DNA of 64,000 nucleotides from Litchfieldia sinesaloumensis (GTDB lineage: Bacteria; Bacillota; Bacilli; Bacillales; Bacillaceae_L): assembly GCF_900156865.1 (NCBI RefSeq), contig NZ_LT732529.1:3880001-3944000 (forward strand), given 5' to 3'. The position numbers and the translations under genes are program-made. Position 1 is the first letter of the stretch. Each line of letters begins with the position of its first letter. Below, one piece after another: positions 1 through 64,000 of the stretch. The notes under the pieces are model-generated. The model searched no databases. It had not been told where the DNA came from and worked only from the letters and a program-made list of their open reading frames with translations.

Positions 1-81
1 CCGCAACCAAAAAAACTATTGACCTTATTATGTTGTTATTGTAAAATAGTTTTTGTTGCTAATTGGAATACATAGTAAGTT

Positions 82-157
82 GGTCCCGTGGTGTAGCGGT
101 TAACATGCCTGCCTGTCACGCAGGAGATCGCCGGTTCGATCCCGGTCGGGACCGCCA
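82..157 (+). tRNA. tRNA-Asp (GTC) with encoded CCA
   Basis: The 76-nt cloverleaf has a GGTCCCG/CGGGACC acceptor stem, and G discriminator followed by genomic CCA at 155-157. The anticodon stem CCTGC/GCAGG encloses a seven-base loop with GTC, and the T-arm carries GGTTCGATCCC. It is a complete, standard aspartate tRNA. Confidence 0.97.
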
Positions 158-171
158 TATTTTTCAAACAC

Positions 172-198
172 ACGAAACGATGGGGTTTCGTTTTTTTT
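172..198 (+). terminator. Terminator after tRNA-Asp
   Basis: The inverted repeat CGAAAC (173-178) / GTTTCG (185-190) is followed by eight T residues. It lies 15 nt after the tRNA and should end its transcript. Confidence 0.8.
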
Positions 199-536
199 AT
201 GCTTATGTATATTTAGGTAAAGTAAACCATGGTCATGATGCTGTGGTTTTTTATATGAAAGACCGACGAAAGAAGCTGAAATTTTAATAATAAAATGTCC
301 TTCATCAGGGTTATGAAAGACAGAAAGAAGCCGGAACCTCGATGAAAAGTCCTTCGTCACGTTTATCTAACCACTTATCTCCACACTCATAGCCAAGATT
401 CCCTCATTGAATATCTTTTTTTGCTGATTTTGTTGAAATACGGTAAACTTATACTATTGTAATGGAAGTCCTTAGGCGTTGACCTAGGGCTTTTTTTCAC
501 TAAATTAATTTACTATTTTGTTGCAACTATTTTGAG
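199..536. other. Gap between tRNA-Asp and thiL, with one terminator-like hairpin
   Basis: No convincing gene is present. The only clear signal is a hairpin at 466-497, AAGTCCTTAGG pairing with CCTAGGGCTTT and ending in a T run, just before thiL. A TATACT at 450-455 could be a -10 element, but I see no well-spaced -35 box. Confidence 0.5.
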
Positions 537-545
537 GTGACTTTG

Positions 546-1538
546 ATGGCTTTACAGGATGAATTTCGCTTTATTAACCAAATCAAGCCGAAGAAGGTAT
601 CTAGGTCCGGTTTAATTGCTGGAATTGGTGACGATGCTGCTCTATTCCGTCCTTCTGTTGGTATGGAACAAATTATTTGTATGGATACGATGGTGGAGGG
701 GGTTCATTTTACTTCCGCAACAATGAGTCCCTATCAAATTGGCTATAAGGCGTTAGCTGTTAATATTAGTGATATAGCAGCAATGGGTGGAATTCCGACC
801 TATTATCTAGTTTCAATTGCGATTCCTAAGGAATGGAATGAGACAGATTTGTTATCAATTTATGAAGGTATGGCAATGCTAGCAGATAAATACCATATGG
901 ATTTGATCGGTGGCGATACTGTTTCAATTGCTAACACACTAGTGATAACAGTCACCGTGATGGGTGAGGTAGAGAAAGGAAAGCATCTATTGCGTAGTCA
1001 AGCCCTACCTGGGGATATTGTTTTTGTATCGGGTACAATAGGTGATTCAGCAGCCGGTTTGAATGTATTATTACATAAAGGTACAGAGAGTTCCCACACG
1101 GAGGTAGAAAAAGCCCTTATCCGTAAACATCAATATCCAACACCTAGAGTTGGAGTGGGGAGACTGTTATCTACTTTAAAAAGGGTTTCTTTAAATGATA
1201 TAAGTGATGGGTTAGCAAGCGAAACTAATGAAATTGCAAGGGCAAGTGATGTATCCCTCATACTAGATGAAGATAAAATTCCTTTAAGTGGAGAAATTCA
1301 GAAGCAGTATAAAAATCAAGCTCTGGAGTTCGCGCTTTATGGTGGAGAAGATTTTGAGTTAGTCGGTACAGTGGCTGCTTCAGAATGGGATAATCTACAG
1401 AAAGTGGCAAAATCGTATGGTTATCTGATTTCAAAGATAGGTACTGTTAAGGAAGGAAGTTCATCAGTATTATTAAACCGTAATGGAGAATTGCAGAAGC
1501 TAGAGATGAAGGGATACAATCATTTTAAACATAATTAG
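546..1538 (+). CDS. thiL: Thiamine-monophosphate kinase
   Basis: ThiL phosphorylates thiamine monophosphate to thiamine diphosphate with ATP, the last step of the pathway, in the cytoplasm. The 330-residue product has the PurM/SelD-like fold signatures: an N-terminal GIGDDAAL metal/ATP-binding motif, MDTMVEGVHF, the AVNISDIAAMGG helix, LIGGDT, and a C-terminal DISDGLASE and YGGEDFELVG. I chose ATG 546 because GAGGTG at 534-539 is well spaced for it; an upstream in-frame GTG at 537 overlaps that site. It heads the run thiL-tsaE-tsaB-rimI-tsaD found in the same order in B. subtilis (ydiA to ydiE). A second thiamine gene, thiC, lies about 36 kb downstream. Confidence 0.95.
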   Translation: MALQDEFRFINQIKPKKVSRSGLIAGIGDDAALFRPSVGMEQIICMDTMVEGVHFTSATMSPYQIGYKALAVNISDIAAMGGIPTYYLVSIAIPKEWNETDLLSIYEGMAMLADKYHMDLIGGDTVSIANTLVITVTVMGEVEKGKHLLRSQALPGDIVFVSGTIGDSAAGLNVLLHKGTESSHTEVEKALIRKHQYPTPRVGVGRLLSTLKRVSLNDISDGLASETNEIARASDVSLILDEDKIPLSGEIQKQYKNQALEFALYGGEDFELVGTVAASEWDNLQKVAKSYGYLISKIGTVKEGSSSVLLNRNGELQKLEMKGYNHFKHN

Positions 1539-1579
1539 AATAAATGCGCGTGACGTATTTGTTGAAGTAGGTGGAGTGT

Positions 1580-2038
1580 ATGGAAAAATATGAGTTCGTG
1601 ACAAATACACCCGATGAAACCGGGAGTTTTTCATATCGCTTGGCCCAAAGGCTATCACCTGGTGATGTAATAACTCTTGAAGGTGATTTAGGGGCAGGAA
1701 AAACGACTTTTACAAAAGGACTAGCAAAGGGATTAGGCATTACTAGAACAGTAAACAGTCCAACATTTACAATTATTAAGGAGTACAAGGGAAGTCTTCC
1801 ATTGTATCATATGGATGTATACCGTTTGGAGCATAGTGATGAAGATTTAGGTTTTGATGAGTATTTTAATGGCGAGGGTGTGACGGTTGTTGAGTGGGCT
1901 CATCTCATCAAAGATCAATTGCCGCAGGATCGACTTACTATTAAAATCGAGCATCAAGGAGATATGAAACGTAAGATTACCGTGACACCGATAGGGGAAA
2001 GGTATCAACATTTATGTGAGGAGTTATTTAGCGAATGA
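1580..2038 (+). CDS. tsaE: tRNA t6A biosynthesis ATPase TsaE
   Basis: TsaE is the small ATPase of the complex that makes N6-threonylcarbamoyl-adenosine at position 37 of ANN-decoding tRNAs. It drives turnover of the TsaB-TsaD complex. The 152-residue protein shows a P-loop GDLGAGKTTFTKGL near residues 37-50, the NSPTFTI segment, YHMDVYRL and a VVEWAH segment, all typical of the family. ATG 1580 follows an AGGTGGAG ribosome site; an in-frame GTG lies 9 nt upstream. Its end overlaps the tsaB start by 4 nt, indicating translational coupling. Confidence 0.95.
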   Translation: MEKYEFVTNTPDETGSFSYRLAQRLSPGDVITLEGDLGAGKTTFTKGLAKGLGITRTVNSPTFTIIKEYKGSLPLYHMDVYRLEHSDEDLGFDEYFNGEGVTVVEWAHLIKDQLPQDRLTIKIEHQGDMKRKITVTPIGERYQHLCEELFSE

Positions 2039-2727
2039 GAGTGTTAGCTATAGATACATCCAATTTTGTATTGGGAATTGCAATTGTTGAGGAAGAAAAG
2101 GTAATTGGTGAAGTTGTTACAAACTTACAAAAAAACCATTCTGTACGGGTGATGCCTGCAATAGAACAATTAATGAAGGAATGTGGTGTAAAGCCAAAAG
2201 AACTCGACAGAATTGTAGTAGCAATGGGGCCTGGCTCTTATACGGGAGTGAGAATCGGAGTAACAATTGCAAAGACGTTGGCCTGGTCATTACAAATTCC
2301 GTTAGTAGGTGTTTCAAGTTTAGAAGTGGTTGCAGCGAACGGTAGACATTTTAATGGGTATATTTCTCCGATATTTGACGCTAGACGGGGACAAGTGTAC
2401 ACAGGGCTATATGAGTTTGTGGGACAGACGCTGACATGTGTTGAGGAAGATAAAATTATTTTATTATCAGATTGGTTAGGAGAGCTGGAAAAGAGAGCAA
2501 AACCAGCACTTTTTATTGGGAATGATTTAGTTATCCACAAGGAACAAATAGAAACAGATTTAAAGCAATTCGCATATGTTGCACCATATACAGATTGGAA
2601 TCCAAGACCAAGTGAATTAGCCATAATAGGGATGGAGAAAGCGCCTGTTGATGTTCATACATTTGTGCCAAATTATATACGTTTGGCAGAGGCGGAGGCG
2701 AATTGGTTAGGGAAGAGGCAGGGTTAA
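2035..2727 (+). CDS. tsaB: tRNA t6A complex subunit TsaB
   Basis: TsaB is the non-catalytic ASKHA-fold partner that dimerises with TsaD in t6A synthesis. The 230-residue protein begins with the family signature LAIDTSNFVLGIA and carries GPGSYTGVRIGVTIAKTLA near residues 67-85, followed by VSSLEVVA. It has the usual length. It overlaps tsaE by 4 nt and is followed after 2 nt by rimI, in the same order as ydiC in B. subtilis. Confidence 0.95.
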   Translation: MRVLAIDTSNFVLGIAIVEEEKVIGEVVTNLQKNHSVRVMPAIEQLMKECGVKPKELDRIVVAMGPGSYTGVRIGVTIAKTLAWSLQIPLVGVSSLEVVAANGRHFNGYISPIFDARRGQVYTGLYEFVGQTLTCVEEDKIILLSDWLGELEKRAKPALFIGNDLVIHKEQIETDLKQFAYVAPYTDWNPRPSELAIIGMEKAPVDVHTFVPNYIRLAEAEANWLGKRQG

Positions 2728-2729
2728 AC

Positions 2730-3197
2730 ATGGAAGATATCATCAATCAACAAATTTTGTTTCGCTTTATGACATTAGATGATCTGGATGGTGTCATGAA
2801 GGTTGAGAAGTCAGCATTTACAATCCCATGGAAGAGGGAAGCTTTTTATAATGAGCTTGTTCATAATCAATTTGCAAAGTATATCGTAATGACCGATAAT
2901 GGCCAAGTAATCGGATATTGTGGCATGTGGCTTATTATGGACGAAGCCCACATTACCAATATTGCGGTATTACCGGAATATAGAGGCAGGAAGTTAGGGG
3001 AGGCCCTACTTATGCAGGCGAAATTGTTAGCCATGCAGCATCAGGCGTCTACAATGACCCTTGAGGTAAGAGTATCAAATCTTGTTGCACAAAATCTTTA
3101 TAAAAAGTTAGGATTTAAACCAGGTGGGATTCGAAAAAACTATTATACGGATAATAATGAAGATGCGTTAGTAATGTGGGTGAATTTTAATGAGTGA
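2730..3197 (+). CDS. rimI: Ribosomal protein S18 alanine N-acetyltransferase
   Basis: This GNAT-family acetyltransferase is predicted to acetylate the N-terminal alanine of ribosomal protein S18. The 155-residue protein contains [20 protein letters not shown], the acetyl-CoA pyrophosphate-binding motif A, then [19 protein letters not shown] and IRKNYY near the C-terminus, all RimI hallmarks. I start it at ATG 2730, after an AGAGGCAGGG ribosome site; an upstream in-frame TTG at 2703 lies inside tsaB. The substrate is inferred from homology and from the t6A gene context. Confidence 0.9.
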
Positions 3198-4206
3198 TAA
3201 TCAAATAATTATGGGAATTGAAACAAGCTGTGATGAAACGGCTGTATCAATAGTACGAAATGGAAGAGAGATTCTATCAAATGTAGTAGCATCTCAAATA
3301 GAAAGTCATAAACGTTTCGGAGGTGTAGTTCCAGAAATAGCATCAAGACACCATGTTGAGGCTATTACACTTGTGATTGAAGAAGCGTTGAGTAAGGCGG
3401 AGATGACGTTTGATGATATAGATGGAATTGCAGTAACTGAGGGTCCAGGATTAGTAGGAGCATTGCTAATTGGGGTCAATGCTGCAAAAGCAGTCGCATT
3501 TGCCCACGATATTCCCCTTCTAGGTGTTCATCATATTGCTGGTCATATTTATGCTAATCGATTGGTCAAAGAGCTAGAGTTTCCTTTATTGGCCTTAGTT
3601 GTTTCCGGAGGTCATACTGAGCTTGTTTATTTGGAAGAGCATGCCTCCTTTAAGGTGATTGGGGAGACAAGAGATGATGCTGCAGGTGAGGCTTATGATA
3701 AAGTGGCGAGAACACTAAACCTACCTTACCCAGGTGGTCCACATATTGATCGCCTTGCACATGAGGGGACGGCTACGATTGATTTACCAAGGGCATGGCT
3801 GGAAGAAGATTCATACGATTTTAGTTTTAGTGGATTAAAATCTGCTGTTATCAATACTCTTCATAATGCTGAGCAGCGAGGCGAAACAATTGATCCGAAA
3901 AACTTAGCCGCTAGTTTTCAAGAAAGTGTTATTGATGTGTTAGTAACCAAGACCGTTAAGGCTACTAGAGAATATAAGGTTAAACAAGTAGTACTAGCGG
4001 GTGGGGTTGCAGCTAATAAGGGGCTTAGAGAAGCACTAGAGAAATCATTTACGGAAATACCAGATGTCAACTTAATTATACCACCACTTTCGCTATGTAC
4101 GGATAATGCAGCTATGATTGCAGCGGTTGGAAGTGTATTGTTTGAAAAAGGAGCGCGTTCTTCTTATGCGCTTAATGCGAATCCAGGTTTAGATATTGAA
4201 TTATAA
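3190..4206 (+). CDS. tsaD: tRNA N6-adenosine threonylcarbamoyltransferase
   Basis: TsaD transfers the threonylcarbamoyl group from threonylcarbamoyl-AMP to A37 of tRNA. The 338-residue protein has the ASKHA signature [12 protein letters not shown] at residues 9-20, the metal ligands in HHIAGH near residues 114-119, VSGGHTELV, the GEAYDKVAR loop, LPYPGGP, and C-terminal [12 protein letters not shown] and LCTDNAAM. The start overlaps the rimI end by 8 nt. It is the last gene of the t6A run. The intergenic region after it carries a cluster of DnaA boxes. Confidence 0.97.
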
Positions 4207-4308
4207 TCAATATGGGTAAGTCACTTTGCATAAGCTTTTAATTACAAAATGTTGGTAAGCTAGTTCGCATAAAAAAACTTAGGTGATAAGGCTTACTTGA
4301 TAGTAGTA

Positions 4309-4337
4309 AAGTCCTCTTCTTGAATGAGGACTTTTTT
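4309..4337 (+). terminator. Terminator of the thiL-tsaD run
   Basis: AGTCCTC (4310-4316) pairs with GAGGACT (4326-4332), followed by a T run. It lies 100 nt after tsaD. Two imperfect direct repeats, GGTAAG...GCATAA, lie between 4213 and 4272; I assign them no function. Confidence 0.8.
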
Positions 4338-4346
4338 GTTGATAAA

Positions 4347-4587
4347 TAATCCACAATACTGTGGATATTGTGAGTAACTTATTTGAGTTCCCGAAATATA
4401 TACAATGTATGCGTGGACATTTTTTGTGGATAACTATGTTATAACTGTGGACACTGTGGATAATTTGGTGTATAACTTAATATTTTGTGGAAAAGGTGTA
4501 AAAAAAATCCCCATTTCACCTTTTGGTTTGATGGGGATATCTTAATTTGTGGATAGTCAATTAGTTTTAGTTCATTTGTTATCCACT
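4347..4587. promoter_or_regulatory. DnaA-box cluster downstream of tsaD
   Basis: The consensus box is TTATCCACA, or TGTGGATAA on the other strand. Exact copies lie at 4425-4433 and 4455-4463. One-mismatch copies lie at 4347-4355, 4360-4368, 4486-4494, 4548-4556 and 4579-4587. Seven boxes in 240 bp is far above chance. From memory, the B. subtilis tsaD (gcp) region is one of the few DnaA-box clusters outside oriC, so the cluster is probably conserved and may titrate DnaA. Confidence 0.75.
4500..4540 (-). terminator. Terminator of the ABC-F gene
   Basis: ATCCCCAT (4507-4514) pairs with ATGGGGAT (4531-4538). Read on the minus strand the stem is followed by seven U residues, as expected for the leftward gene ending at 4579. 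Confidence 0.8.
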
Positions 4588-6513
4588 GGTTTCATGGAGG
4601 GTTTCCCATTCTTCCATTAGTGCTTCAAGCTTTTCTGAGTTGGTTTCGTTCTCCTCATTAATACGTTGAACCTCTTCATGGTTTTGGTAGACCTCTGGGT
4701 CACATAACAACTGATCATTCTCTTCAATTTTTGCTTCAAGTGTTGAAATTTCGAGTTCGATCTCTTCAATTCTTCGTTTTCTTTGACGCTCTTTCTTTTT
4801 TATTTCCTTATCTTGTTCATAAGATGACTTTTCTTGGATTACTACACGTTTGTCGGGCATTTTCTCTTGAAGCTCAAGTCTCGCAAGTTCTTCCATTTCA
4901 AACTTCTTTTCAAGATAATAGTCGTAATCACCAAGGTATTCTGTAAGTCCATCTCTAGATAACTCAAATACTTTCGTTGCAATCCGATTAATAAAGTATC
5001 GGTCATGGGAAACAAAAAGGATAGTTCCTTGATAGTCAATTAGAGCATTCTCTAGGACTTCCTTGCTATCAAGGTCTAAGTGGTTAGTCGGTTCATCTAG
5101 AATAAGAAAGTTTGACTTTTCCATCATCAACTTAGCAAGGGCAAGCCTTGCCTTCTCACCGCCACTTAATGTAGAAACGATTTTTAACACATCGTCACCT
5201 GAAAATAGGAAATTCCCTAGAACGGTACGGATTTCTTTTTCCGGTTTAAGGGGATACTCATCCCATAATTCATTTAAAACTCGTTTATTTGAGTTTAAGT
5301 CTGCTTGTTGTTGATCATAGTAACCAATCGTTACATTTGATCCAAATCGTATCGTGCCATCAACATGTTCTAGTTTTTCGGTAATTGCTTTTAAAAGAGT
5401 TGACTTACCAATCCCGTTCGGTCCGACTAGTGCGATGCTGTCTTCACGATATATATTGAAATCAATGTTCTTAACAATTGGATGATCCTTTTCGTAGGAA
5501 ACCGAAATATCCCTTGCGCTTAGGACATCATTTCCACTTTGTCTTTCTATTTCAAATCGGAAAGAAGCTGATTTTTCATCACCTGAAGGTCTATCCATTA
5601 ACTCCATTCGTTCTAGTTGTTTACGTCTACTTTGAGCACGTTTAGTTGTAGATGCTCTTACAAGATTTTTGGCAATAAAATCCTTTAACTTTTCAACTTC
5701 ATCCTGTTGTTTTTCATACTGTTTGAGTTCCTGTTCATAGTTCTCAGCCTTTAATTTTAAGTAATTACTATAGTTTCCAACGTATCTTTTGCTTGTGTGT
5801 CTCGAAATTTCATATACTTGGTTGACGACCTTATCAAGGAAATAACGGTCATGGGACACAATTAATAGTGCACCTGGGTAACCTTGAAGGTATTGTTCAA
5901 GCCATGTGAGGGTGCTAATATCAAGATGGTTGGTTGGCTCGTCCAAGATTAATAAATCAGGCTTTGTAAGTAATAATTTACAAAGGGCGAGTCGTGTCTT
6001 TTGACCCCCACTTAAGCTAGATATTTTCGTTTGATAGTCATCTTCGGTAAAATTAAAACCATGTAAGATTGAACGTATATCAGCCTCATATTGATAACCG
6101 CCTTGTTCCTTGAAATCGACTTGAAGCTGATCATATTCCTCAAGCAATTTTTGATAGGAAGCTTGGTTTTCAAAAAGGGAGGGGTCACCCATTTTCACTT
6201 CAAGGGTTCTCAGGTGTTTTTCAAGCTTTTGTAGTGGTGCAAACACAGTTAGCATTTCTTCCCAGATAGTGAGAGTGGATTCAAGCCCTGTATCTTGTGC
6301 GAGGTAATCAATTGTCACACTTTTTGGCTTGATAATTTCACCGCCGTCATGAGACATCTGCCCAGATATTATTTTTAAAAGCGTTGACTTCCCAGCACCG
6401 TTACGGCCAACAATGGCAATACGATCACGGGTTTGTACTTCTAGTTTTATATTCGATAAAATAAGATCAGCAGCAAAGTATTTTTTGAGCTGATTTACTT
6501 GTAGTAAAATCAT
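4579..6513 (-). CDS. ydiF: ABC-F family ATP-binding protein, YdiF type
   Basis: ABC-F proteins have two ATP-binding cassettes and no membrane domain; they act on ribosomes, resolving stalls or protecting against antibiotics. The 644-residue protein has Walker A GRNGAGKST (about 36-44) and GPNGIGKST (about 365), signatures LSGGQ and LSGGE, and Walker B followed by DEPTNHLD in both halves. A charged interdomain linker lies at about 240-320, and a Lys/Glu-rich coiled coil fills about 560-640. The gene lies between tsaD and moaC, opposite to both, as ydiF does in B. subtilis. The sequence shows no sign of an acquired resistance subtype, so I treat it as a housekeeping translation factor. Confidence 0.9.
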   Translation of the reverse strand: MILLQVNQLKKYFAADLILSNIKLEVQTRDRIAIVGRNGAGKSTLLKIISGQMSHDGGEIIKPKSVTIDYLAQDTGLESTLTIWEEMLTVFAPLQKLEKHLRTLEVKMGDPSLFENQASYQKLLEEYDQLQVDFKEQGGYQYEADIRSILHGFNFTEDDYQTKISSLSGGQKTRLALCKLLLTKPDLLILDEPTNHLDISTLTWLEQYLQGYPGALLIVSHDRYFLDKVVNQVYEISRHTSKRYVGNYSNYLKLKAENYEQELKQYEKQQDEVEKLKDFIAKNLVRASTTKRAQSRRKQLERMELMDRPSGDEKSASFRFEIERQSGNDVLSARDISVSYEKDHPIVKNIDFNIYREDSIALVGPNGIGKSTLLKAITEKLEHVDGTIRFGSNVTIGYYDQQQADLNSNKRVLNELWDEYPLKPEKEIRTVLGNFLFSGDDVLKIVSTLSGGEKARLALAKLMMEKSNFLILDEPTNHLDLDSKEVLENALIDYQGTILFVSHDRYFINRIATKVFELSRDGLTEYLGDYDYYLEKKFEMEELARLELQEKMPDKRVVIQEKSSYEQDKEIKKKERQRKRRIEEIELEISTLEAKIEENDQLLCDPEVYQNHEEVQRINEENETNSEKLEALMEEWETLHETSG

Positions 6514-6635
6514 AGTATTTCACCTCTTGTTTCTATCATCAGTGTATCTCATATTATCGTTATAGAGCAACTGCAATGATATTGTTCACAGATGTAACAA
6601 AGACAGATATGTTAAAATAGTGTATAGTTTATGTG

Positions 6636-6785
6636 GATGTTCAAAAAGTCCGGTGAAAATGACACATCGAATTTCTACGTTGGCTTGCTTTTCCGTTGCT
6701 CACGTATTAACACCATACGTTCCGCTACTCAAAGCTTCGCCGCCTTGAACTTCTCGGTCCTTTTCATCCTCCTTTTTGAACTGCA
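6636..6785. repeat. Dispersed Bacillaceae-type intergenic repeat
   Basis: This segment of about 145 bp is closed by the inverted repeat GTTCAAAAAG (6640-6649) / CTTTTTGAAC (6772-6781). Inside are GC-richer stretches with partial palindromes. It has no coding frame and sits 20 bp before moaC. I recall similar segments scattered between genes in other Bacillaceae; that recollection cannot be tested here. It may place a hairpin in the moaC leader. Confidence 0.55.
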
Positions 6786-6803
6786 GTTTAGGGAGGGTTC
6801 GAT

Positions 6804-7295
6804 ATGACATCATTTACCCATTTTAATGAGCAGGGGCGGGCAAAGATGGTCGACATTACGGAAAAGTCAGACACTGTTCGTACCGCAATTGCTAAGACAA
6901 GTATTGTTGTTAATAAAATGATTTATGAGCAAATTGTAAATAATGAGGTTAGTAAGGGCGATGTTCTTGCTGTGTCACAGGTTGCAGGTATTATGGCAGC
7001 TAAAAAAACATCGGAGCTCATTCCGATGTGTCATCCATTGGCATTAAAGGGCGTTGATATTTCCTTTAGTTGGGCAGTTGGAGATGAATATGTTCTCCAT
7101 ATCTCTGTTTCAGTAAAAACGAAGGGTAGTACCGGTGTTGAAATGGAAGCACTTACGGCGGCCTCGGTTTGTGTGTTGACCGTATATGATATGTGTAAAG
7201 CAGTGGATAAAGGAATGGTTATTGGACCAACCTATTTAGAAGAAAAGACCGGTGGAAAAAACGGAGATTTTCATAGGGAATTGAAAGGCAAGTAG
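6804..7295 (+). CDS. moaC: Cyclic pyranopterin monophosphate synthase MoaC
   Basis: MoaC converts the 3',8-cyclo-GTP made by MoaA into cyclic pyranopterin monophosphate, the first stable intermediate of molybdenum cofactor synthesis. The 163-residue protein has the family motifs [16 protein letters not shown], the active-site [22 protein letters not shown] and [12 protein letters not shown] good ribosome site (AGGGAGGG) precedes ATG 6804. No other mo- gene is near, as in B. subtilis, where moaC (ydiG) also sits alone beside rex. Confidence 0.96.
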
Positions 7296-7308
7296 TGGGG
7301 GAATTAAC

Positions 7309-7950
7309 ATGAATCTAGAACAATCAAAAATACCACAAGCAACTGCCAAGAGGCTACCACTTTATTATCGCTTTTTGAAAAATTTGCATGCCTCAGGTAA
7401 ACAACGGGTGTCATCTGCAGAGTTGAGTGATGCTGTAAAGGTTGATTCAGCTACAATAAGGCGTGATTTTTCTTATTTTGGAGCATTAGGAAAAAAAGGG
7501 TATGGCTACAATGTCAATTATTTATTATCCTTTTTTAGTAAGACGCTTGATCAAGATGAGTTAACAAAAGTTGCACTTATTGGAGTGGGCAATCTAGGTA
7601 CAGCGTTTTTGCATTATAATTTTTCAAAAAATAATAATACAAAAATTGAGCTTGCGTTCGATGTGGATTATAATAAGGTAGGAAGTAGCATTGGTGGAGT
7701 TGAAGTACATCATTTAGATGATCTTGAAAAAGTATTGCCGGATGATGTTACTGTTGCAATTTTAACTGTTCCAGTTGGTGCTGCCCAAGGGATTACAGAT
7801 CGCTTAGTATCTAAAAGCATCAAAGGTATTTTAAATTTTACACCAGCCAGAATTAATGTACCTGAACATATTCGGGTTCATCATATTGATTTAGCTGTTG
7901 AATTACAAGCACTTGTTTATTTTTTAAAGCATTATTCGAACGAAGAATAG
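7309..7950 (+). CDS. rex: Redox-sensing transcriptional repressor Rex
   Basis: Rex represses fermentation and respiration genes when the NADH/NAD+ ratio is low; NADH binding releases it from DNA. The 213-residue protein has an N-terminal winged helix with [13 protein letters not shown] and [13 protein letters not shown], and a Rossmann domain with GVGNLGTAF near residues 93-101. It ends with the family's [10 protein letters not shown] and [13 protein letters not shown]. It starts 13 nt after moaC with a GGGGG ribosome site and is followed by the tat genes. Confidence 0.96.
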
Positions 7951-7982
7951 AATTCATTTTATATTTGTAGGAGGTGACCTAA

Positions 7983-8174
7983 ATGGGAAGTCTAGGATTC
8001 GGTAGTATCTTTTTAATCGTGGTGGCGGCATTATTAATTTTCGGACCAAAGAAGTTGCCTGAACTTGGAAAGGCAGCAGGTAACACATTACGTGAATTTA
8101 AAAACGCAACAAAGGGCTTAGCAGATGACGACGATGATGATGTTAAAAAGAAAGAAACTCAAGATGTGAAGTAA
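7983..8174 (+). CDS. tatA: Twin-arginine translocase subunit TatA
   Basis: TatA forms the pore-like component of the Tat pathway that exports folded proteins. The 63-residue protein has a short N-terminal membrane helix beginning GSLGFGSIFLI, the FGPKKLPELGKA hinge and amphipathic helix, then an acidic tail with a run of aspartates. A perfect AGGAGGTGA site lies 6 nt before the ATG. With tatC after 7 nt it forms a minimal TatAC pair, corresponding to tatAy-tatCy of B. subtilis. Confidence 0.95.
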   Translation: MGSLGFGSIFLIVVAALLIFGPKKLPELGKAAGNTLREFKNATKGLADDDDDDVKKKETQDVK

Positions 8175-8181
8175 TGATAGG

Positions 8182-8940
8182 ATGAGTCACATGAACCAAA
8201 ACGAAATGTCCATCTTTGATCATATCGGTGAGCTGCGAAAACGACTGATCTATGTAGTCGTTTTCTTCTTCATAGTTGCTTTAGGAAGCTTTTTCCTTGC
8301 TGAGCCAGTAATTCTATATCTGCAAAATGCTGAGGAAGCTAAAGAGCTAACAATGAATGCTTTCCGTATGACAGATCCAATTAAGATTTATATGCAATTT
8401 GCGTTTATTATAGCGCTCGTTATCTCATCTCCTTTTTTACTGTATCAGCTGTGGGCATTTATAAGTCCAGGCTTGTATGAGAAGGAAAGAAAGGTAACTC
8501 TTAGTTATATCCCGATATCGGTATTTTTGTTTTTACTAGGTGTCTCCTTTTCCTATTTTATTTTGTTTCCCTTTGTCGTGAATTTCATGACAAGATTGGC
8601 GGAACGATTAGATATTAATCAGGTGATAGGGATTAACGAGTATTTTCAATTCTTATTGCAGCTAACATTGCCGTTTGGATTTTTGTTTCAGTTGCCGGTT
8701 ATTGTGATGTTCTTAACAAGATTGGGGATTGTAACGCCAATGTTTCTTTCGAAAATACGAAAGTATGCGTATTTTATCCTTTTGGTTATTGGAGGATTAA
8801 TCACACCTCCTGAGTTAATCTCGCATCTGATGGTTACCGTTCCATTATTTGGACTTTACGAAATTAGTATTCTTGTATCCAGAAGTGCGTATAGGAAAGT
8901 ATTAAAAGCTGAAATGCTAGCGGCTAATAGTATGGAATAA
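8182..8940 (+). CDS. tatC: Twin-arginine translocase subunit TatC
   Basis: TatC is the polytopic membrane receptor for twin-arginine signal peptides. The 252-residue protein has six predicted membrane helices. Its N-terminal HIGELRKRL motif, PFLLYQLWAFISPGLYEKER in the first cytoplasmic loop, and C-terminal ITPPELISHLMVTVPLFGLYE are diagnostic. An alternative ATG at 8191 is possible. It closes the rex-tat run before a shared bidirectional terminator. Confidence 0.96.
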   Translation: MSHMNQNEMSIFDHIGELRKRLIYVVVFFFIVALGSFFLAEPVILYLQNAEEAKELTMNAFRMTDPIKIYMQFAFIIALVISSPFLLYQLWAFISPGLYEKERKVTLSYIPISVFLFLLGVSFSYFILFPFVVNFMTRLAERLDINQVIGINEYFQFLLQLTLPFGFLFQLPVIVMFLTRLGIVTPMFLSKIRKYAYFILLVIGGLITPPELISHLMVTVPLFGLYEISILVSRSAYRKVLKAEMLAANSME

Positions 8941-8948
8941 GGGAATAA

Positions 8949-8978
8949 AAAATAACCTCTATTTGAGGTTATTTTTTT
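8949..8978. terminator. Bidirectional terminator between tatC and ydiK
   Basis: AAATAACCTC pairs with GAGGTTATTT, with a T run on the right and an A run on the left. It serves rightward tatC and leftward ydiK. Confidence 0.85.
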
Positions 8979-9172
8979 GTGACTTTTTTTATTTTATTAT
9001 GTAGGGCAAACATCCTGATTGCCATACCAAAGTCGAAGGTTGCGAAAAGTGCCAAAAGAATTGTGGAAAAATTCCAAACTGTCTCCGTTGCAAATCCGAT
9101 CGCCAAATAAGTAAATAGAGTGCCCATTAACACGTAAATGATGCCCATCGCAAAAGGTGAAGTTCTTCGCAT
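8969..9172 (-). CDS. ydiK: Small membrane protein, YdiK-like
   Basis: This 67-residue protein has two predicted membrane helices separated by a short turn and ends in a lysine-rich tail. Function is unknown. The call rests on size, topology and conserved position: B. subtilis has ydiK between tatCy and ydiL. It lies 3 nt after the ydiL gene on the same strand, so the two are probably cotranscribed. Confidence 0.8.
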   Translation of the reverse strand: MRRTSPFAMGIIYVLMGTLFTYLAIGFATETVWNFSTILLALFATFDFGMAIRMFALHNKIKKVTKK

Positions 9173-9175
9173 AAA

Positions 9176-9913
9176 TTAAAAGCCTCCAATAAATGTCTGT
9201 TGCAGATTCTCAGCTTGCTTCATTATCCTTTCTATATCATCGGCAAAAATGGTCTGAACAGCTACTACAAAAGTATTCATCGCAACATGTGCGAATATTG
9301 GTACGATAATTCGTTTTGTTTGTACATAGAGGAATGCAAAGGTGAAGCCCATAGCTGTGTAAATTAAGATATGAGTGAAATCCATATGTACAACTGCAAA
9401 AATTAATGAACTTATTAATCCAGAGAGGAAAAAGTTTAGTTTTTTATATAATGAACCAAAAATAATTTGCCGAAAAATAATCTCTTCAAGGATTGGACCA
9501 ATAATCGATACGACAATCACAAGTAAAGGCAGAGATTTTACAAGGTTCATGATTTCTTGAGTATTCTCTGAACCTGGTTCAATTCCAAAAAGGTGAATTT
9601 CAATATTTGCAGCGAGAACCTGGGCAGTCATTGCCATAATCACACCAGCAAACGCCCAACCAACCGCTTCGCCTTTGGAGGAACGTTCAAGATTTCGATG
9701 CCTTTCCTTAATGTCCTGCCTTAATAAAAATAAAACAATAGGAAGAGCAGCAACAAAACTAATAACGGTCCAAGTTGCAATAATTGTATTTTTTGCTTTA
9801 TCCGGCTCTAAACCGTCCCCAATACCAAAATACAACAGTAACGGGATACCTAGAATACCGGAGAATTGCATAATTATATACGTTAATATGACATACCAAT
9901 ATCTAACTTTCAT
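9176..9913 (-). CDS. ydiL: CPBP family intramembrane glutamic endopeptidase, YdiL-like
   Basis: CPBP (Abi) proteins are membrane proteases related to eukaryotic CAAX-processing enzymes; bacterial substrates are mostly unknown. The 245-residue protein has about seven membrane segments and the three family motifs: EEIIFRQII with the catalytic glutamates near residue 145, the VHMDFTH histidine motif, and HVAMN near residue 210. It pairs with ydiK and faces away from groES, as in B. subtilis. Its start at 9913 has a GGAGAT ribosome site. Confidence 0.9.
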   Translation of the reverse strand: MKVRYWYVILTYIIMQFSGILGIPLLLYFGIGDGLEPDKAKNTIIATWTVISFVAALPIVLFLLRQDIKERHRNLERSSKGEAVGWAFAGVIMAMTAQVLAANIEIHLFGIEPGSENTQEIMNLVKSLPLLVIVVSIIGPILEEIIFRQIIFGSLYKKLNFFLSGLISSLIFAVVHMDFTHILIYTAMGFTFAFLYVQTKRIIVPIFAHVAMNTFVVAVQTIFADDIERIMKQAENLQQTFIGGF

Positions 9914-10189
9914 GTAGATCTCCTTTTAATATGTGGAATAATTTTTCACTTAATCAAATGCCTAGACATTAACCTTAGTGAGATAAAGTTAGCTTATTTG
10001 TCCACCTTTTGTATTGTAACATATATTCATACTTATCCATTAGTATAATGCAAATCCAAATTTTCATAGAAAGAAACAAAAAAATATCAGGGTGGAGGAT
10101 TATTTTTCCTATTTGTGCATACCATAGATAGGTGGAATACAGGCTTGTTCTAGAAATACATTTTTTTTGTAAATTTATTTATCAAATAC

Positions 10190-10221
10190 TTGCAAAAAAA
10201 GTATAGATTATTTAATATAAT
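10190..10221 (+). promoter_or_regulatory. groESL promoter region
   Basis: TTGCAA at 10190-10195 is a plausible -35. The -10 is either TATAAT at 10216-10221 (spacing 20) or the AT-rich hexamer at 10213-10218 (spacing 17). It lies just before the CIRCE operator, which would cover the transcription start. Confidence 0.55.
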
Positions 10222-10228
10222 AATTGTG

Positions 10229-10255
10229 TTAGCACTCAGGTCATATGAGTGCTAA
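10229..10255 (+). promoter_or_regulatory. CIRCE operator (HrcA-binding site)
   Basis: TTAGCACTC, nine bases, then GAGTGCTAA: a perfect match to the CIRCE inverted repeat. HrcA binding here represses groESL until heat shock diverts GroEL. This sequence also creates a spurious ATG upstream of groES. Confidence 0.97.
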
Positions 10256-10301
10256 TAAGAAAACGAAACTATATGTAAATTATCTGAGGAGGTTGTTTCA
10301 C

Positions 10302-10586
10302 TTGTTAAAGCCATTAGGTGATCGCGTTATTATTGAACTTGTTGAATCAGAAGAAAAAACTGCAAGCGGGATTGTATTACCAGATTCTGCGAAGGAAAAG
10401 CCTCAAGAAGGTAAAGTTGTTGCTGCAGGTACAGGCCGTGTACTAGACAGTGGCGAAAGAGTGGCTCTAGAGGTCGCAGTTGGTGATCGAATCATCTTCT
10501 CAAAATATGCTGGTACTGAAGTGAAATACGAAGGTACTGAATACTTAATCTTGCGTGAAAGCGACATTTTAGCTGTTATCGGATAA
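10302..10586 (+). CDS. groES: Co-chaperonin GroES
   Basis: GroES is the heptameric lid of the GroEL folding chamber. The 94-residue protein begins [15 protein letters not shown] and carries the mobile loop [18 protein letters not shown] and the C-terminal [19 protein letters not shown] place the start at TTG 10302, preceded by GAGGAGGT at 10286-10293, as in B. subtilis; a longer ATG frame from 10245 would begin inside CIRCE and add 19 unrelated residues. Confidence 0.97.
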
Positions 10587-10609
10587 TAGTAGCAGCTCAT
10601 ATAACATAG

Positions 10610-12273
<1,664 letters not shown>

Positions 12274-12324
12274 GGGGTTTTAAAACCTTGTTATATCAAC
12301 GTCTAAAATAATAATATGCTTTTC

Positions 12325-12344
12325 TTGTCCTCGGATTTGTCCTC
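12325..12344 (+). other. Probable integrase arm-type repeats, left end of element 1
   Basis: Two direct copies of TTGTCCTC lie at 12325-12332 and 12337-12344, 12 bp apart. The same pair, in the same orientation with the same 12-bp step, lies at 28362-28381 near the right end. Paired short direct repeats just inside both att cores are typical arm sites of tyrosine integrases. Confidence 0.65.
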
Positions 12345-12385
12345 GTTTTATAAAAAAACAGGGCAACCTATGACTAAAAAGCTAA

Positions 12386-13552
12386 CTATAGGAGAAGGTC
12401 TTTCATCAGTTTGCTAAACTGTTGGGAGGCCTTTTCTTCCATATTGGCGGTCATATGAGCATAGATATTCATTGTCGTATTAATATCTGTATGTCCAAGC
12501 CGCTGTTGTATTTCTTTAATGCCAACTCCAGCTTCAATCAATAATGAAGTGTGGGTATGTCTAAATGAGTGTGGAGTAATGTTCTTTTCTATCTCTGCTT
12601 TTTTCAGAAGTCTTTTAAGCCGGGTCTCAACAACTTTTCTTAATTGTGGATGCCCATCCTCACGAGCAAAAATAAACTCGTTGTCTTGGTATATAGGTCT
12701 ATTTTTTAATTTAATTTCATTTTGTTTAAGCCGATGCTTCTTTAACATGCTGATAAGCATTTCATCAATCTTGATTGTACGGACAGAGCCTTTTGTTTTT
12801 GGCGTTAAAAGCTGATATTTTTCAAAATGATTGGTAGGGTTATAAAGAGTTTTAGTAACTCGGATAGTACCCTGCTTTTCGTTAAAATCCCCCCATTTTA
12901 GGGCCAATAATTCACCTATTCGTATTCCTGTATAGGAAAGTAACGTAAAGACAAGATGATCCATTTCAAGCCCGTCTGTATAGGCTAATTTTAGAAAATG
13001 GGCAAGCTCTTCTTTTTCAAGAAAAACAATATTCTCTTCTGCTTTCTCCAGTTCTTCAACACTCTGCAGCTTTTTAGGCATTTTGAATTCCTCAGTAGGA
13101 TTATTTTTTATCAGTCCTTGAGTCAATGCTTTCCGAAAAATCATTCTTCCGCAAGCATGAATACCATCCATATAATTTTGACTGTATTTTTCGTTTAATT
13201 CTAGAATCCTTTCTTCATACATTTTCTTAGTAATACGGTTGATTGGATAAGGCCCCCAAACAGAGGTAAAATGCTTCATTTCCTTTTCTCGAGCCCTCAC
13301 ACTGCTTATCTTCACACCACTGCGGCTATACGTTTTTAACCAATCCTGGGCGAATTGTTCAAACGGCATATCAGATTCTTTAATTAAGGTCCCATTATCT
13401 TTTGCAAGTTCCACAAGGCGAGCTGCTGCTTGTGCCTCCTTTTTTGTTTTAAATCCACCTTTTGAAATTTCCTTCCGCTTCTTGGTAAGTGGATCTATCC
13501 CTAAATAAATGTGATAGCTCCATGTCTTACCTCTTTGTTTGAATTTAGCCAT
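12386..13552 (-). CDS. int: Tyrosine recombinase (integrase) of element 1
   Basis: The 388-residue protein has an N-terminal AP2-like arm-binding domain (about 1-60), a core-binding helical domain (about 65-165) and a catalytic domain. Catalytic residues are visible: Arg in YTGIRIGELLAL, His/Arg in HSFRHTH, His in RLGHTD and the nucleophile Tyr in NIYAHM. It is read toward groEL and stops 113 bp from the attachment core, the usual layout of a Gram-positive phage, ICE or satellite integrase. Its C-terminal EKASQQFSKLM resembles the two integrase remnants near 28.8 and 45.05 kb, so all three probably recognise the groEL site. Confidence 0.95.
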   Translation of the reverse strand: MAKFKQRGKTWSYHIYLGIDPLTKKRKEISKGGFKTKKEAQAAARLVELAKDNGTLIKESDMPFEQFAQDWLKTYSRSGVKISSVRAREKEMKHFTSVWGPYPINRITKKMYEERILELNEKYSQNYMDGIHACGRMIFRKALTQGLIKNNPTEEFKMPKKLQSVEELEKAEENIVFLEKEELAHFLKLAYTDGLEMDHLVFTLLSYTGIRIGELLALKWGDFNEKQGTIRVTKTLYNPTNHFEKYQLLTPKTKGSVRTIKIDEMLISMLKKHRLKQNEIKLKNRPIYQDNEFIFAREDGHPQLRKVVETRLKRLLKKAEIEKNITPHSFRHTHTSLLIEAGVGIKEIQQRLGHTDINTTMNIYAHMTANMEEKASQQFSKLMKDLLL

Positions 13553-13593
13553 GTTAAGATATCTCCTTTATTGAATACATAATATTGATTTTG

Positions 13594-14544
13594 TTATTTC
13601 ACTTGTTTTCTAGTAAATCCATACTTTTCGGGATTTTTTCTGATCCTAAAGGCCTCCTGTTTACAAGCATTTGAACAGTATTTTTGCCGCTTAACCTTTT
13701 TAAAAGGCAATTTACAATTTAAATTTTCACATATATGAACAGGCTCATTATTAGATACTACTTGCCAGAGATCATGGTAAATCGCCCTTACCAGGTGTGG
13801 GGTATATTTCCATTCCTTAATGGTAAAACCTAAAGGTGGTTTTCCCGTTATAATTGTTTCAGGAAGCATTTTAATGTCTTGATTCCCAATGGAATTAACT
13901 TTAAGTGCTAATAATGCCTGGGCAAGTTTTAAAAAGTCTACTTCTTTTTCCATTTCCTTCTCATCAGCTGTAAACCCAGTCCATGATCCATCCCACCATA
14001 AAATTTGGCAGCTTCCACCTATTGGTTCTTTTACAATTAATAACTTATCCTCAAGTTCACTCTCTTCCATTTCTCCTTTATGAATACTTATTAATGCTTC
14101 ATATAACTTTAGGATTCTTTGCATTTGTTTAATATGAAAATGCCATAATTCAATGGGCTCGCAATCGGATTGGCCAATGGGTAAATCTATAAAATAAGAA
14201 GAGTCAGTATAAAGGTCTCTTTTAAGTTTAACCTTATTTATTTCCGCTTGACCGGGTGTGCTGATTCCAAGCAAACCGTAGCTATTAGCAAACTTATTTA
14301 TACCTTCCTGAGTTTTTAACTTTGAAAATTCCCAAGCCAATCCTTCAGGAATAATAATTTTCCCCATTGACTCCTTGGGGACTACAGAAACAAATCTCCC
14401 TGTATGTTTTCCTAAGCAGTCTAACCAAGCCTTAGCGCCATTAATTTTTAATTCATCAAGATTGTTTTCACTAATCTCTAAAACTGAGGCTGTAGGGAAA
14501 AAGGATTCTGCCTTACCGTCAAGCCAATAATAAAACTTGTCCAT
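13594..14544 (-). CDS. Unknown protein with C-terminal Cys-rich zinc-finger-like motif
   Basis: I do not recognise a named family for the whole protein. The 316 residues are mostly without motif until the end, where CENLNC...F...KYCSNACKQEA forms a putative four-cysteine zinc site followed by basic residues, reminiscent of CGNR-type fingers. I start it at 14544, where GGAGGATG is correctly spaced; an ATG 15 nt upstream overlaps that site. It lies directly upstream of int on the same strand and opposite the small regulators across a repeat-rich control region. A regulatory role is possible but only inferred from position. Confidence 0.6.
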   Translation of the reverse strand: MDKFYYWLDGKAESFFPTASVLEISENNLDELKINGAKAWLDCLGKHTGRFVSVVPKESMGKIIIPEGLAWEFSKLKTQEGINKFANSYGLLGISTPGQAEINKVKLKRDLYTDSSYFIDLPIGQSDCEPIELWHFHIKQMQRILKLYEALISIHKGEMEESELEDKLLIVKEPIGGSCQILWWDGSWTGFTADEKEMEKEVDFLKLAQALLALKVNSIGNQDIKMLPETIITGKPPLGFTIKEWKYTPHLVRAIYHDLWQVVSNNEPVHICENLNCKLPFKKVKRQKYCSNACKQEAFRIRKNPEKYGFTRKQVK

Positions 14545-14573
14545 TTTATCATCCTCCATTTTTTAAAATGAAA

Positions 14574-14659
14574 TTGTTACGTATTGTTACGAAATAATGT
14601 ATATATTAGTTTGAATTACGTAACAACGACTGATACGCTTATTATATACCAGGTAACAA
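14574..14659. promoter_or_regulatory. Divergent control region with TTGTTACG operators
   Basis: TTGTTACG occurs at 14574-14581 and 14584-14591 (10-bp step, one helical turn), its inverse CGTAACAA at 14619-14626 and GTAACAA at 14653-14659. These lie between the leftward 13594-14544 gene and the rightward replication genes, the place where a lysis/lysogeny-type or element-specific repressor should bind. Confidence 0.6.
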
Positions 14660-14699
14660 CAATAAACAACAACATTGGTTTAGAAAGGGTGAATTTAAA

Positions 14700-14888
14700 G
14701 TGGATACTAAGGTTTTGCCTGAGAACGACCCTATTCTTAAAGAAAAAGGTGAAATTCCATATTGGGAAATTGCCTCTCGGTTAGGCGTACACGTTAACAC
14801 TATCCGGAACTGGATGAAAAGCTCCATGAGCCAAAAACAAAGAGAAATGGTTTTGGAAGCAATAAAGGAAATTAAAGAGGTTAAATAA
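14700..14888 (+). CDS. Small helix-turn-helix protein
   Basis: This 62-residue protein contains a predicted helix-turn-helix in IPYWEIASRLGVHVNTIRNWM, followed by a lysine/glutamate-rich helix. It starts at GTG 14700 after an AGGGTG site. It is the first gene of the rightward block, just after the TTGTTACG repeats, so it may regulate the element or act as an excisionase or terminase-like small DNA binder. The exact role cannot be read from sequence. Confidence 0.65.
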   Translation: MDTKVLPENDPILKEKGEIPYWEIASRLGVHVNTIRNWMKSSMSQKQREMVLEAIKEIKEVK

Positions 14889-14901
14889 GTGAGGTGGAAC
14901 C

Positions 14902-15195
14902 ATGCTCGAAATAAAACTGGATGATGAGGAAGTAAAAGCCCTATTTTTGGCCGAAGTTAAATCACGTTTAGACAAAATTGAATCGGAAGCCCTTCTTATG
15001 AATTCAAAGCAACTATGTAAATACTTAAGCCTAAGCTGGCCAACTGTTGAAAAAGTATTTTTAAGTGATCCAAACTTTCCTCGAATTAGGCTAGGGAGCA
15101 AATGGCTTTTTCCACGTAAAGAAGTTGAACGCTATATAGATATTTGGGCTATGGAGAACCAAGCCAATGCGGATGAAAAGCTATACAAACTATAA
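14902..15195 (+). CDS. Excisionase-like winged-helix protein
   Basis: The 97-residue product has an N-terminal acidic helix and then a MerR/excisionase-like fold: MNSKQLCKYLSLSWPTVEKV, a turn, and FPRIRLGSKWLFPRKEVERYI. The pattern (helix-turn-helix, then the wing R-x-G-x-K-W-x-F-x-R) is typical of element-encoded AlpA/Xis-like proteins. It lies 13 nt after the previous gene and overlaps the primase-like gene by 29 nt. It could be the recombination directionality factor for the groEL-site integrase. Confidence 0.65.
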   Translation: MLEIKLDDEEVKALFLAEVKSRLDKIESEALLMNSKQLCKYLSLSWPTVEKVFLSDPNFPRIRLGSKWLFPRKEVERYIDIWAMENQANADEKLYKL

Positions 15196-15853
15196 AAAGC
15201 TAACAACAATAGAAGTGATCGATCTTGTAAAAAATTCTATTGGTATTGAAGCAGTGCTCGACTATTACGCTGGCATCAGCCTTGAAAATGTAAAAGGAAG
15301 AAAAACAAAGTTAATTTCTTGTATTTTTCACCAGGAAAGAACACCGAGCCTTGCAATAACTCCCCTAAAGAATGTTTTTCATTGTTTTGGCTGTCAAGCA
15401 AAGGGTGATGTTATTACACTTGTTTCTCTTTTAAAAAAAGTATCACAAGGAAGGGCTGCTTTTATCATAGCCGAAGACTTTGGTTTATTGGATAAGGTAA
15501 AGCCTCAGCTAAAACTATCCATTAAAGAAAAAGCAATTGATAAAGAGCTTGAAAGGAATTTCCGGCAGAATGAAAAGGAATTATTTGATTTTCTTTTGCA
15601 AGTTAAACAACACTTTCAAGCTATTACAAAAAGTATTAAAAATGAAAGGGATTTACAACGCAAAGGTGGCCTTTATCACATCATGGCTAAAATTGAATAT
15701 TACCTGGATTTACTTTTCAATTATGAAAGCTTTTCGCCAGAAGAGCGTATTGATAATTATATTTTGATTCAAAGATTTATAGAGAAAGAGATTTACCCGA
15801 TTTACAAGGCAGTTCAAGAAAAAGAAATAGAGGAGGTGAGCATCAGTGAGTGA
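15167..15853 (+). CDS. CHC2 zinc-finger primase-like protein
   Basis: The 228-residue protein has a DnaG-type CHC2 zinc-binding domain near residues 24-90: CIFHQERTPSLAITP, then FHCFGCQAKGDVITLV. No TOPRIM catalytic domain is visible, and the rest is helical and charged, so it is a zinc-finger module without the full primase. It overlaps the genes on both sides (29 nt and 8 nt), giving a tightly coupled replication block with the DUF927 ATPase. It probably helps to prime or load replication of the excised element. Confidence 0.75.
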   Translation: MRMKSYTNYKKLTTIEVIDLVKNSIGIEAVLDYYAGISLENVKGRKTKLISCIFHQERTPSLAITPLKNVFHCFGCQAKGDVITLVSLLKKVSQGRAAFIIAEDFGLLDKVKPQLKLSIKEKAIDKELERNFRQNEKELFDFLLQVKQHFQAITKSIKNERDLQRKGGLYHIMAKIEYYLDLLFNYESFSPEERIDNYILIQRFIEKEIYPIYKAVQEKEIEEVSISE

Positions 15854-17603
15854 ATGGATAGCAGCTTTTAAAAAGAAAGCACATGAAGCCCCATATCTTC
15901 TTCCTAAAAATTACTTTCCTCAGCAGGAAGAACAACAACAGCAGGAGGACAAGCAATTTTTGCCTTCTCCGATTAAAGACATCGTGATTCCAAAAGGATT
16001 TGAAGCCAGGAAGGAAGGGTTATATTTTGTTGCGTACAATGAAGAAAAACCACCTGCTTTTATTTGCTCCGAATATGTCCTTATTACTGGAAGATATGAA
16101 AACATTACGGATGGAACTGAAGGATTGATAGTTTCCTGGTTTCATAATAACAAATGGAAAAGGTTGAAAAGGAGCCGGGATAACTTTATGGTTCTAAGCA
16201 AATTAGTTGAATTATCCGCTTTAGGTTTTCCTGTTAGTTCCTTAAATCAAAGATTAATGGTTCAGTACTTAACCGCTTTTGAAAGGGCGAATTTGGAAAA
16301 TATACCAGTTGAAAAAGCCAGTGAACAAATGGGTTGGAGTGAACATGGATTCCTGTTAGGAAATGAGTTTATAGGTTCCGGTTCTTTGTCATTGGTCAGC
16401 AGCGACAAAGGTGAAGAACAGTTTGCAAAACATTATACAAGCAAAGGCTATATACATCCTTGGTTAAACATGATTGAAGCGATTAAGTCTTATCCAAAGG
16501 TAATAGCTGGGGTTTATGCTTCCTTTGCTTCCCCTCTGATAGAGCTCTTCGATTCAAAACCCTTTATATTTGAGTGGAGTGGGGAAACATCAAAAGGGAA
16601 AACAACAGCGCAAAAAATCGCAGCTTCTGTTTGGGGTAAACCGAATGAACACGGTATTTTAAAAAGGTGGAACAGTACACCCGTTGCAATAGAGAGGGCT
16701 GCCAGCTTAACAAACCATGTTCCGCTATTCTTAGATGATACTAAACAGGCAAACCCTAAATATATCGCCTCTTCCGTTTATCATTTGGCGGGCGGTCAAG
16801 GTAAAAACCGGGGAAGTATAAATGGTATGCAAACAACAAAAACCTGGAGTAACGTTATTTTTAGTACAGGTGAACAAAAGATAACTAGCTTTTCACGTGA
16901 TGGAGGATCAACGGCAAGGGTTTTCAGTTTGGATGGTTTACCTTTTGGGACTGCCAATGATGAAACATACAATCTTGTTAGAAAGATTGAAAGAGTTTTA
17001 AAAAAACATTATGGGTTAGCAGGAAAAATGTTCATCCAGTACATTTTGGATAATCGCGAAAAATGGCTAGGATGGGAAAATTATTTTTACCAACAAACAG
17101 ACTTTTACGCAGAAATAGCCAAAGGAAACACAGTTTCACAAAGACTAGCTGAGCATATGGGGATTATTGACCTTGCCAGCATTCTTTTTCATAAATGTTT
17201 TAATCAGCAATACAAAGCGGAAAAGGAAATGATCAAATTGTGGGAAGGAATCATTAGTGATAACCAGGAAACAGACAGACCTAAGCAAGCCCTGGAAGAT
17301 GTTATAAGTTGGGTTTCATCAGAAGAAAACCGCTTATATACCCGGGATGGAGAAACGATTTTTAAGCCTTCTGACTGTATTGGCAAATGGAATGAAGCCA
17401 AATCAGAGGATTTATGCTTGTATCCTGTAAAACTGGAAAACTTCTTGAAAACACAAGGGTACGAACCTTCTGCAATACTAAAATCGTGGGCGGAAAGAAA
17501 TTGGATTGTTACCGCAAGCGGTAGAATGAAGAAAAAGGTATCTGTTAAGAACGTAAAAGAATGGATGTATGTTTTAAAAATTGACATAATCAACAGCCTC
17601 TAG
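15846..17603 (+). CDS. DUF927-family ATPase / putative replicative helicase
   Basis: The 585-residue protein matches the DUF927 type found on phages, satellites and integrative elements. It has a Walker A GETSKGKTTAQK near residue 245 and a Walker B-like PLFLDDTKQ about 50 residues later. A GTG start at 15846 follows a perfect GGAGGTGA site inside the end of the primase-like gene. The candidate iteron region begins 30 bp after its stop. Function as a helicase is inferred from family and context. Confidence 0.75.
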   Translation: MSEWIAAFKKKAHEAPYLLPKNYFPQQEEQQQQEDKQFLPSPIKDIVIPKGFEARKEGLYFVAYNEEKPPAFICSEYVLITGRYENITDGTEGLIVSWFHNNKWKRLKRSRDNFMVLSKLVELSALGFPVSSLNQRLMVQYLTAFERANLENIPVEKASEQMGWSEHGFLLGNEFIGSGSLSLVSSDKGEEQFAKHYTSKGYIHPWLNMIEAIKSYPKVIAGVYASFASPLIELFDSKPFIFEWSGETSKGKTTAQKIAASVWGKPNEHGILKRWNSTPVAIERAASLTNHVPLFLDDTKQANPKYIASSVYHLAGGQGKNRGSINGMQTTKTWSNVIFSTGEQKITSFSRDGGSTARVFSLDGLPFGTANDETYNLVRKIERVLKKHYGLAGKMFIQYILDNREKWLGWENYFYQQTDFYAEIAKGNTVSQRLAEHMGIIDLASILFHKCFNQQYKAEKEMIKLWEGIISDNQETDRPKQALEDVISWVSSEENRLYTRDGETIFKPSDCIGKWNEAKSEDLCLYPVKLENFLKTQGYEPSAILKSWAERNWIVTASGRMKKKVSVKNVKEWMYVLKIDIINSL

Positions 17604-18020
17604 AACTCTGTTTAAAGGGCTTTATATAAATATAGTACCCATTAGTACCCACATAGTACTCAATATAGTGGAAACTGTTTAAGTCAGTATTATCAAGGTT
17701 TAACTTAATAGTACCCATAGTACCCACTATTTTTAGTATATACCTGTATATTTTCAAAAGGCTTTATTCTCGCTATTTCACCATAGATAAATACACTATT
17801 ATATTTTAGTGGGAACTCCGGGTACTATACTCCAAAAATATGGTTTGTTAGTTCCCGACGTGTGAGAACTTAGCGGGAACCATGAAAGAAAAATAGTTCC
17901 ATTAAACTTCCGAAGTTTTCCTTAACAGCTAAATCACCAAAACAAGCCAAGCTAAAAATAGCTGTTAGGGTAAGTGAATCGAAGGTATAGCTTAAAGCCA
18001 AACATGAGGGGTTTACGCTT
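17604..18020. other. Candidate replication origin with TAGTACCCA iterons
   Basis: In this 417-bp gap TAGTACCCA occurs exactly at 17633-17641, 17643-17651, 17709-17717 and 17718-17726. TAGTACTCA lies at 17654-17662, and an inverted near-copy (GGGTACTA) at 17820-17827. An AT-rich stretch (about 17727-17810) separates the two sides. GTTCCCG (17850-17856) / CGGGAAC (17874-17880) forms an inverted repeat. Position right after the primase-like/ATPase pair fits an element origin. Confidence 0.6.
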
Positions 18021-18569
18021 ATGATGATATTAGGCATTAAATATAGTTTCACAGATAAGGAGATAAAAGAGCTGCTTTCCGGTTTGGTAATCCTGATTGA
18101 TACCAGGGAACAGGGAAACAGCCATATCCTTAAATACTTTGAATCTCATAAAATCACACACAAGAAAAGAAAGCTGGATTATGGGGATTATTCCGCTTAT
18201 TTGCCAAAGAATGAGGGATTAGGAATACAAAGAGATATTTATTTAACCGCTGCTATTGAGCGCAAAAACAGCGTGGGTGAATTAGCAGCTACTATTAAGG
18301 AAAGAACCCGCTTTGAAAATGAATTGATTCGGGCACAAAATTCACCTTTTGTTCTTTTGGTTGAAGATTCAGATGGCTATGAAAAAATTGTAAGGGGGTC
18401 ATATAGGAGCCATTACAAAGCAAAAGCCTTATTGGGTTCCTTGAAGTCATTTGAAACGAAGTACGGCTTCCAGACCGTCTTTATTTCTCCAAAAACATCC
18501 GGGAACTATTTTTTTTATCACTTTTATTATCTATTCAGAAACATGCTGAGAGGGGCATCATTTTTGTAA
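18021..18569 (+). CDS. ERCC4-type nuclease
   Basis: The 182-residue protein has the XPF/MUS81-like nuclease core: ILIDTREQ near residues 23-30, LDYGDYSA near 53-60, and AAIERKNSVGELAATI near 78-93, that is the GD-x(n)-ERK-x3-D-like catalytic signature with Glu in the last place. It lacks the helix-hairpin-helix and helicase parts of the eukaryotic enzymes, as is usual for phage-type proteins. It follows the candidate origin; a role in processing branched DNA during replication or excision is inferred. Confidence 0.8.
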   Translation: MMILGIKYSFTDKEIKELLSGLVILIDTREQGNSHILKYFESHKITHKKRKLDYGDYSAYLPKNEGLGIQRDIYLTAAIERKNSVGELAATIKERTRFENELIRAQNSPFVLLVEDSDGYEKIVRGSYRSHYKAKALLGSLKSFETKYGFQTVFISPKTSGNYFFYHFYYLFRNMLRGASFL

Positions 18570-18668
18570 AGAAAACTGGGGTTTTTATGTACGTTTTGTT
18601 AACTTAAAAAACGCGGAGGCCTTGATATAATTGGACTTTTTAGATTCCCTAAAAATAGGAGTGAAAAC

Positions 18669-18899
18669 ATGGCCGCAAATGGGAGCAAATTTACTAAAAA
18701 TATACGATTAAACAGGCCGCAAGACATTAGAAGGATGGTAGGAAAAGTTATTAATATCTTGCTCCAAGATGGAGAAATGACAATAGACAAAGCCAAAACT
18801 ATAGCGACCTTATCGAATACAGCTTTAAAATCAATGGAACTAGGAGATTTAGCGGAAAGAATGAATAAGATTGAGCAAATGTTTGATAACCAGGAATAG
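18669..18899 (+). CDS. Small conserved-looking protein of element 1, unknown
   Basis: The 76-residue product is charged and predicted helical, with no recognisable motif. AGGAGTG is well placed before ATG 18669, and it continues the rightward gene block. It could be a small DNA-packaging or replication accessory protein, but nothing in the sequence decides this. Confidence 0.55.
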   Translation: MAANGSKFTKNIRLNRPQDIRRMVGKVINILLQDGEMTIDKAKTIATLSNTALKSMELGDLAERMNKIEQMFDNQE

Positions 18900-18931
18900 C
18901 ACCGGAATTTTACGAAAAGGAGCGATATCGA

Positions 18932-19318
18932 ATGAGTTTAAAATCTCGGCTGAAACATCTTGAGCGAAATATAAAGCCAAAAGGAAAAGACCCTGTTCAA
19001 GAGTGGCAAGATAGAGTTAAAAGGCATGAAGAAATGGAAAGCCTTTCTCCCGCCATCGAAGAAGGAGATTTGCAAGCTTGCATTCGCTATTGCCAGCTGT
19101 GTGAGGAAAGTGTCGTTGACAGAACATTTGCTTACCGGGATGTTTTTATTAAAGTTGCTGCAATGAACGGAGGTTATGAACCGAGTTATGAGGAAGAAAC
19201 AGAGATCGACGTTTGGTATCACAATCTAAAGGAGACATATAAATATCTGGAAGAGAAGGTAAAGGTTCCGAGTATTAAGGAACCTGTTTTGAAAAAGTGG
19301 AAATCCCGAAGCTTGTGA
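18932..19318 (+). CDS. Unknown 128-residue protein of element 1
   Basis: The protein is mostly helical and charged, with a CIRYCQLC cysteine cluster near residues 50-57 and a basic C-terminus. An AAAGGAGCG ribosome site supports the start. It is the last gene of the rightward replication block, ending 220 bp before the leftward hsd operon. I do not recognise the family. Confidence 0.55.
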   Translation: MSLKSRLKHLERNIKPKGKDPVQEWQDRVKRHEEMESLSPAIEEGDLQACIRYCQLCEESVVDRTFAYRDVFIKVAAMNGGYEPSYEEETEIDVWYHNLKETYKYLEEKVKVPSIKEPVLKKWKSRSL

Positions 19319-19500
19319 AAAATATACTTAACTAGGAGTAGTTTAATTTTATGTGTGAAGCCTAATTCTTTTTTAACAATTAGGCCAGATTATTGAGTAG
19401 AACTTCTATGGATTTAACCATTTTATTAAAAGATAAATTAGTTTAGGATTAATAAAGGTGAACCGTACACTTAAGTAAGTGAGTTTTTTAAAAAAACAGA

Positions 19501-19535
19501 AGCAGCACCGTACCGTAAATTGAGGAAGGTGCTGT
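19501..19535 (-). terminator. Terminator of the hsdM-hsdS operon
   Basis: AGCAGCACC and GGTGCTG form the stem. On the minus strand it is followed by CTTCTG and seven T residues. It lies 7 bp beyond the hsdS stop. Confidence 0.7.
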
Positions 19536-19541
19536 TTTATC

Positions 19542-20696
19542 TTAGATGAACATTTGTTGCATAAAATATTTCTTTTGACTTTGTAGTAAAGTTAATTTAT
19601 CCTCTTGAAGACTAATATTCTTATCTAATGAACACAAAAAATCAGTAATAACTCTTTGTTCTTCAATACAAGGGATTTGTAAATTACAGGTATTAAATGC
19701 TTGCATTCTTAACGAAGGAACTGTTGAACCAACAGCAAATTTTAAAAAATGTCTGTTTTTTAATAATAACTGATAATATATAAATTTAGGTATGATATTT
19801 TCTTTGAAGTTATAAATGCTATATGCACGCTGATGCAGTGCATACTTCCCCGAAAAATATCTAGGAAGAAAGCGGCTACCCTCTCCCGGGTAAATAATAG
19901 CCTCTTCGTTGAAAGAATATTCATTTAAATATTTAATATCTTCTGAACGGTCAAAAAAATGATAGGAACCATTAGCTACATTATCTTTAACATTCTTATC
20001 ACCAGTTTTTATTGAGGCTACTTGATTTAATAATAAATTATCCCATTTTGGATATGGTTTATCATCTGCACTTTTAAATCGTAATTCTTGTTTAAAAATC
20101 TTGTGTATATATCCTTTTTTCTGTTCTTTAAGCAAGTCAATTTTTTCTTGTTGAAGTTGAATTTTCTTTTCAAGTAGGCTGAAAAAATTACCTAACTTCT
20201 TTTGTTCTCGCAAGGATGGTAACTTAACTAATGTGGTTGCTAAATTATTCATGTTTATTTTCTTTGGAGAAGCAGTTAAAAGGGATTTAGATAAAAATTC
20301 TCTTTTATATGTTGATGTTTTAATATACTCAACAAGAAAATTAGAATCAAAAAGCTTGCTAGATTTTATTAATCCTACACTTACATATATGCTAAAAGGT
20401 GTATCCCACTCAACTAATTTTGGTACTCCAAGTGAATTAATTCCTGAACTAATCCTAGTAATTAAAATATCATTCTTTTGTGGATTACACCTTTTATTTA
20501 TTTCCTTATATTCTTCTTCGGAAATATATTTTACTGGAGCATTGGTTGTAATTGTTTCGACACTCCAGAATGGAATACCAGATGGTTTATAATTAGGTGT
20601 AAAGTGTGTGCCGTCGCTTAATTCTGTTAAATTGCCAAGAGTAAAAGACTGCCATTCGTCATGAAATTCTGTAAATCTCAATTTAGGTGCCTTCAT
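19542..20696 (-). CDS. hsdS: Type I restriction-modification specificity subunit HsdS
   Basis: HsdS sets the DNA target of the type I complex. The 384-residue protein has two target-recognition domains, each followed by a conserved coiled-coil spacer. The first spacer contains LPSLREQKKLGNFFSLLEKK near residues 160-180, the second IPCIEEQRVITDFLCSLDK near 345-365. It starts 3 nt after hsdM. The recognition sequence cannot be predicted by eye. Confidence 0.93.
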   Translation of the reverse strand: MKAPKLRFTEFHDEWQSFTLGNLTELSDGTHFTPNYKPSGIPFWSVETITTNAPVKYISEEEYKEINKRCNPQKNDILITRISSGINSLGVPKLVEWDTPFSIYVSVGLIKSSKLFDSNFLVEYIKTSTYKREFLSKSLLTASPKKINMNNLATTLVKLPSLREQKKLGNFFSLLEKKIQLQQEKIDLLKEQKKGYIHKIFKQELRFKSADDKPYPKWDNLLLNQVASIKTGDKNVKDNVANGSYHFFDRSEDIKYLNEYSFNEEAIIYPGEGSRFLPRYFSGKYALHQRAYSIYNFKENIIPKFIYYQLLLKNRHFLKFAVGSTVPSLRMQAFNTCNLQIPCIEEQRVITDFLCSLDKNISLQEDKLTLLQSQKKYFMQQMFI

Positions 20697-20699
20697 TAC

Positions 20700-22253
20700 T
20701 TACACCTCCAACTCTTTAAAGTATTTCTCTAAATCACGATCCACATCTGTAATCTCTTCATCGATTTTCTTCAGACGCTGAACTACTTCTTGTAGGTTAA
20801 TCGGTTCTTCTTCTTCAAACGTATCAACGTAACGAGGAATGTTTAAATTGAATTCATTATTCTTAATTTCTTCTAATGTTGCAGAGTAAGAGTATTTTCC
20901 GATTGTTTCACGACTCTGGAGTGTGTTAATAATCTTTTCAACTTGTTCGTCTGATAAATGGTTTTGGTTTTTGCCTTTTTCAAACTCATTTGATGCATCT
21001 ATGAATAGTACATTATCATCATGCTTACGACACTTTTTAAATACAAGAATACAAGTTGGTATACTTGTACCGTAGAAAATGTTTGCTGGTAATCCGATTA
21101 CTGCATCTAAGTAATTTTTTTCTTCTATAAGATACTTACGAATTGCTTCTTCAGCAGCACCACGGAATAGGACTCCATGTGGTAACACCACTGCCATTGT
21201 CCCGTTATCATCTAGCTGATGAATAAAGTGTTGAATGAAGGCAAAGTCTGCTTTTGATTTTGGTGCTAGTTTAGCGTAGGCACTAAAGCGTTCATCTTCT
21301 TTGAACTTATCATCCGCACTCCATTTCGCAGAATATGGAGGATTGGCAACTATAGCTTCAAAACGTTGGTCGAGGTGTTGTGGTTCTTCTAATGTATCCG
21401 CATTTTGAATATCGAAACGTTGGTATGGAACATCATGAAGCAACATATTCATACGTGCTAAGTTGTATGTTGTTGAAACTTTTTCCTGGCCGTAATATTT
21501 GTGGACTTTCGCTTCTTTACCTACACGAAGGAGCAAGGAACCAGAACCACAAGCTCCGTCATATACATCCCGAATTTCTGATTTACCAGCAGTCACAATC
21601 TTCGCTAAGATTTTAGATACTTGCTGTGGAGTATAGAATTCGCCAGCTTTCTTCCCTGCGTTTGCAGCAAATTGTGAAATCATATATTCGTATGCATCAC
21701 CTAAAATGTCAATTTCTACATCATCTTGCAAGAAAGGAATACTTGCAATGTTGACAATGACTTTACTGATTAAACTTGTACGGTCCTTAACGGTACGTCC
21801 TAAACGTGAAGAAGTTAAATCCATATCGTCGAAAAGATTTTGGAAATCGTCTTGGCTTGCAGTACCTAAAGTGGAAGATTCAATTGCTTTTATTCCGTTT
21901 TGTAGCACTTCTATATCAAAATTCCCATTTGTCCCTTTTTCAATTTCTTCAAGGAAACGAGAGAACAGGAATTTTGGCTCTACTACATAACCTAACTCAT
22001 CAATAAGATACTCAGCTAAGTCCTCACGGTACTCTTCATTTTTCCATGCTTCGGCATATGATATGTTATCGTCTTTAAGTAATTTTTTTGCACGTGCTTC
22101 TACTTTTTCAGATAAATAACGATAGAAAATTAATCCTAAAATATAATCCTTGAATTCATTGGCATCCATTTGACCCCGTAAGTCATTTGCCATAGACCAT
22201 AATTTTTTATGTAATTCAGCTTGTTGTTGTCGTTGTTTTTCACTCGTCGTCAT
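20700..22253 (-). CDS. hsdM: Type I restriction-modification methyltransferase HsdM
   Basis: HsdM transfers methyl groups from S-adenosylmethionine to adenine N6. The 517-residue protein has an N-terminal helical domain (MANDLRGQMDANEFKDYILG), the AdoMet-binding DGACGSGSLLLRVGK near residue 235 and the catalytic NPPYS near residue 305. FYTPQQVSKILAKIV precedes the first motif. Length and motif order are normal for the family. It forms an operon with a half-size S gene upstream and full hsdS downstream. Confidence 0.95.
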   Translation of the reverse strand: MTTSEKQRQQQAELHKKLWSMANDLRGQMDANEFKDYILGLIFYRYLSEKVEARAKKLLKDDNISYAEAWKNEEYREDLAEYLIDELGYVVEPKFLFSRFLEEIEKGTNGNFDIEVLQNGIKAIESSTLGTASQDDFQNLFDDMDLTSSRLGRTVKDRTSLISKVIVNIASIPFLQDDVEIDILGDAYEYMISQFAANAGKKAGEFYTPQQVSKILAKIVTAGKSEIRDVYDGACGSGSLLLRVGKEAKVHKYYGQEKVSTTYNLARMNMLLHDVPYQRFDIQNADTLEEPQHLDQRFEAIVANPPYSAKWSADDKFKEDERFSAYAKLAPKSKADFAFIQHFIHQLDDNGTMAVVLPHGVLFRGAAEEAIRKYLIEEKNYLDAVIGLPANIFYGTSIPTCILVFKKCRKHDDNVLFIDASNEFEKGKNQNHLSDEQVEKIINTLQSRETIGKYSYSATLEEIKNNEFNLNIPRYVDTFEEEEPINLQEVVQRLKKIDEEITDVDRDLEKYFKELEV

Positions 22254-22279
22254 CGTTAATTCCTCCTAAAGTTTCATTA

Positions 22280-22870
22280 TTAGTTTAAGGCAATACTTTG
22301 GATTAGTTTTTGCTGGATATATAGCTGCTGTAATTCAGCCTTTTCGGCCATCAATAATTCTTTTCTTTTTTTAAGCTGAGCTATTTTTCCGATAATGATT
22401 TGCTTTTGAATAGGTGGTAAGTCAATTTCTAAATCCTTTAAATGAGATAGTTTCAATAGAGAAATCACTGTGCCTTCACTTAGAACAGACAGTTGCTTTT
22501 GAATGGATGGATGTTCATTAAAATACCATTCAAAAAAGGCTGGATCTGCATTACTTGTAAATTGAATTTTTATGAAGTTGTTTGTTAATAATAACCCGCT
22601 ATATTTCTGAGGTAACAAAGCAACTTTTTGTGTATGTGTGTGTAGAATAAGACTATTTGTGTCAGTTAGCAACTGTGGTACCAATTTTTCTTTTTGTACA
22701 GTAATTTCTATATTTTTTTCATTTGAAATTCGATAAGCTAAACCCAGCGTTTCATTAAATTCCTTTAATGAAAGTGGTTTAACCTTTAATGTTTCTACGT
22801 CAGAAGATAATGTTTCTAAACGATTTGTAAACGCACCTTGTGTAAATACAGCGATTTCATGGAGTTTCAT
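22280..22870 (-). CDS. Half-size HsdS-like protein (single recognition domain)
   Basis: The 196-residue protein resembles one half of a specificity subunit: a recognition-domain-like stretch (1-145) and an S-type spacer with LPPIQKQIIIGKIAQLKKRK (about 152-171) ending in a coiled coil. It precedes hsdM by 26 nt and is the first gene of the operon. It might pair with HsdM as a dimer of half-S proteins, or modulate the complex. It is not simply a truncated hsdS copy, since its sequence differs clearly from the neighbour. Confidence 0.75.
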   Translation of the reverse strand: MKLHEIAVFTQGAFTNRLETLSSDVETLKVKPLSLKEFNETLGLAYRISNEKNIEITVQKEKLVPQLLTDTNSLILHTHTQKVALLPQKYSGLLLTNNFIKIQFTSNADPAFFEWYFNEHPSIQKQLSVLSEGTVISLLKLSHLKDLEIDLPPIQKQIIIGKIAQLKKRKELLMAEKAELQQLYIQQKLIQSIALN

Positions 22871-22881
22871 CGTACACCTCC

Positions 22882-22984
22882 TTTGATATTTTATAATATA
22901 TCAAACTCATAAATTAATTATATGTGATATTTTATAAAATATCAACGGTTAATTGGTGTTTGTTTTGATATTTTTTAATATAAC
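22882..22984 (-). promoter_or_regulatory. Palindromic operators upstream of the half-S/hsdM/hsdS operon
   Basis: TGATATTTTATAAAATATCA at 22925-22944 is a perfect 20-bp palindrome. A 24-bp near-palindrome of the same core lies at 22882-22905, and a third partial copy at 22963-22984. Spacing (about 40 bp) and position before the first start codon point to repression of the methyltransferase operon by an unidentified regulator. Confidence 0.65.
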
Positions 22985-22986
22985 AT

Positions 22987-23012
22987 AAAAAGAACGCTGA
23001 ATCAGCGCTCTC
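22987..23012 (-). terminator. hsdR terminator
   Basis: On the minus strand AGCGCTGA pairs with TTCAGCGTT and is followed by CTTTTT. It lies 20 bp beyond the hsdR stop. Confidence 0.75.
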
Positions 23013-23031
23013 TAATTAAATGAAATTGATT

Positions 23032-25785
23032 TTATGCACCATACTTTTCAGTAAAGTCACGGATAAATGATGTAATAGCTTTTATTGCTTTGTTCTTTTT
23101 CAAGAATGAACCTGATAAAGAGTCCATAATCGTATTTTTTTCAATTAGACTGGAATACTCATAGGTTGATACTTGTTCACGTAATACACTATCTTCAATA
23201 TCTACTTCTTTTGCGAATGCTGAGAGTTCTTGCTCACTCATTTCTTCTTCGTAGCGATTGTATGCATCCATAACAGATTCATTAGGAGATAACGTTGGTG
23301 CGACCTTATCTAAGAACCCTTTTATCAACTCAATTTTCAGGCGTAACTTCGGATCAGATGCATGGTCTAATTCTTGTTTGATAAAACGAATCTCTTTGTT
23401 AAGTTCTTTTTCGTTTTCTATGTTAAGGCTCGCAATTAGGTTCAAAATGTAGCTGACATTTATCTTATCTGTATGCATTAGCTCTAACTCAAAGTCGATG
23501 TCATGTAAAATGGATTCTTTTGGTACTTCGCTACGTTTAAAGTCTTCGTATACCTTGAAGTACTTGCTCTTGAAATCTTCATAGGATTGCTGTGAAATCG
23601 TTAGCTCTGTCTCATCAAACTCAAAATCTGAAAATGACTGTAATCGTTGAAGGAATTTCGTCACATTTTTGAATGCAATAATAAATTGCCGCTTATCTTC
23701 CTCTCTCTCTAGCTCGTCTACTTCTTCAGGAATGACTGCAACATCTCGTAAATTTTTCACAGCTTGTTTGAATGCTTTTAAGTATTCATCGTAGCTTCCC
23801 ATAAGAACCGTATCAACATTGTCTGTTCTAGAGAATAATTTAATTGCATCATCTGTATTGTCTTTTAAATTTCGATAGCAAACGATATTTCCATATGGCT
23901 TAGTCGACTTCTCTACACGATTTGTACGGCTATATGCTTGCAACAAATCATGATAAACCATGTTCTTATCTACATAGAGTGTATTGAGTGGCTTGCTGTC
24001 AAATCCAGTTAAGAACATTTTTACGACAAGTAAAATATCGATTTGAGCATTTTTAACTTTTTTTGATACATCAGAAAAATAACGATCCCACGTTTCTGTC
24101 GAGAAGTCTGTGTCATACATTTCGTTATAATCTGCAATCATGCGGTCTAGTGCTTCCCGAGAATGTTCACCAGTACCATCGCTTTCCTCATTTTGCCCAT
24201 ATGAAAAAATTCCAGCGATCTTCAAATCATGATTCTTGGATTTAAAAATATCGTAATACTTAATTAACGTAGGAATGGAATCAACTGCGAACATAGCACA
24301 ATAGCCTTTGCTCTTTGAACGTCGTAAATGATTTCCGATTATATGGTCAGCTACTAAGTTTAAACGTCGTTCATCATGCCACACTTCATCTGTATCAATC
24401 GCTTCTACTTTTGTATCATCGGCTTCATCAATATTTGCGTTAAAAGTACGAATGTATTCTACTGAAAAACCAAGTACGTTCCCATCACGGATTGCATCTT
24501 TAATTAGGTAGTAATGCAAGCATTTATCAAAAAGGTCAGCAGTTGTACGTCCATCTTGACTTTTATTTTCGACAAAACGAGGTGTTCCTGTAAAACCAAA
24601 GTATTGAGCATTCTGAAAGTGACGATCAATCTCTTTTCGCATATCTCCAAATTGGCTGCGATGACATTCATCAATAATGAAAACGACCTTTTCTTGTTTG
24701 TATGGTTCCATAATTTGAGCGTACTTTGGATTTTTGATAGCATTGTTCATTTTTTGAATGGTTGTCACTATGAATCGTTTCAAGGGATTTTGTATTTGTT
24801 CAATAAGGATTTCGGTTTTGTCTGTTCGATCAACCGCTCCCTTCTGGAACTTGTTGAACTCTGCAATCGTTTGGCTGTCTAAGTCTTGGCGATCAACAAG
24901 GAAGAATACCTTTTTGATACTTTCCTCATCTGCTAAGATTTGACCAGCTTTAAAAGAGGTTAAGGTTTTACCAGAACCAGTTGTATGCCAAATATATCCA
25001 TTATTTTTAGTTTCAGTAGCTCGTTGTACCAATGCTTCAACTGCATAAACCTGATAAGGACGCATTACCATTAATGCTTTATCGGTATCATTAATCACCA
25101 TATAACGACTAATCATTTTCGCAAGATGGCATGGTTTTAAGAATGAACTACTGAAACTTTGCAAGTTTGTAATAAGTTCATTTCTTTCATCTGACCAGAA
25201 GAATGTAAATCCAAATTGAATGTCATAATCAGAGTTCGAAAAATATTTTGTATCGACACCATTACTTATTACAAAAATTTGAAGGAAACGATATAAACCT
25301 GGAAATGTATGACGACGATAGCGTTGGATTTGGTTAAATGCTTCTTTAAAGTCTAATCCTCTTCTTTTTAATTCTATTTGAACCAGTGGTAAACCATTAA
25401 TTAGAATAGTGACGTCATAACGATTTGTGTATTTACCAGTCACAGTAGTTTGTGTTGTAACTTGAAAAAGATTTTTACACCAATCTTTTGTGTTTAGCAA
25501 TTCAACATATAATTGCGTTCCATCCTCACGTTCAATTAGTAGCTTATCACGTAAGATTTTTGCGGACTCGTATATGCTTTTGCCTTCAATTAATGTAAGA
25601 ATTCTCTTAAATTCTGTATCTGATAAGGGCTGTCCATTTAGTTTATGTTCATTAAATAAATTAAGTTGTTCCTTAAAATTGGCTAATAGTGCTTCATAGT
25701 CCGTAATCTTAACAGCTTTGTATCCTTGACCTACAAGTTGTTTATGTATTTTTTTCTCAAGTTCTGCTTCAGGTTGGTATGCCAT
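23032..25785 (-). CDS. hsdR: Type I restriction endonuclease/translocase subunit HsdR
   Basis: HsdR translocates DNA with ATP and cuts at a distance from the unmethylated site. The 917-residue protein has the N-terminal PD-(D/E)xK nuclease (VQIELKRRG near residue 137), Walker A HTTGSGKT near 270, the DECH box in VFIIDECHRSQFGDMRKE near 372, FGFTGTPRF and the second RecA-like domain with VVKMFLTGFDSKPLNTLYVDK. The C-terminal third is helical. The gene has its own terminator and is separated from half-S/hsdM/hsdS by the palindromic control region, so nuclease and methylase can be expressed separately. Confidence 0.96.
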   Translation of the reverse strand: MAYQPEAELEKKIHKQLVGQGYKAVKITDYEALLANFKEQLNLFNEHKLNGQPLSDTEFKRILTLIEGKSIYESAKILRDKLLIEREDGTQLYVELLNTKDWCKNLFQVTTQTTVTGKYTNRYDVTILINGLPLVQIELKRRGLDFKEAFNQIQRYRRHTFPGLYRFLQIFVISNGVDTKYFSNSDYDIQFGFTFFWSDERNELITNLQSFSSSFLKPCHLAKMISRYMVINDTDKALMVMRPYQVYAVEALVQRATETKNNGYIWHTTGSGKTLTSFKAGQILADEESIKKVFFLVDRQDLDSQTIAEFNKFQKGAVDRTDKTEILIEQIQNPLKRFIVTTIQKMNNAIKNPKYAQIMEPYKQEKVVFIIDECHRSQFGDMRKEIDRHFQNAQYFGFTGTPRFVENKSQDGRTTADLFDKCLHYYLIKDAIRDGNVLGFSVEYIRTFNANIDEADDTKVEAIDTDEVWHDERRLNLVADHIIGNHLRRSKSKGYCAMFAVDSIPTLIKYYDIFKSKNHDLKIAGIFSYGQNEESDGTGEHSREALDRMIADYNEMYDTDFSTETWDRYFSDVSKKVKNAQIDILLVVKMFLTGFDSKPLNTLYVDKNMVYHDLLQAYSRTNRVEKSTKPYGNIVCYRNLKDNTDDAIKLFSRTDNVDTVLMGSYDEYLKAFKQAVKNLRDVAVIPEEVDELEREEDKRQFIIAFKNVTKFLQRLQSFSDFEFDETELTISQQSYEDFKSKYFKVYEDFKRSEVPKESILHDIDFELELMHTDKINVSYILNLIASLNIENEKELNKEIRFIKQELDHASDPKLRLKIELIKGFLDKVAPTLSPNESVMDAYNRYEEEMSEQELSAFAKEVDIEDSVLREQVSTYEYSSLIEKNTIMDSLSGSFLKKNKAIKAITSFIRDFTEKYGA

Positions 25786-25981
25786 GCTGAAAAACCCCCT
25801 TAACTCCAGCTTTTTCTTATTATATAAAAAATTAAAGTATAAGTTTCATTTTTGATAGTAATTTAAAGAATGGTTTGTTGGTTAATTGACCACTAAAATA
25901 AAAATTTCTATTTCCTTTGGTATGTATTATACCTTAAAATGGATTTAGGTGAAAAAATAACCAATTATAGGGGGAGAGACT

Positions 25982-26287
25982 ATGAAAAAGGAAGTCTTAG
26001 TTTTAGGAGTTAAGAAATATGATTTTATAACAGAAGATGGAGAAAAGGTACAGGGTACGAGGGTATATTTTTATGACGAGGAGGGCGATGAAAGCAGTAA
26101 GGAAAAGGTAAAAGGGTACATACCTACAAAACGCTGGTTTCCTGGATTTGAGAAATTCGAACAGTTCCAAAGCAATAACTTACCAGGAAAATATGAAATG
26201 GAATATGATATCCGCATCTCAGAAAAAGGGCTTAATTTAGTTATTAAAGGATTTACTTACGTAGGTAGTGCTGAACCAATTGCTTAA
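25982..26287 (+). CDS. Unknown 101-residue beta-rich protein beside the RT locus
   Basis: The protein is rich in beta-strand-like alternation (KKEVLVLGVKKYDF, GTRVYFYDEEG, YEMEYDIRIS, LNLVIKGFTYVG), which suggests a small OB-like or single-strand-DNA-binding fold such as those on rolling-circle plasmids. That is a resemblance, not an identification. A GGGGGAGAG ribosome site lies before the ATG. It ends only 3 bp before the promoter of the structured RNA locus, on the same strand as the reverse transcriptase, and may be part of the same module. Confidence 0.6.
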   Translation: MKKEVLVLGVKKYDFITEDGEKVQGTRVYFYDEEGDESSKEKVKGYIPTKRWFPGFEKFEQFQSNNLPGKYEMEYDIRISEKGLNLVIKGFTYVGSAEPIA

Positions 26288-26290
26288 TAA

Positions 26291-26319
26291 TTGAAAAAAT
26301 TAATAAGTATTAATATAAT
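26291..26319 (+). promoter_or_regulatory. Strong sigma-A-type promoter of the RNA-RT locus
   Basis: TTGAAA at 26291-26296, a 17-bp spacer and a perfect TATAAT at 26314-26319. Transcription should start near 26326, 300 nt before the reverse transcriptase gene. Confidence 0.8.
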
Positions 26320-26460
26320 AGATATAAGTGAGCTTGCAACATAAGGTTGAAAGCCAATAGATTATTCTATTGTCCCCTATCGGGGTCACTAGTTTCAGTA
26401 ATCGCTTATAATATACTTATAGGTGAAATATATACTGAAACGAATATGGAGGCTACAATA

Positions 26461-26508
26461 ATGGAACTAATTATTAAACTAATCATTGACATTGTTTTGC
26501 CTCTCTAA
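26461..26508 (+). CDS. 15-codon hydrophobic ORF inside the structured RNA
   Basis: ATG at 26461 has a near-ideal GGAGG site 7 nt upstream and encodes MELIIKLIIDIVLPL before TAA. The peptide is almost wholly hydrophobic with one Lys and one Asp. It could be a toxic or leader peptide, a translation-coupled attenuator for the RT gene, or a chance frame. The quality of the ribosome site argues against chance. Confidence 0.5.
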   Translation: MELIIKLIIDIVLPL

Positions 26509-26563
26509 GACATTGTGTCTTACAGTAGAAACTTAACTCTTATAGAGTAGCAGTTTGATCTTT

Positions 26564-26609
26564 CCTTCTCTCCTAACACTGCAATAATTGAGGAGAGGGG
26601 GCTTTTTTT
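26564..26609 (+). terminator. Terminator between the structured RNA and the RT gene
   Basis: CCTTCTCTCCT (26564-26574) pairs with AGGAGAGGGGG (26591-26601), then C and seven T residues. The RT gene begins 16 nt later, so it must be read by readthrough or antitermination. Confidence 0.85.
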
Positions 26610-26624
26610 ATGGGGTGAGAAACT

Positions 26625-28064
26625 TTGGATGGGGAATATGATTATAAACTAAAGGAAATTGCTACAGAAGTAAATATTAAACGAATTTTTCGAGAATATG
26701 AGGAAAGCAAGAAGGATAATTTTTATGATCCACCAAAAATTAGAATCCAAATAGGAACCGATGGTGTTGATCATGTGTTATTTAGAAAGAATTTAGATAT
26801 TAATTGCATTAATATTTCTAGGCGGATTAAATCAGGTAATTATTTTTTTAAGCCTTTTCGTGAAATACATATTCCGAAAGGAAACGGTCAGTACAGAACA
26901 ATTTCTATTGCATCTATTAGTGACATATTAGTCCAAAAACTTATACATGAATGTATCTATCCCTATGCAGAAACTATGTTTCGGGAATTACATAATACAA
27001 GTTTCGCCTATAGGAAAGGAATTTCTGCACCTCAGGCTGCAAAACAGGTTTATAAATACATAAAAAGTGGCTACAGTTATGTTTTTGATGCAGATATTAG
27101 TAAATTCTTTGATACTATTCCACATGATAACCTCAAGGAGAAATTATTTGATTTTTGTGGTGAGGAAAATAAATTAATTTATACCTATTTGAAACGTTTT
27201 ATTTCGGTAGATCGAGTGCTACCTGAGACATATATATACCATAAAGAAAAAGAAAAGATATTTAAACGAAAAAAACCGAAAAGAATAAAGAGGAAGGCTG
27301 GAATACCTCAAGGTGGAGTCTTTTCAGGTTTGATAGCAAACATTTATATGCATGAATTTGATAAATGGATTATAGGGCTAAAGGAAAAATATGACCTTAA
27401 ATATATAAGATATGCTGATGATTTCTTAGTACTTTATAAAGATAAGAATATTGAAGAAAAGATTAAAAATGAAATTAGCTGTATGATAGAAAAATTAGGA
27501 TTAAATCTTAACTGGGATAAAACAAAGACAATTGATTTAACAAAAAAAGGGAACTATGTTAATTTTGTAGGGTTTTCCATATCACAAACTGGTATACGTA
27601 TAAAGAAAGAAAACATGAACAAATTTAAACAAAAAGTACTTGAAGTAATAAAAAAAAACCATATTTCTAATTATGAAGAAAAGGATTTAAAAAGGTTAAT
27701 ATCTAAATTGAAATTTAAATTGCTAGGGAATGAGGCTTTAGGGTTAAGTAAGTGCAATAAATGTAATTTATTTGAACCTAAAAGAAGTTGGTTGAGTTAT
27801 TTTTCCATTTTAACAGATGTTCAGCAATTAAGAGAATTAGACGCCTGGATTCGTAAACAGTTATATGTATGGCATTATAATCAATCGGGAAATCGCTTAA
27901 GTCTAAAAAAAATTAGAGAATTTGGCCATATACGCCTTGAAGATATTTATAGAAGGATTAAAAAGGAAGAGAAGCTAGAGATAGAATATTGTAAATGTAG
28001 CCCATTAGAGGCAAAGAGGAGTAGAGAATATCTTTTTCATATATTAATTTTTCATGAATCCTAA
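26625..28064 (+). CDS. Free-standing group II intron-like reverse transcriptase
   Basis: The 479-residue protein has the RT core: LHNTSFAYRKG, motif A VFDADISKFFD at residues 153-163, AGIPQGGVFSGLIANIY (about 225-241) and the catalytic YADD at residues 263-266. After the core, SWLSYFSILTDVQQLRELDA and WIRKQL resemble the maturase (X/thumb) region of group II intron proteins, with an inserted CNKC and a later CKC that could bind metal. No endonuclease domain follows. TTG 26625 has a GGGGTGAG site. I found no group II domain V or intron ends, so it is not an intron protein in place. Beside a type I restriction system, an antiphage role is likely but unproven. Confidence 0.85.
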   Translation: MDGEYDYKLKEIATEVNIKRIFREYEESKKDNFYDPPKIRIQIGTDGVDHVLFRKNLDINCINISRRIKSGNYFFKPFREIHIPKGNGQYRTISIASISDILVQKLIHECIYPYAETMFRELHNTSFAYRKGISAPQAAKQVYKYIKSGYSYVFDADISKFFDTIPHDNLKEKLFDFCGEENKLIYTYLKRFISVDRVLPETYIYHKEKEKIFKRKKPKRIKRKAGIPQGGVFSGLIANIYMHEFDKWIIGLKEKYDLKYIRYADDFLVLYKDKNIEEKIKNEISCMIEKLGLNLNWDKTKTIDLTKKGNYVNFVGFSISQTGIRIKKENMNKFKQKVLEVIKKNHISNYEEKDLKRLISKLKFKLLGNEALGLSKCNKCNLFEPKRSWLSYFSILTDVQQLRELDAWIRKQLYVWHYNQSGNRLSLKKIREFGHIRLEDIYRRIKKEEKLEIEYCKCSPLEAKRSREYLFHILIFHES

Positions 28065-28482
28065 AAATTATGAGGAGTAAAAATGCAATGTTGGTAGGAA
28101 GAGACCCAAAATGGATTTAAAAGTAGCGTGTTGGAGTGTTACACCGGGCTCGATCCTTTCTTTTTTACCTGGATTCTTTTATGGTTAAGGGATTGAATTT
28201 ACTCTATTTCTTGCTTCTGACATAAATTTTATCTGATTGTATGCAGAAGGAAAAAGGTCCATGTATCATAAGTAGGTATGAACCTTAGTAAGAATAACTG
28301 CAAATGAGAAAAAAGCCAACCTCAAATTAAGATGGGCTTTATACATTTATAGCATATAAATTTGTCCTCTGGTTTGTCCTCCGATGTTTTATATCATATT
28401 TAAAATATTTATGTTGTTTTTTTAAAAAATGTAGATTTAAAGCCTTCTTTATGCATTATTTCTTTCTATTATTTATGAAAAT
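28065..28482. other. Gap between the RT gene and the right end of element 1
   Basis: No gene is visible. A hairpin at about 28312-28341 (AAAGCC/GGCTTT) followed by U residues on the minus strand looks like a terminator. The TTGTCCTC pair at 28362-28369 and 28374-28381 mirrors the left-end pair and is probably the right arm site of the integrase. Confidence 0.6.
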
Positions 28483-28504
28483 GAATGGGCGGCATGATGT
28501 AATA
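28483..28504 (+). other. Attachment core at the element 1 / element 2 junction
   Basis: These 22 bp are identical to the core at the groEL end (12252-12273). They form the right end of element 1 and the left end of the second unit. Upstream the sequence differs from groEL, as expected for attR. Confidence 0.85.
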
Positions 28505-28740
28505 ACGAAAAGCGGAAGTGGCTTGCTCAGCCCCGACAAGCATAAGACGGACCAACCATGTGGCGCTCTTGCCACAAGGGCGGGGTGGCTAGAGCATAGA
28601 GGGGCTAGCCGCTTGAGCTAGACATTATGTCTCTCCTAAACCCTTGATATGAATGGGTTTTATAGTAAGATGAGAGTGGAATGTTAACATATTGTTAACA
28701 TGAAGTTTTTAACGGAGGCTTCTCATAAGTTTATCAAACT
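28486..28740 (+). repeat. Long direct repeat, copy A (with copy B at 44810-45065)
   Basis: From the att core onward about 255 bp match the second copy at 44810-45065 with few differences. It includes the att core, a GC-rich palindromic segment with paired stems (about 28505-28630; for example GCGGGGTGGCTAG and CTAGCCGCTTGAGCTAG), the stretch around GTTTTATAGTAAG, the arm repeats and the integrase 3' end. The palindromic segment resembles a dispersed Bacillaceae repeat that I recall from other genomes. Confidence 0.8.
28682..28701 (+). other. Probable arm-type repeats, left end of element 2
   Basis: TGTTAACAT occurs at 28682-28690 and 28693-28701 (11-bp step). Related TGCTAAC pairs lie at 44676-44692, near the right end of the same unit, and at 45007-45026. 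These differ from the TTGTCCTC arms of element 1. Confidence 0.55.
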
Positions 28741-28925
28741 TGTGGGAAGCTTCTTTTTTCATTTCTTGGGTTACATGGAGATAGACATTTTTTGTGATTT
28801 GATCATCGGAATGTCCTAGTCTGTCCATGATCTGTTCTAATGAAACACCAGCATCGGCATGAAGTATGAATATGCCTTAAGGAATGCGGTTTTAACTCAG
28901 GAAAATCTGACATTGATATTATAGA
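28709..28925 (-). pseudogene. Decayed tyrosine integrase of element 2
   Basis: On the minus strand one frame reads FPELKPHSLRHIHTS. After a frameshift another reads ADAGVSLEQIMDRLGHSDD, then NVYLHVTQEMKKEASHKF and ends DKLMRSLR with TAA at 28709. These are the catalytic H-x-x-R-H, GH and Tyr segments of a phage integrase C-terminus. The upstream domains are missing. It is a relative of the intact integrase at 12386, in the same place relative to an att core. Confidence 0.85.
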
Positions 28926-29252
28926 CGTTCCAGATTAAATAATAGGATTTGAATTTATTCAGATAATCTTTTATCCAGAGGAAAAACTAGGAATTAAGCT
29001 CCATTTAGTTACCCCAAATATGTTGCATCTAAAAAGAAATAACCTCCCTGGCACCAAGTGCTCTAGAGTAAGGTTATTTCATAATTCTATACAGAGTGAA
29101 GGCGCAAAAGGTTCTTATGGTATTATCGGCGATGTCTTTATTCAGGGTTATAGAGCAAAAAATACCATGTTGCTAGGTACACTCTTCGAAAAGGGATTAA
29201 TAATGGATGAAAGCTCAAGTTGTTTTAAGTATATCGCTGTATTATATTAAAT
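28926..29252. other. Gap with a long hairpin, no supported gene
   Basis: A perfect 10-bp inverted repeat, GAAATAACCT (29036-29045) / AGGTTATTTC (29071-29080), encloses a smaller GGCAC/GTGCT stem. A 76-codon frame from 29020 crosses it but has no ribosome site and no recognisable sequence. The hairpin lacks a T run, so it is not a standard terminator. Confidence 0.45.
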
Positions 29253-29282
29253 TTGTTGTTGCAATTGAAGTAACTGTATAAT
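29253..29282 (+). promoter_or_regulatory. Promoter of the signalling hybrid gene
   Basis: TTGTTG at 29253-29258, an 18-bp spacer and TATAAT at 29277-29282, 54 bp before the start codon. Confidence 0.55.
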
Positions 29283-29335
29283 ATATTGGTGAGCAATTTA
29301 GTTCCTTTTTTAGGTCCTAGCGAAAGGAGATCACC

Positions 29336-32300
29336 ATGAGTGATATAACTAATACTAAGGAAATTTTGGAGCGAGTGTCCGATGGATTTTATTCTTTAAA
29401 TAATGAATTAAAATTTGAATATATAAATAATGTTACAGAAAATCTTTTGCAAATTAAACGAGAAAATGCAATTGGGCATTATATCCATGATGTATTAAAA
29501 CACAGTGACTTACTAAATATTGTATCACGATATGAAAGGGCATTGTCCGAGCAAGAACCTGTAGAATTTGAAGAGTTTTTTAATAATAGATGGTATGAAA
29601 TAAGGGCATTTCCTTCTAAGGAAGGCCTGTCTGTACTTTTTAGAGATATTACTGAAAAAAAGAAAGAGTTTCAACATATTAATTTTCTAGCTAATTACGA
29701 TGTTATCACAGAAATACCGAACCGTTTTTACTTTAATAAATACTTAAAATGCAAGTTACAATCACAATCTATTGATGGCTCATTTGCTGTTTTATTTATT
29801 GATATTAATAATTTTAAAAATATAAATGATACATATGGTCATGGAGTAGGTGATTTGGTATTAAAACAAATCTCAAGACAAATTGAAAAAAAGATAAATC
29901 AATTTGGTTTCATAGCTCGGTACTCTGGAGATGAATTTTTACTAACGTTGGAAAACCTTGTTGATGACGAAATATCATCTGTGATTGAACGAATAATTGA
30001 ATCATGTTCAAGTCCATTTTGTGTAAATGGGTTTGACATAAGAATATCAATCAATGTTGGGGTTAGCCAGTTTCCTAAGGATGGGCAAAGTGAAGAATTA
30101 TTGATAAAGCATTCAGAAGATGCAATGTATCAGGCAAAAAAAGAGGGAAGAAATAAGTATAAGTTCTACGCCTGTGATGAGAATGAAGGAAGAGTAGACG
30201 CTTTAAAGTTAGAGCTAGAGCTCAACAAGGCAATAGAAAATAATCAGTTAGTACTTCACTATCAACCTAAAATCAATTTGAATACAGGGAAAATTGTGGG
30301 GGTAGAGGCATTACTTCGTTGGGAGCATCCAGAATGGGGAATGGTATCGCCAGAAACATTTATACCTATTGCTGAAGAGACAGGATTAATTTTACCTATT
30401 GGAGAATGGGTTCTGAATGCTGCCTGTGAACAAAATAAAACTTGGCAACAACAAGGTTTTTCAACAGTTGTTTCCGTCAATTTATCATCTATTCAATTTA
30501 ATCAGACTACTATTATTGACATCATTGAATCCATTCTTCAAGAAACAGGATTAGAACCACACTTTTTAGAAATTGAGATTACTGAAAGTATGACAATTGA
30601 TATTGACCGTACAATTTTAATGTTACAACAGCTTAAAAAGGTTGGAGTCCATATAAGTATCGATGATTTTGGTACAGGTTTCAGTTCATTAAGTTACTTA
30701 AAAAACTTCCCTGTAGATACCTTGAAAATCGACCAGTCTTTCGTTAAAGAACTTCGAAACAACCCAAATGATGAAACCATAGTTAAAACCATTATCTCAA
30801 TGGCTCATAATTTGAATTTGAATGTAGTGGCAGAAGGAATAGAAACAAAAGAACAACTGGTTTTTCTACAACAACATTTATGTGATGAAGGACAAGGATA
30901 TTTTTTAAGTAAGCCCTTAACAGCGTCTCAATTACAAGAAAAACGGTTTGAAATCGAAAAAATAGTTGAAGAACATGGAATCCCTAAAGATATAAACCAA
31001 CAACTTTTATTGAAGGAATTATTGGAATCGGCCCAAAGAGAGTTACACGATACGATTCGTTTGCAGCAAGGGATGATATTTAAGTATAAGAAAATGAATG
31101 AACGATTTATTCATACACAATGTGACGGGGAATTATTATACCGTCTTGGAATGATTCCTTCTCAAGTGATAGGAAAAGAATTAGCTGATTTTCTTCCTTA
31201 TAGAAATGCCCTTGATAAAACTGCCTACTATAAGATGGCATGGGAAGGAGAGGAATTTGTTACTTATGAAGACGAACTAAATGGAATTAACTATCTAACA
31301 ACTTTACGTCCTATTAAAAAAGCTGGAGAGGTAGTACAAGTCATAGGTTCATGTATAGATATAACGGAACGTAAAAAAGCGGAGAAAGCTCTACAAGAAA
31401 GTGAGGCTAAGTATCGGCTGATTTCTGAAAACATGACAGACATCATCATGTTATTGGATATAAACGGAACAATACAATACGCATCACCTTCCCTTGGAAA
31501 AGTAATGGGTGACCCATTAAAATCATATATAGGTAAAAGGTCGTTTGATTTAATACATCCTGATGACAGGCAAAGCGTAAAGATGGGATTTGAAAAAGTA
31601 CTAAATACTATGAATCCATTAAGGATGGAAGCTCGTTTTCTGAACGTTGATGGGAAGTCGTTATTATTTGAAGGACTAGGTACCCCAGTACTTGGAGAAA
31701 ATGGCGATCCTGAACATTTTATAGTAGTAGGGAGAGACATTACGGAAAAAAGGGAAATGGAAGAAATGCTCTCAAAATCAGAAAAATTATCAGTTGTTGG
31801 TCAACTTGCTGCAGGAGTTGCACATGAAATTAGAAACCCTATAACTTCAATAAAAGGATTCATTCAGCTTTTAGAGGAAGGAATTATGAAGAAAGAATTT
31901 TTCGAAGTAATTTCCAAAGAGTTTAAACAAATTGAGAAAATTCTTGAAGAATTTATTAATCTTGCCAAACCAAAAGAAATTCAATTAAACAAGGTTAATA
32001 TTAAAACTATACTTAAAGAAGTTGAGACATTATTAAAACCAGAAGCAAATTTGAAAAACGTAGAAATTTTCCAAGAGTATCAACAAAATCTTCCTCAGAT
32101 TATGTGTGATTCAAACCAAATAAAACAAGTTTTCATTAATATAATCAAAAATAGCATTGAAGCAATTCCTAAACATGGGTTTGTAAAACTCCAAGTCAGT
32201 ATAGAAGGAAAAAATGTCCTTATAAGAATAATCGATAATGGAATTGGGATAAGTAAGGAACGAGTTCAGAAATTAGGTGAGCCGTTCTATAGTAATAAAG

Positions 32301-32434
32301 AAAAGGGTACAGGTTTAGGTTTAATGATATGTTTTAGAATTGTTCGGGAACATAACGGGTCAATAAAAGTAAAAAGTAAAGAAAATGAAGGTACTACGGT
32401 TGAAGTTAGGTTACCAATAAAAACTTTTCTTTAG
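29336..32434 (+). CDS. Hybrid PAS-GGDEF-EAL-PAS-PAS-histidine kinase
   Basis: The 1032-residue soluble protein joins cyclic-di-GMP and two-component modules. Domains in order: PAS (about 5-110); GGDEF (about 115-275) with YSGDEF at 196-201, an S for G variant that usually stays active; EAL (about 285-535) with EALLRW at 324, IDDFGTGFSSLSYLK and VVAEGIET; two PAS domains (about 560-680 and 685-800); HisKA with H830 in GVAHEIRNPITSIKGFIQLL; and HATPase with NIIKNSIEA, DNGIGI and GTGLGL. The kinase half resembles sporulation kinases (KinA/KinE type). No membrane segment is seen and no response regulator is adjacent. AAAGGAGAT precedes the ATG. Confidence 0.9.
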   Translation: MSDITNTKEILERVSDGFYSLNNELKFEYINNVTENLLQIKRENAIGHYIHDVLKHSDLLNIVSRYERALSEQEPVEFEEFFNNRWYEIRAFPSKEGLSVLFRDITEKKKEFQHINFLANYDVITEIPNRFYFNKYLKCKLQSQSIDGSFAVLFIDINNFKNINDTYGHGVGDLVLKQISRQIEKKINQFGFIARYSGDEFLLTLENLVDDEISSVIERIIESCSSPFCVNGFDIRISINVGVSQFPKDGQSEELLIKHSEDAMYQAKKEGRNKYKFYACDENEGRVDALKLELELNKAIENNQLVLHYQPKINLNTGKIVGVEALLRWEHPEWGMVSPETFIPIAEETGLILPIGEWVLNAACEQNKTWQQQGFSTVVSVNLSSIQFNQTTIIDIIESILQETGLEPHFLEIEITESMTIDIDRTILMLQQLKKVGVHISIDDFGTGFSSLSYLKNFPVDTLKIDQSFVKELRNNPNDETIVKTIISMAHNLNLNVVAEGIETKEQLVFLQQHLCDEGQGYFLSKPLTASQLQEKRFEIEKIVEEHGIPKDINQQLLLKELLESAQRELHDTIRLQQGMIFKYKKMNERFIHTQCDGELLYRLGMIPSQVIGKELADFLPYRNALDKTAYYKMAWEGEEFVTYEDELNGINYLTTLRPIKKAGEVVQVIGSCIDITERKKAEKALQESEAKYRLISENMTDIIMLLDINGTIQYASPSLGKVMGDPLKSYIGKRSFDLIHPDDRQSVKMGFEKVLNTMNPLRMEARFLNVDGKSLLFEGLGTPVLGENGDPEHFIVVGRDITEKREMEEMLSKSEKLSVVGQLAAGVAHEIRNPITSIKGFIQLLEEGIMKKEFFEVISKEFKQIEKILEEFINLAKPKEIQLNKVNIKTILKEVETLLKPEANLKNVEIFQEYQQNLPQIMCDSNQIKQVFINIIKNSIEAIPKHGFVKLQVSIEGKNVLIRIIDNGIGISKERVQKLGEPFYSNKEKGTGLGLMICFRIVREHNGSIKVKSKENEGTTVEVRLPIKTFL

Positions 32435-32442
32435 GAATAAGC

Positions 32443-32475
32443 TAATCCCCATCTTACAAAAGGTGGGGATTATTT
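32443..32475 (+). terminator. Terminator after the signalling hybrid
   Basis: TAATCCCCATC pairs with GGTGGGGATTA; a short T-rich stretch follows. It separates the kinase gene from the germination operon. Confidence 0.6.
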
Positions 32476-32597
32476 GCAGTTTACCATCAAACGGTTGATT
32501 CGTTTTCTCAACTATTACGTTTTTAGTTGAATAAAATCAAACCAGTATAATTCATCTCTTTTCTGGAAAACTATACCACAAGAGGAGATGACTGGTT

Positions 32598-34151
32598 ATG
32601 AAATTCCTTCAAAACTTAAGAAAAAGAAAAGAAGATAAGTATTCAGAAAAGATGGATTCTCTTTCTAATGAAGAACCAGATAAACTAATAAGTTCAGACC
32701 TTTCAGCTAATGAAGGTTTTTTGCGAGATGTTTTTCATCAATGTTCTGATGTTGTGTTTCGTGTTGTTCCTATAAACGATAAAACAAAATTACTTTTTGT
32801 TTATATTGATGGTTTATGTGACACAAAACCTCTCGATGAGATGATGTTAAATCCTGTTAGGTCATCTGACAAAGAATGTGAAGTATTTATATTTGAAGAA
32901 TTTTTTGAAAATCGGCTTCGCCAGGTTGCTCAAATAAAATCAACCAAGAATGTAAATGAATTAATTAATGGGGTATTAACCGCAAATGTCGCCGTTCTAG
33001 TCGATGGAGAAAAAATTGCCTTACTTGCAGATTTAAAAGGTTTTGAAAAACGGTCAATTGAAGAGCCTTCATCCGAAACCGTCATACGTGGTCCAAGAGA
33101 CGGGTTTACAGAAACATTACGTGTGAATACAAGCTTAATCCGAAGACGAATTAGGAGCCCTAGATTGAAGATAGAGTCATTTACAATTGGTAAACTTTCA
33201 AAAACTGATGTAGCAGTTGTATATATTGAAAAAATTGCAAGTGATTCTGTCATTGACGAAGTACGAAAGAGACTCGAGTCAATTGAAATTGATGGAGTTA
33301 TCGAGACTGGTTATATTGAAGAGTTTGTAGAAGATTTTCCTTTTTCTCCATTTCCGCAAGTACAAAACACCGAACGCCCTGATATCGTTTGCGGCAGTTT
33401 ATTGGAAGGAAAAGTATCCATATTGGTGGACAATACTCCCTTTGTTCTGATTGTCCCCATGACCTTTTGGTCGGGATTACAGGCCGCTGAAGACTACTAT
33501 GAACGGTTTATTTATGTAACCTTTATTCGTTGGATTCGCTACATTTTATTCAATATTTCATTACTGCTTCCCTCTATATACGTTGCAGTAATAACTTTTC
33601 ACTCACAGTTAATTCCAACAAATTTGTTAATAAGTATAGCATCTGCACGAGAGGATGTCCCATTTCCAGTGCTGATTGAAGCTTTTATGATGGAGCTGAT
33701 GTTTGAAGCCTTACGTGAAGCTGGTATACGGCTTCCTAAGTCAATTGGTTCAGCTGTTAGTATTGTAGGAGCACTCGTTATAGGGGAAGCTGCTGTACAA
33801 GCTGGTATTATATCTGCTCCCATGGTTATTGTGGTAGCAGCTACAGGAATAGCATCATTCGCGGTACCGCGCTATAATTTCGGAACTGCATACAGGCTCC
33901 TTCGCTTTCCTATACTTATCCTAGCAGGACTGTTTGGTCTCTATGGAGTCATTCTAGGAATGATTGCCATCCTTATTCATCTAGTTCATCTTAAATCCTT
34001 TGGGGTTCCCTATTTAAGTCCGATTGCCCCGCAAAATCCAAAATATCTAAAAGATGTTTTGGTACGAGCACCTAGATGGAGTATGCATCGCCGACCTATA
34101 AGGGTAGCTGGTCAAGATAAAACCCGTATTCCCAGAGGAAGGAACGAATGA
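32598..34151 (+). CDS. gerXA: Spore germination receptor subunit A (GerA family), operon 1
   Basis: GerA-type subunits, with B and C, form nutrient receptors in the spore inner membrane. The 517-residue protein has a large N-terminal soluble domain with GPRDGFTETLRVNTSLIRRR near residues 170-189, and then membrane helices with PFPVLIEAFMMELMFEALREAG. FGVPYLSPIAP is near the C-terminus. It is read with gerC (4-nt gap) and gerB. The germinant cannot be predicted. An AGAGGAGATG site lies before the ATG. Confidence 0.93.
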   Translation: MKFLQNLRKRKEDKYSEKMDSLSNEEPDKLISSDLSANEGFLRDVFHQCSDVVFRVVPINDKTKLLFVYIDGLCDTKPLDEMMLNPVRSSDKECEVFIFEEFFENRLRQVAQIKSTKNVNELINGVLTANVAVLVDGEKIALLADLKGFEKRSIEEPSSETVIRGPRDGFTETLRVNTSLIRRRIRSPRLKIESFTIGKLSKTDVAVVYIEKIASDSVIDEVRKRLESIEIDGVIETGYIEEFVEDFPFSPFPQVQNTERPDIVCGSLLEGKVSILVDNTPFVLIVPMTFWSGLQAAEDYYERFIYVTFIRWIRYILFNISLLLPSIYVAVITFHSQLIPTNLLISIASAREDVPFPVLIEAFMMELMFEALREAGIRLPKSIGSAVSIVGALVIGEAAVQAGIISAPMVIVVAATGIASFAVPRYNFGTAYRLLRFPILILAGLFGLYGVILGMIAILIHLVHLKSFGVPYLSPIAPQNPKYLKDVLVRAPRWSMHRRPIRVAGQDKTRIPRGRNE

Positions 34152-34155
34152 TGAG

Positions 34156-35331
34156 ATGATCAAAAGATTAAGTATTTGTTTTCATATACTCGTTTGTATG
34201 ATTTTAACTACCGGATGCTGGGATGAAAGAGAAATAAACGATCAAGCGATAGTTTTGGGGTGGGGTTTCGACCAAAATGAAGATGGAGATTATATTGGCA
34301 GTGCTCAGATTGTTGTTCCTGGGGAAGTTGGTGAGAAAAGTAGTGGTCAAGGCAAAGGATACATGGTTGAAACAGCGACGGGAAAAAGTCTTTTGGATGT
34401 AACTCAGAATTTGCAAACAAAACTTTCAAGGAAAGTTTTTCTAAGTCATCAGAAGGTCATTATAATTGGGGAACGCTTAGCCAAAAATGGAATATCGAAC
34501 ATCCTTGATTTATACAGTCGAGAACCTGAACTTCCCATTCGAACGAATTTTTTTGTTTTAAAAAACGGGGATGCATTGGAGTTTATGGAGGTAGAGTACA
34601 AAATGGAAGATATGCCTTCAACTGCTGCAAAGAAAATGTTCCAAAGCACATCAGGACCAGAAAGCACTACGTTTAAGGATTTTTTGGAAAGTGCGAGTTC
34701 AGAGGGAATCAGTCCGACATTACCGATTCTTGAAATTATTAGTTCTAAGGAGGGTGAAAAGGATACGGAGACGTTCCGTCTTGGTGGAAGAGCCATTTTC
34801 AACCAGGACCTTGAGTTGGTTGGATTTTTATCCTATCGTGAGTCAGTTGATAGATTGTGGATTATTAACAAGTTAAATACTCATAAATTCACCACAAATT
34901 TAGTAGAAGAAAAAGGAAATGTAGGTATTCTGGGTATGAAATTTAATAGTAAAGTCCAACCCATTATACAAAATGATCAACTGGAGTTTCATATAACGCT
35001 TTCCGGAACAGGGGTTGTTCGTGAAAATAATACAGCATTAGACCTAAAGCAGCCGAAGAATCTCCAAATAATAGAACGTTCATATAATAAGAATTTGCAA
35101 GAACATATGTTAAGTACCATTACAAAAGTTCAAAAAGAATATAAAACAGATATTTTTGGTTTTGGACAATTCGTTCATAAGAAATACCCTCGAAAATGGA
35201 AATTATGGAAGAAGGACTGGAGTAATATATTCTCAGATGCAAATATTACAGTTAATGTGGATATAAATATCGATCGAACTGGGGTAACTGGTTCTTCATT
35301 ACATTTGAAAGAAAGTGAAATCCAGAAATGA
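34156..35331 (+). CDS. gerXC: Spore germination lipoprotein (Ger(x)C family), operon 1
   Basis: The 391-residue protein has a signal peptide and lipobox TTGC with Cys21 as the lipidated residue, followed by WDEREINDQAIVLGWGFD, the hallmark of Ger(x)C proteins. EGISPTLPILEI lies in the middle domain and a YKTDIFGFGQ...W segment near the end is also typical. It overlaps gerXB by 4 nt. The gene order A-C-B differs from operon 2. Confidence 0.93.
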   Translation: MIKRLSICFHILVCMILTTGCWDEREINDQAIVLGWGFDQNEDGDYIGSAQIVVPGEVGEKSSGQGKGYMVETATGKSLLDVTQNLQTKLSRKVFLSHQKVIIIGERLAKNGISNILDLYSREPELPIRTNFFVLKNGDALEFMEVEYKMEDMPSTAAKKMFQSTSGPESTTFKDFLESASSEGISPTLPILEIISSKEGEKDTETFRLGGRAIFNQDLELVGFLSYRESVDRLWIINKLNTHKFTTNLVEEKGNVGILGMKFNSKVQPIIQNDQLEFHITLSGTGVVRENNTALDLKQPKNLQIIERSYNKNLQEHMLSTITKVQKEYKTDIFGFGQFVHKKYPRKWKLWKKDWSNIFSDANITVNVDINIDRTGVTGSSLHLKESEIQK

Positions 35332-36425
35332 AAATTTCCAAGTACCAAATATTTTGGATGATTGCATCTTTAGAAATTGGAATGGTTTTGTTACTGACAC
35401 AATCACCTGCTATTGAGGAAGCTAAGCAGGACGCTTGGATTTCATTTGTATTTGCTGGGTTGGCTGGGATAGGAATCACCTATGCTGCAGGAAAACTAAG
35501 TCTTCTCTATCCTAACCAAACATTTATTCAGTACAGTCAAAGGATATTAGGGAAATGGTTAGGGAGAATTATAGTGATTCCATATTTTATCCATTGGCTT
35601 TCTGTAATCGGAGTTATTTTTCGTCAATCATCAGAAATAATCCAAATGACTTTATTTACAAGAACCCCATTGTTTATTTTAATTGTACTTTTATTACTTT
35701 TAGTAATTTATGTGAATTACATAGGGGGGATTGAAGGCATTGGGCGATGTAGTGAAATTATGGGCCCGTTTATATTTGTAATGGTGATTATTACTTTATT
35801 CCTTAATTTTAATAATATAGAATGGGAGAAAATTCTACCTGTTTATACTGATTCAGGATTAAAATCCATTTTACAAGGAAGTTTAACGCCATTATCGTTT
35901 TATGGTGAGTCGGTTTTAATAATGATGCTACTCTCTTTTACAGAAGAACCGAAAGAAGGAGTAACTTGGGCTGTGAGGGGTGTAGGAGTTGTAGCTATTT
36001 TAGTGACTATTTCAACACTAGAAATTCTAATGGTATTTGGCCCAAATTTGTCTTCAAGACTATGGTATCCATTTTTTGAAATGGCGAGATACATATCGCT
36101 TATGCATTTCCTACAAAATCTCGAAATAGTTGTGACTGTTATATGGATCTTCAGTATATTTATAAAATTGTCCATTTATCTATTCGTATCTAGTTATGGG
36201 ATCGCTCAATGGCTAAATATAAAGGATTGGCGAAAGGTTATTTGGTTTGTAGCAATAGCATCAATAGTACTTTCTTTGATTTATCCAAATAATAACGTTG
36301 CGTCTGTTTCTTATCTTGAAAAATATTGGCTTCCATTTGTTCTCCCCATGAATATGATAGGTATTCCCTTGCTCCTCTGGGGAATTGGAGTTATTCGTAA
36401 AAATTCAAAACAAATTGATGAGTAA
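35328..36425 (+). CDS. gerXB: Spore germination permease-like subunit B (GerB/AGP family), operon 1
   Basis: GerB subunits belong to the APC transporter superfamily and are thought to bind the germinant. The 365-residue protein has about ten membrane helices, starting ISKYQIFWMIASLEIGMVLLL, followed by QDAWISFVFAGLAGIGIT, the family's conserved N-terminal region. It overlaps gerXC by 4 nt and is followed by a terminator, closing the operon. Confidence 0.93.
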   Translation: MKISKYQIFWMIASLEIGMVLLLTQSPAIEEAKQDAWISFVFAGLAGIGITYAAGKLSLLYPNQTFIQYSQRILGKWLGRIIVIPYFIHWLSVIGVIFRQSSEIIQMTLFTRTPLFILIVLLLLLVIYVNYIGGIEGIGRCSEIMGPFIFVMVIITLFLNFNNIEWEKILPVYTDSGLKSILQGSLTPLSFYGESVLIMMLLSFTEEPKEGVTWAVRGVGVVAILVTISTLEILMVFGPNLSSRLWYPFFEMARYISLMHFLQNLEIVVTVIWIFSIFIKLSIYLFVSSYGIAQWLNIKDWRKVIWFVAIASIVLSLIYPNNNVASVSYLEKYWLPFVLPMNMIGIPLLLWGIGVIRKNSKQIDE

Positions 36426-36440
36426 TAATACAAGCAAGTG

Positions 36441-36481
36441 TAAAATAGGCCCCATCTGCTAAACAGGTGGGATCTATTTTA
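36441..36481 (+). terminator. Terminator of germination operon 1
   Basis: TAAAATAG (36441-36448) and CTATTTTA (36474-36481) close a long stem that includes CCCCATCTG/CAGGTGGG. It may work in both directions, since A and T runs flank it. Confidence 0.7.
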
Positions 36482-36638
36482 CGCTAGTTGATAATTAGAA
36501 TGATATTTTTGTTTATATATTTTGAATAAAACCTATTGCTGTACGTCACTAAACCAAATAGTTTTTTTAATTTTTATTTATTGCTACTTTTATTTTACTT
36601 AAATCTCATGTATACTAAAACCAAATTGAATAGAAATA

Positions 36639-36735
36639 ACTAGGGGAGTCCAATAAGTTGGGCTGAGAGGGAAACACGTTGAAGTTTCTTGACCCTTTGG
36701 ACCTGATCTAGATAATACTAGCGTGGGGAAGTTAG
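36639..36735 (+). promoter_or_regulatory. TPP riboswitch (THI element)
   Basis: The conserved parts are present: GGGGAGTCC, GGGCTGAGAGGG, CCCTTTGGACCTGATCTAGA and TAATACTAGCGTGGGGAA. It lies 150 nt before thiC. Binding of thiamine diphosphate should stabilise the downstream terminator and switch thiC off. Confidence 0.97.
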
Positions 36736-36773
36736 AAAAAATAATTCATGTATTGAATAAACTTCTACATACA

Positions 36774-36807
36774 AAGCCGGTCCATCCTTTTTGGATTCGG
36801 CTTTTTT
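36774..36807 (+). terminator. Riboswitch-controlled terminator of thiC
   Basis: AAGCCGGTCCATCC pairs with GGATTCGGCTT, followed by six T residues. It is the expression platform of the TPP riboswitch. Confidence 0.85.
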
Positions 36808-36813
36808 ATTTAA

Positions 36814-38670
<1,857 letters not shown>

Positions 38671-38982
38671 CTCTTGTTGTTAGGATGTTTACGTTGAAGT
38701 TCCAAATAATTGTAGAGGAGATCAATCAATTAAAAACTCACATGTACACCTCACGATGACCTATTAGAGGAAAAAGCTCAGTTCTAATATGAACTGAGCT
38801 TCTATTTTACCATGGAAATCCTGTCCAATATTATCCATCTAATAGAGTTCTTGTTCTTGGAACACCGATTTATGAGAATTTATTCATAAAACGATAATGA
38901 GAATTATTAGAATACTACACTCTATTATGCAACACTTGGGTCGTGGTTAAGTCGCGTTAGCGATCTTGTTCCTAAAAACATG
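38671..38982. other. Gap after thiC with terminator and weak Fur-like site
   Basis: A perfect hairpin AAGCTCAGTTC/GAACTGAGCTT at 38774-38801 followed by a T-rich tract is the likely thiC terminator. GATAATGAGAATTATTAGA at about 38892-38910 resembles half of a Fur box, but no iron gene follows. Nothing else is evident. Confidence 0.55.
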
Positions 38983-40110
38983 TTAATTAACTGATCCAGT
39001 TCGCTTAATTTCCACCTTTATATTTGGTTTTATCTTTAGTGCTGAGTATTTTTGTCTTAAATCTTTCTCAGTTAAATGGGAATATTTTCTTACACTTCTT
39101 ATTTTTCTTCCGATGCCAATGGGATCCGTATTTAAATTTTTGAACTCCTCAAGTATATTTCCAAATTCTTTGTTTAGGGCTTCACCAATTAGTTGTTCCA
39201 TTTTGTTTAGTGAATCTTTATTTTTCATAGAAGTAGATGGTTGAAATTCTAATGTTGAAACGGAAATCGTTGCATTCAAATGAACCAATTCTTCACTCTT
39301 TATTTCAATGTTACCTTTGTACTTTATTGGATGAAGTGTAATTTTATATAGATCACTTTTAGGAAGGTTGAGTTTTGCTATATCCCTTTTCTCTAGTTCA
39401 TCAGCCGGAATCTCTACAGTTATATCACCTAAAAATGCCTTATTATTTGTGAATAATTTTAGGTAAAGGGTGTTTATCAACGAAATAGACCCAACAATTT
39501 TATCTTCTTTGAATAATGCAACACCATCTATAGAAGGTGCTACCCCATTTGAATTTTTTATGATGGGTAGGGTAGGATCGATACCAATTTCATATAGAGT
39601 GGTTATAAAATCATGTAAGTTGGAGTTGACTAACATTTCTTTCCTTTCGTGTTTATTCAATAGTTGATAGATATAGGATCCCATTTCGGGATATTCTTCA
39701 TAGTTTGTATTGTTAATCGTCTCCTCAGCATTATCAGTAATGGCCAAAAAGATTAAAGAACTGATAATGCTATCTCGTTGCATTGTATCCAGAAAAGAAG
39801 AAATTCCTGTTTCTGCCATATTTTTATTAAACAGTATGGTCCTTAATTGACCAGACGTAATGTCATGGCTTGTCTGTTCCTCTAGTTTTTGTCTGATTTG
39901 TTTGCTAGTCGTTCCTTCAGCTGAAAGGGTTACACTAGTCTTTTCTTCTTTTCGGTCAAATTGTAACAAACTGATAGTACCTTTGTATGTATTGTCATCA
40001 AGCAAGTCATACCCAATAATTGTTGAAATTCCTTGCATTTCTATTATTTTTTCAGGGGCCATGCATGCAGTACAAAGAAGAGAACACAGCAGAATAACCA
40101 TTTTTTTCAT
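38983..40110 (-). CDS. Spore germination lipoprotein (Ger(x)C family), operon 2
   Basis: The 375-residue protein has a signal peptide with lipobox LCTAC (Cys16). Its opening region IIEMQGISTIIGYDLLDDN is the divergent form of the Ger(x)C N-terminus. GIDPTLPIIKNSNG and PSIDGVALFKEDKIVG match the middle domain. It is the last gene of the leftward A-B-C operon, 4 nt after gerB. GGAGTTG precedes the start. It is only distantly similar to the operon 1 lipoprotein, so the two receptors are not a recent duplication. Confidence 0.88.
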   Translation of the reverse strand: MKKMVILLCSLLCTACMAPEKIIEMQGISTIIGYDLLDDNTYKGTISLLQFDRKEEKTSVTLSAEGTTSKQIRQKLEEQTSHDITSGQLRTILFNKNMAETGISSFLDTMQRDSIISSLIFLAITDNAEETINNTNYEEYPEMGSYIYQLLNKHERKEMLVNSNLHDFITTLYEIGIDPTLPIIKNSNGVAPSIDGVALFKEDKIVGSISLINTLYLKLFTNNKAFLGDITVEIPADELEKRDIAKLNLPKSDLYKITLHPIKYKGNIEIKSEELVHLNATISVSTLEFQPSTSMKNKDSLNKMEQLIGEALNKEFGNILEEFKNLNTDPIGIGRKIRSVRKYSHLTEKDLRQKYSALKIKPNIKVEIKRTGSVN

Positions 40111-40114
40111 TCTT

Positions 40115-41209
40115 TCAACTCCGTCTGGAACGAGTATTGATTTTTGATCTAATAATGATGATTACATACAAGAAAATTGGATAGATAAACCAGAGAAAAA
40201 ATCCAGTTTTGCCAATTTGATCAAAAAAATAATTATTATCTACTCTTTTCGTAATGAAAAAACTGCAGATAAAAAGGATAATGGAGATGAGCCATATTCC
40301 ATATTTTTGTTTTATGTGAAAAATCTGTTTAATACCCTTGGAAGAAATATATAGTGTGATACAAAGATTTGGAAAAATAACTAAAATCCATAATGGAACC
40401 GCAACAAATTCAAAACGTTCAATAAATGGAAAATGGACAGTGCTAATCATGCTGACAACAGGCCATACATTCATCTCTAATTCTTTAGCGCTAAAAAATA
40501 AAATAGAAACTACAGTTGTTAGTAAAACAAGAATGGTCGTAAACCAGACTGCTATTTGACTAAAAAGCTGAAGTTTATTTTTCTCCTTTATAAATGGAAA
40601 AATAAATAGCAACGTCTCGAAACCTAACATTGTATAACTGCTCTTGAAAACTCCCTTCATCATTTCTGAAGGAGTTGTCGTCATTATAGGTAAAATCCTT
40701 GTTACGTTTATGGTTTGAAGAGGTTGGTACACAACAAATAGCAGCCATATAGTCACTAAAAAGGATAAGAAGCAAACACCGGTCACTACTCTGAATCCGC
40801 CTGATACAGCATAAATGGTTATCATTAATAAAGCCAATACCCCGACCCATTCATAGACTCCTTCATATCCCCATGTTAGTGACAACTCGACATAACTAAT
40901 GGTAATCGAATAATGGACGGCAATATAGTAAATGACAATTACGAAGTTTAAAATACTACCAATCAAGCGTCCAAATATATGATCATGAATTTCGAATAGA
41001 GTACCACCTTCATTTTTATTTAGGATAGATAGTATGATCCATGTAATTAAGCTAACGATTAAACCAGAAAGTAAAATGGAGATCCAAGCATCTTTTTTTG
41101 ATTCTAGATATATAATTCTTGGAACGCCAAGAATCCCCATACCAATTTGCGAAGTGTGTATGATAAAAAATGCCATAAAGGCGTTAACAAAACGTATATT
41201 TGATTTCAT
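40115..41209 (-). CDS. Spore germination permease-like subunit B, operon 2
   Basis: The 364-residue protein has about ten membrane helices and the GerB N-terminal region, with VNAFMAFFIIHTSQIGMGIL and then KKDAWISILLSG. I start it at ATG 41209, where GAGGTG is correctly spaced; an in-frame TTG 12 nt upstream overlaps the gerA stop. It lies between the A and C genes of operon 2. Confidence 0.92.
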   Translation of the reverse strand: MKSNIRFVNAFMAFFIIHTSQIGMGILGVPRIIYLESKKDAWISILLSGLIVSLITWIILSILNKNEGGTLFEIHDHIFGRLIGSILNFVIVIYYIAVHYSITISYVELSLTWGYEGVYEWVGVLALLMITIYAVSGGFRVVTGVCFLSFLVTIWLLFVVYQPLQTINVTRILPIMTTTPSEMMKGVFKSSYTMLGFETLLFIFPFIKEKNKLQLFSQIAVWFTTILVLLTTVVSILFFSAKELEMNVWPVVSMISTVHFPFIERFEFVAVPLWILVIFPNLCITLYISSKGIKQIFHIKQKYGIWLISIILFICSFFITKRVDNNYFFDQIGKTGFFLWFIYPIFLYVIIIIRSKINTRSRRS

Positions 41210-41217
41210 TTTGCACC

Positions 41218-42717
41218 TCAAAATTCATCTAAATCCGGTGAATTTTTTAATCGCTCCTTTAGGCGAATGGAGTCTTTTGTTCGATTTACTAACGGTCGTC
41301 TTCTATAAAAATGGTGGGGGAGACGTAGTAAAAAATATTTTAAATCTTTCATTCTTAGCGGATATAGAGGGGCAAGATAAGGTTTATTTAAAGAAGTTAA
41401 TTTTAACAAGTGAACCATTAGAATACATATACCGACAATGATTCCGTTTAACCCCCAAACACCTGCTAAAATAATGAATGGAAATCTAGCAATTCTGACA
41501 GCAGTGCCCATTTCATAAATAGGTGCCGAAAATGCTCCTAATGCACTAAATGCAACAATGATAATTAAAATATTGCTCGTTAACCCTGCCTCAACCGTTG
41601 CTTGACCAATAACAATTCCTCCTACAATTCCCATTGTTTGTCCTACTTTTGAAGGAAGGCGGGCCCCAGCTTCTCTAAGTAACTCAATTAAAAATTCTAG
41701 TAAGAGTGCTTCTAATAAGGGTGGAAAAGGAACTTGTGAACGTGATTGTCCAATGATAAATAACAATTTAGATGGTATAAGTTCAAAATGATAAGTCATG
41801 GCAGCCACATATATGGCTGTTAAAAATAGAGAACCTACCATAGCAAATAATCGGATAAAACGAATAAATGTACTTAAAGACCATCTCAAATAGTTATCTT
41901 CTGTTGATTCGAAAAATGAGAAAAAATTAGCAGGTCCAATAATGGCTACTGGGCTACCATCTAAAAAAACTCCAATTCTGCCGTTTAAAATCGAATAGAT
42001 GAACCGATCGGGAAGCTCTGTTAAAATAAATTGTGGAAGTAAAGAGTAATGATTATCTTCTAGGCATTGAGCTAATACGGAACTGTCAATTATATTTTCC
42101 GTTTTTAATTGATTAATCCTGTCCTTAAGTGTCTGAAGGGTGTCATCGTTCGCAATATCTTTTATATATACAATTCTTACTTGCTTTTGAACGCGTTCCC
42201 CAATTTTTATTTCATCCGTGCACAAATTCTTATCTTTAAGATTTTGTCTTATGATCTTAACGTTAGAAGTTAATGATTCAGTAAACGAAATTTTAGGGCC
42301 ATATACTAACGATTCTGTTTCAGCTTTCTCTATCGAGCGTTCAATGGGATTTGCGCAGTTCACCATGAATCCCTTTTTTTCGTCTAAGAAATAAATATAA
42401 GCAAATCCATTTAATAGGGAAGAGATTACCTCTTGTTCCTCTGTATTTACCTTTATTTCCTCTATAGGTATGTTTTTCCTTAAATAGGTGTAATGTAAGA
42501 ATTCTACAGAAAGTTCTTCCATGTATCTAATGACATATTCATTTAGAAACTCTGGCTTAATTAAATTCTTCATGAAAATAATATGAATTTCCTCTTGTCC
42601 AGCTTCAATCTTTCTACACTTTAAGTCGGGAGATTCATTAAGAATCAATTTAATTTTTTCATAATCTGGGAAGTTATCATTATTATGATGCTCTTTCATT
42701 CTGAACATATCCTTCAA
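41218..42717 (-). CDS. Spore germination receptor subunit A (GerA family), operon 2
   Basis: The 499-residue protein shows the GerA-family core: YGPKISFTESLTSNVKIIRQNL near residues 140-161, DGSPVAIIGPANFFSFF, and the membrane region with PFPPLLEALLLEFLIELLREAGARLP. It heads the leftward operon A-B-C. Order and sequence differ from operon 1 (A-C-B), so this is a different receptor type brought to the same neighbourhood. Confidence 0.93.
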   Translation of the reverse strand: MKDMFRMKEHHNNDNFPDYEKIKLILNESPDLKCRKIEAGQEEIHIIFMKNLIKPEFLNEYVIRYMEELSVEFLHYTYLRKNIPIEEIKVNTEEQEVISSLLNGFAYIYFLDEKKGFMVNCANPIERSIEKAETESLVYGPKISFTESLTSNVKIIRQNLKDKNLCTDEIKIGERVQKQVRIVYIKDIANDDTLQTLKDRINQLKTENIIDSSVLAQCLEDNHYSLLPQFILTELPDRFIYSILNGRIGVFLDGSPVAIIGPANFFSFFESTEDNYLRWSLSTFIRFIRLFAMVGSLFLTAIYVAAMTYHFELIPSKLLFIIGQSRSQVPFPPLLEALLLEFLIELLREAGARLPSKVGQTMGIVGGIVIGQATVEAGLTSNILIIIVAFSALGAFSAPIYEMGTAVRIARFPFIILAGVWGLNGIIVGICILMVHLLKLTSLNKPYLAPLYPLRMKDLKYFLLRLPHHFYRRRPLVNRTKDSIRLKERLKNSPDLDEF

Positions 42718-42901
42718 CCGTTTTTAATAGTGTCTGTATAAACAATTAATTTATACAGAATATGGATAGAAGGAAGTATTACTCTACAGCAGCTCTATTA
42801 TAATTACCCCTTTACTTTTCTGTTTAACAATCGTGCCCAATTGTTGAAGACTAAAATTTATATTCACCAAGAAAATTGATATGCTCCTAACCTAACAAAT
42901 T

Positions 42902-43585
42902 TTATTTAGGACTTACATGAATGCCTTCACTCTCTCGCCAATCTGCGTAGAGTATACGCTTTACATTATCATATCCATTGGTAGTTAATTCGTTATCTAA
43001 CCAATGTTGATCAAATCCGAGTTCATGTAAATTATCCCATAAAATTTCTCCATCTATAATTAACGATGTTGGAAGGTCTACAGGACTTTCTGGGAGATTG
43101 AGATCTTGCTTGTCTGGTTTTTGATACTGGGATTTTAATAATAAACTTAATTGCCCATTAGCTTCCAATATACCGTATTTGACTTCGCGGACTGAAAAGA
43201 CATTATTTTGACGGAGTATACTCAATACTTGATTTACATCCAATTTGTTCTTTGTAAGTAACTTTCTGTCCATAACACCATCTCGAATGATGATGTTAGG
43301 ATTCCCTAATAAGAGAGAACGTGTCGATTTACTTTTTAGAGTCATAAACTCTATTCCCAACATAAGAAGTGTCCACAGCCCGATAGCATATAAAAAATGG
43401 AAAATCCCTACCTTATCTTCATAAATGGTACTTCCTAAAAAATCTCCAAGTACTAACACAAAAACTAAGTGAAACGGGGTTAACTGATAGATGGATGTTC
43501 TACCTGTTATGGTAATGACAAAAAATAAAGTGGCAAAACCAACGATGACTTTGATTGTCAGTATACCAATTTTAACTTCTTCCAA
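42902..43585 (-). CDS. YetF/DUF421-family membrane protein
   Basis: The 227-residue protein has three N-terminal membrane helices (about 1-85) and a cytoplasmic C-terminal domain with LLGNPNIIIRDGVMDRKLLTK and SVREVKYGILEANGQLSLL, typical of the DUF421 (YetF/YrbG/YkjA) family. In B. subtilis some members affect spores or stress, but no general function is known. I start it at TTG 43585 because GGAGG lies 7 nt upstream; the longer frame would start on that site. It lies 23 nt after the CBO0543-like gene. Confidence 0.85.
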   Translation of the reverse strand: MEEVKIGILTIKVIVGFATLFFVITITGRTSIYQLTPFHLVFVLVLGDFLGSTIYEDKVGIFHFLYAIGLWTLLMLGIEFMTLKSKSTRSLLLGNPNIIIRDGVMDRKLLTKNKLDVNQVLSILRQNNVFSVREVKYGILEANGQLSLLLKSQYQKPDKQDLNLPESPVDLPTSLIIDGEILWDNLHELGFDQHWLDNELTTNGYDNVKRILYADWRESEGIHVSPK

Positions 43586-43608
43586 AGTTTTTTCCTCCAA
43601 TTTATATT

Positions 43609-44253
43609 TTACTTAGTTGTAAGATCTTGAGGTTTAGATAATGAGGCTAGTTTTAGTATTAAAGCTCGAGTTACAATTCCAACAATGATGTAATAGATGA
43701 ATGAATACTTGTATCTCCATTCTAAATAATTTACAAGTTTGACTGACTCGCAAAAGGGTTCACCTATAAAGGCATATGTTAGTGCCATAATAATCTGGGC
43801 TAAAATAAAAGATTTCCATGTTCTAAAATATTGATATAACAACATGTAAGCTACAGGTACCATTGAAAAATCAAAAGGAAAGGCCCGAGGAATAAAAGGA
43901 AGGAATGCAATGGGGTAATCCCAAAAACTATATTGTGCACCAACTACATCTAATAAGGTTGTAGTCAAGATAATAATGGTGCCAAATAACAAAATTTCTA
44001 AAATAATCTCTCGTTTAACAAGTTTAGCCCATATAACCCAAGGCACAATTAAAAAAACGACTAAAATCCACCATTCCCAAGTTAAAAACTCATTTTTTAG
44101 CCAACCATTTAATTCTAAATGATAAAGCTTATCTTCTAATAAGCGTATTTCCTTAAGATTTTCAGATATATTATTAATTGAAATCACCCCTAGTTTTTCT
44201 CTTAACATGCACAAACTATGTAGCGAGTATACGTTTGGAATACAAGGAATCAT
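43609..44253 (-). CDS. CBO0543-like membrane protein
   Basis: The protein has about five membrane helices. WDYPIAFLPFIPRAFPFDFSM followed by PVAYMLLYQYF matches the conserved block of this Firmicutes family, often seen near spore genes. The true start is uncertain. The full frame begins with an unrelated-looking stretch and no clear ribosome site. AGGGGTGA at about 44187 is well spaced only for an ATT codon near 44174, so a rare start or a GTG inside the site is possible. It is read with the DUF421 gene. Confidence 0.65.
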   Translation of the reverse strand: MIPCIPNVYSLHSLCMLREKLGVISINNISENLKEIRLLEDKLYHLELNGWLKNEFLTWEWWILVVFLIVPWVIWAKLVKREIILEILLFGTIIILTTTLLDVVGAQYSFWDYPIAFLPFIPRAFPFDFSMVPVAYMLLYQYFRTWKSFILAQIIMALTYAFIGEPFCESVKLVNYLEWRYKYSFIYYIIVGIVTRALILKLASLSKPQDLTTK

Positions 44254-44809
44254 ATACTAAAAAAGTGCATAACAAATAACCTTCCGATTTACTAATTGGA
44301 AGATTTACAGTATATAGTTGATTTTAGGGATAGTTACAAAAATGACTTTTACAAGCGATTTTATACAGAAACTTCTTTGTTTAGCCAAGAACTGTATAAT
44401 GGTTCTTGTGTAATTAAGTGCATAAAGGTTTTCTTTTAATGTCAGTTTACACGCTATTTTCATTGCCATTTATGTGATATGCACCTCAAAACGGAACGGT
44501 TTAGTATTAGACTTGACTTTAGGCGAGAATATTACATAGTGTAATGGTGTTTATTAATGATACGGTTCACCGTGGTGATTTAAGAGGCAATAATAGGCAT
44601 TGGTGAAATACCAATGCCTACTACTTGAGGTAAACTGCATTATCTAAATGTTAAGTAAAAAAATAAAAAAGTTTATGCTAACATTTGCTAACGCAATTAA
44701 GTAAAAACTGTAACATCTCGTTAAAGATGTTACAGTTAGAAAATTCCAAAACGTTGATTTACTGCACTTTTGGAACACAACATGAAAGATGTTACAACTT
44801 ATCATATTG
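44254..44809. other. Right-end region of element 2, hairpins and arm repeats
   Basis: No gene is supported. TAGGCATTGGT (44594-44604) / ACCAATGCCTA (44610-44620) and AACTGTAACATCT (44706-44718) / AGATGTTACAGTT (44725-44737) form long perfect hairpins. AGATGTTACA recurs at 44787-44796. TGCTAAC occurs at 44676-44682 and 44686-44692, probably arm sites of the lost integrase. Confidence 0.55.
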
Positions 44810-45065
44810 TGGGCGGCATGATGTAATAACGAAAAGCGGAAGTGGCTTGCTCAGCCCCGACAAGCATAAGACGGACCGACCATGTGGCGCTCTTTGCCAC
44901 AAGGGCGGGGTGGCTAGACCAGAGAGGGGCTAGCCGCTTGAGCTAGACATTATGTCTCTCCTAAACCCTTGATATGAATGGGTTTTATAGTAAGATGAGA
45001 GTGGAATGCTAACATTTTGCTAACATTGAGGTTTTAATCGAGGCTTCTCATTAGTTATTTTAACT
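44810..45065 (+). repeat. Long direct repeat, copy B, with the third att core
   Basis: The first 19 bp (44810-44828) equal the 3' part of the groEL att core. The next 235 bp repeat copy A at 28504-28740, including the GC-rich palindromic segment (44829-44953) and TGCTAACAT arm repeats at 45007-45015 and 45018-45026. This is the right end of element 2 and the left end of what remains of a third unit. Confidence 0.8.
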
Positions 45066-45084
45066 TTTGAGAAGCCTTTTTTCT
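45034..45084 (-). pseudogene. Vestige of a third integrase C-terminus
   Basis: On the minus strand a frame reads KKASQKLK, stop, LMRSLD, stop at 45034. This is the same ending as the decayed integrase at 28709 (KKEASHKFDKLMRSLR) and follows the same long repeat. Nothing of the catalytic domain is left. The segment also forms a hairpin with a T run and may now serve as a terminator. Confidence 0.55.
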
Positions 45085-45231
45085 ATATTCTATTGTACGT
45101 ATTAATCTTGGAATCCATAAAATATTTATGAAGCTTTTGCCCTTTTCGACAAATAGATCGGATTATTATAATTTCATATTTGTTTAACTACGTACAGCTA
45201 GATTTGATAAACGTTAAGCAACTTAAAATTT

Positions 45232-45264
45232 GTGCCTTTTCTAAAAAATGAAAGGCACTTTTTT
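45232..45264 (+). terminator. Rightward terminator-like hairpin
   Basis: GTGCCTTTT pairs with AAAGGCAC, followed by TTTTTT. No gene ends here on the plus strand, so it may be a relic. Confidence 0.6.
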
Positions 45265-45328
45265 GCGTTAAGAAAAGGGTTTACAGAAAAAAAGGCCTTT
45301 CATGGCCCCTACATATAGAATATGTAAG

Positions 45329-45460
45329 TTATTTAAATGATATCTCTTTAGCAGTTTGTTTAATGTGATTAAGTAGAAATTCTTCAACATCCTGAATGCT
45401 TAGACCTAACTCCTTTGCTTCGGAAATTAATTTAACCCAGTCTTGATCTAATCCTTCCAA
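45329..45460 (-). CDS. sinI: Minimal SinI-type antirepressor
   Basis: SinI binds and disables the biofilm/sporulation repressor SinR. The 43-residue protein is almost only the SinI domain: GLDQDWVKLISEAKELGLSI and then VEEFLLNH. I start it at TTG 45460 because a strong GGAGG lies 7 nt upstream; a longer ATG frame would start at 45511 without a ribosome site. No sinR is adjacent, so it would act on a SinR encoded elsewhere. A weak hairpin with U residues (about 45286-45310) follows. Confidence 0.85.
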   Translation of the reverse strand: MEGLDQDWVKLISEAKELGLSIQDVEEFLLNHIKQTAKEISFK

Positions 45461-45671
45461 TCTCTTACCTCCATTAAATTTATTATAATGCAAATTGGTT
45501 ACGGTTCTCATATAAAGAATAAACGATTGTGCTTGAATACAATATTGAGGAATGTTAATACTTTTTCATTTTGTTAGTAAAAAATGGTTTACTACATTCC
45601 ATTATCGTTTCTTAGCTCTCCTAGACTGAGTTCATCTCATTAGTTAGAAATCTCAAACTTATAATTGACAG

Positions 45672-45715
45672 TGATAATCATTTTCAATTATACTGTTAAT
45701 TGATAATGATTTTCA
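45672..45715 (+). promoter_or_regulatory. Two Fur boxes
   Basis: TGATAATCATTTTCA (45672-45686) and TGATAATGATTTTCA (45701-45715) each match the 7-1-7 Fur consensus TGATAATNATTATCA with one change. They lie 210 bp before the reductase gene and predict iron repression of it and of the siderophore importer. Confidence 0.85.
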
Positions 45716-45923
45716 TTTAACTAGAAGTGCATTAAACTACTTAAATTGTAAACAGCATCTAATCCTTACTACATAATTAGGAAAAATTTGTTATTCAGAA
45801 GGTGGATACGAATAAATGTTATTCAAATTTTCCTACAAAAATTGTGCACGATTGACTAATCTGCAGTAGAGAAAAGTTTTTCCTAGCCATTACAAAAAAC
45901 ACTTGGTACTTAAGGAGGTTCAT

Positions 45924-46946
45924 ATGGAGTTATTTGATGTAACGATCGTTGGTGGAGGTCCTGCGGGCTTATATAGTGCTTTTTATAGTGGTTTACGAGA
46001 TTTGAAAACGAAGATAATCGAGGTGCAACCTGTCCTAGGAGGTAAGGTGAACATTTATCCCGAAAAGGTTTTGTGGGATGTAGGTGGACTTCCTCCAATG
46101 CAAGCACAACAATTCGTTCAAAACTTAATAATGCAGGCGAACACTTTTTCTCCAACGATTTGTCTAAATACTAAAGTGGAGCAAGTAAAGAAACAGGATG
46201 ATATTTTTGTTATAACAACGAGTCAAGGAGAAGTCCATTATTCCAAAACAATAATTGTTGCTGTAGGTGGAGGAATCTTAAATCCAATTAAGCTTGAATT
46301 GGAAGGCGCAGAAAAATATGAAATGACGAACTTACATTATACGATTTTAGGTCTAGAAAGCTTTCGTAATAAAAAGGTTCTTGTATCAGGTGGGGGAAAT
46401 GGAGCCTTTGACTGGGCCGTAGAACTTTTATCAGTGGCAAAAGAAGTCGTTGTGATTTATCGCAAGGAGCAAATAACTGCTCACGAGTCTCAGGTGAAGA
46501 AGTTAAAAGAGCATGGTGTGAAATTTATGCTTAATGCGGAAATTCAATCCTTAGTATCAAATGAAGATAAAAAGGCGATAGATTATGTTGCCATTTCCCA
46601 AAATGGAGTGACGCACCAAATACAGGTCGATGATGTACTAATTTGTCATGGTTATAACCGAGAAATATCATTATCTTTTGATGATAATATTCAACCACAG
46701 CGTAAAGACGATTATTATCTTGTGAGTCATGGCCAATGTAAGACTTCTGTTCCAGGAATTTTTGGTGCAGGCGATATAGTATCTTACGACGACAAAGTAA
46801 ATTTATTGGTTGGTACCTTCCAAGATGCAGTGCTTGCGGTTAATAATGCATGCATGTATATCAATCCGGGGGCAGAAAAATATGCAATGGTATCTTCTCA
46901 TAATGATAAATTTGAAGAGAAAAACAAAGAGCTTTTAAAAAAGTAG
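45924..46946 (+). CDS. Ferredoxin/flavodoxin-NADP+ reductase, YumC/YcgT type
   Basis: This thioredoxin-reductase-like FAD enzyme moves electrons between NADPH and ferredoxin or flavodoxin. The 340-residue protein has the FAD motif IVGGGPAGLYSAFYSG near residues 8-23, the NADPH motif VSGGGNGAFDWA near 155-166 and a C-terminal FGAGDI. It lacks the CxxC of thioredoxin reductase, as expected. I start it at ATG 45924 behind AAGGAGGT. The Fur boxes and the importer genes suggest that it reduces ferric siderophore iron in the cytoplasm. Confidence 0.88.
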   Translation: MELFDVTIVGGGPAGLYSAFYSGLRDLKTKIIEVQPVLGGKVNIYPEKVLWDVGGLPPMQAQQFVQNLIMQANTFSPTICLNTKVEQVKKQDDIFVITTSQGEVHYSKTIIVAVGGGILNPIKLELEGAEKYEMTNLHYTILGLESFRNKKVLVSGGGNGAFDWAVELLSVAKEVVVIYRKEQITAHESQVKKLKEHGVKFMLNAEIQSLVSNEDKKAIDYVAISQNGVTHQIQVDDVLICHGYNREISLSFDDNIQPQRKDDYYLVSHGQCKTSVPGIFGAGDIVSYDDKVNLLVGTFQDAVLAVNNACMYINPGAEKYAMVSSHNDKFEEKNKELLKK

Positions 46947-47001
46947 TTTACAAGGTTTAAACGAGTAGTCTTAAAAAAATATTAGATAGGTAGGGTTCTA
47001 A

Positions 47002-48045
47002 ATGAAAAACAAAAAAATATTTTTACTACTAACTTTAACCATTATTTCTATACTTGCATTGGCAGGCTGCTCTAGCCAGTCTTCGAATACTGAAGAAAAA
47101 AGCAAAGAGTCAGCTCCTTCAACTGATACAGACTCAACATACCCAATGACAATTAAACATGCTCTAGGGGAGACTGTTATTGAAAGCCAACCAGAACGAG
47201 TTGTAACCATTCAATGGGGAAATCATGATATTGCCTTAGCACTTGGAGTTGTGCCGGTAGGTTTCTCAGCTGCAAACTATGGTGTTCAGGATGAGAGCGG
47301 AATGCTACCTTGGACAGCAGAGAAATTAAAAGAACTTGGACAGGAAAATCCAACTATCTTTCAAGATACAGATGGGCTCGATTATGAAGCCATTTCAGAT
47401 GCTAATCCGGATGTCATTCTTGCTACGTACTCAGGTATTACTCAAGAAGAATACGATACTTTAAGTGAAATCGCACCTGTAGTTGCCTATCAAACTAGTC
47501 CTTGGGTAGCTTCATGGCGTGAACAGACCCTTTATAATTCTATGGGAATGGGTCTAGAAGAAGAAGGTAAGCAACTTATTGCTGATATAGAGAAATTAAT
47601 TGAAGAAAAAACATCAGAACATCCTGAAATTAAGGGTAAAAAGGCAGCATTCGTAAGTATTAGTCCTGCTGATTTATCCAAATTCTACATCTACTCACCA
47701 GAAGATCCACGTGGTGAATTCCTAACTGAATTAGGAATGGATTATCCTGAAAGTATTGCTAATCAAATGACTAAGGGTAGTTTCTATATAGAAGTAAGTG
47801 CTGAAAATGCTGATATGCTTAACGAGGCGGAAGTGTTGGTGTCATACGGTGATGGTAGTACTCTTGCGGCTTTACAGGCTGATCCAATCTTTGGAAAGAT
47901 ACCAGCGATAGAGAGAGGTTCTGTTGTAATTATTGGAGATAACACCCCACTTGCAGCAGCGGGAACTCCAAACCCTCTTGCTATCCAATACTCAATTGAT
48001 GAGTACTTAACTTATCTCTCAGAAGCTGTAAGTAAGTTGAAATAA
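47002..48045 (+). CDS. Iron-siderophore substrate-binding lipoprotein
   Basis: The 347-residue protein has a signal peptide with lipobox LAGC (Cys23) and a class III periplasmic-binding fold: TIKHALGETVIESQPERVV, then DVILATYSGITQEEYDTLSE and a C-terminal AIERGSVVIIGD. This is the FhuD/FecB group that delivers ferric siderophores or citrate to FecCD permeases. The exact ligand is unknown. It leads the importer operon and follows the reductase by 55 nt. Confidence 0.92.
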   Translation: MKNKKIFLLLTLTIISILALAGCSSQSSNTEEKSKESAPSTDTDSTYPMTIKHALGETVIESQPERVVTIQWGNHDIALALGVVPVGFSAANYGVQDESGMLPWTAEKLKELGQENPTIFQDTDGLDYEAISDANPDVILATYSGITQEEYDTLSEIAPVVAYQTSPWVASWREQTLYNSMGMGLEEEGKQLIADIEKLIEEKTSEHPEIKGKKAAFVSISPADLSKFYIYSPEDPRGEFLTELGMDYPESIANQMTKGSFYIEVSAENADMLNEAEVLVSYGDGSTLAALQADPIFGKIPAIERGSVVIIGDNTPLAAAGTPNPLAIQYSIDEYLTYLSEAVSKLK

Positions 48046-48046
48046 A

Positions 48047-49081
48047 ATGATGGATAAGAGTGTAACTGAAAATAAGCAGTTCCTTATACCGAAAAAATTT
48101 ATAAAAGTATTGATCCTCTCAATGATTTTACTTGGTATAAGCTTATTGGCATCTTTTGCTTTCGGGTCTCGAATCGTTGGATGGAGTGAACTAATGGATG
48201 GTTTATTCCATCCCGATGTACATTCACATGGTGCCAATGTAGTTCGCCAAAGGGTCGCTAGAACTGTATTTTGTGTGATGTGTGGTGCCGCATTGGGGAT
48301 TTCTGGGGCTTTAATGCAATCGGTCACTCGAAATCCTATTGCAGACCCTAGTATATTAGGAGTGAACACAGGGGCAGCGCTTTTTGTCGTTTGTGGAATT
48401 TCCTTTCTTAATATTGGTAGTGCAAGTCAATATATTTGGCTTGCATTAGCGGGAGCAATGATTACTGCCATTATTGTATTCGGAATTGGCTCGATAGGGA
48501 GTGGCGGTGCCACGCCCCTTAAGCTCGTTCTAGCGGGAGCCGCAACAAGTGCTGCTTTATCATCACTCGTTATGGCTATTATGATTACTCGCACGAGCGT
48601 TATGGATCAATTTAGATTTTGGCAGGTTGGTAGTGTAGGGGCAGGTAACTGGGACTCTATTTTAATTTTTATTCCTTTTCTACTAATAGGAATTCTAATT
48701 GCTCTCTTTACGGCCCCTGCATTGAATGCTTTAGCTTTAGGAGATGAAGCTGCAACGGGTTTAGGTGTACGAACAGGTACACTTAGACTCAGTGCTGCTT
48801 TTGGTGGAGTTTTATTGTGTGGGGTAACAACAGCACTCGCAGGACCTATTGGGTTTGTTGGGTTACTAGCTACTCATGTAATACGACTTCTAATTGGTCC
48901 TGATTTACGATACGTTATCCCGATGTCAGCACTCTCGGGTGCCGTCATATTACTTATATCGGATGTTTGTGGCAGACTTCTCGGTTCACCTGGTGAGCTT
49001 GAAGTTGGCGTAGTTACTGCATTTATTGGGGCTCCTATACTAATCTTAATAACTATGAAAGCGAAAATGCGTGCGTTATGA
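48047..49081 (+). CDS. Iron-siderophore ABC permease 1 (FecCD family)
   Basis: The 344-residue protein has about nine or ten membrane helices and the FecCD landmarks: RVARTVFCVMCGAALGISGA, then MQSVTRNPIADPSILGVNTGA near residues 80-100, and the C-terminal GPIGFVGLLATHVIRLLIGPD. It overlaps the second permease by 4 nt, which makes a heterodimeric channel likely. The binding-protein gene ends 1 nt upstream. Confidence 0.93.
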   Translation: MMDKSVTENKQFLIPKKFIKVLILSMILLGISLLASFAFGSRIVGWSELMDGLFHPDVHSHGANVVRQRVARTVFCVMCGAALGISGALMQSVTRNPIADPSILGVNTGAALFVVCGISFLNIGSASQYIWLALAGAMITAIIVFGIGSIGSGGATPLKLVLAGAATSAALSSLVMAIMITRTSVMDQFRFWQVGSVGAGNWDSILIFIPFLLIGILIALFTAPALNALALGDEAATGLGVRTGTLRLSAAFGGVLLCGVTTALAGPIGFVGLLATHVIRLLIGPDLRYVIPMSALSGAVILLISDVCGRLLGSPGELEVGVVTAFIGAPILILITMKAKMRAL

Positions 49082-50109
49082 TAAATGAATCAATGAATCT
49101 CATCATGGTAGGTAGATCAAAGAGACGTCGACGTTTTATAATTGTGACATCCATTCTTGCAGTCATTGCTTTTGCACTTTGCTGTGCCATGCTTATGCTA
49201 GGAAACACTATTTATCCTGTTCAGGATGTTATCGGTGTTCTATTTGGCGAAGAAGTTAAAGGTGCATCATTTGCAGTCGGTACCATCCGTTATCCGAGAA
49301 TGGTTGCAGGTGTATTTGCTGGGTTTGCTTTCGGAGTTTCTGGCTATGTATTCCAGACAATGTTACGAAATCCTTTAGCAAATCCAAATGTAATTGGAAT
49401 AACAGCTGGTTCAAGTTCAGCTGCTGTTTTTTGTATCATTATTCTTCAAGCTAGCAATACAGTTGTCTCGATTGCTTCCGTTATTGGTGGACTTGCTACA
49501 GTGTTAGTCATTTTTCTATTATCAAAAGGATCCTCTTTTTCAATTGGTCGATTAATACTGGTAGGTATTGGGATTCAAGCAATGTTAGATGCGGTCATTG
49601 CCTACTTATTGATGATTGGTCAGGAACACGATATACCAACCGCGATGAGATGGCTAAGTGGAAGTCTAAATGGCTCTAAAACGGAAACTCTCTATCCCTT
49701 AATCATTACCGTTCTTATCTTCGCACCAGTCATCATCGCACTTGGGCAACGATTAGAACTATTAGAACTTGGGGAGCAAGCAGCCACTTCGCTTGGAATC
49801 AATACGGATATGACAAGGCTTGTACTTATTATCAGTTCCGTACTTATTATTGCGTTGGCAACTGCTACAACAGGACCCATCGCCTTTGTTGCATTCCTTT
49901 CTGGACCGATTGCAAGGAGACTCGTTGGTGTTGGATTTTCAAGTGTTATTCCAGCAGGTCTTGTGGGAATTATTTTAGTATTAGCTTCAGATTTGGTTGG
50001 ACAATTCGCGTTCGTTGCTAGATATCCTGTCGGGGTTATTACAGGTATTATTGGAGCACCATACTTGATCTACTTGCTATTCCGAATGAACCGAAAGGGA
50101 GATTTATAA
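49078..50109 (+). CDS. Iron-siderophore ABC permease 2 (FecCD family)
   Basis: The 343-residue partner permease has YPRMVAGVFAGFAFGVSGYV, FQTMLRNPLANPNVIGITAGS and GPIAFVAFLSGPIARRLVG, the same conserved blocks as its neighbour but clearly diverged. It overlaps both flanking genes by 1-4 nt, so the four importer genes are translationally coupled. Confidence 0.93.
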   Translation: MINESMNLIMVGRSKRRRRFIIVTSILAVIAFALCCAMLMLGNTIYPVQDVIGVLFGEEVKGASFAVGTIRYPRMVAGVFAGFAFGVSGYVFQTMLRNPLANPNVIGITAGSSSAAVFCIIILQASNTVVSIASVIGGLATVLVIFLLSKGSSFSIGRLILVGIGIQAMLDAVIAYLLMIGQEHDIPTAMRWLSGSLNGSKTETLYPLIITVLIFAPVIIALGQRLELLELGEQAATSLGINTDMTRLVLIISSVLIIALATATTGPIAFVAFLSGPIARRLVGVGFSSVIPAGLVGIILVLASDLVGQFAFVARYPVGVITGIIGAPYLIYLLFRMNRKGDL

Positions 50110-50924
50110 TGAATTCGACACATACTTTCCTAGCTGAAGGAATTACGGCAGGGTACGATAATAGAACCATATTACATGATGTAAGTATGAATATTCCAAG
50201 CAATAAGATAAGCATTTTGATTGGTGCTAACGGTTGTGGTAAATCTACCCTCCTTAAAACGATGGCTAGATTGATTAAGCCTACCTCTGGAAGAGTTACG
50301 TTGGACGGAAAACCGATTAATAAAATACCACCAAAACAGTTAGCTCGAATGTTAGGGCTTTTGCCACAATCACCTATTGTTCCAGAGGGAATAACGGTTG
50401 CAGATTTAGTTGGAAGAGGAAGATTTCCGCACCAAACCCTTCTAAAAGGCTGGACTAAAAAGGATTATGAAGCTGTTGCTGAAGCAATGGAGATTATGAA
50501 TATTTCGGAATTTGCCAATCGAAATATTGATGAACTTTCAGGAGGGCAAAGACAGCGGGTATGGATTGCCATGGCTCTAGCACAACAAACAGATATTCTG
50601 TTTCTTGATGAACCTACTACCTATTTAGATATCACTTATCAAGTTGAAATTCTAGACCTACTGACAGACATCAATCGAAAAAACGGAACAACGATTGTTA
50701 TGGTTCTTCATGACATCAACCTATCTGCACGTTATGCAGATCATATCTTTGCTCTTCAGAAAGGAAGACTTGTCGCAGAGGGGGAGCCATCCAAGGTTAT
50801 TACAAGTCAACTGATTGAAGACATTTTTGGTCTCCATTGCACTGTAGTAAGTGACCCCGTTTCGGATTCTCCCTTTGTGGTACCAATTGGCCGATATCAT
50901 AATAATGTAAGAATGTACTCTTAA
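50109..50924 (+). CDS. Iron-siderophore ABC transporter ATPase (FecE/FepC family)
   Basis: The 271-residue ATPase has Walker A GANGCGKST near residue 38, Q-loop LPQSPIVPEGITV, signature LSGGQRQRVWIAMAL near 143 and Walker B ILFLDEPT. HDINLSARYAD holds the switch histidine. It energises the FecCD permeases and is the last gene before the terminator. Confidence 0.95.
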   Translation: MNSTHTFLAEGITAGYDNRTILHDVSMNIPSNKISILIGANGCGKSTLLKTMARLIKPTSGRVTLDGKPINKIPPKQLARMLGLLPQSPIVPEGITVADLVGRGRFPHQTLLKGWTKKDYEAVAEAMEIMNISEFANRNIDELSGGQRQRVWIAMALAQQTDILFLDEPTTYLDITYQVEILDLLTDINRKNGTTIVMVLHDINLSARYADHIFALQKGRLVAEGEPSKVITSQLIEDIFGLHCTVVSDPVSDSPFVVPIGRYHNNVRMYS

Positions 50925-50951
50925 GTATAAAACAATATCGGTCAAATAAAT

Positions 50952-50995
50952 AAAAGAAGCTTCTCATTAGTTACTTTAAAGAAGCTTCTTTTTTT
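50952..50995. terminator. Bidirectional terminator between the importer and the HAD gene
   Basis: AAGAAGCTTCT pairs with AGAAGCTTCTT, followed by a T run on the right and preceded by an A-rich stretch. It shares CTTCTCATTAGTTA with the terminator-like vestige at 45044-45057. Confidence 0.8.
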
Positions 50996-50998
50996 GTG

Positions 50999-51709
50999 TT
51001 AAAATGTTTCGCTTTTCTTGAAAAGATCTAATAACTCTTTTGCGTGATAAACAGTGTGATCAGGTGTAACTGTACCTGTAGGTAGTTTTCTATTACGATG
51101 ATTCATCCAGATGGCGTGCCAGCCTGCTTGTTTTGCTCCTACGATATCATTAGCAAATGAATCACCAATATAGACTGTCTTTTCTTTATTTAATTGAAGT
51201 TTTGATTCAAGAACACGAAAGGCTTCACGTGTTGGTTTCGAGTAGCCGATGGACTCGGATATAAATAGATTTTCTTCAGGTATCCACCTAGTTAGATCCA
51301 ACTGCTTAATTTTCATCGCTTGATGCCCTTGAGAGCCATTTGTTAGAATGGCAAGTTGTTTCTTTTGCTGATACAGTAAGTCAAATAATTCTACCACTTC
51401 ATCAAATAAGGCAATCTTTTGTTGCTCCTCAACATATGCTGCTTGAAAATCGAGTGCTTTAGCGGTAGTAACCGCAATGCCAAGCTCATCGCATGCATCT
51501 GTTATTCTACGTATGTGCATCTCTTCTACTGATAGTTCACCCGCAACACTCTTATCAAATAGTGCATCGCTATGCTTTCTACTCACTTTATAAAAGGTTT
51601 CAAGCTCATCCTCTGTAAATGATTTGTCAAAGATTCTTTTGCATGTATTTTTAAAGGATAAGGCTTGATCATATAATGTGTCATCTACATCAAAGATAAT
51701 GGTATCCAT
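50999..51709 (-). CDS. HAD-superfamily phosphatase (YjjG/nucleotidase-like)
   Basis: The 236-residue enzyme has HAD motif I FDVDDTLYD near residues 5-13, motif II LTNGSQGHQ near 118, the Lys of motif III in SIGYSKPTREAF and motif IV VYIGDSFANDIVGAKQAG near 190-207. The C1-type helical cap between I and II fits a small-metabolite or nucleotide phosphatase; the substrate is not evident. I start at 51709 behind GGAGGCGAT. Confidence 0.85.
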   Translation of the reverse strand: MDTIIFDVDDTLYDQALSFKNTCKRIFDKSFTEDELETFYKVSRKHSDALFDKSVAGELSVEEMHIRRITDACDELGIAVTTAKALDFQAAYVEEQQKIALFDEVVELFDLLYQQKKQLAILTNGSQGHQAMKIKQLDLTRWIPEENLFISESIGYSKPTREAFRVLESKLQLNKEKTVYIGDSFANDIVGAKQAGWHAIWMNHRNRKLPTGTVTPDHTVYHAKELLDLFKKSETF

Positions 51710-51787
51710 TCTATCGCCTCCACTATCTATCATACTGATAAAACTATTAACCGTACAGATTCAAAATATGGGTCACATGAATCACGA

Positions 51788-52804
51788 TTATACTAAATCC
51801 ACCTTATTGCTGAAAAGGATGACGATAAGTAATAGGATAATAACGAGACTGACAAACAGTATAGATAGTTTTCGTGACGTTTTTGCTTTGTCTACTTCGC
51901 TCCATTTTACTGGTTGGATGCCACTCAAGGAAAAGACGATAATACCGGCTAAGATAACAGAGGTAATGTTTCCGACAAGTAATAGCATGGAACCATATGC
52001 CTCTTGCCACATGGCTGAACCGATGGACATCCCTAGCACCACATTGGGTGGTATAAGAGCAACAGCAACCATGACTCCTACCAATGAACCTGGTAATCGG
52101 TTCAGAATTGATAATGCACCAGCTATACCAGTAGCAAATGCCAAAACCATATCCACTACATTTACATGAGTTCTTGAAGCAAACTCGCTGCTTTCAAACG
52201 GGACAGGGAAAAAGAAAGAAAAACCAATAGATATCCCGATTACAATGAAGACAGCGTATAGTAAAGTAATGGTCGAGCTTTTAAGCAATTTAAAATCACC
52301 TAAAATAGCTGAAAAGGCGATGGATATTACAGGCCCAAGCATCGGGGCAATAACCATTGCTCCAATAATCACAGCTTGGCTGTTTTGGATAAATCCAATC
52401 GTTACTACAATGGCAGCGATAACGATTAACAGGGTATAAGTAAGGGTGATGTGGCTGGCTTTTGTAATGGTTCCGAATAACTCTTGGCGGCTGGCCCTTT
52501 GAAGCTTATTCGCGTCTTCTTCCACTTCATTTCGTCGCTTTTCTTTTTCTTCCTCTGTTAATCGAGTGATGTAGGTTTGGACAGGGAATAGTAGTACTTC
52601 AAATCCCTCAATAACATTTACTACACCCTCCAAGTAGTTCAATATCTCTTCAGTGTCTTTCGTTTCTACAAGCACACGGATTAGGATTCGATCTTTTGAT
52701 TCTACCGATATCCAGTACGACACATGAGGATACTCTCTTAATGACTCATCCACTTTATTAAAAAACTTATCTGGAACATATGCTTCAACAAGTTGTAAAT
52801 CCAT
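51788..52804 (-). CDS. DUF389 membrane protein
   Basis: The 338-residue protein has an N-terminal soluble domain of two ACT-like halves (about 1-95), then six or so membrane helices with IIGAMVIAPMLGPVISIAFS near residues 160-180 and GSLVGVMVAVALIPPNVVLG near 240-260. That glycine/proline-rich duplicated block defines the DUF389/TIGR00341 family. Function is unknown; transport is suspected. A GGAGATG site precedes the ATG. Confidence 0.88.
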   Translation of the reverse strand: MDLQLVEAYVPDKFFNKVDESLREYPHVSYWISVESKDRILIRVLVETKDTEEILNYLEGVVNVIEGFEVLLFPVQTYITRLTEEEKEKRRNEVEEDANKLQRASRQELFGTITKASHITLTYTLLIVIAAIVVTIGFIQNSQAVIIGAMVIAPMLGPVISIAFSAILGDFKLLKSSTITLLYAVFIVIGISIGFSFFFPVPFESSEFASRTHVNVVDMVLAFATGIAGALSILNRLPGSLVGVMVAVALIPPNVVLGMSIGSAMWQEAYGSMLLLVGNITSVILAGIIVFSLSGIQPVKWSEVDKAKTSRKLSILFVSLVIILLLIVILFSNKVDLV

Positions 52805-52994
52805 TTATTCATCTCCAATATAATAGCCCTTGTAAATACATAATAGTTTTGCCAATAACAAAACGTATTAAAATAAAACGACATAATATAAAAAATAGTA
52901 TCCCTGGTAATCTAATAGCCTCACAGGGCCAATAATTGTGTGGGAACTATTTTTACCTAATTAAGAATTTTTTAGTAACTGTATTTCTAATGAC

Positions 52995-53024
52995 TTTACA
53001 TACCGTTCGGGGGTATGCTATTAT
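52995..53024 (+). promoter_or_regulatory. csoR promoter with CsoR operator
   Basis: TTTACA (52995-53000), 18 bp and TATTAT (53019-53024). Between them CATACCGTTCGGGGGTATG (52999-53017) matches the G-tract inverted repeat bound by copper-sensing CsoR, so apo-CsoR would block RNA polymerase. Confidence 0.8.
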
Positions 53025-53048
53025 GGAATCAAGTTAGGAGGTTGAGCG

Positions 53049-53375
53049 ATGGAAAACAATGATAACGCATGTCATACAGATGATGTTACGTCTGGTCGTA
53101 AAAGTCATCATCCTGAACGTGTGAAGAAGGATTTAACTAATCGTTTAAATCGAATCGAAGGTCAAATTCGAGGCATAAAGGGTATGATTGATAAGGACGT
53201 CTACTGTGATGATGTTATTACTCAAATTTCCGCAACACAATCTGCTTTAAATAGTGTGGCTAAAATCCTTTTGGAGGGCCATCTTAAAGGGTGTGTCGTT
53301 GACCGCCTATCCGAAGGTGATAATGAAGTCCTGGATGAGTTAGTTGTTACGATTCAAAAACTAATGAAGAAATAA
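53049..53375 (+). CDS. csoR: Copper-sensing repressor CsoR
   Basis: CsoR represses copper efflux genes and leaves DNA when it binds Cu(I). The 108-residue helical protein has the family's RLNRIEGQIRGIKGMI and the Cu(I) ligands Cys53, His78 and Cys82 (VYCDDV, EGHLKGC), which separates it from formaldehyde-sensing FrmR/RcnR types. The extra N-terminal stretch has a second Cys-His pair at 8-9. It is autoregulated by the operator in its promoter. Confidence 0.95.
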   Translation: MENNDNACHTDDVTSGRKSHHPERVKKDLTNRLNRIEGQIRGIKGMIDKDVYCDDVITQISATQSALNSVAKILLEGHLKGCVVDRLSEGDNEVLDELVVTIQKLMKK

Positions 53376-53427
53376 GCTTATTTACCGATAAAGTATGTAA
53401 TTTACCATATTAAAGGAGAGAATGAAT

Positions 53428-53634
53428 ATGCAAACAGTAACGTTAAACGTAACAGGAATGTCTTGCGGACATTGTGTGAAAGCTGTGGAAAGCAGCGTTG
53501 GTGAACTAGAGGGTGTGAACCAAGTAAATGTAAAATTAGACGAAGCGTTGGTTGAAGTGGCGTTTAATGAATCCCAGGTATCCCTTGATAAAATCAAAGA
53601 GGCAATTGAAGATCAAGGATACGATGTAGAATAA
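53428..53634 (+). CDS. copZ: Copper chaperone CopZ
   Basis: CopZ carries Cu(I) to the CopA pump. The 68-residue ferredoxin-like HMA domain has the metal site GMSCGHC near residues 10-16 and a conserved IKEAIEDQGYDV end. I start at the second ATG, 53428, because AGGAGA lies 8 nt upstream. It lies 52 nt after csoR and 74 nt before copA. Confidence 0.95.
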   Translation: MQTVTLNVTGMSCGHCVKAVESSVGELEGVNQVNVKLDEALVEVAFNESQVSLDKIKEAIEDQGYDVE

Positions 53635-53655
53635 GAGTGCTTTTAAAAGCACTCT
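53634..53655 (+). terminator. Hairpin between copZ and copA
   Basis: AGAGTGCTTTT/AAAAGCACTCT is a perfect 11-bp stem, overlapping the copZ stop. The following T run is weak, so it may only attenuate or protect the copZ mRNA. Confidence 0.55.
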
Positions 53656-53671
53656 CTCATTTTCATAAAAA

Positions 53672-53690
53672 TATACCCCTTGTAGGTATA
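53672..53690 (+). promoter_or_regulatory. Second CsoR-type operator, before copA
   Basis: TATACCCCTTGTAGGTATA is an inverted repeat of the same ACCCC/GGTA type as the csoR operator, 18 bp before the copA start. It suggests separate control of copA. Confidence 0.6.
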
Positions 53691-53708
53691 TAGAAGGTAG
53701 GGAAGAAC

Positions 53709-56144
53709 ATGAGTACAAATGCAATAGGTGCAAGTAAAGCAAAAGAAGCGAGTATTCAAATTACAGGAATGACTTGTGCAGCATGTGCGACGCGGATTGA
53801 AAAAGGGTTAAATAGAATGGAGGGTGTTGAACAAGCATCTGTTAACCTGGCACTCGAAAAGTCATCGATTAAATATGATCCTTCCAAACTAAGTGAGACT
53901 GATTTTGAAAAGAAAATAGAAGCATTAGGTTACGGTGTAGTGAAGCAAAAAGCAGAGTTAGATATTACAGGAATGACTTGTGCAGCATGTGCAACACGGA
54001 TTGAAAAAGGGTTAAACAAAATGGATGGTATTGCATCTGCTAATGTGAACTTAGCTCTTGAGAAAGCGATGATTGAATTTAATCCTGCAGAAGTAGCGGT
54101 TGCAGACATCATTGCAAAGGTAGAAAAATTGGGATACGGTGCTCATCAAAAGCAAGAGGATACAGAGCAGGTAGATCACAGAGAGAAGGCAATTAAAGAT
54201 CAGCAGCGGAAGTTTATTACGTCGGCTATTTTGTCTTTACCATTATTATGGACGATGGTTGGGCACTTTTCTTTTACCTCGTTTTTATATGTACCAGACA
54301 TCTTAATGAATCCATGGATTCAAATGATCTTAGCAGCACCCGTACAATTTATTATTGGAAAGCAGTTTTATGTAGGTGCATACAAAGCTCTCCGAAATGG
54401 TAGTGCAAACATGGATGTGCTTGTTGCCATGGGTACTTCAGCAGCCTATTTTTATAGTGTATATCAAGCAATCGTTACAGCTGGAACACACCACGCTCCA
54501 CACCTTTACTTTGAGACAAGTGCAGTGCTGATTACACTAATTGTTTTAGGGAAATTATTTGAAGCAAGGGCTAAGGGGCGTTCATCCGAAGCGATAAAAA
54601 AACTCATGGGACTTCAAGCGAAAACAGCCATCGTTGTCCGTGATGGAGTTGAGAAAGAAGTACCTTTAGCAGAGGTTATAATTGGTGACACCATTTTAGT
54701 AAAGCCAGGTGAGAAAATTCCCGTCGATGGCGAAGTGTTAGAAGGAACAACAGCTGTTGATGAATCAATGTTAACTGGTGAAAGTCTACCAGTTGATAAA
54801 TCAACCGGAGACGTACTGTACGGTTCAACGATTAATAAAAATGGTTTTATCAAAATGACAGCGACAAAGGTTGGGCGTGATACAGCATTATCCCAAATTA
54901 TTAAGGTCGTAGAAGATGCTCAAGGTTCAAAAGCACCTATCCAACGAATGGCAGACAAGATTTCAGGAATTTTTGTTCCGATTGTGGTGGGGATCGCCAT
55001 CCTTACATTCCTCGTTTGGATCATTTGGATTCAACCGGGAGAGGTTACACCAGCACTTGAAGTGTTAATTGCCATCCTTGTTATTGCTTGTCCATGTGCT
55101 CTAGGACTTGCGACTCCGACTTCCATTATGGCAGGTAGCGGTCGTGCAGCAGAGTTCGGTATTTTATTTAAAGGTGGCGAGCATTTAGAACAAACACAAG
55201 GTATCGACACAGTAGTAGTTGATAAAACAGGTACTGTCACTCATGGTAAACCAGTTTTAACAGATGTTTTAGTTGCAGAAGGTCAAGATGAAGGAATGTT
55301 TTTATCACTAATCGGTGCAGCTGAAAAACAATCTGAACATCCATTGGCACAAGCAATTGTCCAAGGTATTCAAGATAAAGGCATCGAATTGGGTAACGTC
55401 CAATTCTTTGAAGCAATTCCTGGTTATGGTGTAATGGCAACAGTTTCTGGCCAAGGTGTTGTCATTGGTACACGTAAACTTATGCAGCAATATAGTATCG
55501 ATATACAATCTGTGCTCCCAGTGATGGAGAAGTTGGAGACTGATGGTAAGACAGCGATGCTCGCTGCGATTAATGGGAAGTATGCAGGAATCGTTGCTGT
55601 AGCAGATACCATTAAAGAGACCTCTAAAGAGGCTGTTCAACGCCTACATGATATGGGTATTCATGTCATCATGATGACAGGTGATAATGAGCGCACAGCC
55701 CAAGCAATTGGTAAAGAGGTAGGCATTGACTCAGTCATTTCAGAAGTGCTTCCTGAAGGAAAGGCAGAAGAAGTGAAGAAATTACAACAACAAGGCAAAC
55801 GAGTAGCAATGGTCGGTGACGGTATAAATGATGCACCAGCACTTGCTACCGCTGATATTGGAATGGCAATTGGTACGGGTACAGATGTAGCAATGGAAGC
55901 GGCAGATATTACCCTTATTCGTGGTGATTTAAATAGTATTGCTGATGCCATTTTAATGAGCCGCAAAACAATGCGTAACATTAAACAAAACTTATTTTGG
56001 GCTTTTGCTTATAACACGATAGGAATTCCAATTGCCGCGGTCGGATTACTTGCACCGTGGGTTGCGGGTGCAGCTATGGCATTTAGTTCCGTTTCGGTTG
56101 TACTAAACGCATTACGATTACAACGAGTAAAATTACAAAAATAA
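53709..56144 (+). CDS. copA: Cu(I)-exporting P1B-type ATPase CopA
   Basis: CopA pumps Cu(I) out of the cell. The 811-residue protein has two N-terminal HMA domains with [14 protein letters not shown] (about 20 and 88), eight expected membrane helices, the actuator TGES, the transmembrane metal site CPC at 461-463, the phosphorylated Asp505 in DKTGT, HPLAQAI of the nucleotide domain and [12 protein letters not shown] and MSS residues of the last helices, typical for Cu(I), appear as [12 protein letters not shown] and [15 protein letters not shown]. It ends the copper module. Confidence 0.97.
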
Positions 56145-56234
56145 AGTGATTGTCTGCTATAGAGTTACCGTACTGTTACTCTTTAGCTTTTGTACCTACT
56201 TTGAAAAAGTAAGTAGTAGGATGTGAGAATCGAA

Positions 56235-56861
56235 ATGAATGAAGTAGAAAAAAAGATTAAATTGGCTGTGAACGGTGGAATCTCATTCGGTGCAAAACTG
56301 AATGCAAAACAACTGGTTGTTATTGCTGAATACATGAATGATGGCGATGAACTGGAATTGACAACTTTTCAGCAACTTTACATTGACGTAATAGAAAGCA
56401 AAGTTGATTTGGCTATAGAAAAGTTCAAGGAAGTAGGATTATCCTGTTACCCAGTAGGTAATTATGTAAAGAGCTTAAGAACCTGTAATTTTTGTAAAGG
56501 TGCGGAAGAGGAAGGAATGCCCGTCGCTATTGAATTAAACAAGAGAATAGCGGGAAAACAAGTTCCATTTACACTTCGTCCAGCCTATACTGGATGTCCA
56601 GTTGGATGTGGTGAACCTTTAGTAAATGATATTGGTGTAATGAAAGTAAGAGATGGCTATGATTTATATATTGGTGGTAAAGCAAAGGGAAAAGATGCTA
56701 GAACAGGCATTTTAACTGCGGAGCAACTAACCCCAGAACAACTCTATGATGTTGTCGATAAAATCATTACTATTTATACTGAAAACGGCAAGAAGCGAGA
56801 ACCGTTGGCCAAGTTTATTAACCGTTTTGGTATTGAAAACATAAAAAATGCTATAGCATAG
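56235..56861 (+). CDS. Nitrite/sulfite reductase ferredoxin-like domain protein
   Basis: The product of about 208 residues has the architecture of one half of a siroheme reductase: a ferredoxin-like domain, then the 4Fe-4S/siroheme binding cysteines in TCNFCKGAEEEG and GCPVGCGEP. It is far shorter than NirB or CysI. A single-domain form like this is found alone in some Firmicutes. Substrate and partner are unknown. The track frame could start at GTG 56223; ATG 56235 is my choice. It lies 90 nt after copA. Confidence 0.75.
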   Translation: MNEVEKKIKLAVNGGISFGAKLNAKQLVVIAEYMNDGDELELTTFQQLYIDVIESKVDLAIEKFKEVGLSCYPVGNYVKSLRTCNFCKGAEEEGMPVAIELNKRIAGKQVPFTLRPAYTGCPVGCGEPLVNDIGVMKVRDGYDLYIGGKAKGKDARTGILTAEQLTPEQLYDVVDKIITIYTENGKKREPLAKFINRFGIENIKNAIA

Positions 56862-56867
56862 AGTGTA

Positions 56868-56901
56868 AACTACTTCCTATAAAATAGGAGGTAGTTTTTT
56901 T
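56868..56901 (+). terminator. Terminator after the siroheme-type gene
   Basis: AAACTACTTCCTAT pairs with ATAGGAGGTAGTTT, followed by seven T residues. Confidence 0.88.
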
Positions 56902-56995
56902 AGTAGTAAAGATTCATTTAATTTGGCAGGTGCTTACATTAAACTAATATAGTAAGAGAAGAGTGTGGAAAATTTAGTAAGAAAGGTGGGTAAAT

Positions 56996-58135
56996 ATGAC
57001 TCGGTTAAAGCTTGTTTTCTTGATTGTAGCGATTATTATCATTTCGGGCTGCTCGGTATCTAGTGAAGATGTAAAAAAATATGTGAAGAAGACACATGGA
57101 CTTGAAGTAGATGTGATAATGGAACCTAGTTTTGGTGCGAAATCATCCTATGGGAGTTCAGTTGTTGCAAAAAAAGATGATCCTAGCCTTGTTTTCAAAG
57201 TTCAATTAACAAACCCTTTGTTTCCCAAAATAACAGGTGATACATACGATGAAGAAAAGGAATTTTATGAACTAAATCAGCAATATCAAAGCTCTCAATC
57301 AGCAGAAAAGCTAAGAAGTATAGGATTTTCATCCTCAAGAATAGAAAACGAAACATTCTACTCCCAGAGTAAAAAAGAAATAGAAAAAGAATTTAAATTA
57401 CTTTTATTCAAAGAGAATGGACTTGATCTACAGAGTGATAGAAAAAGGTTGCTTGAAGCTCTCGTTTACATAAAAGAAATTGATGCTTTCGGGAAGCAGA
57501 ATGGTTATACATTAGAGAACATTATTGTAACTGATTCTTTGTTCAAGGATTATCCAAATCGATTTCAATACTACCAAGTATCAGCGGGAGATTTTGAAAT
57601 AGAAATACCCTATAATCAAGAATTACAGGAAGTAACGAATGAAGATGAATTAATGGATGTTATCTTTCAACACCATTTTTATGGTGATTTAAACGCTAAA
57701 AGCTATACCCACATCTATTATTTTAGAAAAGATTTGCCTAAGTTTGAATCTACAAATGAATCATTATATGACCTTGGCTTTGATACTTCACAATTTCCAG
57801 GCAGAGAGAAATCAGGGATTTATTTAACATGTGAAGATCGTGATATTGAGGTTGAAACGCTTGAGCAAAGAGAATGTACTAGTTATTCATTGTTTTTATC
57901 AAAGGACGTTCCCGACAACAAATATAAAAAGCTTCTTCAGAAAGACGAATTGAACAAATGGTATGAAGTGATACGCTTGTTGCAACAATCACCACTTCCT
58001 ATCGACGAGCTGAGGGTATATATGCTAGATGACAGCATCTACCAAATTATTCTTGATTTCTATGAAATTGATAACATATCCTCACAGGAAGAACTAAAGC
58101 AAGCAATTGAAGAACAAATTGAACATTTATTATAA
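56996..58135 (+). CDS. Unknown lipoprotein
   Basis: The 379-residue protein has a signal peptide with lipobox ISGC (Cys19), then a hydrophilic, Glu/Lys/Tyr-rich mature part without a family I recognise. Two long acidic, Tyr-rich segments (about 80-130 and 240-290) may be related repeats. An AAGGTGG site supports the start. It is probably anchored on the outer face of the membrane. Confidence 0.7.
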   Translation: MTRLKLVFLIVAIIIISGCSVSSEDVKKYVKKTHGLEVDVIMEPSFGAKSSYGSSVVAKKDDPSLVFKVQLTNPLFPKITGDTYDEEKEFYELNQQYQSSQSAEKLRSIGFSSSRIENETFYSQSKKEIEKEFKLLLFKENGLDLQSDRKRLLEALVYIKEIDAFGKQNGYTLENIIVTDSLFKDYPNRFQYYQVSAGDFEIEIPYNQELQEVTNEDELMDVIFQHHFYGDLNAKSYTHIYYFRKDLPKFESTNESLYDLGFDTSQFPGREKSGIYLTCEDRDIEVETLEQRECTSYSLFLSKDVPDNKYKKLLQKDELNKWYEVIRLLQQSPLPIDELRVYMLDDSIYQIILDFYEIDNISSQEELKQAIEEQIEHLL

Positions 58136-58216
58136 AGAGGAAGGTTGTACGTTTATTTGCAATGTCATTCGTAATCAATACTTACGAGAAAGAAATATCA
58201 TCTATGAGGTGTCAGC

Positions 58217-58891
58217 ATGAAAGGTCGTACACATTTAACAATAGGATTAGGGATAGGAGTAGTGGCGTCCATCAGTCACTCACCTGAGATGGCACCTGTT
58301 ATTTTAGTTGCAACAGGTGTTGCATCCCTTGCCCCTGATCTAGATGGAAATAATCTATTAAATAAACGAGTAACAAAGACAGCTAAACTTATTAAAAAAG
58401 GCGGACTATTTGTAGGAGGGCTATTAATGGCCCTGTCATTGATAACCTACTTTTTAGATTTAAGTTTCTTGTCTTTTCTAAATCAGAACTGGATTAATCA
58501 ACAAAATATCCTACTTCTTTTTGGGTGGGGAGCAGTTATAGTAGGGCTTTCCTTGAAAAGTCAGGAGACCTTGAAAAATATATTAATGAGCGTTTTAAGT
58601 TTATTCCTTCTATATTATGCTTTTACAAACCAATTTTGGTGGCTGGTGATGTTTGGCTTGTACATTGGGGTAGCAGGGTGGTTTGCGCATAGAGGAACAA
58701 CCCATACAATTTGGGCAGTACTCTATTGGTGGTATATGTCATACCTATTAGAGGCTAGCACCGGGGTGGACGGTTTGTCTCTCATTTCCACAGCCGCATA
58801 TCTTTCGCATCTAGTAGGAGATATGCTGACGAAAAAAGGAGTTAAATTTCTCTATCCTCTTACCAATAAGATTTTCCGATTCCGCCTGTAA
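58217..58891 (+). CDS. DUF457/YdjM-family membrane-bound hydrolase-like protein
   Basis: The 224-residue protein has four or more membrane helices and the family's conserved polar residues: KGRTHLTIGLGIG at the start, SLAPDLDG near residues 50-57, HRGTTHTIW near 155-163 and LSHLVGDMLTKKGV near 197-210. These His/Asp residues suggest a metal-dependent hydrolase related to YdjM; activity is inferred only. Confidence 0.85.
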   Translation: MKGRTHLTIGLGIGVVASISHSPEMAPVILVATGVASLAPDLDGNNLLNKRVTKTAKLIKKGGLFVGGLLMALSLITYFLDLSFLSFLNQNWINQQNILLLFGWGAVIVGLSLKSQETLKNILMSVLSLFLLYYAFTNQFWWLVMFGLYIGVAGWFAHRGTTHTIWAVLYWWYMSYLLEASTGVDGLSLISTAAYLSHLVGDMLTKKGVKFLYPLTNKIFRFRL

Positions 58892-58953
58892 AAAACAGAC
58901 TAACAATCGGGTAACAAGCAGGTAGTTTGAAATAAAATTATGAATTATGTAAA

Positions 58954-59031
58954 CTTGATTATATAGGAAATTTTTTAAAATCTTAAACTACAAAAAAGGT
59001 AGTTTAAGATTTTCCTATATACATAATCAAG
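58954..59031 (+). promoter_or_regulatory. Long hairpin in the L25/Ctc leader
   Basis: Three nested stems: CTTGATTAT (58954-58962) / ATAATCAAG (59023-59031), ATATAGGAAA (58961-58970) / TTTCCTATAT (59011-59020), and ATCTTAAACTAC (58980-58991) / GTAGTTTAAGAT (58999-59010). The 3' arm ends 2 nt before the AAGGTGG ribosome site of the L25 gene. It may be a terminator relic or, more likely, a leader structure that masks translation. Confidence 0.65.
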
Positions 59032-59046
59032 AAAGGTGGTAATAAA

Positions 59047-59643
59047 ATGAGTACATTAGTGGCTCAAGAACGAAAAGAAGTAAAGAGATCAAGCTTGAAA
59101 CGAATGAGAAGTGCTGGGAATATTCCTGCGGTTGTTTATGGAGGCGATATTACTACGAAGTCCATCGTCATTAGTAACGCTGATTTAAGAAGGACTCTGA
59201 AGGCTGTTGGTAGAAACGGTATCTTTTCTCTAAACCTTGATGGTCAATCAAATGATGTTATTTTAAGAGATTACCAGAGTAATCCAGTAACGAAGGAATT
59301 ACTACATGTAGATCTCCTACAAGTGAATCAGAACACTAAGATTGATACTAGAATTAATGTTATTTTAAAGGGAACTTCAAAGGGTGAAAAGGTTGGTGGC
59401 ACTGCTAACCAATTTATTCACGAATTGGATATAACAGCAAAAGCGAGTGATATTCCCGATTATATAGAGATTGATATCACGGAATTTGAGATCGGTCATA
59501 CAGTTCGAGTAGGCGATATTAAGAAAGAATATACAAATTGTACCGTCAATCACGAAGATGATGAAACAATCGTGTTGATCGACTATGTAAAAGCTCAATC
59601 TGAAGAGGAAGATTCAAGTGAAGTTGAAGTTTCGGGTGTCTAA
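59047..59643 (+). CDS. ctc: Ribosomal protein L25 / general stress protein Ctc
   Basis: L25 of the Ctc type binds 5S rRNA; in B. subtilis it is a general stress protein. The 198-residue protein has the N-terminal L25 beta-barrel with KRSSLKRMRSAGNIPAVVYG and RDYQSNPVTKELLHVDL, and the C-terminal TL5 domain with an acidic tail. AAGGTGG lies before the ATG, directly behind the long hairpin. I find no sigma-B promoter. Confidence 0.93.
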   Translation: MSTLVAQERKEVKRSSLKRMRSAGNIPAVVYGGDITTKSIVISNADLRRTLKAVGRNGIFSLNLDGQSNDVILRDYQSNPVTKELLHVDLLQVNQNTKIDTRINVILKGTSKGEKVGGTANQFIHELDITAKASDIPDYIEIDITEFEIGHTVRVGDIKKEYTNCTVNHEDDETIVLIDYVKAQSEEEDSSEVEVSGV

Positions 59644-59795
59644 TAACCTAACAATCTAACCTGGTAAGTTGAGAATAGGACTAAAAGACAGACCCAAAAC
59701 AGTGGTATATACGTTAGTATTTTTACCGTTTATTAGTGTAAAACAAAATGAATAAGGATAGCAATACTTTTTTTGAAAAAAATTACTTTATTCGT

Positions 59796-59835
59796 CTATA
59801 GCAGAGGCATGTTTATGTTCTCTGCTATAGTTTTT
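59796..59835 (+). terminator. Terminator after ctc
   Basis: CTATAGCAGAG pairs with CTCTGCTATAG, then five T residues. The rest of the gap 59644-59910 holds no recognisable feature. Confidence 0.85.
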
Positions 59836-59910
59836 ATTGAGGTTTGTTTCTTAGCAAATGTTTTGTAATATAGTGATAGCCTCTACCCTACAGTCAAAAA
59901 GGAGTAAGAC

Positions 59911-60708
59911 ATGATAAGGCCCATACGAAAAATGTATCAGTTCTTTGTAGATAAACCATTAAAAAAAGCGGAAATTTTAAATCAACGATACCAGGTTTTA
60001 GATTATATTGGCACTGGTAGCTATGGTATCGTCTATCTTTGTCGTGATCTTAATACGAATGAAAATAAAATAATCAAGCAGCTTAGGCCGAGCAAACGCA
60101 ACAATACAAATGAGGTTAAGCTTTTTTATGATGAAATTTATATTATAGAGAATCTAGAACATGAACGTATGCCTATGTTTTATGAGGCCTTTTCAGAGCG
60201 AGGCCAATACTTTTATGTAATGGGTTATATCGATGGGGTAAATTTGCAGGACGAGATTTTTCTAAATAAGAAAACCTTTCGTGAGAAAGAGGCTTTATTA
60301 TTTATTGATGAATTAATCAAACTAGTCGAATACCTTCATAAAACGGATGTTTACCATCTTGATTTACGGATACCCAATATTATAGTAAAGAACAATGAGC
60401 CATATCTAATTGATTTTGGCTTGGCCAAACAAGTAAAACAAAATCAAACTCCTGCTAAAGTGAAAGGAAAATCTATTGAAGAGTGGAAACTTCAGGATTA
60501 TTACGATGTAGGAGATATCCTTCTATACTTGCTGTATACGACCTATTCTCCTAAAACGAAAAAAGCCCTTCCGTGGACAGAAGAACTTTCGTTAAAAAAG
60601 GAAACGGTTATATTATTAAAAAGGCTACTCAGAATAGATAAGCCATATTCTTCGATTGAATCGATTTTGAGAGATCTTTATGCAGCGTTAGAAAGCTTTC
60701 GGGAATAG
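59911..60708 (+). CDS. Hanks-type serine/threonine kinase, YbdM-like
   Basis: The 265-residue protein is a soluble kinase domain only. It has a glycine-rich loop IGTGSYGIVYLC near residues 34-45, a Lys in KIIKQL, catalytic loop HLDLRIPN at 149-156 (Asp151, Asn156; Arg replaces the usual Lys) and DFG at 168-170. The loop Arg and lack of a classic APE motif suggest a divergent, possibly atypical kinase, like YbdM of B. subtilis. It faces the repeat protein gene 16 bp downstream. Confidence 0.85.
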   Translation: MIRPIRKMYQFFVDKPLKKAEILNQRYQVLDYIGTGSYGIVYLCRDLNTNENKIIKQLRPSKRNNTNEVKLFYDEIYIIENLEHERMPMFYEAFSERGQYFYVMGYIDGVNLQDEIFLNKKTFREKEALLFIDELIKLVEYLHKTDVYHLDLRIPNIIVKNNEPYLIDFGLAKQVKQNQTPAKVKGKSIEEWKLQDYYDVGDILLYLLYTTYSPKTKKALPWTEELSLKKETVILLKRLLRIDKPYSSIESILRDLYAALESFRE

Positions 60709-60723
60709 TGATTGAGTGTTTTT

Positions 60724-60957
60724 TTAACTGCTACTTCCCCAGCTTCTTCGTTTATAGCGTTTGCTACCACTCATTGGGTTATATTTATGACCTCTGCTAC
60801 TACTTCCGCCAAAGTATTTATGTCTCTTGTTGCTACTACTACCACCATAGTAACGATGTTTTTTATTTCTGCTACTTCCCCCGTAATAACGATGTTTTCG
60901 TCTACTACTGCTACCTCGTGCGATATTCCTTAGCTGTCTTTTAAGTTTATCAAACAT
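60724..60957 (-). CDS. Ser/Arg/Lys-rich 12-residue repeat protein
   Basis: The 77-residue basic protein carries three tandem 12-mers, SSSRRKHRYYGG, SSRNKKHRYYGG and SSSNKRHKYFGG, then a partial fourth (SSSRGHKY) and a Ser/Lys/Arg tail. GAGGCGAT lies before the ATG, so I take it as real and not the antisense frames. The style recalls CotG-like spore coat proteins, whose Ser/Lys/Arg repeats are phosphorylated by a coat kinase; that is an analogy only. It converges on a Hanks-type kinase gene. Confidence 0.7.
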   Translation of the reverse strand: MFDKLKRQLRNIARGSSSRRKHRYYGGSSRNKKHRYYGGSSSNKRHKYFGGSSSRGHKYNPMSGSKRYKRRSWGSSS

Positions 60958-61003
60958 AGTATCGCCTCGTTTCGTGTTTTAGTTGTCTATTATAGTATTC
61001 TAA

Positions 61004-61177
61004 CATACATACAAGCATTTCAAACCAATCGCGGCATCCAATGATGGAGTTATGTTCTTTCAAGAAAATAACTTGTCCGGAAATCTTGGAGTAGTAGAGG
61101 GGACATGTACTACGTTTGTAAAAGACTTTATTCAAGCTATTGCTGAACATCGACATTGGGATCGAAAAATGGTTTAA
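61004..61177 (+). pseudogene. C-terminal remnant of a large-subunit catalase
   Basis: A 57-codon open stretch without its own start reads HTYKHFKPIAASNDGVMFF, then NLSGNLGVVEGT and ends FVKDFIQAIAEHRHWDRK. It resembles the end of the DJ-1/PfpI-like C-terminal domain of KatE-type catalases. A stop codon lies directly before it and the catalytic heme part is gone. It is followed by the original terminator. Confidence 0.7.
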
Positions 61178-61180
61178 GGA

Positions 61181-61226
61181 GCAAATCCAAAAATCCATTC
61201 ATTCGTGGTTTTTGGATTTGCTTTTT
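61181..61226 (+). terminator. Terminator after the catalase remnant
   Basis: GCAAATCCAAAAATCC pairs with GGTTTTTGGATTTGC, followed by five T residues. It remains intact although the gene before it is lost. Confidence 0.85.
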
Positions 61227-61378
61227 CTATTTTGAAGTAACGGATTAAAAGTTATTTGAGTCAAATTTCAGACGAATATCGGCTATCTGAGTTAACGACT
61301 ATTCCATGTTTGTAGAGTAAAATATACATAAATGAAAGGGTTTACTTTGATTTAACCTAAGAAGATGGGGGGATTACT

Positions 61379-64000
61379 TTGACTGAAAATCTGTTGCCTA
61401 TAGAAAAGAGTAAAGCGACTGCTAGTAAATATAATTTTAATATAGGCTGGAAATTTAAGAGGGCGGATGTGCAAGGTGCAAATCAGGTCGACTTTGACGA
61501 TTCTGATTGGGAAATGGTGAGTGCACCGCATACGTTTAATGATACAGATACCTTTGATAATTACATGGAAGGCGGACATAATGGTGAGCGGAGTATGTTT
61601 ACCGGGAAAACGTGGTATCGGAAACAGTTTAAACTGACTCAAAAAGATCATGATAAAAAGATTTATATTGAATTTGAAGGTGTTAGACAAGCTGCAGATG
61701 TGTATATCAATGGTACCAAATTAGTTGGAAAATATGAAAACGGTTTTATCCCGTTTGGTTATGATCTGACACCGCATGTCCATTTTGGGGATGAGCCGAA
61801 TGTACTTGCAATAATGGTTGATAATACCTTTCCTTATAAAGCGGAAGGAACCGATGATGTCCTTAGTTGGCATGACTCACACTGGCATCCAACACATGGT
61901 GGTATCTACCGGAATGTATTCCTTCATATTAAGGATAAGCTTCATATCACGTTACCACTATACAGTTTTTTGAAAACACAAGGGACGTACGTCTATGCTT
62001 CAGATATCACCGATGAACAAGCGGTAGTAACAGTTGAGGCAGAGGTGGTGAATGAGCATGAAACGAGCAAGCAAGTCGTTTTTATTGCTGAAATTCTAGA
62101 CCATGATGGTAGAGTTATCCAAACCATGGAGACGAATAGGCTTTTACAGGCCGGAGAAACACTCATGTTCAAGACCTCCGATGTATTGAAGAATCCACAT
62201 CGCTGGTCACCTCAGTATCCATATTTGTATACAGTTCGAACGACGTTAAGTACGAATGGAAATACGACGGACTCAGTTGATACTCCACTAGGAATTCGGA
62301 CGTTTGAGTTCACCTTTGATCAAGGTTTCTTCATTAATGGGAACCAAGTCAAATTAAAGGGCTGGGGACAACGGCCAACAAATGAATGGGCAGGTTTAGG
62401 TGCGGCCTATCCAAACTGGATGCACGGATTTATTTTTAAGCAAATGAAAGAAGCAGGTGGAAATATGATCCGTTGGGGTCATTCAGCAGGTGCCCCAATC
62501 GATGTTGAGCTAGCAGATAAGTACGGGTTAATTACTATCCAGCCTGGTGTTGACGGTGAGGGTAGTACCGTAGGTGGAGTCTATAGTGACGTTTCTTATA
62601 AAATTCGTTCGGATGCTTACCGCGATATGATTATATACTTCCGAAATCATCCATCCATTTTAATCTGGGAAGGTGGTAACCAAAGTGTCCCTGATAAAGA
62701 GGCACAGACCCTAAAGGAAATCACCGAGACATGGGATCCTCATGGCAGGCGTGCGTATGCACATAGACGCTGTGATTTAACGATGGAAAAGTATGTGGAT
62801 GTTTCGATTGGTACGGAAGGTAGTTGGGAACTCAAAAGTAAAGGGAAACCCGTCATAGAAGGGGAGTACAATCGTGAAGAAGCAGCACGACGTGTCTGGG
62901 ATCGTTATACACCTGGATATGAAAATTATAAGACATCTGATGGATCTGCATACAATTTAACTTCCGAAGAATTTGCTAAAAATCAAGCAAAGCATTTTGA
63001 AAAAATTAGTCATCCAGCTCATGGTGGGGGCGCAAACTGGATTTACTCAGATTCGACAAGTCATGGTCGTGTCCATTCGGAAGTGGCCCGTGTAAGTGGT
63101 CAAGTGGATGCAGTGATGTTACCAAAAGAAGCCTATTTTGCGACAAAGGCGATTTACCGAGAAGACCCACAGGTTCATATCATTGGTCATTGGAATTATC
63201 CACAAGGAACCGTAAAAGATGTGTACGTCATGTCAAATGCAGAACAAGTGGAATTGTTCGTGAATGGTAAATCCATTGGGATTGGCCAGAGAGACCATAC
63301 GTATCTATTTACCTTTGAAAATGTTAAGTGGGAAGCTGGAACGATTGAAGCGTTAGCTTATGATGAGAATAAGAATCTAGTTACTAAGCAATTAAAGAAA
63401 ACAGCTGGTGAACCTATTGCTGTCAAGTTAACTCCTCTAGTTAATTCGGGAGGTTTTCAAGCAAACGGATCTGATATTTTGCTAGTGGATGCAGAGGTTG
63501 TGGATAAAGAAGGAAACCGTGTACCAACATTTGAAGGTCGGATTGATTTCCAAATGGAAGGTCCGGGAATATGGCGTGGTGGCTATAACAGTGGGAAAGA
63601 AGGATCCACTAATAATACCTTTTTAGATATAGAGGCTGGTATTAACCGAGTGGCGATTCGTTCAATCCTACGTCCAGGCCAGATAAAACTTACTGGAGAA
63701 ATTGAAGGTTTAGAGAAGGATACGGTACTAGTAGAAGTTACATCTGTTCCTTATTCTCATGGGTTATCCACAGTGATTCCACATTATACAGTCGATCCGC
63801 TTGGAGAAGAGCCTGCGATTGGTGATGGACCTGTTGAAAACTTCCTAACGGATAATACCGATATTGAAGCTTCTGAACTGATAACGGATTATTCATATTC
63901 TGGTATATGTGAAACGGGTGGCGTAAAGGTCAACGTTTGTACAGGTGACCGTATTTACAACGATAGAGAGTACGAGTTTCAGTTTTTGTCAGAAAAGTTA
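61379..64000 (+). CDS. Glycoside hydrolase family 2 enzyme (beta-galactosidase/glucuronidase-like), incomplete
   Basis: At least 874 residues, cut by the window edge. Order: an N-terminal jelly-roll sugar-binding domain with WYRKQFKL and GVRQAADVYINGT, an Ig-like domain with HRWSPQYPYLYTV, the TIM-barrel catalytic domain with LKGWGQRPTNEW and HPSILIWEGGNQ (430-435), and a nucleophile region VIEGEYN (492-498). ANWIYSDSTSHGR and LPKEAYFATKA follow. C-terminal Ig-like domains continue past the edge. The start is TTG 61379 behind GGGGGG. No signal peptide is seen, so it is cytoplasmic. In classical GH2 the acid/base Glu follows GN; here GNQ is found. Confidence 0.85.
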   Translation, partial: MTENLLPIEKSKATASKYNFNIGWKFKRADVQGANQVDFDDSDWEMVSAPHTFNDTDTFDNYMEGGHNGERSMFTGKTWYRKQFKLTQKDHDKKIYIEFEGVRQAADVYINGTKLVGKYENGFIPFGYDLTPHVHFGDEPNVLAIMVDNTFPYKAEGTDDVLSWHDSHWHPTHGGIYRNVFLHIKDKLHITLPLYSFLKTQGTYVYASDITDEQAVVTVEAEVVNEHETSKQVVFIAEILDHDGRVIQTMETNRLLQAGETLMFKTSDVLKNPHRWSPQYPYLYTVRTTLSTNGNTTDSVDTPLGIRTFEFTFDQGFFINGNQVKLKGWGQRPTNEWAGLGAAYPNWMHGFIFKQMKEAGGNMIRWGHSAGAPIDVELADKYGLITIQPGVDGEGSTVGGVYSDVSYKIRSDAYRDMIIYFRNHPSILIWEGGNQSVPDKEAQTLKEITETWDPHGRRAYAHRRCDLTMEKYVDVSIGTEGSWELKSKGKPVIEGEYNREEAARRVWDRYTPGYENYKTSDGSAYNLTSEEFAKNQAKHFEKISHPAHGGGANWIYSDSTSHGRVHSEVARVSGQVDAVMLPKEAYFATKAIYREDPQVHIIGHWNYPQGTVKDVYVMSNAEQVELFVNGKSIGIGQRDHTYLFTFENVKWEAGTIEALAYDENKNLVTKQLKKTAGEPIAVKLTPLVNSGGFQANGSDILLVDAEVVDKEGNRVPTFEGRIDFQMEGPGIWRGGYNSGKEGSTNNTFLDIEAGINRVAIRSILRPGQIKLTGEIEGLEKDTVLVEVTSVPYSHGLSTVIPHYTVDPLGEEPAIGDGPVENFLTDNTDIEASELITDYSYSGICETGGVKVNVCTGDRIYNDREYEFQFLSEKL

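Follow-up and report, generated by a model that had tools for sequence, protein, structure and literature searches.

A proposed DRT2-like gene-assembly system, formed by an RNA and a different reverse transcriptase, at the end of a mobile element of Litchfieldia sinesaloumensis

DRT2 systems form concatemeric cDNA from an ACA-flanked template, so that -10 and -35 promoter boxes are reunited at a distance of 17 bp and a stop-free ORF for a toxic product arises, according to the accessible portions of the original reports (PMC12039810, PMC11100668). One of these partially available sources also describes the DRT2 RNA as pseudoknotted and gives repeat lengths of 111-129 nt in 42 orthologues (PMC12039810). 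Two other systems provide points of comparison: as far as the available part of the source goes, DRT9 produces deoxyadenylate homopolymers from a poly-uridine tract, and DRT10, which corresponds to UG17, uses an A-B-A' template (PMC12632851). In a 2026 review, of which only a part was available, the table covering DRT1-DRT9 lists gene assembly for DRT2 alone (PMC13213688), and no second gene-assembling reverse transcriptase (RT) system was found in the open-access literature searched. Here we describe an RNA and an RT from Litchfieldia sinesaloumensis that probably constitute a two-part antiphage system working like DRT2, i.e., a gene assembler with a different RT that operates on the sense strand.

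The window, by which we mean the whole 64,000-nt stretch of contig NZ_LT732529.1 that was analyzed and to which all coordinates refer, contains an integrated mobile element of ~16.2 kb. The element is bounded by two perfect 22-bp direct repeats, the left one (12252-12273, + strand) attachment-site-like and located at the end of a groEL-like ORF, the right one at 28483-28504 (+ strand). It encodes a tyrosine integrase (12386-13552, - strand; PF00589, E 7.4e-31) and also carries a DnaG-zinc-ribbon gene and a DUF927 gene. The RNA and RT locus forms the right end of this AT-rich element (GC 0.341). The integrase and the perfect repeats support the satellite-like element that the initial annotation had proposed, and the restriction system that it had placed beside the RT is represented in the same element by type I restriction-modification (R-M) genes, namely HsdR (23032-25785) and an S-domain ORF (22280-22870). 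Within 19.5-22.3 kb, M and S genes of the type I R-M system were assigned by eye only. At gathering scores, Rfam families in the whole window were limited to a tRNA and a TPP riboswitch, and no Rfam family was matched in 26200-28400 up to an E-value of 1.

The structured RT-associated RNA (26326-26609, + strand, ~285 nt) follows a promoter, TTGAAA-17-TATAAT (26291-26319, + strand), which, as the initial annotation had claimed, is of the consensus type: it agrees with the consensus in 11 of 12 positions, is appropriately placed relative to the RNA and ranks first among 13 promoter-like sites in 25700-28500. Such sites are no commoner in this interval than in shuffled sequences (13 versus a mean of 14.4). 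The region 26326-26612 is predicted to fold into a row of hairpins at -81.8 kcal/mol (z -4.65), a stability reached by none of 200 shuffles, in accordance with the structured RNA of successive hairpins described earlier. The last of these hairpins (CCTTCTCTCCT/AGGAGAGGGGG) has a loop of 16 nt and is followed by a terminator-like run of seven T (26603-26609, + strand), recognized from its sequence. The strong terminator of the earlier description stands insofar as this hairpin and T run are present; however, the same hairpin also resembles a stem in a predicted pseudoknot, and a terminator scan, which accepts loops of 3-8 nt only, reported no site. Lack of conservation of the RNA together with the RT, named beforehand as an outcome that would refute the idea, was not what we observed: the RNA can be aligned across four related Bacilli (L010, L016, L109 and L017), and its layout and signature recur in all seven Bacillota loci.

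The RT (26625-28064, + strand, 479 aa) has a TTG start located 15 nt after the T run. It matches RVT_1 in Pfam (E 2.4e-31) and contains YADD at residues 263-266, while its GIIM match remains below the cut-off (14.5 versus 23 bits) and the Pfam scan gave no other family and no endonuclease match. It is thus a free-standing group II-like RT with a maturase-like region and without an endonuclease, as initially annotated. The Cys-rich motif reported at the same time is also real: the four cysteines of CxxC...CxC near the C terminus (C377, C380, C456 and C458) are invariant in the six-row Bacillota alignment A8. Among PADLOC models, the generic RT model scored highest (187 bits), followed by RT_UG17 (164), Drt9 (135), a Cas1 model and Drt2 (PDLC03757, 117). 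RT_UG17 is the best UG/DRT model, with 139-170 bits in four proteins, although no UG17 sequences were included in our tree. The NCBIfam Drt2 model NF041746 gave 110.5 bits against a cut-off of 390, and by model the RT is not of the retron type, its best retron match being St85 (88.5 bits versus a cut-off of 235). The AlphaFold model (mean pLDDT 85.6) is closest by Foldseek E-value to the GsI-IIC group II RT (6ar1_A, E 2.9e-20), then to DRT9 (9vma_A, E 9.2e-20); the G2L4 RT (9d4s_A) had an E-value of 6.5e-15, and DRT2 appeared at rank 9. Group II intron RTs and the G2L4 RT therefore share with this protein the overall RT fold and a match to the group II maturase model TIGR04416 (210 bits), but the RT lies under the cut-off of that model (300) as well as under that of GIIM, and no intron RNA is found nearby. 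DRT9 (UG28) likewise combines an RT with a ncRNA, but no poly-uridine tract was seen by eye in the template proposed below.

That template comprises 102 nt or 34 codons (26392-26493, + strand), and when it is concatenated, one sense frame is open. Its 5' boundary is a GTTT repeat, A (26392-26395, + strand), within the 5' arm of a hairpin (z -5.69) that carries TATAAT (26407-26412, + strand), the proposed -10 box of a junction promoter. Further downstream, GGAGG (26448-26452, + strand) and ATG (26461-26463, + strand) provide the ribosome-binding site and start of the proposed repeat ORF; a Shine-Dalgarno sequence with ATG is also present in the six other Bacillota loci. In the genome, the reading frame from this ATG is a linear short ORF (sORF) of 15 codons (MELIIKLIIDIVLPL; 26461-26508, + strand) that ends with TAA. 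A 12-nt period can be seen within it, for example AACTAAT-TATTA-AACTAAT. The template is completed by TTGACA (26486-26491, + strand), the proposed -35 box, 17 bp before the -10 box of the next repeat, and directly 3' of the template stands the second GTTT, A' (26494-26497, + strand), the proposed re-annealing site located 102 nt from A.

The same order of elements was identified in all seven Bacillota members of the family, i.e., the window and loci L010, L016, L109, L017, L019 and L022; the phage contigs L111 and L112, whose host is unassigned, were not counted. In each RNA, a hairpin with TATAAT (TATGAT in L010) is followed by a Shine-Dalgarno sequence with ATG and then by TTGAC, so that the promoter boxes stand in the wrong order, the -10 near the start of the template and the -35 near its end. 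Placing the boxes 17 bp apart head-to-tail defines repeats of 102 nt in the window, 81 in L010, 93 in L016, L109 and L017, 75 in L019 and 84 in L022, and all seven lengths are divisible by three. Every template has one, and only one, open sense frame, and the ATG frame runs stop-free through the junction in 7/7 loci; among six loci listed for both strands, the sense ATG frame was open in all six and an antisense frame in two. A leader upstream of a start codon ordinarily needs no frame. The distances from TATAAT to ATG (54, 45, 45, 45, 45, 48 and 51) are nevertheless all multiples of three and open in the seven loci. A short direct repeat, one repeat length apart and within the 17-bp spacer, is present in all of them as well, with its first copy in or at the 5' arm of the TATAAT hairpin. 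Both copies change together between loci (GTTT in the window and the L010 group, TGTTCC in L019, GTTC in L022), and in five of five loci, one for each repeat length, the longest A/A' run within ±9 registers was at register 0. Taken alone, the 4-nt run of the window is weak (P 0.08). The TATAAT hairpin is more stable than in shuffles (z -2.3 to -5.7) in the window, L010, L016, L017, L019, L022 and L020, a set without L109. The predicted repeat protein of the window, (MELIIKLIIDIVSVIAYNILIGEIYTETNMEATI)n, has a hydropathy of 1.11; the excess of hydrophobicity is modest, with z of 2.5 in the window and 0.6 in L022.

At its 3' part, the window RNA has a predicted H-type pseudoknot (26550-26601, + strand), in which GCAGT (26550-26554) would pair with ACTGC (26578-26582) and CCTTCTCTCCT (26564-26574) with AGGAGAGGGGG (26591-26601). 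In this layout, the loop of a hairpin near the RT start contains a stretch complementary to the bases just upstream of that hairpin. The complementary sequences differ between loci, e.g., GCAGT/ACTGC in the window, GGCGGT/ACCGYC in the L010 group, TGAGCAA/TTGCTCA in L022, CAACAGG/CCTGTTG in L020 and GTAGAGGA/TTCTCTGT in Nostoc. The first scan covered 13 loci. In the window (5/200 shuffles as high), L010, L016, L109, L017 and L020, no more than 5 of 200 shuffles did as well; L021 (15/200) and L002 (12/200) gave borderline results, and L022 (33/200), L019 (58/200), L111 (113/200), L003 (63/200) and L023 (57/200) did not exceed chance. A stricter layout was then set and applied to ten loci, with L111, L003 and L023 left out and the L022 stretch shifted upstream by 45 nt. 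In nine of these loci, no more than 6 of 300 shuffles scored as high (0/300 for the window); the exception was L019 (168/300). Altogether, 9 of 13 loci have an above-chance pseudoknot prediction, with different stem sequences; among them are, by the stricter scan, 3/3 cyanobacterial loci, two of which are near copies.

The elements, their spacing, the open frame and their conservation among Bacillota are results of sequence analysis, as are the statistics that accompany them. With all features required, none of 400 dinucleotide shuffles reached the observed score in any of the seven loci. Across 1158 half-kilobase-scale windows of the 64-kb region, five scored at least 10 and a single one, the RNA described here, at least 11. 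The Bacillota family loci (150 kb including the window) contained six sites scoring at least 11, all of them signature RNAs, and five further sites with a score of 10. Two of these five are the L010 RNA and another register of the L017 RNA, and the remaining three are unrelated. The 660 kb of 74 other loci had one site of at least 11 and nine of at least 10, and no site reached 10 in the 73 kb of six other family loci. The product of per-locus probabilities over the five repeat lengths, ~10^-12.6, is descriptive only. Both score and rule were defined after the pattern had been seen, and L109, which was identified only afterwards, is so closely related to L016 that it makes a weak independent test. 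The seven fitting loci represent about 4-5 lineages, and the non-fitting L111 sits among them in the tree.

The full signature was not found in L002, L003, L020, L021, L023 and L111, nor in L112, a near copy of the last. For the first five of these, the signature search covered the sense strand and a direct-repeat scan both strands; the signature search also covered both strands of L111 and of six whole non-fitting loci. L020 offers two mutually exclusive partial solutions, one with AGGTTT/AGGTTT 63 nt apart, open but without a -35, the other with TATAAT/TTGTCA, a spacer of 16 and 78 nt, open but without a flanking repeat. L023 has a weak solution (TATGAT/TTGATA, spacer 18, 144 nt) when the flanking repeat is not required. 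Purifying selection on the template codons was looked for in three pairs of close relatives, and no synonymous excess was detected: synonymous and nonsynonymous changes numbered 1 and 4 for L016/L017, 0 and 1 for L016/L109, and 1 and 5 for L109/L017. As the few substitutions are mostly amino-acid-changing, it is the frame, and not purifying selection, that supports coding.

The RT is a member of a small, and here undercounted, family of at least 13 rows (the window, L010, L016, L017, L109, L019, L022, L111, L020, L021, L002, L003 and L023) that fall on one side of a branch with an SH-aLRT of 92, against 36 other RT rows. The earlier view that the RT could not be placed with known types is consistent with its position outside the comparison RTs fetched, with the reservation that this is a quick tree whose comparison rows were not individually classified and include no true UG17, DRT2 or DRT9. 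Excluded before counting were L112, L018 (whose contig is as long as that of G336, the source of L010) and G1317/L110 (whose contig is as long as that of L019); L104 and L105 (G1161 and G1342) passed the E-value cut-off, yet lie outside the clade. By identity, the RT nearest to that of the window is L111 (43-44%), and by tree path it is L019. Given the weak grouping of L111 with the window, L019 and L022, a single clade made up of the seven fitting loci is not demonstrated. Group II intron ends framing the RT, which would have argued against the initial annotation, were not found: Rfam detected no intron RNA around the RT of the window or in six relatives.

Homologues of the RT are rare, with 2 of 398 genomes in the class, 1 of 398 in the phylum, 3 of 200 in one family and 5 of 397 in the order of the window, where two of the five fall outside the clade. 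These counts include the genome of the window itself except for the 3/200, and cut-offs vary between searches. A search of genome contigs with the window RT gave no further homologue, and a search of viral contigs with the window RT and with A3, A2, A4, A5, A8 and A12 usefully yielded only the L111/L112 pair. No match was obtained by blastn of the L016 RNA against plasmids or of the window RNA against phages, and tblastn of three other family RTs against plasmids recovered, besides the Nostoc and Thioflavicoccus copies, no more than a single additional RT from Nostoc. The UG17 model found nothing in 129 genomes but also nothing in 14 controls, and is uninformative.

Several relatives have defense genes as neighbors. 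L016 adjoins GajA/GajB genes (Gabija), L017 comes after a QatC gene (Qat), L019 after ABC-three-component (ABC-3C) genes, the Nostoc plasmid copy L002 is within a type I R-M locus, and the Thioflavicoccus copy L003 is close to brxL and a PglZ gene (BREX). L010 follows flagellar genes and has no defense setting. By eye, the neighbors of L109 are ORFs near-identical to those of the Gabija locus L016, L111 and L112 lie on phage contigs after an integrase-like ORF, and no defense gene was recognized among the ORFs surrounding L020 and L021. Outside the close pair L016/L109, no partner gene is found repeatedly next to the RT, and this suggests that the system consists of RNA plus RT. The RT-based antiphage system suggested by the initial annotation is supported, with the antiphage function itself inferred from the neighbors of several, not all, relatives and from the DRT2-like signature.

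In the mechanism that we propose, which goes beyond what the initial annotation had recognized, the RT would bind the RNA at its 3' pseudoknot and copy the 102-nt template from 26493 to 26392. Once repeat A (GTTT) has been copied, the new DNA end would unpair and anneal to A', which lies immediately 3' of the template; copying would restart there and produce 102-nt DNA repeats, joined head-to-tail with the junction TTGACATT/GTTTCAG. After conversion to double-stranded DNA, every junction would form a TTGACA-17-TATAAT promoter, which is absent from the genome because the two boxes stand there in the wrong order. The resulting transcripts would contain GGAGG-8-ATG and the stop-free frame (MELIIKLIIDIVSVIAYNILIGEIYTETNMEATI)n, and the hydrophobic repeat protein would halt growth of the infected cell. 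Expression of the RNA, its binding by the RT, reverse transcription, second-strand formation, transcription, toxicity, a phage trigger and defense are all inferred.

To the extent covered by the accessible DRT2 literature, the neo system of Klebsiella pneumoniae resembles the window in combining an RT with an upstream RNA of ~280 nt, in the short direct repeats that flank the template (ACA in DRT2, GTTT in the window), and in -35 and -10 boxes rejoined at 17 bp over the repeat junction, a feature present in 7/7 Bacillota loci and, when all features are required, in none of the six other family loci. It also shares the RBS with ATG, a stop-free frame divisible by three, a hydrophobic bias and a pseudoknotted RNA. 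In contrast, the window RT is not DRT2 by model and has the CxxC...CxC motif, the repeat ORF and promoter are sense to the RNA whereas those of neo are antisense, and the repeats are shorter (75-102 nt in the Bacillota loci against 111-129 nt in DRT2 orthologues). As the RNA has each DRT2 sequence feature, but with other sequences, another RT and the other strand, the system is proposed as DRT2-like and not as DRT2.

Three other explanations have to be weighed against DRT2-like gene assembly. The upstream RNA might simply regulate the RT gene as an ordinary leader that acts by attenuation through a leader peptide and a terminator or hidden ribosome site. The conserved sORF with its Shine-Dalgarno sequence and ATG, followed in the window by a terminator-like hairpin, would suit such a leader, and the final hairpin and the RT ribosome site overlap in L010, L016 and L017. 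But a leader of this kind predicts neither a frame upstream of the sORF start, nor inverted -35 and -10 boxes at 17 bp over a junction, nor A/A' repeats, all of which are present in 7/7 Bacillota loci; we consider it unlikely as the sole explanation, and leader and template roles could coexist. Still less likely, in our judgment, is synthesis of short repeats as in DRT10 or by telomerase, where a short A-B-A' stretch is copied and the DNA repeat is itself the effector. DRT10 does resemble the window in its upstream RNA and re-annealing A...A' repeat, as described in the available part of the source, and UG17, equated there with DRT10 and its A-B-A' template, is the best UG/DRT PADLOC model (164 bits) for the RT (PMC12632851). 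A 12-nt direct-repeat period was moreover visible by eye in the four RNAs first compared. This period is explained by the codons of hydrophobic peptides (LLMQLLID, ELIIKLIID) and is not visible by eye in the sORFs of L019 and L022, and a 12-nt A-B-A' template was rejected on these two grounds. Short-repeat synthesis would also leave the 17-bp spacing, the divisibility by three and the position of A/A' one template apart unexplained.

The long template with its coding and promoter signature differs from DRT10 in a further respect, as no SLATT domain was found in the 10 neighboring proteins scanned from 7 loci, which are not all of the neighbors; in the window, there is no ORF of at least 80 aa between the RT and position 29336. 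The third explanation, to which we give the least credence, accepts a template RNA with another DNA product (homopolymer, untemplated DNA or single-copy msDNA) and regards the promoter and ORF features as by-products of an AT-rich structured RNA. In its favor, the full signature is missing from six other family members although the cyanobacterial loci among them (3/3) share the pseudoknot layout, and the region is AT-rich, as the GC content of the element indicates; on the other hand, shuffled and real-DNA controls almost never yield the combination of features. DRT2-like gene assembly remains the reading that we prefer.

More tentatively, and with considerable doubt, gene assembly may have originated twice, the second origin being in an RT lineage separate from DRT2 and using the other strand, with a response that is possibly self-amplifying. 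The concatemer transcript would have the same sense as the template and would thus carry the template, A and A', so that the RT could copy its own product. If this is true, hidden genes that are seen only after reverse transcription would be a recurring invention. A search rule for further cases is offered by promoter boxes in the wrong order, a frame across the junction and a flanking repeat, and compact Gram-positive systems would become available in which gene assembly can be tested.

The Nostoc plasmid relative of the group II-like reverse transcriptase (RT) is enclosed by a type I restriction-modification locus (L002, 2424-11984), whose listed genes comprise HsdR, the RT, a DarT family member, S, a hypothetical gene and a methyltransferase. 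An hsdR gene is likewise found near the RT in the window, where a small ORF of 101 aa (25982-26287) lies between hsdR and the structured RNA. This ORF weakly matches phrog_4994 and the end of a model for a SinI restriction enzyme.

Two of the Bacillota loci with the template signature carry further elements. At L022, from a Clostridia MAG, an additional RT (1484-2500; RVT_1, E 1.8e-21), retron-like by eye, precedes the family RT by 3.4 kb, with an HNH gene between them. At L010, a group I intron (7665-8028; Rfam RF00028, 92.9 bits) overlaps the end of a flagellin-like ORF, and flagellin-like C-terminal codons were recognized by eye downstream of it; the intron may interrupt the flagellin gene.

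The concatemer scan, which scores wrong-order promoter boxes and an open frame across the head-to-tail repeat junction, also reached a score of 10 at window positions 6989 (+) and 58349 (+). Both sites are distant from the RT and are probably due to chance.

Upstream of the phage-borne RT (L111, 4565-4860), inspection by eye revealed a layout unlike that of the Bacillota RNAs: a stretch of ~30 nt recurs as its reverse complement ~260 nt further on, and the two copies enclose a TATAAT hairpin as well as an SD-ATG sORF. The cyanobacterial RNAs of L021 and L002 are near-identical and are located ~400 nt upstream of the RT. The promoter-plus-frame signature was not detectable in either RNA; a pseudoknot is predicted in both, with the same layout as at other family loci, and their product may be different.
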